From: Bolinopsis microptera | Lineage: Eukaryota > Ctenophora > Tentaculata > Lobata > Bolinopsidae | Direction: 5' to 3' | Length of the DNA stretch: 64,000 nucleotides | Assembly (NCBI RefSeq): GCF_026151205.1 | Contig: NC_087074.1 | Coordinates: 10,077,226 to 10,141,225, forward strand | Part shown: positions 1-64,000 of the stretch, piece after piece | How the letters are laid out: every line of letters starts with the position of its first letter | How positions within the stretch are numbered: position 1 is the first letter of the stretch | Program-made: the position numbers and the translations under genes | The notes under the pieces: generated by a model | The model's input: the letters and a program-made list of their open reading frames with translations, nothing else | The model's database searches: none | Told to the model about the DNA's origin: nothing

Positions 1-470
1 AAACTGACTTATCCCGCTATCCAGCGCTTGCTGTCGCCTGCGTCAGATGTCGTTGCGACAGATGTCGTCAGATGACGTCAGATATCGCTAGATGGCGTCA
101 GATAGCGTCAGATGTCGCGGCAACATATGACGCTAGATGACGCTAGATGTCGTCCCTAGAATTTTTATGAAAATAGCGCTATCTGTCGCCTGGCGTCAGT
201 GCTGCGTGCTTAGCGTCATCTAGCGTCATCTAGCGTCATCTAGCGTCATATAGCGTCATATAGCGCTAGATAGCGCTAGATAGCGCTAGATAGCGCTAGA
301 TAGCGCTAGATAGCGACATTCGAAAGGTGCCGTGCACTTAGCGACAATGTCGCTAATTGGCGTCATCTAGCGTCATCTAGCGTCATCTAGCGTCATCTAT
401 CATCATCTGGCGATATTTCACGCTAGATGACGCTAGATGACGCTAGATGACGTCATATGTCGAATTTCAA
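1..470. repeat. Short satellite of TAGCGTCATC and its reverse complement
   Basis: This block is built from a 10-bp unit, TAGCGTCATC, and its reverse complement GATGACGCTA. A perfect palindromic variant, TAGCGCTAGA, is repeated five times at about 263-312. Forward units at 361-402 face reverse units at 419-456, so the strand can fold on itself. It could be the end of a foldback element cut by the window edge. I see no coding potential. Confidence 0.85.
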
Positions 471-1740
471 CTATCAGTAAAGGTCCCAAAAAGCTTTATA
501 GTTCTTGGAAGCCAAGTTCGGTGAACAAAATTGAAAGATCTCTCTTATCTCTCTTTCTGTCTGTAAATTTTGGAGGGGTTTTTTGAAATATACGACAGGT
601 TATTGTTTAATAATTCAGAAGCTTTCAAACGACAATAGTAATTCGTTTTCAATTGGGGATGGTGTAGAAGTGGTTAAATTTGAAGTTTAGGTTTAATTGT
701 TATGAACTGTTATCCTTTGCATTGCTGTGTGGGCTGAAGAATGTCTTCTCACATAATTCTAACAAGTATTTTAAACCGAGATTTCTTGTATCATACCAAC
801 ACACTCCAGATATAAGTAAACAACATAATTAAATAGTTTCTATATAAATCACAAAGTGGACATAATCAAGCTAGATCTCCAATAAGGTATCACCTGTCCG
901 TGCACTAAATGGCTTCTCCATCTTTACTTCACCTGTACACTGTATGCTCATTTGCCTACTTGGTGTTGAGAGTTCGGCTGCGTTCACTCCTGCTCAGATT
1001 CCTTTGGTAGTTTTAAAATATTTTCCGAAAATTGTACATCAGTAAACGCAGCTACTGCTGTACATAATACATGTTAGCCAGCCAGCTTTGTATTTTTGTT
1101 GTTCTTGCTTGTCAAACAGTGACTTACTCGCCCTTACTTCACTACTCGCCGGCTTAGTACTTAGTGAGTACTGTAAGAGACGATCAGCTTGACTTGTAAT
1201 CTTTGGTTTGAGGCGGTAGAAATGCGATAATCACGATAGTTATGCAGTGCTTTATCATCATAGCTTAATTATTAACCGTTAGATAAGAGGTTATGTTATA
1301 AATGATTTGAGATTCATTGTTCACATTGAATTGCAACATCTTTGTAATGAACCGATTTACTTTATCATTGGTACTTTATTGTCCACGAACATACTCCGAA
1401 GTTAAATAGACATCATTTAATCAAAAATATTACCAGGTTACAATTTGTAACGTAAAATCGTTTTGTAATTTTCTCAGGAGGTGTGGAACACACAAAAAAT
1501 TAGAAATATTTCGTAAAAGCAAGCTGTGATTTTTGAAGTTTCCATAATCAATAATCAGCTTTCCTCTTGGAATCCTTTTATTTATTTTGTTTGAATAATT
1601 TTGTATTTCAATCGTGATCTGACTCATGAAATAAAGATCTTTCTAGTATCTAATTTTTAATTTCTGCATTTTATCTAGACACTTATTTTACTTCGGTGTA
1701 TTCCAACAGCCACAATGTTACACAAGTGCAACCAGCCAAT
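471..1740. other. AT-rich intergenic DNA, nothing recognised
   Basis: There are only short open frames with no recognisable domain, no strong tandem repeat and no RNA gene that I can support. Confidence 0.5.
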
Positions 1741-2022
1741 TACAGGAAGCCGAAGGATCTTTTTGGCCAGTGACGGTTAAGGTAGTGTGTACCATACTTT
1801 CTTCGTCCGAGACTTTGCTGCAATGTGCAGCTCCTCATTTAACCCTCACACCCGATTTCTCGAGTATTCGGCTGAGTAGACCGGGGGGCTGCATAGACCA
1901 CTCATGATCCTTAGCTGAACGTCGACGACGCTCACCCCACGACCAGGCAGTCAGTGGGTTTCGAACTCGCAACCTAACGATTGTAAGACAGGCGTTCTAA
2001 CCAACTGCGCTACCTGGCCGTT
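1741..2022 (-). mobile_element. tRNA-derived SINE
   Basis: Read on the minus strand from about 2020, the sequence starts with a tRNA-like head. A 7-bp acceptor stem can form (GGCCAGG with CCTGGTC). The pol III A box reads TAGCGCAGTTGG and the B box GAGTTCGAAACC. The anticodon stem is badly paired, so this is not a working tRNA. An unrelated body of about 200 bp follows, as in a SINE. The 3' end and target duplication could not be fixed. Confidence 0.75.
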
Positions 2023-2675
2023 CATACTAGCAAAATCCAATAAAAATCACATCCATCCCTTTTGTGGTAAACCAAAATCAGAACATTCTCATCGCCAAAA
2101 CTACCTGCCAAGAGAGAACACACTCCACTGAGGCAGAGACTGAAGAGTGTCACTATACAGTATACACTCCTGTGAGCACCACTAGGCTAATAACTGTTAT
2201 ACCGACTTATCAACTATACACGCATGGCTTGCTGGTTGTTGCACTGTACACAGTGTTCCATGTTTTCCTCATTTCACCTTGTGTTTCACTTGTTGTACTT
2301 GTGCGGCGACCTGTTGTTTGAGATCGACAACTTTGTTATCGGTCTGAAAACTCTGTGTCTCCAGGTTTGGTATATCGGCAGTAGATGTCTGATCATAGAA
2401 CTTATAGTTTTAATCTTTTGTAAATAGTTATACTTTTGTCACTACTTGGGAACATGAGTTCTAGATCCCAAGCTTTTGGAGGTCATTAGAAATAATGTTG
2501 CTTCGTCGCCATCTCTATTAATCATGGCGTGAATATGTATAATATAAATATTTGTAACATAAACTTGTTTTTTAATATCCAGTATTGCAGTGGGGCGGAG
2601 CGCATTTGGAGTGAAATTGCATATTTTAATTTCGACTAGAATCTATCTACATGGTGTAGATATTTCTAGTTACAT

Positions 2676-2745
2676 GCACTATATATACTAGGCATATACT
2701 AGGCATATACTAGGCATATACAAGGCATATACAAGGCACTATACT
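2676..2745. repeat. Tandem repeat of about 12 bp (AGGCATATACTA)
   Basis: Five to six degenerate copies of AGGCATATACTA/AGGCATATACAA lie head to tail in AT-rich intergenic DNA. Confidence 0.8.
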
Positions 2746-5700
2746 ATACTAGCCATAGTGCTACCTTTAAAGCTTGTAAGATCTGAAAGATATTGCTGTG
2801 AATTAAACATTTAAATGAGTAAATGGTATAAGATTTGGTGATTTGTTGATTGCTTTGTTCGACAAACCGTATTGAAATACAAAATACAGCTGTGCAAAGT
2901 GATTGGTTTTAGACATTGATCCACAATTTGTGATAAGTTAGGGTTTTCTTGTACTACAAAGTTCGATATGTCAAGGTTAAATACATATTGTTTCAAAAGA
3001 ACGAATCTCGCGATTAGAACAAATTTGGTAATCTCTTCATCAAAGCCCAATAATATAGTAAAATGAAACGTCTCTTAGTCTTGGCAGTATTCCATTTTTG
3101 CTGACAAAATATAAAAGAAACTATATAGAATTAATGCAAATTACGGTCCCAAAATTATTTCGCGAATATATTTAAAATCGGTCGCTCGCTTTTAATATGT
3201 CTTTGTAACGGTGATACATCAAATGAACTGATTTTTGAATGATAATCTTTTATTTACTGGTCTTCCAGTTCCACTTATTTTCCCCCGAACCTTGATTTTA
3301 CTACTTCCGTTATCCTACTACTTTAATTTTACTACTTAACTTTTTTAAATACGTCAGAATGGCTATATAACGCCATTACTCCCACCAGCAACCGTTTAAC
3401 CTTAAAGCCACTCGGAACGTCTCCACTACTAAGCTAAGCATATATGAATTGCATACAGTCAAACTTCTTCCCCTGTTAAAGTACGGGACGGGCATAATAT
3501 AGTTACAATTTTTCCAATTCTGCGTCGGGTAAATCGGTTGAAGATTTACTCTAACCAATAAAAATATATCGGTTATGTAATGAGTATGGCTCAGAAGTCA
3601 GAACTTCTCACGTTTTGAACGTTATATGTGACAACTATTACCTAATCTATTGAGATATGCATCTTCACCCTCAAAACTCGATATGAGATTGTCCACGAAG
3701 TATTACAATTACATAGGCTACTGCACTTGTGAAAGTTGTGATCGTGAATTTCTCTCTCGAACTTGAATTTTCAAGTTCAGTTGATTATTGTAAATTTATG
3801 GTTGGCTTCCTTATTCACACGAATAATAGTACACATTAATGTATAAAACCAGTCCATGTACGCCCATTTTGGGGATTACTATAATAAACCTAATTGGTTA
3901 AACTTAGTTGTCTTCCTTGTGATCCTTATTTACAGCAGTCTGCCAAGCTGCATCATGAGTGCCAAATGTGACAACATCCAGACAGTGGCGGTGCTTTCTG
4001 CAAATAATTTTTGATTCTTTATTTCTAATTTGACAGCTTTACTGATTCATTTATGATTTATAAGTACTGCTGAGCGATTTGTTAGTAGGTGTTCGTCGTT
4101 CATTCATTCAGAAACATAGACCCCTCCACCACAACTATATATATAACAGTACCAATATAACGCGTTACTTAAGTTGCTTTGTATATTTACTTTAAGTTCA
4201 TAATTTTGTAATTTAAGTTCATTAATAATAATGGCTGCAGTCATTTTAGATTATTGTGATTTGTATTTATTATACTTATGGTTATAACTGTTGGTTTCAA
4301 TTCTGTAGAAAACTTTCAAGCAGGCACTGAAGCTACTACTTACTGACTGTCATGTTAAGGAATCTTTGTCATAATTTCGACCGGAAAACAGAAAACCTGT
4401 TCCATTTATGGTTCAATTGTACAAAATATTTTTTTCTAATACTAATGAAAATAAATGCACCTTCGTCCATTAGTACTTTTTGACACATTAACCGACTTAA
4501 CCCGGAAACTATACGGTTAAGTTGGTAAGTAAAATAATTGCGAGACACGCGTCACTCCAAACGCGTCACATTGTTGTAAATTACATTTACGCCGTTTTTA
4601 CAATTTACATTGTAAATGGTCACTTTCATTTGCACTCCACCCGGTAAATTAGCTGTTCAGATTTCATTTTAACCTATGAGATTACAGATACTGCAGCAAC
4701 ATTAGAATATTCGAAGATTTCAATCAATCAGCACTTCGAGAGATTTCCCATTCCAATATATATATTTTCCATTCCGATTAAAGGGTAAATGCAAGCTTAT
4801 TTACTATGATAACGTGCCACGATCGTGCACCTCTAATCGAAAGGAAAGTTCACAAATGGCGTCTATCAGCTGTCGTATTAGCGATAGTCTAATTGGGCAG
4901 CCATAGCTCGTGCTTGGTGCAGAAGTGCCAATTGGAAACGTTTTGTGTCCGGCTCGGTAAAATATTAAAATTCTATAACCAAGTTTAACATAACGAATAT
5001 TAATTTAGTAACTTAGAATAGATAGATTGCTTTAGTTAGTCATTTGTTCATGTTCCTGTCAGTCGTTGTAAATTTCTTGTTTGTGACAAACCCACTAATT
5101 CAGGAGCCTAACCCGCACAGAATCTTGCAGGGGATACCACCACCGGCCACCCATAAATATAATTACTCATTAACAATCAATTAGGATGACTTTTTTCGAT
5201 ATTAGATTCACTGCTTTTCGGTTCCAGCCTTAGAATCAATTATAACTAACTTACAATTCGACATTTTGGAGTTCTTTTGGGATTCCCTATAATCATATGC
5301 CAGCAAACGATTTTTAATCTATTAGATAATCGACTGTTTGGGTCGTTTGGGTCAAATGCTAGCGTACTTCAACTTTGTCAATAGTATTATATTCATGACA
5401 CTTATATTATAATATTACACAAGGTGAAGGTTGTATAGCTCCAAGCTGGCCAGGCCCAGGTGCTGTATGATGACTTGACTAATGAAAACTTTTAATAATT
5501 AAAGAGCCTATACATACCTTATAATAAGAAAATATCCTAAGACGACATGATGCCTATTGACTTATAGCGTTGTTATAGTTATATTGAATTTCATCGCCAA
5601 TAATTCAATAATTTAAGCTGAGCTTGTTTGTTGTTTCGTCAAAACCTCTTTAAATTATTAACTTATAGACCAGTCAACAGCTAATTTACTCCTTAAAGTT

Positions 5701-5817
5701 ATTATCATAAGTCTAACCTGCGGCTTCTTGAATAGAAAAGTTTGCGAAGACCTTCAAAGTTCAAACTATTGTTCCTTACAATTATTTAAATGTTTAAATC
5801 ACATTTTATTCAGCGCC
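2746..5817. other. AT-rich intergenic DNA upstream of the actin-like gene
   Basis: No open frame here shows a recognisable family, and no tandem array or RNA gene is visible. The last few hundred bases should include the promoter and 5' UTR of the actin-like gene, but no clear TATA box or initiator can be assigned. Confidence 0.45.
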
Positions 5818-7207
5818 ATGGTTAGACTTGGCTCAACTCCGGTGTTGGATTTTGGATCGTTTTCAGTGAAAGCAGGATTTGCTGGAGAATCCTACCCGAT
5901 CTTTGTTTTTACTAAAGAGCAGTTCTATCCTGAACCCTGGCCAATTGTCAGGGGTAAGATTGAGGATTGGAAGGTTATTGAACAGGTGAAGTAATACTCA
6001 TACTACTATAACTGTCTACAACTAGACAGTAGTTATTTACTACTACTGCTAGTATAGTTATTTACACTTATTCCGAATTTTGACACTGCTGTTTTAAGAG
6101 CTAAAAATTTACAGTAAAACGGGCATATTATTCCTCCACAAAAGCTATTCATCAAATTGCCTTTCGTCTCACACCAGTTTTCATCTGGGACAAAACTTCT
6201 AAAACCAGTTACTTACAGGTGATTCAATTTATTTGGAGCAAACTCAGAGTAGATCCATCAGAGGAGGAGGTTATCCTCGTGGAACATACCGGAACAACCC
6301 CTGAAGAGCACCGAAAGATGGAAATTCTCATGTTCGAGAAATTTAAAGTCCGCTATTTGACCTTTTTACCGGCCGCCCTTTGTGTCAGCCAAGCTTCAGG
6401 TGTCCCGACTGGTAATGACAAATAATTTGATTCAAATTTATTGGTAAATTTATATGGGCTAAAATCCTTGAAAACATTAAACGAACTGATGTCTGATATC
6501 ACGAAATGTTAACCGTTTAGAATACCATAAACATAATTGTCTAACATTACAGGAATCATGGTAAATTTCGGGCACGGAGTAACCAGAATCTCAGCAGTGA
6601 TAGACAACCTGACTACAAAGGAAATTCAAGTACCACTTGGAGGACAAGACTCAACAGCTCACCTCGCATCTTCTCTCCAATTAGATACCCGGAGCAACAG
6701 AATCTCGATGTTCATACACGTGAGATTAAAGAAAGACATTCTTTTGCTTCCCTCAACCCCGACTATGAAACTGCAGCTGTGGGAAGCTCTGCTAAGTCGT
6801 TCCAGAGGATCTACACAATGCCAAACGAGACACAGATTGTTTTAGATTGTGAACGAGCTAGCTGTATAGAGCCTATTTTTAGTACAGCCAAGGGAGACAA
6901 TGATGAGAGCGAAACTATTGCAAGTCTGATAAAACAGTTGATAAAATCATCTCCCGAAAAGTCAGTGGACCTCGCCCAAAACATTGTCATATGTGGTGGT
7001 CCCACGGAGTGTACAAACTTCAACTACAGACTTCTGTCAGAACTTTACAAGTGTAAAGCTGAGAAGATTGTTAGAATATTTTGTCCGCCCGAAAGACGTT
7101 TCACGTGTTGGGTTGGCGCGTCTGTTATTTACTTTGACGATGATTATGTCGACCAGGGGATGTCATTTAACGAATACAACTTCAAATATCTCCCGGCAGA
7201 ACAGTAG
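5818..7207 (+). CDS. Divergent actin-related protein, three exons, apparent frameshift
   Basis: Actin-fold ATPase family. Exons are 5818-5985, 6219-6411 and 6553-7207, with phase-compatible GT-AG introns. Exon 1 has the first phosphate loop (DFGSFSVKAGFAGES). Exon 2 has LRVDPSEEEVILVE, matching the actin segment LRVAPEEHPVLLTE. The exon 2/3 junction gives GVPTG-IMVNFGHGVTR, the second phosphate loop. The C-terminus has NIVICGGP and IFCPPERRFTCWVGAS, like actin's SGG and PPERKYSVWIGGS. The part of actin between the first P-loop and the YPIEHG-like segment, including the DNase-I loop, is missing. In exon 3 the frame that reads VPLGGQDSTAHLASSL changes to the frame that reads VHTREIKERHSFASL near 6660-6700. 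No intron signals explain this, so it looks like a one-base loss or an assembly error. It may be a young pseudogene. It is not clearly any named ARP class, though ACTR10-like divergence is possible. Confidence 0.8.
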
Positions 7208-7573
7208 GTGCCAGTGCATAACATAAGCACAGTTTTATGTCAGAGCAAAATTACAGCAGTGTTGTAATTTTTACCTCGTATAATTCATGACAGCTCGAGA
7301 ATGTGCTTATACGACACCCAGTTTAGACGAAAAAATATTAATATATACAACAGGCTGGGATTTGTGTACCCAGGTTAACATTAAAACCCATCAATTCGAA
7401 TGATTAAACTTGTCTATAAATTGATTTTGTAATATTTTGATCAGCACTACTTCTGGCTGGCTAATCCAAGGTGTATAGGTTGTTCGACCATTAGAGAAGG
7501 CCTATAATTACAAGTGAGAACTATTTTCTCTGGAGTGTTTACTAAATAAGGAGCCGAGACTGAGGCCAAACTA

Positions 7574-7732
7574 ATGCCGATGATCTACTACCCAGACATG
7601 CTGGATTTAAATGCAACCACATGGTTCAACGAGAAACGCGGCTCAATGCGCGCGTTTCTTGCGCTAGGTCGCCAAACTTTTAACAATTACATGACAATTC
7701 TTCTTGCGCGTTCCATACAAGAGAGCGACTAA
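7574..7732 (+). CDS. Small orphan ORF, 52 codons
   Basis: An ATG-started frame of 52 residues ends in TAA. It sits in a locally GC-richer patch and has an amino-acid composition that looks more protein-like than its surroundings. There is no recognised domain and no visible splice partner. It may be a fragment of a degraded mobile element or chance. Confidence 0.15.
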   Translation: MPMIYYPDMLDLNATTWFNEKRGSMRAFLALGRQTFNNYMTILLARSIQESD

Positions 7733-8622
7733 TAATTGGTCTACTGGAATTAGATTTCTTGATTATGCAAAACAGACCGGCCCTTTCAGAGCTACTTCAT
7801 GGAACCGAGGTCCGAGTTTTCTGCCACAAATTAAATTAAAACTCAGGTCTAACTTGAATAAAATTATCTTCTGGGTAAAGTGAACAAATATTATTCTTCT
7901 AATACGGTATTTAAAAAAATAAAATCCCGACGACTGTCATTTATACGAAAATATCGGACTAAGAACTTTACAATAATGAATAACTAAAACTAATCATCAA
8001 GAAAATACATGTCGACCTGGTTGAAACGTTTAAATCTCTACATCGGGTAAATGATCTTTATTACCTTGGGATCCCTGTATCATTTTCAACCGCAGATTAC
8101 TACTCGCTAGCGAGTACAGGCTAACTGTTGGATAAAACTTTTGTTCTACATAATATATGGGAGCGTCGTATCGTTTACTGCAGAAAAAAGTTTTAACAAT
8201 TCATTCAATTCGCTCTATACATGAGTAATTTTTATGTGAATAATATTTAAAAGTTTTGCCCGCAGTGACTTTCACAGAATTACATAAAGAAGAACGGCCC
8301 GACTTTACGACTGAGAGGGGTAACTTCATGAACACTTCCAGGCTAGCCAGATAAGCATGTGAAGGCGTGCATGTGATACGAACTGCGAGCATATTGTACT
8401 ATGGATTTGTAAACATGTAGTATAATGCTATCAATCCTATATCACAACAAACTTTCATGATGCAACTTTGGATGATTAAGAAACCTGGCCTACTATAACA
8501 CCCTAAAATTTACCCCGAGAAACCCATTTCGTAAGCACGTGCACGATGTTTTAAATTTTAAAATGGCATGATATTTCAAAGCGGGAAATCTTTTCTATTA
8601 TAGTATTCGTAATAAAGTGGTG

Positions 8623-8673
8623 CTTATCATGAAGAATTTCGCCGTGTTACACGATGAAATTCTTCATGATAAG
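8623..8673. repeat. Perfect 18-bp inverted repeat with a 15-bp spacer
   Basis: CTTATCATGAAGAATTTC at 8623-8640 is exactly mirrored by its reverse complement at 8656-8673. It may be a hairpin or the remnant of a tiny palindromic element. No gene is nearby. Confidence 0.9.
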
Positions 8674-9904
8674 GACCGCTATATTTTTGTCCTGTAGAAC
8701 AAAATGTTCATACTTCTGAGAGTTTTGGTGACAATTTAACTATTTAAGTCTAGAAATTATTTTTAAACAGTGAACGTGAACGGTTCAGTCATCGTCGATA
8801 CATACATACATCAAAACGGTTGCAGTTTATATCGAAAAATATAAATTTTAATTCATCAGTACAATTCCGGAGCTCGCAATATATATATACTCTGCTTAAA
8901 ATAATCTTCAAAAATAATTTAACATTAAAAGTTTCTTCTTCTTCTTCCTCCTCAAAATTCGCTCGACTTCTCACACCATGTCAAACAATCGACAACACAC
9001 AACAAACAAATTGACTACATGGCAGTCACAGCATCCGGTCCCCGCTTTTTCTGTGTCCCGACCGGAAATATATAAATCCACACTCCCAACACATGCGCAG
9101 TGTATGTGACGCGCAACATGCACAAACCCTGCACAGCACGTGCAGGAGGTTCGGGCCGGACAACATCTGGTGCGCCAGATCTGCTCTCAACACATCTGAG
9201 AGATCTGATCTCCTTCTTCACATCATTATCACGTGATCTTCTACTTCACATTATCACGTGATACTAATTAGATGTGCGACAAACCGTCTGATAAGCACTT
9301 CACTCCGTGCCCGTTTGCCCCTCCGTTTGACAGAAGATTGTTCGTTTCAGGCTGGGACCGGGATGTTAGAGACGTACTGTGTAGGTTGAGGCGTCTCTTG
9401 TGCCAGAGCAGGATTATAAACGCTGAAATAGGGAACGGTTAGTAAACAGTACAATTACAAACGTTGAAATAAAAGAAAGTTTAGTTAATGATAAAATTAT
9501 AAACGCTGAAATAAGGGCACGATTCAGTAAAGAATATGACTTCATTTGAAGATAAAGACTTTAGGAGAAGCCATCAGATGAAATGATGAAAGGAGCCGGG
9601 GCGTGATGATGTGCAAATGTGATGTGAAGTTAGGCTGTTTAGTGAAGTTAGACACAGTTTAGCTTAGTTGAGTGAGTACGCAACTAACTGCGCGCACCCT
9701 CCTAACTGAACCCTTCTGAGAGACATTACACTGCACGTGGGCATATCAAAGCGAACATCTGTCAGAACTACTGAAGCTTTATTAAATCCTATTAGGCTAT
9801 GTGCAGGATTTGTTGCCTCTACGTTGCAAGATAACTGATGGTAATATACCGTACTGCACTGTGATATCTTATTAAACTGTACCCATTTACTGACACCCTG
9901 TTTA

Positions 9905-10025
9905 AGAGAAGGAACTGTAACATGTAACTGTAACAACCTGTTACACGTGTAACAACTTGTTACAGGTGTAACAAGTTCTGTTACACGGGTTACCATCTGT
10001 TACAGCTCTCTTTTACACGGGTTAC
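9905..10025. repeat. Cluster of GTTACAcgTGTAAC palindromes
   Basis: CTGTTAC and GTTACACGTGTAAC motifs recur about every 15-20 bp in both orientations. The block can form several alternative hairpins. No coding signal is seen. Confidence 0.65.
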
Positions 10026-12923
10026 CAACCCTATCTCCAGTACACGCTTCACCAAGCTCTGTTAGCTCTCTAACGAGCAGAGAGAGAGAGAGAGAAACCA
10101 TGAGCTTACTAATAACATTACGTTACAATCGTCTTCAGCTCTCATCCTCAGTCAACTGTCAGTCTTTGTTGTCTACAAATACTCCAATCATAGTCTACTA
10201 CAAACAGCTATTAGTCTAGTACAGAAACTGTAGTTATTAAAACTTAAGAGCGTTCTTTTGAAGAAACAATCGTTTGTTGGTTGGAAGGATGACAAACAAT
10301 AAATTTGATGAGGTGTATTTTTCTTTGTTTCCGGAAAACCAAGCAATTAATGAGATCTCACAAGAACGTTTTGTATGGTGACCAATGGCTGCCTAATGGG
10401 AACATGACCAGCCTGAACAACGTCGGATTTACGTCCTATTTACGTTTCTTTCGTGTTACTTTTGAGTCGTAAAAACGTCGCCAAAGCTTATTAAATTGTT
10501 CACCGTTTTAAAGTTTATTAAAGATGTTATGCGTAGAACAAAGGAGTTGTTGGAACATGCTCACTTGCGGGGTGGCAGGAAAATATCAGTTCAATTGTTA
10601 TTCTAATAATCTGATCAAAAAATTTGAAGACTGCCAATATTGACTGCCGAGGCACTTTCTCTAAAGATTTTAATTAAACACCCTCAAAAGTACAATTGAT
10701 TAATTGAATGACTGAGTGTTGCCACAATAATATGTCGGCATATTTTTAAGGTATTTGAGTTGAGTCTTTTTTGTGTGGGAGGGTACAACAAAAAAACAAG
10801 TGCCACCAATACTGTCATTAAATCACCGTATGATGTTGATGGATTTTTTGAGAAACTATTTTGATATTTTGAACTATTTTGATATTTTGACAGCTGACAC
10901 GATAATTCGAATTATCAATTAAAAATGATTTATCTAAACATATGGCGACAGAAACTCCCATCAACTGTTCAAAATTGCGACACTCCTTGAATTGAACTAA
11001 ACGGGATGATACCCTAAAAGTGATCACCGGCTCACCAATTTTACCAGGAGGGTATAAGAGTCTGGGGTTTTTTACAACCACAGAAAACTCAAATTCCGAC
11101 CAGTTTAATAAAAAGATATCACGGTGAACGGTCTCAGAGGAGAGACCTAGAACTTGAAGGCGCTGTGATGACGTGCTGAAACTAGTTTACACAATATTGT
11201 GGTCGGTCTTTCGGGCATTTTAAGGCATTTTAGGGCAGAGCGTTGACAAGTTTTAGAACACTGTAAAAATGTTTAGCGTGTGTCTCGAAGCAGCTGTCTT
11301 TTGGAGAGGTAATTTTTTGAAATCGCATTTCTATGAGCCAAAATCATTAAATTTTTCTCTTAGTAACCGTTTTCATGCATGATACTCTTAAGATATATTT
11401 AGTACCAGAAAAGATGCAAAAAGGAAGATGTAAGGATGAAGAATATAAAATCTAACATACATATTATATTGTTTATTTATCAAAAAGGCAAAGTTTAGAA
11501 ACACCATAAAAATATTTCAAGTGAACCGGAAAGTACCTGAGAAGTCAGATCAGCTGACAAACCAAGGTATGCGATCATCACTACTTATCTACCAGTCGAA
11601 AAACTTAAAAACTCAACCGTTTTAAATACCCGTTAATCATGCATATTAGGCATGAGTCATATTTAAAGTGCTGATCATAAGTCCTTGCAAAGTTTAAAGA
11701 GGCTATTGCTTATCAGGTTTTGGAGATCTAATAGATAAATAATAAAACTAATCCAGTTTTCAACTTTCAGTCAAACTTTCGTATTTTATTATAGACTCTT
11801 CAATTCTGACTGGTAAGACTGTGGTTGAACAATGAACATTCCAGAATATGTACCACCCTTAATAATTCCGTATAATTCGGTATCAGTTGAAGACGGAGGT
11901 TTTCATATTAAGAGAAAGACGAAACATGGAACGTAATCTCGAGGCAGCTTAGTTTCCGTATATTATTCACTGTCCGCAATGTTTACATTATCCTGTACCT
12001 AGCCTCAGTTAAACTCTCGTTAAGTCTAATTACGTCACGAGCTAAATAATATGAAGGTCTAAACGATCCTAATAACAGCTAATTTAAGCCCGGATATGAG
12101 CAAAAGCAGAACAATATTGATTTAGATAGATATTTATGGATAAAATATGCAATAAAGATTCCTTGTATTCACATAAAAATGTTTAAATCATGAATTGTTC
12201 ATAACCTAAAGAGGTAATTAAAGTACTTATCGCACTCCAACAGGAACTATTAAGCACTTGAAGGCTCTTAACGGCACACCTAGACTTCTTAAAGGATCTT
12301 GTAGACTGTAGACACCACTTTTTGCTCTGTAGTTAACTTAACGCTCGTGCCGTTCGCTTAGGATAATTTTTAGTAACAGCCTGACCTTACGCACGAAGGC
12401 ATCGACTATCGAATACTTTCGACCAGCGTCATAATTGGGCCATCATTTTTTAACATGCCTTTTTCAAAGCTACACCATCATTCAAGCTTAAGACTAATTA
12501 TTATTAACAGTCGAAAACAGATAAGAGATAATTGGATATAATGGATATGAAATCACTGTCAGGAGGAAGGGAGATGTACTCCATAACGTTCTACATATTT
12601 TCTAGCATAGCTCATAGGTTGTAAAAAAGTTTCGACATCACTGTTTCTTCATTACATTGCCGTGAGATGTTGATAGGTAGCTCATTTGATCCATAACATA
12701 CACAATACAAGATTCTAGCTTCCTGAGAAAATGTTACCACATTTTCTCATGATATAATCTGTACGTTGAACCATGTTTTGAGAGTGCACGGGTTAGTCTT
12801 TTAAGGCTTGATTTGACACCTTTTCGAAAGTTACACGAGCGTCATTGAATACAATCGGCAAACGAATAACGATGTAGAGTTATATCGGAACATTCCTTCT
12901 CGCGAGATTAGTCACACGATTAC

Positions 12924-13152
12924 CTTTGTGGCTCCGTGAAAAAATGTGAAATAATGTTTGCAATATTTCCATTGTTGAATTGTTTCATTTTTGCAATTAA
13001 CGATGTTCCTGGTCCGATTGGGCGGTTTTGTACAATTAAATATTCCATGTGGCCGGTGATTGCTTTTAAAAGTTCATTGAGTACATTTTCTCCAACTACT
13101 ACTATGGTTGCAATTTCTTTCCCGTTTACCTCATTTGTTACCTTTTGAACGT
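12924..13152 (-). CDS. Orphan exon candidate, unrecognised protein
   Basis: On the minus strand a frame of about 75 codons stays open from just after a TAA near 13152 down to a good donor, CAAAG|GTAATC, at 12924/12923. It contains IVVVGENVLNELLKAITGHM and PIGPGTSLIAKMKQF, which read like a real protein. A possible acceptor is AAAAG near 13145. I do not recognise the family and found no partner exon, so this may be a captured or decayed exon. Confidence 0.3.
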
Positions 13153-13237
13153 TTTAATGGAATTGTTCTATAATTACCATGGCCTGGTAAACCTGAAGGT
13201 TTTCAGTAATTATTGATCAACCATTCAGCCAGTTGCT

Positions 13238-13258
13238 CCCCCCCCCCCCCCCCCCCCC
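13238..13258 (+). repeat. Homopolymer of 21 C
   Basis: An uninterrupted run of C lies about 170 bp upstream of the start codon of the transporter gene. Confidence 0.95.
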
Positions 13259-13427
13259 TTCTCACTAAAAGCATCAAATGCAAAACTTAATTTAGTGATT
13301 TATTTTAATCATCCTTTGCAGACTCATTTCATCATTTTATCCCATTTTTCTAGAAAGTTGTGATATTTTATCTATTTTAAATCGAACACGAGGTCAGACC
13401 TGATAAGACATTCCTCAGATACAGGTC

Positions 13428-16400
13428 ATGAATAACCGAGCCCTACTCGAGCTATTCCTCTGCATGTTGGGAGGCCACGGCTGCAACATCATTGCTTTCT
13501 CCTACGGTGTAATCCAAGTGTACATCTACTCCTACATGTACCAACACGACCCTACACTCACCATTAAACAGTGCCACCTGCACGTCCCTCTAATATTTGG
13601 AATAGCAGCGTGCACTGGCTGGTTACAGGGCTACCTAACACGCTGGATCAGCGCGCGGCTCCTCCACTGTGCCAACACGTGCGCCATGTGTGGGTGGTGT
13701 TTAGTGCTGTTCTGTGGTTGTCAGAGTTATGTGGTGGTTACTGTGTGCATGGCTGGTATTGGTCTTAGTTATGGAATGCTGCATGTTTATTTTCTCTCGA
13801 CTGTCGTGAATAGAGTAAGCAGGTACAGACGAACCTTTTATTTTTGTTATAAATCATTTTACTGGAGATTTAATTTATAAGGCCAAATGTGCTTTCCTCT
13901 GACTTTGATGAGTTAAATCTAATCTCAATTATAAGGGTCTTATGACATAAGGCACTTATAATTGAGATTCGATTTAACTTATGAAAGTAAAAGGGAAACA
14001 AATTTTGCTTAATAACAAAAAATTTATAACGTTAAACGACTAGCTATAATATTCTACCATTTTAGTTACAATTACTGTCGCAGAAATAGAATACTCTAGA
14101 AAGTTTAATATTTTACATATTAAAGTTATAAAGTTATAAACGAAAGTGGAAAATTTACCATATTGTTGACAGTCTATAAAAGTGTCCTATCTTCTGCAGG
14201 TACCCCTCATTGGCAAGTGGGATATACGGACTATTCTTTGGAATGTCCGGAATATGGGGCAACATTCTGGGCAGCACATTCCTTAATCCCCGGAACATTG
14301 AGAAACAAAACATTAACAATAGTAATGGTATGTGATGCATCCATCCCCACCGCTTTTTTGGTTATTTGGTTATTCACAAACCACATATTTACTAACGACT
14401 GCCCAACTTATATATCCCAGAATATGTTATAGACGTTTGTCGTTTAACCAAAAACCATCCCAATACTACTTACGTCATCAGAAATGGCATCTCACAAATT
14501 TCAAGCTAGCTTTTCAATAAACTAACGACATACAGTAGTTTATAGTATACATAATACACGGTTACCACGCAGCTCCCTACAAATAGCAGCAGCAGCAGTT
14601 GATGATGATGTGGCCCAACCTCTCTGACATACACACCGCACACATGCAAGCTGGCTATTATCTTCCACAATTCATTAGCGGTCCAATTATTCGCACGCTT
14701 CTTCTAGGTGCCTCCTAACTACAGACGAGTGATTGTAGACTGTCAGGCAGTTGGTTTACATCATTACCATAGAGATAAATATATCCTAACATATCTTCTA
14801 GCGCGCGGGGTGAAGCTGTATTAGATCGGGTTTGGCTGCCTCAATATATAGAGACTCAATATATAGAGACTCAGTAGGTTATAGGGGGGGGGGCCTCCAG
14901 GCGCTACTTACTTTTGTGTAGGTTATGGCGAATAGACATGATTATAATATTCAAAACACGACCACAGCGTATAATTCAGGATTCCCATTGTCAATCGATC
15001 ACACTGACTTGGTAATTCCGTCTCAAACCCTAAACCAGGATGAGGATTTGCATTTGAACAATGGCTCAAACCCCCAACCCTCAAATACGGCATACCTTAA
15101 ATCCCAGCTCTGCATTCTATAATCTCGGTCTTTTGTCTCCGAAACTCCAAAATAATCGGCCTAATTAGTTCTCTACGTAGCGCCTCAAAATTAGAGACAC
15201 AAACCAGACATGTCACCCGTCCATTGACTCCTTTATAAAATACGTCGTGGCATTGTCTAACTAACCTACCCACATGTCGTCAAGTCGGCATATATTTTAT
15301 TATTATATATAAATATATATAATATACACACTGGGTGTACATAATATTACACAGCTATACCACAGAGCTGCATGTTATTATGATATTAATATATTAGTAA
15401 TAATGCCCGAGAGAGAGAGGCATATAACGAAACCCTAATCGGGAGCTCAATGACATGTCCGTACTGTTTCAGGTGACTATATTTTTACGGACAGCAGCGT
15501 TCTGGAGAGAGTCCCGTACGTCTGGCTCCTGTTGGCAGGCATGGTCTTTATACTCCTGCTACCAGGCTTAATTTTCATCAAGACAGAGGAAGAAACGAGT
15601 GAGGAAGATTTGGATCATGCTACTAAAAAGAGTGAACTGAGCATGAGAGCTGATGATGATTACGAAGAGCTGATGCCATGGCAGGACTATAAAACAGCCA
15701 CCCCTATCTGCGTCTTAGGTAAGCATGACCTACAAAAGCTTTAAAAGTGTGTGTTTAGGACTGTACCGCAGTCGTAGTAACTCTGGCTTGTTGACGCCAT
15801 CCGGGCTACGATTTAACTGTTAGATCATGCAAAACATAAAATATGCAAAAAACAACAGTTTCCTAACACATCTCTCAGTTTAAACTGCTTCCCTTACAGC
15901 GGTGCTATTATTCCTGAGTGGAATAACGATAGGACTCACTACTCTCTGTGCATTTGATCTCTACAAAGACTTCGCCCTAAAACTACCCACCTACAACCAC
16001 AGTGACATCTTCCTCAACAACTTCGGGGTTGCTCTGCCAATCATAGGGGCTCTAGGGAGACTAGCATGGGGGATAGCAGGGGATCTTCTCCCAGTTTGGA
16101 TGCTCCTGGTTATAGGAGATGGAATGGCGGCATTCCTCCAGGTAATGATGTACGTGACTCGGCCCACTCGGGAGGTGTACGTAGTGGTATGTGGTTTACT
16201 GGCCATCAGTACAGGCATGACTAACATGATGCCTCCTGTCATAAAGCGGGTTATGGGACCTGAAAACATGGCCCTTAACTTTGGGTTTGTGTTCGGTGGA
16301 GAGGCTATCGGTTGTGTGTGGTATGTTATCTTTATTTCTCTGGTGGGAGGGATTCCTGATGCGGTGGTTGTTTGGATAGTGTCCATACCTGCTCTTGTTG

Positions 16401-16438
16401 CTTTGACAGCTGCTGTACTTTTGGTAGGTAGATACTAG
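13428..16438 (+). CDS. Major facilitator superfamily transporter (OFA/monocarboxylate-like), 4 exons, complete
   Basis: A secondary transporter of about 435 residues with 12 predicted membrane helices. Exons are 13428-13822, 14200-14327, 15473-15718 and 15900-16438; all junctions are GT-AG and the phases agree (2, 1, 1). Exon 1 carries TM1-4 and the loop motif GIGLSYGML. Exon 2 has TM5 (GIYGLFFGMSGIWGNILGS). Exon 3 has TM6 followed by an acidic cytoplasmic loop (EEETSEEDLD). Exon 4 has TM7-12, with IIGALGRLAWGIAGD after TM7, the MFS G-x-x-x-D/GR-WG signature typical of oxalate/formate antiporter and monocarboxylate transporter relatives. The substrate cannot be told from sequence; a small organic anion is a family-based guess. 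The reading frame is intact and ends in TAG; a donor-like GGTAGG lies just before the stop, so a further exon is possible but not needed. Confidence 0.85.
13911..13979. repeat. 25-bp inverted repeat (one mismatch) in transporter intron 1
   Basis: AGTTAAATCTAATCTCAATT... at 13911-13935 is mirrored at 13955-13979 with one mismatch. The 19-bp loop is itself nearly palindromic. It has the shape of a very short MITE or hairpin and lies about 90 bp after the exon 1 donor. Confidence 0.85.
14840..14895 (+). repeat. Direct repeat TCAATATATAGAGAC and G run in intron 3
   Basis: Two tandem copies of a 15-bp unit, with the beginning of a third, are followed by a run of about 10 G. The transporter's third intron otherwise shows nothing recognisable. 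Confidence 0.7.
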
Positions 16439-17980
16439 ACATTTCTATAACAGTTTTAATAGAGCTGCTGCTGCAGAGGAGCTAATCTTAATTTACAGTA
16501 ATCGCTTATTTCATGAGGTTGTAACGTTTGAAAGGACTTGGTTCTTGGAGCGCTGCCAGCCAGCGAGCTAGTTGACACAAGTGGACTGTAAATAATTTAC
16601 TATGGATTGTTTTGTTGCTTCGAGTTTTTGTGACCATACGGTGGAGTACTCAACTATTGTTTTATTTGAACTCTAAAACCTGATTGTAGGTAGATAGTTT
16701 GAGACTATACCATCCAATATCCCTCCACACTCCACAGGAACCAGTAAGTAACCAGGAACCAGTCTAAATCTACACACACATTCTTTCTTTTTTATCTACG
16801 CCAGCACAGTTTGAACTGTATCTGATGTGGATGTGAAATAACCCTACTTTCATATTATCCTTCAATGGAGACATTACAGCGAACTATCCCACGATAGCCC
16901 ACTGGTAAATCTCTCCCAATCGCTGCTAACCCACGCTTTACTGACTCATTACGGAGGGTGAAATTGTTCGGCAAAAAGTTTCGAAATTGTGGCGGAGTTA
17001 AACGAAATCACCAAGTACTGTACGGCGTCTGGCAAGCCAATAAGGCCAAACGATTATTTCTAAATTTTCAGCGTTTAAAGCATTAGCCCAGAGTTAGAAT
17101 GACTCTATCGCAAGGACATTAGCTATAAGGCTAACTGCAGTGCCAGTAGCCTAAAGGAGCGACTCTGTGGGAATTGAGAATAGTACTAGGTCTGAGGAAT
17201 TTTAAACAAGTAACAACTTCTGTGAGCTGACTCGACATAGGCTCCGAACTGGCTCCACAGTGGAGCTATCGGAATTTTGTGAAATGTACATCTTAGCAAC
17301 TTCAGATTAGATACAATTATTAACAATTCTCCCGTATTTCTGCTACTTGTTTTATATCAACTTCGTCACGTAGTATATAGATATACTAGCTGTGCACAAC
17401 AAGATTTTAACAATTTTTGACACGGTAATTTTATAGATCCGAACTTCTTTCACTTCATACTCATGCTTCTATCACGAACTCTAAGTTTTCTCGCTAGTCT
17501 AAGTTTTCACAGTTAACATTGCTGTATTAATAATACCAAGTAACTATCAAAGTGGTACAGACGCCGAAGTGCAGGTGGATTGTTTGAAAAGCACATACAT
17601 GTAAAAACATTTTAGAACTCAGTCAAGAAGTCGGTCAGTAGTTAGTGTGGAGCCAGTTTGGAGCCAATTTGAAGTCTGTCAAGACTCAAAGGTCAGTCAG
17701 GGGGCCAGCCAAGAGTCTATCAATAGCCAGCCAAGAGTCTACCAAGAGCCAGTTAAAAATCAATCTTCATCGAACTCATTAAAACTAAAGAGTCTGCAGT
17801 GAACCCAATGGTTCTCCCAGTAAATCCCGGTGTTGACGGTCGTGGGATCCAGATAACCGGACCGGAGAGAGATAGAGAGAGACAACCTCCAATAATTAGA
17901 GGTACAACACGTGCATCCTGACTACTTGAGGGCCTTCACCGTCTAGTTCACTCCATTATAACATATGAACAACGCCTCTC
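16439..17980. other. Intergenic region between convergent transporter and PLXDC genes
   Basis: This holds the 3' UTR of the transporter and probably part of the 3' end of the minus-strand receptor gene. Around 17640-17760 there are loose direct repeats of an AGCCAAGAGTC-like motif. No other gene is seen. Confidence 0.45.
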
Positions 17981-18076
17981 CTACAGAGTGTCAAACGTTT
18001 TAATGTCCGGCTTATCGGAGTCCATACATGAGGTGATGGGGGTCTTCTTGAATATGGTGGGGTTGTTGAGCTCGTA
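17981..18076 (-). CDS. Candidate cytoplasmic-tail exon of the PLXDC-like gene
   Basis: A minus-strand frame of 31 codons ends in TAG and contains YELNNPTIFKK and DSDKPDIKTFDTL, a plausible acidic tail. It opens just after an in-frame TAA, and no acceptor joins it in phase with the preceding exon. An alternative acceptor (CAATAG) at about 18100 gives a phase-compatible but basic, less convincing tail in another frame. It is listed only because the transmembrane exon must splice to something downstream. Confidence 0.25.
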   Translation of the reverse strand, partial: YELNNPTIFKKTPITSCMDSDKPDIKTFDTL

Positions 18077-18444
18077 TTGTTACAATGTTCTATTGTAGCA
18101 ATTTTATTAGGGAGTATAATTGAAGATCAATAGATTCATTAGATGGACGTATTAAAAATTACCATTTATTATATCTATGCAGGATAAACGGAAGGGTGAA
18201 TGGTATGTGAACGAATTTTATATTGTTACATCTTTGGAGAGTTCCATTGTGATATTTGAATATGTAAATTTAATATGAATGAAAGATGTTATCGTATTAA
18301 TGAAAGATATCAATACATAATAGAAATATATGCTGATTAGATATAAAGTGGCACACAGAAAGTAACACAATCGTAACATTCTTTATGTATTCAATCTTGA
18401 TGTACATTGTATATAATTGATGAAGATAAAAAAGATCGTCTCAC

Positions 18445-38068
<19,624 letters not shown>

Positions 38069-39300
38069 AATTACATTTCATACAAGTTCATTAAATCAGC
38101 AGCTTGTAGAAAATAATTGGTGTATGGCTTTTCCGGCTTTTGAAAGTCTCAAAACATAATCTTGCTGAAGTCATAGATTGTACATTATATTATTATTTTA
38201 ATTAGGTACAAGTCATAAAATTGGATTTGAAGACTTAGTATTTCTCAGATCAAAGCTCTTACACCCGGTACTTGTTGGCGCATGGTTACACGAGGAACAA
38301 ATTTATTGTGCTGTTAGTCGTTCCTCATTTGGAGTTGTTTTCGGTGTTATGGTCAGGCTCAAATTGAGTGAAGCCAGCCTGTTCTACCTCTGTATTAAAA
38401 TGGCTAAAGACTCAAACAATTTTACTTCGACAAGTCATTTATGTCAGGTAATCTCCACATATTTATAAATATGTATGTATATTAAAAAGTTGGAAGGAAT
38501 TATACCAATGTCCAAGCAGTCTACGCTGAGGCCACTGAAAGGCCAACGTAAAACCGTATAAAGAAAAATCAAAGGAAACATTTGTACTTTGAAGTCTTAA
38601 TAAAATATCAACAATAAATGCAACATAATGAAATGATAAGATACAAAAAATCAGTTGAAGTACAACCAAAAGCTTAAACCAAACGGTAAAATCAAACCTA
38701 ATTACATATTACAATATATGCATTCAGGTGCTCTAATGTTGCTGTTCGTTTGTTATTCCCAGATTTTGAAAACATGCGATCATAGACTGGAAGAAATTTG
38801 CGCAGACATGTAAATATGTATGAAAAGAACTAGCCTAAAGACTACAAACTAACAAATATAAGAAGATTAGATTGCCAATGTTTGATACTATTGACCTCAA
38901 TTGCAACTTGCAACGTTAGTAAAACAAATCTTTTTGTAAGAAAATACATTTTTAACTAAGCACATAGCCGAATGATATCTTCAAAGGAATTAATTTCGTT
39001 AGGGATAGTTGACTCAAGCGCCCCTCAGCTCCTGTACTTTATTATTAGGTAAACTTATTGGGTAAACTGACTCTTTGACAGGGCTGGGACTAGTCTTTAA
39101 CAATTTGATTTCCATGAACCTAGAATAATGCTCAGTGCAGTGTAGCGGAAAAGTTAATAAAAAAGATACCAATGAAGGAAAAATAGACAAAACAATTGAC
39201 TTAAAAGAAGTCAAAACCAGAATCAATGTTCAACAAAAATAGACAAAATTAGGAAAATGAAGATGCTTCATATTATGTCAGAGTTGTGCTAAAAACGTCT
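38069..39300. other. Upstream of the PLXDC-like gene; promoter expected here
   Basis: AT-rich DNA with no recognised coding exon. The promoter and 5' UTR of the minus-strand receptor gene should lie in the first few hundred bases, but no core element stands out. Confidence 0.4.
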
Positions 39301-39379
39301 AAAAAATCAAAGCAGAAGCAATAGGACGTTATAAGAAAAGCTGCAACAACGGACAGAGCTATGGAAGGAACAAAAAATA

Positions 39380-39850
39380 AGTCGACTATACAAAAGAAAA
39401 ATGATCAAGCCACATGCACTGACTGTGATGCTATTGTGAATCACATAACCACATGACTCAAGTGTGAAGGATGCTTTTTCTTACTTCAAGTGAGTGACAA
39501 AAAGGAATTAAATATATTTAAGAACACATTCGATAACGATAAATTATGGAAACGCTTTTGATTCATCACTGATCTCCGTAAGAGAAAGCTTCAAAGTGAT
39601 GCCAAAATAAATATCCAGCACCATGAGTTGTACAGGGAGTCGTCCGGTTGGCAAAGAACAGTTTCCTAATGAAAAAGACTTGAACAATTGTATGTTGTAG
39701 ACGTTGTCCAGTATGCAGTAACTTAATCTTTCGAAGTGACTTCATTTGAAAAACATGTAAATAGCTTGCTTCATACATTCTCAAACTTAACTGAACGGAA
39801 AATAGAACAATTGTTAAATGCTCTGCCACACGAATGATAAAAATATTAAA
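39380..39850 (+). pseudogene. Decayed LINE ORF1 remnant (zinc-finger and coiled-coil part)
   Basis: The plus strand translates with stops and frameshifts to pieces such as TCTDCDAIVNHITT, LKCEGCF and VSDKKELNIFKNTFDND, then LTERKIEQLLNALPHE. The spacing of the Cys pairs and the charged tail resemble the PHD/coiled-coil ORF1 of CR1-like LINEs, as in the fresh element at 54.2-54.8 kb. It is a different lineage and heavily decayed. Confidence 0.4.
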
Positions 39851-40247
39851 AGTTCAAAATCAAAAATATGACACAGGACATATCCACAAAAACTAGCATT
39901 AGAATAATAAAAGGTCGATACAAGGGGGAGACACAAAACGTTATGAGTATTTTCAAAGTTGTGCATGGACTTGATTGACGTTGCTAATCATTAATAGCTC
40001 GTAGCTCTGGTACGATCCCGAAAAGCAGCAAGCATGATAATGCGCGCGGCGCTTTGAAACGTCAACGTCCTCCGATAAAAAATAACTTGAACAAAATAAA
40101 TATTAACAGTCGGCCAGGTAAATACACGACAAATAGAAGTACACGGGATAATTCTTAAATTTCTATATAACATATCAAAAATACGCGAGCGTGCTAAATC
40201 ATTTTACACTCGATCTTCGAGATTTTTCTACAAAGGCCTCCGACATA

Positions 40248-40359
40248 ACTTCGAATTGACATACGTTGCATGCCACTTTTCGCGCGCGAAGCGCGCGCCG
40301 CCGAAGGCGGAATAATATCTCTGATATTTGTGATACGTAACATGTATCAAACTTCGAAC
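40248..40359. mobile_element. Short GC-hairpin insertion A (94 bp) with target duplication
   Basis: The insert at 40257-40350 runs from TGACATACGTTGCATGCC to CATGTATCAA and contains the hairpin CGCGCGCGAAGCGCGCGC plus CCGCCGAAGGCGG. ACTTCGAA occurs on both sides (40248-40255 and 40351-40358), a target duplication of 8 bp, or 9 with a last-base mismatch. A copy lies at 47880-47981 in the opposite orientation. Confidence 0.8.
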
Positions 40360-40734
40360 TATTTTGGACGCTGATTCCGAATCACCCCCAAGACACATGG
40401 TTAAAATGCTCCCCTGGCAAAATATTGCCGAAAAACTGTTTTGATCACGTAGGCGTACGTGATAAGACCGTATAAGGAAGTTGGTATAATTTTTATTATA
40501 TTAGTGTTTGTTATATTAGGGTTAGGGTTTCAGCAAATAAAATGCTTTTCTTAGTATTGGGATTGGGTTAAGGTTTGGATCAAATTAGCTAGGGTCGGGT
40601 TAGGGTTTTGTACAGTCGTTCAGGGTACTCAGCTAGAAAACGGGTTGAAAAAGTTACGTTGTACGTGACAGTTGTGAGTTGAGTGTAGTTTGATTAATCA
40701 TCATCCAAAATATACATTAAATGCACGACTAAAA

Positions 40735-41123
40735 TTGTAGCGCGATGCGTTACTGTGCCGCGCCGCGCACTCAATAAGGCTTCTCTCGCTGGCTAGATCG
40801 GCGAGATGCGCTACTGTGCCGCGCCGAGCTGCCATGAATTGACATCGTCAATTAAGACTAAAAACATTGTTTATAATTTAAACAAATATTGAAATATTCG
40901 TAATGTGATATGGAAGACGTCGCGTCGGTTATTCGACTTGAAGAATGTTACTCGTCTAAATTTCTTCAAATTAGCGCGCGCCGCTTTCTTTTCGAAAATG
41001 GAAATGCAATTAATTGACGATGTCAATTCATCTCAGCTCGACGCGGCACAGTAGCGCATCTCGCCGATCTGTGAGAAGCCTCATTGAGTGCGCGGCGCAG
41101 CACAGTAACGCATCGCGCTACAA
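40735..41123. repeat. Inverted repeat, arms about 115 bp
   Basis: The segment 40735-40856 (GCGCGATGCGTTACTGTGCC ... GAATTGACATCGTC) returns as its reverse complement at 41012-41123 with a few differences. The 155-bp spacer includes TTAGCGCGCGCCGCTTTC. It looks like a palindromic non-autonomous element. Confidence 0.8.
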
Positions 41124-41345
41124 GAAAGGCAAGTGCTACAAGTGTGCTAAATCACTCTACAGTCGATCTTCGAGATTTGGAGATTGTTCTAAAAGGGCCC
41201 AGGCCCCCGACAGTTGAAACCAACTACAATTGATGTACTTTCGGACGCTGATTCCGAATCACCCCCATGACATAAGTAATAGGGTTAAAATGCTTTGGCC
41301 CTTCACACAGCCATGTGTATACGCGTACTGCGTGACGCGCTTGTT

Positions 41346-42310
41346 TAGGGACTACGGGTGGAAGATGAATAATTGATATTCCAACAGCATCTTGTTCCCT
41401 GCATTGTGCTGATCCCGGGAAGCATTTTGTTTACGCTCTCATCATTCTGTAGGATGAGATATCGTTCATTTAAAATTGGGTAATTATAAGCCTGTCAAGG
41501 ATTTCAGCCTAATTAAGAGCTGATCAATTGCAGCTAGTTGTGCCATATAAGGGATAACTGAGGTCACGTGACATTCAGTCCTATCACGTGACCGCTAATC
41601 CTATCACGTGACCTTGATTCGTAAAGCCTCGGGCACGTGATCACATTCGTAACGTGTCGTATGCCGACTAGAAGATTTTGTGACGTCACCAGAGCTGAAG
41701 CTACTTGATCAGGCCTTATATGGAATAATATCGTGTATCGGGTGTAATTGGACCCAATTAGAGCAGCTGAGCGCTCAATTATAGCAGCATCTGGTACCAC
41801 CTTCTGAAACCCAGCAGACAGCTGGCCCTTGTATCACGTTGCGACCCCCAACTGACGATACAGGGGGAGCCGCGCACTTCGTGCGCGGCGGGTCATACAA
41901 CGTATGACAAGCTGGCCCAGAGAATCGAAATTAGAAGGATTTTTTATTGATGGAAATCGAAGCGGAAACCTTGTAACCCTATGTTTTCGATGACGCCGAA
42001 CAAGATTAAACAGGTTATAATTGTCCTACTCTCGTGTAAATTGCTCTAAAACGTGATTGAAATTGTAATGATGCTATCAATTGTAATACAGTTTTTACAT
42101 TAAGCTGAACGGCTGGCATTCCTGGGCCGCACTCATCCCAGATTGTCATTCCGCCGCAGCTTCAATTTTTCTGAATATTACAGCCTGGGGTCCCCAGGTA
42201 ACGACTGGAACCACTATATCTGCCTAATCTCAGTTATTGTCAATAACGAAGCCTGTGATCCGCACATCAGTCATTGAATGGGCTTGAATTGAACGTCGTG
42301 TTATTACTTA
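41346..42310 (+). repeat. Left arm of the foldback element
   Basis: Mirrored by 45448-46342. It contains repeated CACGTGA motifs, the palindrome CCTGGGGTCCCCAGG and, unlike the right arm, the 81-bp insertion at 41829-41909. Confidence 0.9.
41820..41918. mobile_element. Short GC-hairpin insertion B (81 bp), with empty site in the other arm
   Basis: The insert at 41829-41909 runs from TTGTATCACG to CGTATGACA, around the hairpin GCCGCGCACTTCGTGCGCGG. AGCTGGCCC is duplicated at 41820-41828 and 41910-41918. The mirrored position in the right arm (45855-45863) has only one copy of that 9-mer and no insert, which is a direct pre-integration site. Confidence 0.93.
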
Positions 42311-42700
42311 TTACTATAAAAAATATCATAGTATCGGGTAAATTTTTTCAAAATGCACTTGAATGTCATCAATTTGATTAAGTTATCATAAGTTGAATAG
42401 CTGGCGCATTTACAGTGCTACGTTTTCAATTATTCTACGAACACTTGGAATTAAAATCTATTTATATATATATTGCATTGTTTAATACTTATAATCAAGA
42501 TTGCTAAGTTCAGTGTGTGGATGAAGTATAGCGATGGAATCACTAACATATTTATGACTGTTTGATATTTCTTCGCTGCAGTCGCATATCATCCAGAGAA
42601 AGCTAATTTTAAAGAAGTAGTCTCGAAATTTTCGGGAATAAACTCAATATTGTGAAACATCATACAAAATATTATATAACGAGTGTTCTCTTTTAATAAA

Positions 42701-43723
42701 TCATTTCATTAGTTTTTTGAACTTCCTCTGCTTTCCTGGATTTTGTTGCCTCTCCTCAGAGACAACAATGTGGTGTCCTGCTTTCATGTCTTTGTTAGCA
42801 CACTTCAGCTTTGATTCTGTCATCAGTGCCACCGCTCTTTCGACTGCTTGCTGGTGGCAGGGATATTTCGTCACCAAAGGTGATTCTATGAACCTGTCGA
42901 ATTGATCAGGATCAGAGGGATGCACCCTTACTACCGATGGAATAGTGACTGCAGCCCACTTCAGCTCTTCTGAAATATAACTTGTTATCATAAACTTTCC
43001 TTTTTAAATTCAATACCATCCGTATTGTTTTCACTTTGACCTTATAGCTTTGAATACAAACGTATGTCAATCACTTTATAAATACAATAATATAATATTA
43101 ATAGTTACGTCATAGTAAATACAATTTGAAATGAACTTACTGCACGCAGTTCTGTAACAGAGACCAAATAAATGGTACGGTTTGAAAGACTTAGTCTTTC
43201 TCACCGGATCTTTATCCTCGATGTCAGTGTTGTAAATGACAAGGTCAAGGTACGATTTTGCATTTCTGTTAATCTCTGGCTTGCAAAATATCCGCGGTTT
43301 TCCATTCGGGCGTATTGTCCGGTTCATGCCCTTCTGCTCAAGTTCTATAAGCTGCCTGCAGAGAGCCACGCCTTTTTCCCGAACAGCTCTATCTGCGTCA
43401 CCTTGAGGAGTATTTTCATTCACATTTATTTAAAGGAACAGAACCAAAAGCGGGGACAAAGGTGAACAATTTAAATAACTAAACTGTAACAAGAGCTTCG
43501 TGACAACAAATATCCACTAAAATAAAACATGTACTAATTTCTCACCGAGACTGCAAACAATAATTGCTTCAGGATGAGCGAAGTAACTATTGTTACAAAC
43601 TTTCTTCAAAACTGCTGTTCGTTCTTTTGGCGAAAGTTGTATGTCATTATTGAGTGTGAGGCTTGTAAAAACATGATAAGCCCCATCCTCAATAAGAGGA
43701 CGCAGTTTGATCTGAGCGTGCAT
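42701..43723 (-). CDS. Intron-containing gene of unknown function inside the foldback loop
   Basis: Three exon blocks are visible on the minus strand. The first is 43546-43723 (acceptor AATTTCAG, donor TCTCG|GTGAGA), containing AQIKLRPLIEDGAYHVF and CNNSYFAHPEAIIVCSLG. The second is about 43205-43415 (donor GATCCG|GTGAGA), containing GVALCRQLIELEQKG and NAKSYLDLVIYN. The last is 42701-42969 (acceptor TATTTCAG), ending in TGA, containing VRVHPSDPDQFDRF and YPCHQQAVERAVALMTES. The P-x-H-x-Q-x-V-E-R...T-E pattern recalls a motif I associate with uncharacterised, often multicopy invertebrate proteins; this is from memory and weak. It could be a captured host gene or a cargo or transposition gene. 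The N-terminal exons may be missing. Confidence 0.55.
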
Positions 43724-43769
43724 CTGAAATTTGAATGCTTGAGTAATGGTTTTCCTTGTGGCTCAAAAG

Positions 43770-44865
43770 AAAACTCAGTCCTCCTCCTCCTGGGTCCTCC
43801 TCCTCTTCTTCATCCTCTTCCTCCTCGGTCCTCAGTCCTCCTCCTCAGTCCTCCTCCTCATCCTTCTCATCAGTCCTCCTCCTCCTCAGTCCTCTCCCAG
43901 TCCCCCTCCTTCTCCTCCTCCTATTCAGTCCTCCTCCTCAGTTCTCCTCAGTCCTCCTTCTCATTTCTCCTAAGTCCTCCTCCTGAGTCCTCCTCCTCCT
44001 CTTCCTCCTGAGTCCTCCTCCTGAGTCCTCCTCCTCCTCCCTCTCAGCCATCCTCCTCAGCCATCCTCCTCAGCCATCCTCCTCAGTACTCCTCAGTCCT
44101 CCTCCTTCTCAGTCATCGTCAGTCCTCCTCCTCCTCCTCCTGGGTCCTCCTCCTGGGTCTTCCTGATCCTCCCCAGTCCTCTTCCTCCTCCCCTCCTCAG
44201 TCCTCCTCCTACTCCTCCTCCGTCCTCAACAGTCCTCCTCCTCCCCAGTCTTCCTCCTCCTCCTGGGTCCTCCTCCTCCTGGGTCCTCCTCCTCCTGGGT
44301 CCTCCTTCTCCTCCTCAGTCCTTCTCCTCCTCATCCTCAGTCCTCTTCCTCCTCTTCCTCCTCTTCCTCCTCCTCCTCCCTCTCAGTCATCCTCCTCAGC
44401 CATCCTCCTCAGCCATCCTCCTCAGTCCTCCTTCTCAGTCCTCCTCCTCAGTCCTCCTCCTCCTCAGTCATCCTCCTCAGTTCTCCTCCTCCTCCTCCTC
44501 CTAGGTCCTCCTTCTGGGTTCTCCTCCTCCTCCTCCTGGGTCTTCCTGATCCTCCTCCTCCCTCTCAGTCATCCTCCTCAGTCATCCTCCTCAGTCATCC
44601 TCCTCAGCCATCCTCCTCAGTCATCCTCCTCAGCCATCCTCCTCAGTACTCTTCAGTACTCTTCAGTCCTCCTCCTTCTCAGTCCTCCTCAGTCCTCCTC
44701 CTCCTCCTCCTGGGTCCTCCTCCTGGGTCTTCCTGATCCTCCCCAGTCCTCTTCCTCCTCCCCTCCTCAGTCCTCCTCCTACTCCTCCTCCTCGTCCTCA
44801 GTCCTCCTCATCAGTCCTCAACAGTCCTCCTCCTCCCCAGTCCTCCTCCTCCTGGGGCCTTTTCC
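43770..44865 (+). repeat. 1.1-kb polypyrimidine tract (TCCTCC with CAG/GGG spacers)
   Basis: Degenerate TCC repeats are organised in higher-order blocks such as CAGCCATCCTCCT and TCCTCCTCCTGGG. A block of about 300-350 bp seems to be repeated (44040-44250 against 44560-44800). Open frames rich in Ser and Pro here are artefacts. Confidence 0.95.
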
Positions 44866-44984
44866 TGGGTCCCTATATAATTTGATATAATAAGTTAAAG
44901 CTATTAATAGCTTTAGTGTGATTAATAAGTCGTTTGTTTTGTACAAAATTATAATACATAGAAGTTGCGAAAAATTCTCAAAAT

Positions 44985-45195
44985 GTTTGTCCGCTAATGT
45001 CCACCAATGTCCGCTAATGTCCACCAATGTCCGTCTGAGTCCGCCAATGTCCGTCCGGGTCCGCAAATGTCCGTCCGAGTCCGCCGATGTCCGTCCGAGT
45101 CCGCCAATGTCCGTCCGTGTCCGCCAATGTCCCAAAAAACACGTCCGTTGTCTCATAGAATCCAAAAAGGACAGGACATAGGCGGACATAGACGG
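44985..45195 (+). repeat. Minisatellite of GTCCGCCAATGTCCGTCCGA
   Basis: 12-bp half units (GTCCGCCAATGT / CCGTCCGAGTCC) are repeated for about 200 bp. The terminal part carries an inverted piece (GGACATAGGCGGACATAG). A run of 18 C follows at 45205-45222. Confidence 0.9.
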
Positions 45196-45447
45196 ACGTG
45201 ACACCCCCCCCCCCCCCCCCCTACATTGATTTTAGTTACGTTGCAATTTTACTCGACTCTTATCAGTTCACTTCTTATCAGCGCGATCGCAGTAAGTTTT
45301 ACTGTGTGCAACAGTTACATAACTGTATAATACACATAACATTAACTCTGTAATGCACTTCAAACTGCAGTATAAAGAGTACGCACTTCGCACAAATGAC
45401 AAGAAGGTAATCTAGTAATACGATTTTTGGTATTAATATCTTTAATA

Positions 45448-46342
45448 TTAATAACACGGCTTGTTCGATTCAAGCCCGTTCAATGTGGTCAATACCTGAT
45501 GTGCGGATCACAGGCTTCGTTATTTACAATAGCTGAGATTAGGCAGATATAGCGGTTCCAGTCGTTACCTGGGGACCCCAGGCTGTAATATCCAGATAAA
45601 TTGAAGCTGCGGCGGAATGACAATCTGGGATGAGTGCGGCCCAGGAATGCCAGCCGTTACGCCGCTCAGCTTAATGTAAAAACTGTATTACAATTGATAG
45701 CATCATTACAATTTCAATCACGTTTTAGAGCAATTTACACGAAAGTAGGACAATTATAACCTGTTTAATCTTGTTCGGCGTCATCGAAAACATAGGGTTA
45801 CAAGGTTTCCGCTTCGATTTCCATCAATAAAAAATCCTTCTAATTTCGATTCTCTGGGCCAGCTGTCTGCTGGGTTTCAGAAGGTGGTACCAGATGCTGC
45901 TATAATTGAGCGCTCAGCTGCTCTAATTGGGTCCAATTACACCCGATACACGATATTATTCCATATAAGGCCTGATCAAGTAGCTTCAGCTCTGGTGACG
46001 TCACAAAATCTCCTAGTCGGCATACGACACGTTACGAATGTGATCACGTGCCCGAGGCTTTACGAATCAAGGTCACGTGATAGGATTAGCGGTCACGTGA
46101 TAGGACTGAATGTCACGTGACCTCAGTTATCCCTTATATGGCACAACTAGCTGCAATTGATCAGCTCTTAATTAGGCCGAAATCCTTGACAGGCCTATAA
46201 TTACCCAATTTTAAATGAACGATATCTCATCGATCCTACAGAATGATGAGAGCGTAAACAAAATGCTTCCCGGAATCAGCACAATGCAGGGAACAAGATG
46301 CTGTTGGAATATCAATTATTCATCTTCCACCCGTAGTCCCTA
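45448..46342 (-). repeat. Right arm of the foldback element
   Basis: Reverse complement of 41346-42310, without the 81-bp insertion and with minor differences at the inner edge. Confidence 0.9.
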
Positions 46343-46579
46343 CGCTTGTTTCACAAGTAGAATATACTTTCGGCGGTCGCGTGCTACTGCAAGCGAGAGG
46401 GCTCTAGTTAGAGCAACTATGGCCCTGACGAGATATTGGCGAAAATTGTCTCGATCAAGTGATATGACCGTATAAGGAAGTTAGTCTAATTTCTCGTGAA
46501 GGTTAAGGTTTCAGCATATGATTTTGTTAAGGCTAAGGATTGGGTTAGGGTTAGGGTTGGGATCAAATTAAAGGATTAG

Positions 46580-46987
46580 GGTTTCGATTGTCATACGTTG
46601 TATGACCCGCCGTGCACGAGTGCGCGGCTCCCCTGTATCGCAGGAACTCTACTATAGTGTTGACCATTGTTAATGATCAGGCCCGGCGTGCGCTACTTCC
46701 TAGCACTTGCTTGGAGGACTTCGCCGCTTCGACGCGCCGCGCGAACTAGCATTCTTGCTTACTAGCATTCTTGCAACTAGCATTCTTGCATTCTTGCTTA
46801 CGACGATCGTTGCTCTGCTTCGCAGAGCAACGATCTCGACGGATTGACATCGTCAATCAAAGCACTTGCCATCGGGCCATTTCGAGAAGAAAGCGGCGCG
46901 CGCTACTTCAAAGAAATTTAGATGAGTAACATCCGTCAACTATAGTGAAGCGACAGTGGGAGTCACCACGTGATACAAGGTTTCGAA
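46580..46987. mobile_element. Short GC-hairpin insertion C, interrupted by a nested insertion
   Basis: The outer element spans 46589-46978, from TGTCATACGTTGTATGACC to ACGTGATACAA, flanked by GGTTTCGA (46580-46587 and 46979-46986). Inside it, 46658-46936 is foreign and flanked by ACTATAG (46651-46657 and 46939-46945), or 9 bp with one mismatch. The nested part carries its own GC hairpins (GCTCTGCTTCGCAGAGC). Confidence 0.75.
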
Positions 46988-47762
46988 TAATCGTTCAGGA
47001 CCAGCTAGAGAACGGGTTGAGAAAGTCACGTGACAGTCGAGTGTAGAGTGATTAATCATCATCCCAAGTGCTACGAAGTAGCGCGCGCCAGGTTGGTCCA
47101 TTAACAATAGTTAATGATTTGTCATTATTCGTCGTACCGCAGATTATTAATATGGGGCGCTATTATGTATTACAAATTATATATATATAACTTAAAATCT
47201 TTGGTCACAAGAGCAACTGCCTAAACGTGCAGAAGTGAAAACAAATAAATAAAAATATACTAGCAGTCCTTAATACAGTCCCTAATACTCGTAATATAAT
47301 AAATAGATTCATTCAATGTCATAAAACTCTTAACCATACACGTGACCAGTAAAATAATTTAATTGGTCTATTATATAGACTACTGTGTAAAATTCTCAAT
47401 ATAAACTTTTTTAACAATAATGAATAATAAATTAATTTAAAAAACACACCAACCTTTGGTGTGTAAGAATGATTAAACAACCTTTATTTGACATAAAATA
47501 TCTTTCAGAATATTATATTAGTATATGCTATAATATTAAAACTGTTTATCAGAGTTCAGGTAATAGAATTTAACTGTAATGGCACCTTTACAGTATTATC
47601 CATTGTTGAGACAAATTAGATGTTGACCGTTCTGTATACATGCTTGCACGTGTTTTTTATGAGTAAGCTGTGAAATTGTAATAGTAAGCTATACCAATTG
47701 TGTATTTAGACGCTGACTTTCGAATAAAATATATTACATAGCATGAAAATAATTTCTTGGCG
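46988..47762. other. AT-rich DNA between short insertions
   Basis: It holds another fragment of the GCGCGCGCC-type repeats near 47080 and otherwise nothing recognised. Confidence 0.4.
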
Positions 47763-47763
47763 A

Positions 47764-47990
47764 GTTATGATTTGTCATACGTTGTATGACCCGCCGCGCA
47801 CGAGTGCGCGGCTCCCCTGTATCGTAGAAACTCTCTAGTGAAACGACGATGGGGATCACGACGTGATACAAGTTATGAGTTGATACATGTTTCGTATCCA
47901 AATATCAGAGATATTATTATTATTTTTCCGCCTTCGGCGGCGCGCGCTTCGCGCGCGAAAAGTGGCATGCACCGTATGTCAAGTTATGAG
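47764..47990. mobile_element. Two short GC-hairpin insertions in tandem at one target
   Basis: The first insert, 47773-47871 (TGTCATACG...GTGATACAA), is the B/C type. The second, 47880-47981 (TTGATACATG...CGTATGTCA), is an inverted copy of type A. The target GTTATGA occurs three times, at 47764, 47872 and 47983: before, between and after the two. The outer pair around the second insert is the perfect 9-mer AGTTATGAG. Confidence 0.85.
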
Positions 47991-48573
47991 CATGTTTGAT
48001 GTTGGATGTTTGAGAAAATAATCATTTTGTTAGACGCGCGCAAGTGACAAGCTTGTAAAATTATATTTGAGCTGTTTATGCTTTAAGATTCGAATTAGTT
48101 TTGGTTTCAAAGTAATTGTGAAGATTATACAAAGATTTGAAGTACAAAGTTGTGCACCTTAACTTTAAATACTTGTACTTACCATTAAAATCGAAATCAG
48201 CATTTACAAGTTTCCTGTGCCGCCTTCGGTGGTGCGTTCTAATGCAAGCGGAACGGCTTTGGTACGGTTGAGCAAGCTTTTTTCTGTTTCTTTTGAAATT
48301 AAATTTATCATTTATAGTTGTTTCTAATAGAGAAATTATCGTCCTTTTAAATTTTTAGGATATGTTCCAGGATAATTCGCAATTCGGGTGATACTCGTAA
48401 AATATGGGTTTCAACTCAGCGCGAGTTTTGGTAGGTTATAAATCTTCAAGTTCTAGGAATTATTTAGAATAGATCAATCAAGGCGAATTGCGAGATAGCC
48501 CCAAAATGCAAAAGCAGCTGATAAACATCACTCCTATGATCTTTATTGAGCAAAAATAACTGTAAGGCCTTTA

Positions 48574-48820
48574 ACCTGGGGTCTCCAGGCTATTATGTTC
48601 ATAGATTCGGCGGAATGACAGGCTGAGCGCCGCCCAGTAAAAGGCCTTCTACTGTTTATCACAAACAACTGTAAAGTCAATTTGGAGAAAATTCTCGTGA
48701 AGACCCCCAGCCCCTATTTAACTTTATTTGGGGCTTCTTATTACTGGGCCGCGCTCAGCCTGTCATTCCGCCTAATCTCTATTCTATGTTTACCAACATT
48801 AAAGCCTGGGGTCCTCAGGT
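48574..48820. mobile_element. Small palindromic element sharing ends with the foldback arms
   Basis: The left half starts ACCTGGGGTCTCCAGGC and contains GGCGGAATGACAGGCTGAG. The right half is its inverted copy, ending CCTGGGGTCCTCAGGT. The same pieces (CCTGGGGTCCCCAGG, GGCGGAATGACA, GGCCCAG) are found in the foldback arms near 42120-42210 and 45555-45640. No clear target duplication was found. Confidence 0.75.
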
Positions 48821-48852
48821 AAGCTTCTTATTGATTCCGTTTTTCTTACGAG

Positions 48853-49029
48853 AAATTTTATTTCGCCACTTACGCCACTTTTTTTTCGCCACTGCTTCTT
48901 GACCTCTCATCTATAGGGGGCATCATTATTCACATCCTTCAAATTTTATTTCGCCACTTACGCCACTTTTTATTTCGCCACTGCTTCTTGACCTTTCATC
49001 TACTAGGGGGCATCGTTATTCACCTCCCT
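48853..49029 (+). repeat. 88-bp tandem duplication
   Basis: Two head-to-tail copies begin AAATTTTATTTCGCCACTTA and differ at a few sites. The first bases of a third copy follow at 49030. Confidence 0.92.
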
Positions 49030-49394
49030 CAAATTTTCAGCATCTAATTGCACGATGACCCTGAGCAATTATGTCTCGTGTGCACTCATGTCTCCGTTTG
49101 TATCTTCATTGCTTCAGGGACACTGGGCAACATGTTAATATGTGCTTTAAGTCTAACTGCTGGCGTCTGCACAGTGGACAGTTGTTCGATAGCTAATTCC
49201 TATTTTTTCTTCAGCTCTTGTGCTACCCATATTAAAGTCACCAATTTTAGATGAACGTTAGCCTTGAAGCTTATCTAGCAGGAACCCGTCTAACCCTAAA
49301 GTGGTGTCAAACCTCAAGAGACTAAAATAATTATTACCTATTCAATTCGCGTTTTTGACACCACTTGGGAGTCTTAATTTTGAGCACTACAATC

Positions 49395-49446
49395 CTTATT
49401 CCTTGACATACGTTGCATGCCACTTTTCGCGCGCCAACTTATTCCT
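49395..49446. mobile_element. 34-bp insertion D with perfect 9-bp target duplication
   Basis: The insert at 49404-49437 starts TGACATACGTTGCATGCC, continues ACTTTTCGCGCGC and stops at CAA. CTTATTCCT flanks it exactly at 49395-49403 and 49438-49446. It equals the first 31 bp of insertion A joined to the last bases of its other end, so it is an internally deleted copy. Confidence 0.88.
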
Positions 49447-49479
49447 TAGATTAGATTAGATTAGATTAGATTAGATTAA
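49447..49479 (+). repeat. (ATTAG)n, 3' tail of the LINE
   Basis: Six ATTAG units read as CTAAT on the minus strand, the sense strand of the LINE. Short tandem 3' tails are typical of CR1/L2-like LINEs. Confidence 0.8.
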
Positions 49480-49681
49480 GAATAATGACATAAACATCAT
49501 CACTAGTTTTAAACATTCTTTCTGATTTCCTCATTATCAGAACTGTGAACATTTCACAGCCTTCGTCATTAAAAAACAAACAAATTCTATAACTAACATA
49601 ATTGTCATAATTTATTTACATATAAAAAAAGTTTAAAAAGTTAAAAACCGTTAATTTAGAAATAAATAAATAAAAACAAAT

Positions 49682-52150
49682 TCATGAGATATTTATTCCC
49701 TTTCTCTTGGCAACACGAGGATTTTTATATAAATATTGGACTTGTTGCTTCTTCTTTTCGATATAATTTACACCCTCTATTTTTGCTAAAACTATATTTG
49801 ACACTTCCCAAAAGTTGCCTGTGTCTACTAAATTATTAGTCTTTTTAAATTCTTCTAGATTAATTTTAAAATCAATAACAGACATTGAATTTCTAACAAA
49901 AGATGGCAATTTATTCCAAAAGCTGATAACACGCTCTGATAAAAAATTATTAGACAAGGTTTTAATATTTCTATCAATATTGTTAGATTTAGTGCTAACA
50001 ATTTTATTTCCTGATCTACTTAAATTGAAAATATCTTTTCCATACTCAACCAATCCATTTACAATTTTGTAGGCTTCAATCAAATCTCCTCTAACCCGTC
50101 TCTCTGCGAGTGTTGTAATCTGTAAGGCATCCAACCTTTCACTGTAAGGAAGTGTTCCAATATCATCAATAAGGCGTGTGAACCTTCTCTGGACATTTTC
50201 CAGTTCAATGATAGTAGCCCAATTCCCATGGCAGGCAGGTGGAGACCACAACTGAGCACAATACTCCAAGTGGGGTCTTATTATAGTTTTATAAACATTT
50301 CTCATAACATTAATTTCTCTTATAATGAGATTCCTTGTAACCCATGCAATCATACTGTTTGCTTTACTAATACAACTTTTAATATGTTTCGACCATTTCA
50401 AATCTGAAGAAGTTAAAACTCCAAGATCTTTCTCTGCTTCAATACATTCAAGTGTAACACCACTAAATACATATTCTTGAAGGGGATTTTCATTAAATGG
50501 AACATGCATTATTTTGCATTTGCTAGGATTAAACTTTAACAGCCACACATTTTGCCAGTTTTGCAAGCTTTCTAACATATTGAAAGTGCTTTCAGTGTCG
50601 TTGGCATCCATAATAACTTTAAGATCATCTGCAAACAGTTTTGATATACCATTAATACAATCAGGCAAGTCATTGATAAAAATGACAAACAATAAAGGAC
50701 CTAAAACAGACCCTTGTGGGACGCCTGATAAAACATCACGAAGGTAGGAATATGCTCCACCAACAAATGTCTTAAATCTTCTTCCAGATAAAAAGTCTTT
50801 CACAATATCTAAAGTGTTACCACTTATACCCAAATTTCTCATTTTTGTAAGTAGTCTATGATGTGGAACACTATCAAATGCTTTACAAAAATCTAAGTAA
50901 AACACATCTACGGGTGCACCATCTTCTAATAGTTCGATGATACATTCTACACTCTCTAATAGATTAGATAAACAAGATTTACCTTCTACAAATCCATGCT
51001 GGTTTGGATTTATTTTCTTACTAACAAAACTCATAATATGCCTCCTTACTAATTTTTCATATAATTTACATAAAATGCATGTAAGTGACACTGGCCTGTA
51101 ATTTAGGGCATCTTTCCGACTACCCTTTTTATAAAGAGATGTAACATTTGCTGTCTTCCACTGTTCTGGAATTTTTCCACTTGAAGCACATGTTTGAAAT
51201 AATTTAGTCACAGCAGAAACAAAACTTGAATTATGTTCAAGTTCTTTTAATAATTTAGGATGAATGCCATCTGGCCCTTTACTTTTACTAATATTAATTC
51301 TTTTCAGTTCTCTGCCAACATCATCCATTGTTATCTCAATATTTTCAATGTGTAACTCATCCGCAATAAAATAACATTCTCTGTTCAAAGGTCCATCTGG
51401 TTCTTTGACAAAAACTGAAGCAAAAGCATCAGCCAATACTTCGGCAGTTTCAAAATTACTTTTGGTCAAAGATCCGTCCGGTTTTTCCAGGGATGATACA
51501 CAACTTTTTAACACTCTTTTCCCTCTTAAATATGCATAAAATGGCTTCGTATTATATTTCATACACTGTGTAATTTTTCTTTCATAATTAACTTTACACT
51601 TAAATGACTTACTATCAAACTGTCCTTGTTGGTTCAGTGCAACATTAAGATTTTCAGAAGAAGGATTATTATCAAAGATATACCAACATTTATCTGTCTT
51701 TTTCCTGCATCTTTTTAAGGATGAATTTGCCCAAGGCTCACATTTAAAGTTCTTTTCCGTCGGAACTATATCAGATACTAAGTTAAGCTTTGAGTGTAAC
51801 TCACTCCACATATCTTCAGAAGTTAAAGTACCCTCACTAAAAGACCAGTCAATTTCAGCTGATCTGTGTAACAATTCTTTGCCAGAGACTTTTCCCCATA
51901 ACTTTCTAGACTCCTTTGCAGCCTCATCATCTTGCTTACTGTTACTAAGACTTAGATTTAATTCTACATTAAAACAAACATGATCGCTCTTCCCCAAGGG
52001 GGAGACAATCATTACTTCATTGACAATAGCTTCGTTTGTAGAGAGAACCTGATCTAGTGTACTCTCTTGAAGTTTACCGCTGACAACTCTACGTCTGGTA
52101 ACTTCATCTGTGATATACCAAACCAAGCCATTGTCTTGTACACATTCCAT
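49682..52150 (-). CDS. LINE ORF2: end of endonuclease and reverse transcriptase
   Basis: An 822-codon open frame. The first part closes the APE endonuclease (GKSDHVCFNVEL). RT motifs follow: EQWKTANVTSLYKKGSRKDA, NYRPVSLTCILCKLYEKLV, QHGFVEGKSCLSNL, VFYLDFCKAFDSVPHHRLL, GVPQGSVLGPLLFVIFINDL and the catalytic FADD (KLFADDLKV). The C-terminal part is the usual LINE thumb and tail. The ORF has no defect within this stretch, but upstream it is cut off by the TTAA-flanked insert. Confidence 0.95.
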   Translation of the reverse strand: MECVQDNGLVWYITDEVTRRRVVSGKLQESTLDQVLSTNEAIVNEVMIVSPLGKSDHVCFNVELNLSLSNSKQDDEAAKESRKLWGKVSGKELLHRSAEIDWSFSEGTLTSEDMWSELHSKLNLVSDIVPTEKNFKCEPWANSSLKRCRKKTDKCWYIFDNNPSSENLNVALNQQGQFDSKSFKCKVNYERKITQCMKYNTKPFYAYLRGKRVLKSCVSSLEKPDGSLTKSNFETAEVLADAFASVFVKEPDGPLNRECYFIADELHIENIEITMDDVGRELKRINISKSKGPDGIHPKLLKELEHNSSFVSAVTKLFQTCASSGKIPEQWKTANVTSLYKKGSRKDALNYRPVSLTCILCKLYEKLVRRHIMSFVSKKINPNQHGFVEGKSCLSNLLESVECIIELLEDGAPVDVFYLDFCKAFDSVPHHRLLTKMRNLGISGNTLDIVKDFLSGRRFKTFVGGAYSYLRDVLSGVPQGSVLGPLLFVIFINDLPDCINGISKLFADDLKVIMDANDTESTFNMLESLQNWQNVWLLKFNPSKCKIMHVPFNENPLQEYVFSGVTLECIEAEKDLGVLTSSDLKWSKHIKSCISKANSMIAWVTRNLIIREINVMRNVYKTIIRPHLEYCAQLWSPPACHGNWATIIELENVQRRFTRLIDDIGTLPYSERLDALQITTLAERRVRGDLIEAYKIVNGLVEYGKDIFNLSRSGNKIVSTKSNNIDRNIKTLSNNFLSERVISFWNKLPSFVRNSMSVIDFKINLEEFKKTNNLVDTGNFWEVSNIVLAKIEGVNYIEKKKQQVQYLYKNPRVAKRKGINIS

Positions 52151-52203
52151 AAAATTCTTTTCTATAATTAAACCCTTATTACTTGTTCCTGAAGGAGCAT
52201 TAA

Positions 52204-53030
52204 GGCCACAGGGGGGGGTCCGAGGTCAATTTTGAGATTTTGAGATATGTTGTAGAGCTCGATCTAAATTTTCAAATGCTTTTGTCCTTACTGAAAACAA
52301 AGTTTCCTATTTGAAGATATCGCGCGTTGAATTTTGAGGTTTACCTGTAATTCTATTGTAAATGAAAACTTTAAATGCAATTGTGTTCAAAATCTATCTT
52401 CTTTTTTAGTTTATGACTTAGAACCTTGTAACTTGCCAACAATGTTCTTAAAGGTATTTTGAGTTTTTGTTATGTAACGATTTATGATATCTTGCTCCAA
52501 AGCTGAGATATGAGGTTAACCATGAGTGAGAATTACAAAATTTACAAAATTTAAAATGGTTAACCTCATAAAAAGAGTTAGGAGCAAAATTACAACAATC
52601 GTTACATAACAAACTTTTAAATTTATGTCAGGAACATAAGTTCCAAATTTGAGGTGAAATGGATAAAAGCTCTAGGAGAAGATAGGTTTTTGAGGTGGTA
52701 AATAAATTGTTCAGGAGAGTCAAAAGACCATGATTCTGAGAAAATATGTTAACCTCAATTTTCCAACAAATAAAGGACATATTTAATAGTTCTGTTCACA
52801 TTGGATGGCCAATTGATACCCATTAATAAGTTTAACTTGTGACGAGAGCAACAAAATGTTAAGAACTGGTTATTTGTGAGGTTAACTGATTAAAAAGGCA
52901 ATAGTTAACCTCAATTTTACGACAAACTAGGCGCTCTGGGGGGCTAAGGGTGGTGTGCAAGCGTCAGATAGTACGTGGTCTGCCAACTGGCAAAAGACTT
53001 TTTTTCGACCTCGGACCCCCCCCTGTGGCC
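52204..53030. mobile_element. 827-bp MITE with TTAA target site, inside LINE ORF2
   Basis: TTAA borders it at 52200-52203 and 53031-53034. The terminal inverted repeats of about 24 bp read GGCCACAGGGGGGG and TCCGAGGTC inward; the G run is 8 on one side and 7 on the other. TTAA targets point to piggyBac-type mobilisation. The interior has repeated GTTAACCTCA in both orientations and no ORF of note. Removing it with one TTAA would leave the LINE frame continuous. Confidence 0.9.
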
Positions 53031-53526
53031 TTAACAGTTCCACTAAGCCAAGATACATTTGGTAAATTTAAATCTCCAACTAGGATTGATTCAACATTAA
53101 AAACAGCTAGTTTTGCAATCATTTTGGTCATCGCATTGTTCTGCGCTTTAGAAAGAGACATTGATCTATAAATACATGCAATATTTACCCTACCAATGTT
53201 GCTATCGAATTCAACAGCAATCGAATCAGTGACCCTAAACCAATCTATAACAACTGGGTTCAAAGAGTCTTTAATATAAATAATACAGCCTCCACCACTA
53301 CTAACAGAACTTTCTCCTACTTCTTCATTAACTGTAAAATCTCTATCTTTTCTAAATATTTTGAAACCAGGTATGCTAATTTCAGCATCAATAATTTCAT
53401 TGTTAAAATGAGTTTCATTTATGCAAACAATGTCAGACTGGTACAGCGAAACAGCATTTCTCAATTCACAAAACTTATTATATAAACTATTACTGTTACT
53501 ATAAAACAATTTAAGGTTTAGGCATT
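53031..53526 (-). CDS. LINE ORF2, N-terminal part: APE endonuclease
   Basis: The frame covers FYSNSNSLYNKFCELRNAV, SDIVCINETHFNNE (catalytic Glu region), SSGGGCIIYIKD, VEFDSNIGRVNIACIYRS and LVGDLNLPNVSWLSG (catalytic Asp/Asn). It runs into the MITE at 53030. It starts close to the end of ORF1 in another frame, near 53527, and has no obvious ATG there, so coupled or alternative initiation is possible. Confidence 0.9.
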
Positions 53527-53853
53527 CTATAGCTTTGCTTTCTCTGCAAGTCGCTTTCTCCGTTCCTGTCTCACAAAAAATTGGACGTCTCTGTCAGCTC
53601 TGTTCAGATCCTGATTGATCCAATAAACTTCTTTCTTCGTTTTCTCAGAATCCACTTCTATCTTCCAACCTTTCCCATAGTTACTCCAATACAATGCAGC
53701 CTCTTTTGATTTTAGTTTTACAATCAGCGGTCTAGGTTGATGTTCCCTGCTTTCACCAGATTCAGTTGATTTACCTGCCCGAAAACAGGACACAATCACG
53801 TCTTCTTCCATGCCACAAATTTCATGTAAAAACTTGAGATCATTGCTTTGCAT
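53527..53853 (-). CDS. LINE ORF1, C-terminal part
   Basis: It encodes FLHEICGMEEDVIVSCFRAG and QPRPLIVKLKSKEAALY through RRKRLAEKAKL, the basic RNA-binding C-terminal domain of CR1/L2-type ORF1 proteins. It is separated from its N-terminal part by the insert at about 53856-54200. Confidence 0.8.
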   Translation of the reverse strand: MQSNDLKFLHEICGMEEDVIVSCFRAGKSTESGESREHQPRPLIVKLKSKEAALYWSNYGKGWKIEVDSEKTKKEVYWINQDLNRADRDVQFFVRQERRKRLAEKAKL

Positions 53854-53855
53854 TT

Positions 53856-54200
53856 ATTAACTTATTGTAAATAGCAAGTTTGACAAAGGGATTACGTTTA
53901 TTTTACCCGGAGTTCGTTTAAGTTTAGTATTGTAAATAGTAATTTGACGAAGGGAATACGTCTATTTTACCCTGAGTTATGTTTTAGTTCAATCTTGACA
54001 CAATTTTAAAATTATAATTTAATTATTTTATAAATATGTATTGTCCATAACTAGGGTGGCCTGCTAACAGAACCATGATCTGCCTTGATTCATCCTTCAG
54101 CACAGAGAAAAGCTCCTTTTTTTATACATTATGATTACAGAGGATCTGATATTTAGATATATATTGCTGTGCTGTAAAAATTGACTTTATTTATATTTAT
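53856..54200. mobile_element. Insertion of about 340 bp splitting LINE ORF1
   Basis: Sequence foreign to ORF1, bordered by ATTTATT-type repeats on both sides (a likely target duplication in a TTTA microsatellite). It contains two tandem diverged copies of a unit of about 65 bp, starting TTGTAAATAG and including GACAAAGGGATTACG. Family unknown. Confidence 0.65.
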
Positions 54201-54808
54201 TTATTTATTTGAGATCTGTTCTCTTTGATAGCCATTTCGGGAACGTGTCTAATGATCACATTACATTCTCTTTTGATCCGTTCGATCTTGTCAGCATCAA
54301 TCTGTTGGACTGTTGCCTTCACTAATTGAGTTGGTGGCTTGTCACTAATAGTTGCCTGGAGGTCAACCTTCGCTGCATCAACGTAGCTCTTCACTTTTGA
54401 AGATGATTCATTGACTATATCTTTTTTGACAGCAGCCATTGCTGTTGGTAACTCGTTCTGCAGACTGTTTTTAACAGCATTGGTAATCGTTTCATTGATG
54501 GTTTCACTCAACTTGATCAGCATTGTTGTCGCATTGACAATGCAGTGTGGACACTTATATTGTTTGATCAAAGGCACCTGAGTCTCGTCAAGTCCTGTCA
54601 GTCCAACACAATCAAGATGACACCATTTGATGCAGCAATCACATCTGATCCATAGAGAATCTTCAATGTGTTCCTTGCAGAAACAATCTTCTTCAGGTTT
54701 AGTACTTTCTTCTTCAGCTTGTTCATTCGTCTCTACATGTTCTCTACTGGCTGGGGCACTATCAGTGTGCCCCATTTGCCCGTCATTGTTTTCCATCCCT
54801 GAACTCAA
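54197..54808 (-). CDS. LINE ORF1, N-terminal part with PHD finger
   Basis: 203 codons. After an acidic N-terminus comes a PHD-type zinc finger: CFCKEH, WIRCDCCIKWCHLDCVGL, YKCPHC (Cys/His spacing as in C4HC3). A coiled-coil-like helix follows (LIKLSETINETITNAVKNSL). The frame ends artificially in the TAAATAA repeat at the insertion point. Confidence 0.9.
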   Translation of the reverse strand: MSSGMENNDGQMGHTDSAPASREHVETNEQAEEESTKPEEDCFCKEHIEDSLWIRCDCCIKWCHLDCVGLTGLDETQVPLIKQYKCPHCIVNATTMLIKLSETINETITNAVKNSLQNELPTAMAAVKKDIVNESSSKVKSYVDAAKVDLQATISDKPPTQLVKATVQQIDADKIERIKRECNVIIRHVPEMAIKENRSQINK

Positions 54809-55208
54809 ATTATTTGTTATATAGTAGTGTTGAAAGTATTAAAATTAGCCAATTTTTAATTTTTTTTGTGCTGATTTGAAGGACATAACTGCATTTGAAC
54901 CATTCTAAAAAGTTGAAGTTGTATAAATTCAACTTATTTCAGCAATGGCCAATTGGCTGACTACAAGGTCATGGCCTGAACAAACAATTTTTTTAAATAG
55001 TCAAGTGATGCTAAAGCAGAGCACAAATGTGTAATAAGTTAATAGATTAAAACTGATTCATGTGATGCATTACCCAGAGCACGATAAAAATACTGATTTA
55101 ATGATTAAAATTATAGCTGCGGGTGTCAATAAATTACTGTGTCATAAAAAAGGAACGATGTACACGTGATCTGAGATACCAATATCTCAATATCAAAAAG
55201 GATAGTGT

Positions 55209-55810
55209 CTAGAAACATTCATAGTCCATGGTGGCAGGTATCGAGTTAAACGAAGTTGCATTGACTGGCAATGTATACGATTGCCGTCTCCCTCTCTCAC
55301 CCCTGACCGCTATCAGGGTGCTCCTGAGGATTGAGAATCTAATCCTGGTGCACATGTAACACATAATAGCCGCATAGTCTTCTCCTCTCTTCTGGGATAG
55401 TTTTTCAGCGAGTCTCTTGTGGTATCTTGTGGCTTGTGGACCCCATCCGCCATTTGTTGAGTAAATAAGTGGGGTAAAGGTGCCTTTTTCCACCTGAATG
55501 ATTCTGTTGTTGTACTTTTTCATTTTCCTCATTTCATGGGGTTCATGAGCTTTATAGATCTGTTCCATATCTTTTTTGTCATATGTGGATGAGTTGGGGT
55601 GGGTAACACAGACATCAAAGAATGTTCGTTCAAATGTGCTCCAGAGACCTCGTGAGGATACATCAGGTGCAGCTCTATCAGCATTGGTACCAACAATTTC
55701 TTCATTATCAAGGGGTACCAATGCTGGCTCAGTCACTACATCTCTGCATACTTCACGCTGCAGCTCTGCATTTAGATCACGGATGTTGTTGTCTCATAAA
55801 AACATAGCCA
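55209..55810 (-). CDS. Mobile-element ORF fragment, possible nuclease domain
   Basis: The frame is open from about 55796, where a TGA precedes DNNIRDLNAELQREV, to a stop at 55209. Conserved-looking blocks are GLWSTFERTFFDVCVTHPNS, KKYNNRIIQVEKGTFTPLIY, GGWGPQATRYHKRLAEKL and MCTRIRFSILRSTLIAVRG. I recognise this layout (D...FFDVxVTxP, then FTPLxxSTxGG, then LRSxxxxxRG) as a C-terminal region common in uncharacterised multicopy ORFs of marine invertebrates. The D...DVxV pattern could be a PD-(D/E)XK nuclease, which is inference. The 5' part is missing. Confidence 0.6.
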
Positions 55811-58360
55811 CCTTTCTTGCATATAAGTGTGTGATTCACATCATAATTCAACTTGTTTGACTGGTTAAGATATTTCTTAAACGGTTTTTGCGGAAAGTCG
55901 TGTCAAAGTTTATGCCGTGGTGTCAGTAAAATGGTACGGATAAACACACATATATATAGTAAGACGGAGGCATACTCCATAAGAAAGTTAGTTTGTCACC
56001 TCTGCCAGCGATACATGGATCATTTAATAAAATAATCCCGGAAAGGTCATTCAAACAGCATCGTGTACATCAAATTACATCAAGTGATGTAGTTGGCAGA
56101 GTACAATCATAAATCATGAGCAATTTGTTTCATATCTATCCCTCGTAGCTGTTCTCCTCAAGGATCAGGTTGCAGGATACACGGATCTGCTGCTGATGCG
56201 ATCTGCTCTAAACATTTTTAATGCGAGGTTTTCATGGTCGACATTCTGAGTTGTTCCTACTGCTTCAGCTCAGTAGCAGCATAGGCCCTGGTTTCCTGCC
56301 ACATTGGTACATCTGAAAGTACAGAAAGGTGGTGGATTTCGGGGTCCAGGACCTTCCTTCTTTATTCTTTAAAGTGGTATCATTTCTCTGAGATGTTTGC
56401 AGAGTCTTCATTTTATTATATTATACTAAAGTTGTGATCCAAGGTTGATAGTTAAATGATTTCTTGTGAGACCGTTTAATTTAAAATTAAATTATTCAAT
56501 ATTCAGCTGTCTAGATCTTAACCTGTGTTGTACCCTAATAGGAAGTTTTTCTTGTCTAGGAGCAGCCCACTGTTCTTGATCTTAGTGATTACACCGAGTA
56601 TCTTAGACTCTTTGCTGTTACTTAAGTGTTGCATAGGACAGGCGCTTTGACATCGGCTATCTTTATTTTTATTTTTATTTGGATTGTTGATATAAGGGAT
56701 AAAAATGCTTTATTTCATTTCATAGCGGGGGATAGCAGATTCGTTTCAATAGTGTCAATCCAGACCTTCTGTTAATAGCTGATTATGTTGGACTGTGTGT
56801 AATGGGCGAGAACTTTGTAATGTGGTTTTGTTAGATCTATCATTCTGGTTCCATGAGACTTATCTTCTTTCCAGAGTAAGTATTTTTTGAGTGACATGGT
56901 CAAGGCATGAAAGCTTGTTATTCTGCTTTCGTCAACTTGGTAGAGGGTAGCTTAGAGAAGCTTAGAGATTGTCACCTTGTGTGAGTACTTTGCACAAGAA
57001 TTTATCCAAAAGTGCTTCGAGGTGCACATCCAGTGGTGGGAGGTGGAGAGCAAGTTCAGTTAATTCCCTTTGTGGGACAGAGATAGTTCAACCGTTGCAT
57101 ACCTGCTAACATGTACTGAAACCCCTTTGTTTCTCCCGCCCTGGGTCCTTGTCTGCTTCTCCATTTTAACGCGAAGCCTAATTTCTAGTTTTTATAAATA
57201 CAATGCAAGCGCATGTTTACTAATCTTAATCTACCTAACAACTCAATTGCCCAAGTCACCATACCCGTAGTATATTCCTTAGTAATAAAAGAACTTAAAA
57301 GTTTTTCAAATTGTTGCTATAATTGATTTAAATAAAAATTTGTTGTTTTCTTGAAAAAATTTGTTGTTTTCTTGTCGTCTAAACAATTTAAATCAAACCA
57401 AATAACAATGACACAAACATAATCCCACATTGACAAGAATAACAAAAATTTATACCCAGTATAACTATAATTGGGCCCATAATTAGATGCTTTAAGATTT
57501 TCATCATCATTTCCACTACTATGTAAGTTACAGCAACGATTTACATCTGCGTTGTGTTCCTCTGGTTGCCATCCCATTCAAACAGTAATTTTCTAAATAC
57601 CTTCCTTGCTAACTCGATTTCAACTTTATTTGGTTTGCCTGCTCAGGCTGCGTGTGGCTGTAAATTCTCTCTTGCTACCCCGTATCAGCCAAACTTGAAA
57701 CCTTGATCTTTCAAATTGCAAGTGTTCAGGAAATTTCTCTAGCTTGAGTGGTTCATGAATAGTGTAACACTAAGGTTTAAGCAGGGGTTGACAGTACATG
57801 ATTAATAATACTGACTTGACAAGTGTCTCTCCCACTGTCTCCCTCTTTGATCTGTAACGGGTACAGTTCTTGGAGGATTCCTGAAAAGGCATCTTGATGA
57901 TATTCTTTTACAATTTTTATGTGTCTGAAATCTTTCACACAAACCTTTTGTAGTAGTATGAAACCAACTTCCTCAGTCCAGATTTTTAAAAGATGCTCTC
58001 ACAGGAGGAATGGTACCAAGTTATTCAACACAACCTTTCTTGGGAGATATAATTACTTAAGTTACAGATAACATCTTGTTTGCCGTGGCAAGGGTTTTGA
58101 GTACAAAATTGTTTACATTGTTCATCACAGTAAATTCCTGATTTACCGCAAACCCCTATTTACTTCAATGGTCATTTCCTTCTCTAAAATAAAGCTTAAC
58201 ATGCATATTGCAGCTTAATATTGTCAAACAAAACCCCTATTTACTGCAAATGGTTCCTTCCCACTCTAACCTTTTCTGAAGTAAATGTAGGATCGTTGGT
58301 TCACTTCGAGTCCTGAACTGCAACTGATGCAATGGACTGGCTACATGGTTTGGGGCTTTG
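55811..58360. other. Intergenic DNA, nothing recognised
   Basis: No coding domain or clear repeat is visible. TTTATTTTTATTT-type low complexity occurs near 56665. Confidence 0.4.
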
Positions 58361-58364
58361 TCAA

Positions 58365-60339
58365 TATTGGGCACTTTCAAAAACATCTGTCACGGAAAAA
58401 ATGTTAAAATTTGCCAAAAATCAGTTTTTGTGGCATAATTTGGTGGATAATCTTTGGAACGGGATGAAACTCCAGGATATGGTGTGCTATACCCTAACCT
58501 TTACTATCTGCCACTTTTTGTTTCGATTTAGGGCTAAATCTGGTGGATAAAAGTGAAACAGACCAATCCACTTCAGGTGGCCTTTAAAAATATTTAATTC
58601 CATCTAAACTCCTAAAATATGATTGAGACTTAACAATAATCGTTATAACTTCATAATTTCATAAGTAGGGCCGGGATTTTTCTTAAGGGCCAAATTTGGT
58701 GGATATATTTTTTTACCTCTTTTTTAAGACTGTTATTTGTTAGCTAACATCAATTTACTGGTCTTAAAATGATGCAAAGGCAATGTTAAATCTATGGCAT
58801 CAACTATGAAGTACAAGATTCAAGTTAAAAGGCTATTTTTGGTGGATATAAGTCAATATTAATTAGTTAAACACGTAAATGTTACCAAAATATCAATAAA
58901 TAAGACATCATCATGATTAGAAACAGTTGAAAAAGATGAAATATAAGATGTTGAACATTTATGCATAAGGTACTATGGCATTTTAAGCATTCAGGGCCAA
59001 TTTGGTGGATAATTAACTCAAAAATACTTAAAATATCGACCTGGATATTTTGATATCCATCAATTTTGGCCTTAAAAGTCGGCTTGAGCTTATCACATTT
59101 TGTGCTGAACAAGAAAAAGGTCTAAACAAACCAATATCAGTGTATGATTTCATAATCGAGCAAATCTAAGGCCAGAAATAGTGGATAAAAAAGCAAATTT
59201 AACCGTTTTTAAGCTAATTTCTTAGGCATTTATCCACCAAAAACGGCCCTAAATGGAGAATGTTTGGAACGTTTACTTGAAACTATAGCCCTTCTTTTCA
59301 ACCTCAGAGCAATGATTTTCAGCTCTTTCGACCTTAAGATATAATTATTGGGCGTTGAAAGTGGATCACATACGTTATCAGTCAAGAAATCGTTATTTCA
59401 ATCACTGAGGTAGGTTATTCACATTTAATATCCACCAATTTTAACCTTAAAAGTCGTCTTGGACTGAAAATTCTTTTGAACTGACTCAGCAAAGGGGATT
59501 TTCTATCTAGAAACAGTTGTAGTTTCATGATAGAACACATCTAGGGCCAAAAATAGTGGATACAAAAGCAAATTTTCCCGTTTTAGTACTTTTATCCACC
59601 AAAAACAGCTCTAAAGGCTGAAAGGAAACAGTTTGTTAAGTTCGTATGAAACTATATCCATTCATTATGGCCCTAGAGCAATAATTGTATACATTTTCAG
59701 CTTCTAGACGAGATAATTGGGGTCTAACAATGGATAACCTGCATTATTGACTCAGAAATTGACTTAAAATTAAATCAATCTTGAAGCTCAAATATATCCA
59801 CCAAAAATGGCCTAAAAATTAAATCTTCTATGCTATCATAAACTTGAAACGATTTCCAACCTGATCCGTTCACTGAGTAAAGCTGGTGAACTTGTTGACC
59901 AATATAATTTTTTCAGTTGAAAATTTTCGGTATTGAATTTTATTTCATCGTTTTATTATCCACCATATCTAGCCTTAAAATTGAAATCTTTCTTTATTTT
60001 CGCCTTTTATCATAGAGGCATATCGATTTGCTACAATTCTATCTTTAAATAATCACCATAAATTAACCACACGTAAAGTTACAGGCCAACAAATGATATA
60101 TCCACCAAACCCCTCTGAAAAGTATATCCACCATTATTAGCCCTGATTTAAATGCGTGTATCTCTGTTCATAGACATAGTAGACATTTTATTCTTTTTGT
60201 AAAAGTTGAACTATCGCAAATCCTATGCTGAAAAAAAGTTTAATCAAAATATTGAGTTTATCCACCAAATGAGAGCTTCTAGAAGTTGAAATTTTTCCCG
60301 TGACAGATTCGTTAACATAGTTTTTGAAAGTGCCCTATT
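58365..60339. mobile_element. 2-kb inverted-repeat element made of diverged GGTGGATA units
   Basis: The ends at 58369 and 60335 both read GGGCACTTTCAAAAAC inward, and a TATT flanks each side (58365-58368 and 60336-60339), so a 4-bp target duplication is possible. The left half carries at least five AAATTTGGTGGATA-type motifs in forward sense (near 58440, 58535, 58690, 58837, 58990). The right half carries at least eight TATCCACCAAAAA motifs in reverse sense (59228 to 60260). The centre is near 59210. No ORF is convincing. Confidence 0.8.
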
Positions 60340-60580
60340 CTAAGATGCTTTTAATGAGGATAATTCTGTACTTCTATTTATTTATATTCCAATTCTGTAC
60401 GCTGAGCTAGTGTACCAACACAATGATAAACCTTTCATCCTCATGATCCCTACCCCCCCTAGCTTTATGATCAGTTGCTGAAGGAAACCGAAGGTCTCAT
60501 GAGAATAAAATGAAAATATTAACAAGCTTACATAGAATCCGATGATTGAATCTTAGTCTCAAATCTGAAGGGACAGGACT

Positions 60581-63408
60581 ATGGTATGTTTAGATACTTC
60601 CTTTACTTTTAAAAAAATTGACAATGGAGCATGATGAAATATTTACAATCGATGACCGTCTATACTAGTAAAGTTCGTTTGATTTTCAATAAATATTTTA
60701 TCGTCCTAATGACTAACCTCCTATGTGTTTTCAGGACTATTCCAAGTTCAATGATGATGATTTCGACCTAAAGAAGTGGGTAAATGGTGCATTAAAGTCA
60801 GAACAAAATCCCAACACCCTTGTCATGAAGCTGCAGCTGTTAATGCAGGCAAGTTACTTAGTTACTTGGTTGTAAGTATAAAGGTATAATACATAATTAT
60901 ATCGTACTACCTTACTAACGTTTGTAGAACTGTTTAAGATCTAGAAAAGGATAGTAACCTAACATGATATCGATTGGCTCAGCCATCAATACAATGACAA
61001 ATAGTTAAAAAAGGATGACACGAGTATTTTGCTTTCATTGCGGCCTTAAACTGTCCAGCAAGGCAACCTACCTCAATGTCACACAGCCTTTTAGTGTACC
61101 ACCGATCGCGATATGTGGTTCAGCCAATTAACAACATTTGTAATTCTCCGTGTAACCATGACTCTGCCACAGGAGGTTAATGGCTCACTAGAAGAGTCCA
61201 CTGCTAACTTGCTGTCAGACATACCACGTGTTGTAACAGAGATACAGGGTCTTAACAACGAGGCTGTCTTGCTTCGTAACCAGATGAACCTTGTTAAAAG
61301 TGATATCAGCAAGGTTTTTAGCCATTTCTTATTTTTTATTCTTGCTGCAAGTTTCCCATTTTAATGTGAAATGCATTATAGTGTATGTGTTTATTGAAGT
61401 AATCAAAATGTTTAAGTAATCACATTTGTTGTCATCTTTGTTATCGCCATCTATAATTGTTACATTATATATAATGCTCTTTTTAAAAAAATGTCTCTAT
61501 TTTTCTAACGTCAACACAATGTTCTGCAGGTTCAACAAGATACAGTAGAATCCATGTCAACAGTCGTAGAACTGGACAAGATAAAAGACAGGATGTTAGT
61601 GACAGAAAAGAAGCTAAAACAGGCAGACAACTGGTGTGTTCTGAACGACCAGATAGACCTCCTCTTTGAAGAGCAGGATCTAGAGGGGATATCAGAGAAG
61701 CTGGGGGAGATGAGAGACGCTCTAGCGGGACTTGTGAACTTACCAGACTATTCTGATAGATGTGATAGACTTAACAATCTTTCAAACAGACTGGAAGCTA
61801 TTCTTAGTCCTAAACTTATATCCACTTTCAACAAGTAAGAATTTATTGTAACTTCAATCGAAAACCTTCCCGTTATAAATAAATAAATTTTGAATTACGT
61901 CTATGATTATAGAAATGGAGTCTCGTTCGTCTGATTACAATGACGATAATTCCTAACATATTATGAGACTAATTGCAATGTGTTATATCCACTTGAAAGT
62001 ATTAATAAGACGAATTGATTGTTAATACTAACAAATATTTCAGTGACAAATCAGAAGACGCCCGCTTGTACTACAAGATATTCAGCGACATGGGACGGCA
62101 GGGTGAACTGTACAACTACTATCACCGAACACACAAGACAAACTCACAGAAACAGTTCAACATGTTGAGAACTAGTGGTAGTGTTGATACCTGGTTACAT
62201 GGCTTTTATTCCTCTGTTTTGGAGCTCTTTCACGCCCAGGTCAGTGCTCAATTGCAATTCAATCTAACTCTACTGAGCTGAGGTGACTAGTTTGGTGTGA
62301 CGGCTAAAAACGGCTAAAACCATCAGCATTTTGCCAGAATGAAGTCTGGTATCCTCGTGGCTCGTCAGATTTCAGGTTAATTTCCGCGAAGCAACCTGAT
62401 CGTGTTTTTGTGTAACTCGCTCTAACCCTAATGACTTCAGTTATCGTGGACGAGTGGGATATACACAAACCACACAGCGGTGGTGTTATCTCTGGTAACA
62501 CTTTGTTTAGATAACACTGATCTACAACACGAGATCAGTAACTTCCTGTCTGACTCTCAAACTCCAGTACTCGCTCTCACTACCTTACTCGATATTGTGT
62601 ACAGGTTTGTGCAGTCTTAAAATATTTTATACTCTTATATTTTATTCCACTTAGGAGAATGGCGCGAGTTTTGGCCCTGATAAAACTAATTGGCACTGCG
62701 GACGCCGGTCGGGACTATCATTGTCATGAATGTTGTAACTAAGAATTCCCTGCTATTGTATTTCAATAAACCGTATCAAATAATAATTATAAAAGTATTT
62801 ATCTTCAATCTTACCTGAGTTTCCCCAACATCAGATTTGCCAACTCCTTAGGACGTGAACTAACAGAGGTTGATAACGAAATAACAGAAAAACTAGGAAG
62901 ATCCATCATATCTCCTTACATCAGACATTTAACTTCTCTTGGTGACAAAGTAAAGTCATCCCTGTTGCGAGATGTGCACTCTCTAGCGATGGTACGGTCA
63001 ATTATCTTTATCAGTCTTATTGGTCTTTATCAGTCTTATTGGTCTTTATAAGTCTTATTGGTCTTTATCAGTCTTCTTTCGCACCCGTTCTCCAAGATAA
63101 CTTACAATTTCTTTATTTTTGGTAGTTCCTATTACTTGAAACGGCCAAGATTTTTCGAAACTTTATTTTTACTAATATTCATTCGTTTAGGTTATAATTT
63201 TCAAATAGGAATAATTTCAGAGGGTAAAGCGAACAAGCTCAGATTCAGTCTCAGAATTACACTCTAGTACTAAACGTGTAGTGGCACATGTTAAAGATTG
63301 CATACCCCAATGTTTGAATCTGACCAATGGTTACACTCTTGTAGATGTGGTGTCAGCTATTGAGTTCTACTTCGATCTACTCGTGGAAAAAATAAACAGT
63401 TTCATCAG
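60581..63408 (+). CDS. COG7, conserved oligomeric Golgi complex subunit 7, first eight exons
   Basis: COG7 is a lobe B subunit of the COG tether, which recycles Golgi glycosylation enzymes. Exons are 60581-60583, 60735-60848, 61173-61313, 61530-61834, 62044-62239, 62441-62604, 62835-62991 and 63221-63408, all phase-consistent. They give about 420 of some 770 residues. Landmarks are DYSKFNDDDFDLKKWVN and LVMKLQLLMQ (human DFSKFLADDFDVKEWIN, LVMKLQLFIQ), LNNEAVLLRNQMNLVKSDI, LPDYSDRCDRLNNLSNRLEA and LDNTDLQHEISNFL. Exon 1 contains only the start codon, ATG|GTATGT; the next exon begins exactly at human residue 2. Intron 2 uses a GC donor (ATGCAG|GCAAGT). Heptad-like N-terminal helices fit the family. 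The gene continues past the window. Confidence 0.95.
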
Positions 63409-63774
63409 GTTTGTCAGATAATTCTAAGCGATGTTATCTATTTTATATTACCCACTCTGCGAAAATTCTAAGCAAAATCTTTATTGAAACCTAAAAATAA
63501 GGTCGCGCGGGTATTTAGGAGTTGACCGCACTCCATGGATCATCAGCCGGGTAAGATCCGCGGCAGTGGGACCCTTCTTTCTGTGGGATCCTGTTACTTC
63601 AAAGGATCGAACAGAGAGAAGGGCTGGCACGAAGAACAGATAGTGAAACTATTTGTTCCCCCCACTGAGGCGCAAGCAAGGGTTGTTGCCTGGCCTTTTT
63701 TAAAATCCTCAACGTGGTAGATAAAATCCAAGTCTTGGTTGCTAAAATCGTGATAAAAATCTTGAGCTAAAACC
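63409..63774 (+). other. COG7 intron 8, GC-richer insert
   Basis: No further COG7 exon is visible. From about 63500 the base composition becomes more GC-rich, with GGTCGCGCGGGTATTTAGG, suggesting a mobile-element insertion. Confidence 0.4.
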
Positions 63775-64000
63775 TCAGATTACAGGATGAGATCCGATAA
63801 ATCGGAGGCTCATGCTCCTAACTTCGATCGGTTGCACATTAATGATGCAGGGCAGTGATACCGACTGCGTTGGCTTGGGTGCAGGCGGAGCTGCAGTGAG
63901 GAGTTCTGGTTTCGCCAGGATCACTTCTTTGTTAACAGGTTGGACCACTTGAGCAGATTGCAACTCATCTGTTTGAGTCCTGGTATCCGCTGTCTGCAGC
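63775..64000 (-). CDS. Unrecognised partial ORF at the window edge
   Basis: A minus-strand frame is open from the window end to TGA at 63775. It contains ELQSAQVVQPVNKEVILAKP and LLTAAPPAPKPTQSVSLPC. It is Pro/Val-rich, without a recognised domain. It lies inside the COG7 intron on the opposite strand, so it is probably the 3' end of a mobile-element ORF, but this is a guess. Confidence 0.3.
   Translation of the reverse strand, partial: LQTADTRTQTDELQSAQVVQPVNKEVILAKPELLTAAPPAPKPTQSVSLPCIINVQPIEVRSMSLRFIGSHPVI

Follow-up and report, generated by a model that had tools for sequence, protein, structure and literature searches.

Short TTG...CAA transposon remnants with 8-bp target duplications and copy-specific junctions in the ctenophore Bolinopsis microptera

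Six short insertions in the window (the 64,000-nucleotide stretch C3:10077226-10141225 analysed here, from an assembly of 264,652,675 bases in 232 contigs) are genuine cut-and-paste transposon remnants. With a probability of roughly 0.6, we propose that they represent non-autonomous TIR transposons with TTG...CAA ends and an 8-bp target duplication, that they are mobilised in trans, and that the short copies of one family, A, were hollowed out individually by incomplete gap repair. The ends, the duplication, the dispersal, the long elements with the same ends and the diverse junctions beside little-changed arms are all observed. The presumed course of events would be as follows. A transposase acting in trans would open the elements, gap repair starting from both ends would break off early, and end joining with microhomology or filler would then seal the gap, leaving each locus with a hollow copy of its own. 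Less surely, this transposase might be related to hAT, and repair might stop preferentially at the hairpins in the 5' arm, which are GC-rich and have GAA caps.

On re-reading the sequence, all six window insertions start with TTG, end with CAA and have related termini and flanking duplications (Table 1). The initial annotation had described six insertions of this kind; the related ends and the duplications stand, and the extents were corrected to the TTG...CAA borders. Its view of them as short transposon-like insertions below the usual size of MITEs, with target duplications, is likewise borne out. Family A has the termini TTGACATACGTTGCATGCCAC...AACATGTATCAA and family B TTGTCATACGTTGTATGACCC...CGTGATACAA. 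The shortest copy, of family A, joins 32 bp of the 5' arm to 3 bp of the 3' end. Its complete 35-mer is found at three more places in the genome, with a matching duplication at none of the three. The copies at 47772-47871 and 47880-47982 have their middle duplication in common, which means that one 8-bp target was used twice. Another insertion, 41829-41910, belongs to a long inverted repeat with stretches of 96-99% complementarity. It interrupts the left arm, and the right arm holds the same target uninterrupted, thus presenting an empty site.

Table 1. Insertions and related sites in the window, and long elements with family A ends
Feature	Position in window	Strand	Target duplication	Remark
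Family A copy, 95 bp	40256..40350	+	ACTTCGAA at 40248-40255 and 40351-40358	
Family B copy, 82 bp	41829..41910	-	GCTGGCCC at 41821-41828 and 41911-41918	
Empty site of the 41829-41910 insertion	45848..45869	-		opposite inverted-repeat arm, uninterrupted target
Family B copy, 391 bp	46588..46978	+	GGTTTCGA at 46580-46587 and 46979-46986	103 bp minus nested element
Nested element, third type, 280 bp, TTGAC...GTCAA	46660..46939	+ (arbitrary)	CTATAGTG at 46652-46659 and 46940-46947	
Family B copy, 100 bp	47772..47871	+	GTTATGAT at 47764-47771, GTTATGAG at 47872-47879	
Family A copy, 103 bp	47880..47982	-	GTTATGAG at 47872-47879 and 47983-47990	
Family A remnant, 35 bp	49403..49437	+	CTTATTCC at 49395-49402 and 49438-49445	
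Long A-ended element, 1,280 bp			GGCCTCGC	without hAT exon stretches
Long A-ended element, 3,512 bp			CATCGCGC	hAT exons 5 and 6 only
Long A-ended element, 6,888 bp			CGCGACAC	hAT exons 2 to 6
Long A-ended element, 7,066 bp			GGCGTTAC	hAT exons 2 to 6
Long A-ended element, 7,868 bp			CAACTAAT	hAT exons 2 to 6

When the ends are set at TTG...CAA, the duplication measures 8 bp. It is exact in five of the six window insertions, and the sixth (47772-47871) has a single mismatch between GTTATGAT and GTTATGAG; among random pairs at the window spacings, an exact match occurs in 0.35%. When 39-51 kb was scanned for TTG(A/T)...(A/T)CAA pairs flanked by a perfect 8-bp duplication, 5 pairs came up, all of them window insertions or the nested element, and six shifted controls gave 0, 2, 0, 1, 0 and 2. 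Among the window and sampled loci, a 3' end together with an 8-bp duplication could be assigned to 81 of 122 distinct 5' ends, the duplication being exact in 67 and having a single mismatch in 14, so flanking duplications are consistent in genome copies as well. The remaining 41 had no partner in reach and stand outside these counts; two of them (L062 and L068) were later paired. In 79 copies with a clear 3' end, the flanks agree at a rate of 0.92-1.00 at positions 1-8, for which the copies had been preselected (at most one mismatch in 8), and of 0.20-0.33, about chance, at positions 9-15, which are free of selection. The duplications were thus not mostly of 9 bp, as had been annotated: the ninth base is a chance match between flank and element end.

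Both families are numerous. A 35-base pattern of the family A 5' end (up to 3 mismatches) occurs at 297 + 286 = 583 places in the genome and a 30-base pattern of the family B 5' end at 1,294 + 1,274 = 2,568, while the reversed patterns used as controls gave 0 places for either family. The listed A copies are spread over C1-C13 and three small contigs, head-to-tail arrays were not seen, and only 2 adjacent pairs at most 30 bp apart occur in the sampled loci. A tandem satellite, the outcome that would have spoken against mobile elements, is thereby ruled out. The copies have the descriptive traits of MITEs, being short, non-coding and numerous, with kept ends and a target duplication; homogeneity of length and interior is not found in family A.

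Folded as single-stranded DNA, four of five window copies (the 391-bp insertion was left out) lie well below their shuffles, with z from -2.65 to -5.03, and the 35-bp copy does not (z +2.64). In the 95-bp and 103-bp A copies, several hairpins follow one another, two of them with a GAA loop, and the B copies fold into a strong GC-rich hairpin.

Each short A copy consists of two pieces of the long element, 26-60 bp from its start and 3-40 bp from its end, and the 37 paired copies no longer than 200 bp contain 33 distinct junctions and 35 distinct sequences (4 of the 41 paired A copies exceed 200 bp and are not counted). By comparison, the 5' arms differ by only 10 mismatches in 1,694 bases (0.6%) and are unchanged in 29 of 37 copies, an overlapping set from which another 4 of the 41 were omitted, mostly for their short arm. 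The copies were picked by similarity, either as best matches to a window copy or because their first 35 bases held no more than one mismatch; such selection for well-kept ends lowers the apparent divergence, and the true value may be larger. At 17 junctions outside the A/T-rich zone, we counted 8 cases of microhomology, 2 blunt joints and 7 with filler. The microhomology is 1-2 bp when exact, and one case scored 6 only with a mismatch allowed. In one copy (L013), a piece of its own 3' arm is repeated. Two 67-bp copies have common breakpoints and different 3' subtypes, so the same deletion arose twice.

A census of A copies with exact ends gave 135 matches in the range of 35-65 bp, 189 in that of 66-96 bp and 68 in that of 97-127 bp, and reversed patterns gave 0. 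The census requires 21 and 12 exact end bases and so misses copies like the 35-bp one, and its 392 matches include at least two places counted twice (C2:19858609 and C3:7944803). Among the 268 matches listed, lengths spread over 40-126 bp with at most 10 copies at any one length. A single amplified MITE should give a length peak, and the lack of a master length among these 268 speaks against one master. Some short forms may nevertheless have moved or been duplicated as units: one 71-bp sequence occupies two sites with different duplications, and equal lengths recur near each other, for example at C3:18130202 and C3:18130804.

We could delimit five elements, 1.3-7.9 kb long, that have A ends and are flanked by exact 8-bp duplications, and at a further locus (L085) a sixth A 5' end enters the same long-element interior, with hAT exons 2 to 6 present; a matching 3' end was not found there within 9.6 kb. 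The hAT stretches in four of the five and in L085 are homologous to exons of a hAT gene on C6, with main matches of 66-87% amino-acid identity. This C6 gene contains PF05699, the C-terminal domain of hAT transposases (E 2.2e-20), and matches Hermes transposase in the PDB (E 6.8e-8). Its element is 4,572 bp long, has CAGGGG...CCCTTG ends and an 8-bp duplication, GCTCCAAC, and sits inside a LINE frame that continues across the insertion site. The pieces in the long A elements are unrecognised by Pfam, and their assignment to hAT rests on the C6 relative. They are also broken, the matches to exons 2 and 3 being divided between frames, and the first and last exons of the C6 gene have no match in any long A element delimited. 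Since the copies read have only an incomplete and broken set of transposase exons, the long A elements look non-autonomous themselves, and we rejected them as autonomous candidates. The search for larger elements with the same ends was in this way successful only as to the elements: the only transposase-like sequence recognised inside them is of a broken hAT type. No long parent was seen for family B, whose longest paired copy lacking a recognised nested element is 355 bp.

The DTRW exon occurs at 16 places in the genome (17 matches), 9 of which fall within the range of the listed A ends (C1 to C4:9.1 Mb, at most one mismatch); in 7 of these 9, an A end on the same strand lies 1.2-5.9 kb upstream. 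At least 150 matches to PF05699 exist in the genome, and comparison by eye of the 150 listed places with the listed A and B ends revealed no hAT C-terminal domain inside an A- or B-ended element. One near coincidence, a domain at C4:9140992 and an A end at C4:9145790, was discarded, the A end being a separate 46-bp copy. A mobiliser or autonomous element was not found among the same-ended elements read. The hAT exons may derive from a transposase that belonged to the family itself, or they may be captured cargo. Capture is conceivable because a second gene fragment, of unknown family and unrelated to hAT, occupies the same long elements. An open frame of 717 aa on C3 (1,301 bases read) is apparently a LINE frame fused to a piece of this second family; Pfam gave no match for the frame or for the fragment.

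We suggest that the transposons of families A and B are probably related to hAT. In favour of this stand the hAT exons of the long elements and the abundance of PF05699 matches in the genome, at least 150. A hAT-type terminal sequence is CAGGG or TAGGG. The A ends are TTG...CAA, unlike the CAGGGG of the C6 hAT element, and the 8-bp duplication agrees with hAT and P elements alike. With ends that differ from the hAT type, and no autonomous element at hand, we do not class the families as hAT. The new class of mobiliser considered in the initial annotation found no backing, the sole transposase-like sequence recognised in same-ended elements being the broken hAT type.

At 65 target sites (symmetrised), G has a frequency of 0.45 at position 1 against a background of 0.195, and T one of 0.35 at position 2 against 0.305. 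According to passages of PMC3276498, the palindromic target bias of hobo is GTNCGNAC. A preference for G at 1 and C at 8 fits hobo and P alike, the P motif being similar.

Several other explanations deserve consideration. The copies could be ordinary MITEs whose ancestors were several miniature elements and whose unstable centre slipped later, so that the diversity reflects many founders plus microsatellite change. We regard this as unlikely. The A class of 95-105 bp does vary mostly in a simple A/T repeat and may partly stem from one founder plus slippage; among the 37 copies, one junction recurs three times and two junctions twice; and the lengths of family B, although also broad, gather at about 98-108 bp in the 100 copies listed out of 1,006 matches of 88-118 bp, with 38 distinct central stretches among 40 paired copies. 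However, the least biased A sample, 26 places taken in order along C1 (L055-L080), includes 14 short copies that could be paired; they measure 46-110 bp and have 13 different sequences, and only three of these copies are in the 95-105 bp class (the rest are 3 long elements and 9 places where no partner was found), and breakpoints extend into both arms, which central slippage leaves unexplained. Loss of the interiors in place, by replication slippage between hairpins and without excision, would suit the stable hairpins of the arms and the many 5' breakpoints that fall within the second hairpin or directly behind it (47-60 bp). Nevertheless, deletions of kilobases and filler at many junctions are not expected of simple slippage, which makes this course very improbable.

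Mutator-like elements, suggested in the initial annotation, are TIR elements with duplications of similar size. Mutator duplications are mostly 9 bp, sometimes 8, and with a duplication of 8 bp here the argument from 9 bp falls; an origin of this kind is barely credible. Finally, the short copies could be excision scars of a P-like transposase that cuts inside the ends and leaves the tips behind. Their layout equals that of P scars as described in passages of PMC2895639, P elements combine a 17-nt staggered cleavage with 8-bp duplications in the account excerpted from PMC7776569, and the G at 1 and C at 8 are as in P, but also as in hobo (PMC3276498). On the other hand, the P-type transposase family PF21787 has 0 matches in the genome, though control genomes are equally silent, so that such a transposase may be present nonetheless, and the retained ends vary widely, without a pile-up near 17 bp. 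A P-like mobiliser is decidedly unlikely.

Individual hollowing by incomplete gap repair can be set beside known systems, as far as the cited excerpts describe them. Ac/Ds of maize, a hAT family of about 900 copies, has 8-bp duplications, non-autonomous forms made by internal deletion and some variable filler; Ds, however, is about 400 bp to more than 1 kb with C/TAGGG ends, in contrast to 35-126 bp and TTG...CAA here (PMC3260210). Excision of Drosophila P, through aborted synthesis-dependent repair and then polymerase-theta end joining with microhomology and templated inserts, yields 8-bp target, end remnant, microhomology or templated insert, other end remnant and 8-bp target, as here; those are single laboratory events, whereas ours are hundreds of resident copies with longer 5' remnants, in a genome where a P-type transposase was not detected (PMC2895639). 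Mar, a hAT-linked MITE of Drosophila, is likewise short and non-coding, with 8-bp duplications and internal deletion, but measures about 610 bp and is described as the product of one deletion followed by amplification, unlike our copy-specific junctions (PMC3517528). The CMITEs of corals are also MITEs of unusual anatomy; their interior is better conserved than their ends and they are linked to piggyBac, whereas our copies retain their ends and lack the interior (PMC2872659). A description of families A and B was not found among the titles and abstracts listed from open-access literature.

Non-autonomous elements, internal deletion and filler are already known. What is unusual is how short the copies are (one remnant of 35 bp has a perfect duplication, and 135 exact-ended matches measure 35-65 bp) and that almost all A copies compared have a junction of their own. 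The usual description of a MITE family is that of a single deletion form that multiplied. Here, the repair steps of MITE birth (microhomology, filler, breakpoint hot spots, the role of hairpins) could be readable from one genome. Remnants of 35-60 bp with intact target duplications exist, and the common MITE finders would probably miss them. A bolder and doubtful version of our proposal is that the GAA-capped hairpins halt gap-repair synthesis, that excision would thus reduce a resident element of several kilobases to a stub of about 40-126 bp in one step, and that stubs with two tips could still move. If so, the genome would preserve, in hundreds of independent stubs, a natural record of how repair ended, and the birth of MITEs would be routine and not a rare founder event.

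A further observation concerns 46589-46978, annotated initially as a single insertion. The insertion is real, but its structure is not simple: it is a 103-bp B copy into which a 280-bp element is nested, the one encounter with the third element type, TTGAC...GTCAA.

The 5´ half of three long A elements (L083, L084 and L082) contains an array which, according to self-matches, has a repeat unit of about 91 bp and differs from copy to copy. Two B copies, from genomic loci L032 and L026, contain an extra shorter B piece or a duplicated 3´ end, enclosed by a single duplication pair. Template switching during repair could have given rise to these compound copies.

The C6 hAT element (G000:C6, L086, L087) is 4,572 bp long, has CAGGGG...CCCTTG ends and is flanked by an 8-bp duplication, GCTCCAAC, of its LINE host sequence.

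Positions of the features discussed
Sequence	Position	Strand	Feature
Window	40735-41123		Inverted repeats, one within another
Window	41346-46342		Element of ~5 kb bounded by long inverted arms
Window	43780-44860 and 44988-45140		Extended CT-rich tract of low complexity and array with 10-bp period
Window	46660-46939		Element nested in B copy
Window	49682-52150	minus	Open frame, 822 aa
L032	1385-1603		Compound B copy
L026	1501-1622		Compound B copy

Read by eye, the 822-aa frame looks like a LINE reverse transcriptase. The arms of the ~5-kb element consist of stretches of 110-376 bp that are 96-99% complementary, and minus-strand open frames of 81-117 aa lie between them. One of these frames resembles, as judged by eye, a frame of L085 (A-type 5´ end entering long-A interior). 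Arms of the nested inverted repeats measure 51 and 61 bp and are 95-96% complementary; a stretch inside these repeats is akin to part of the element nested in the B copy.
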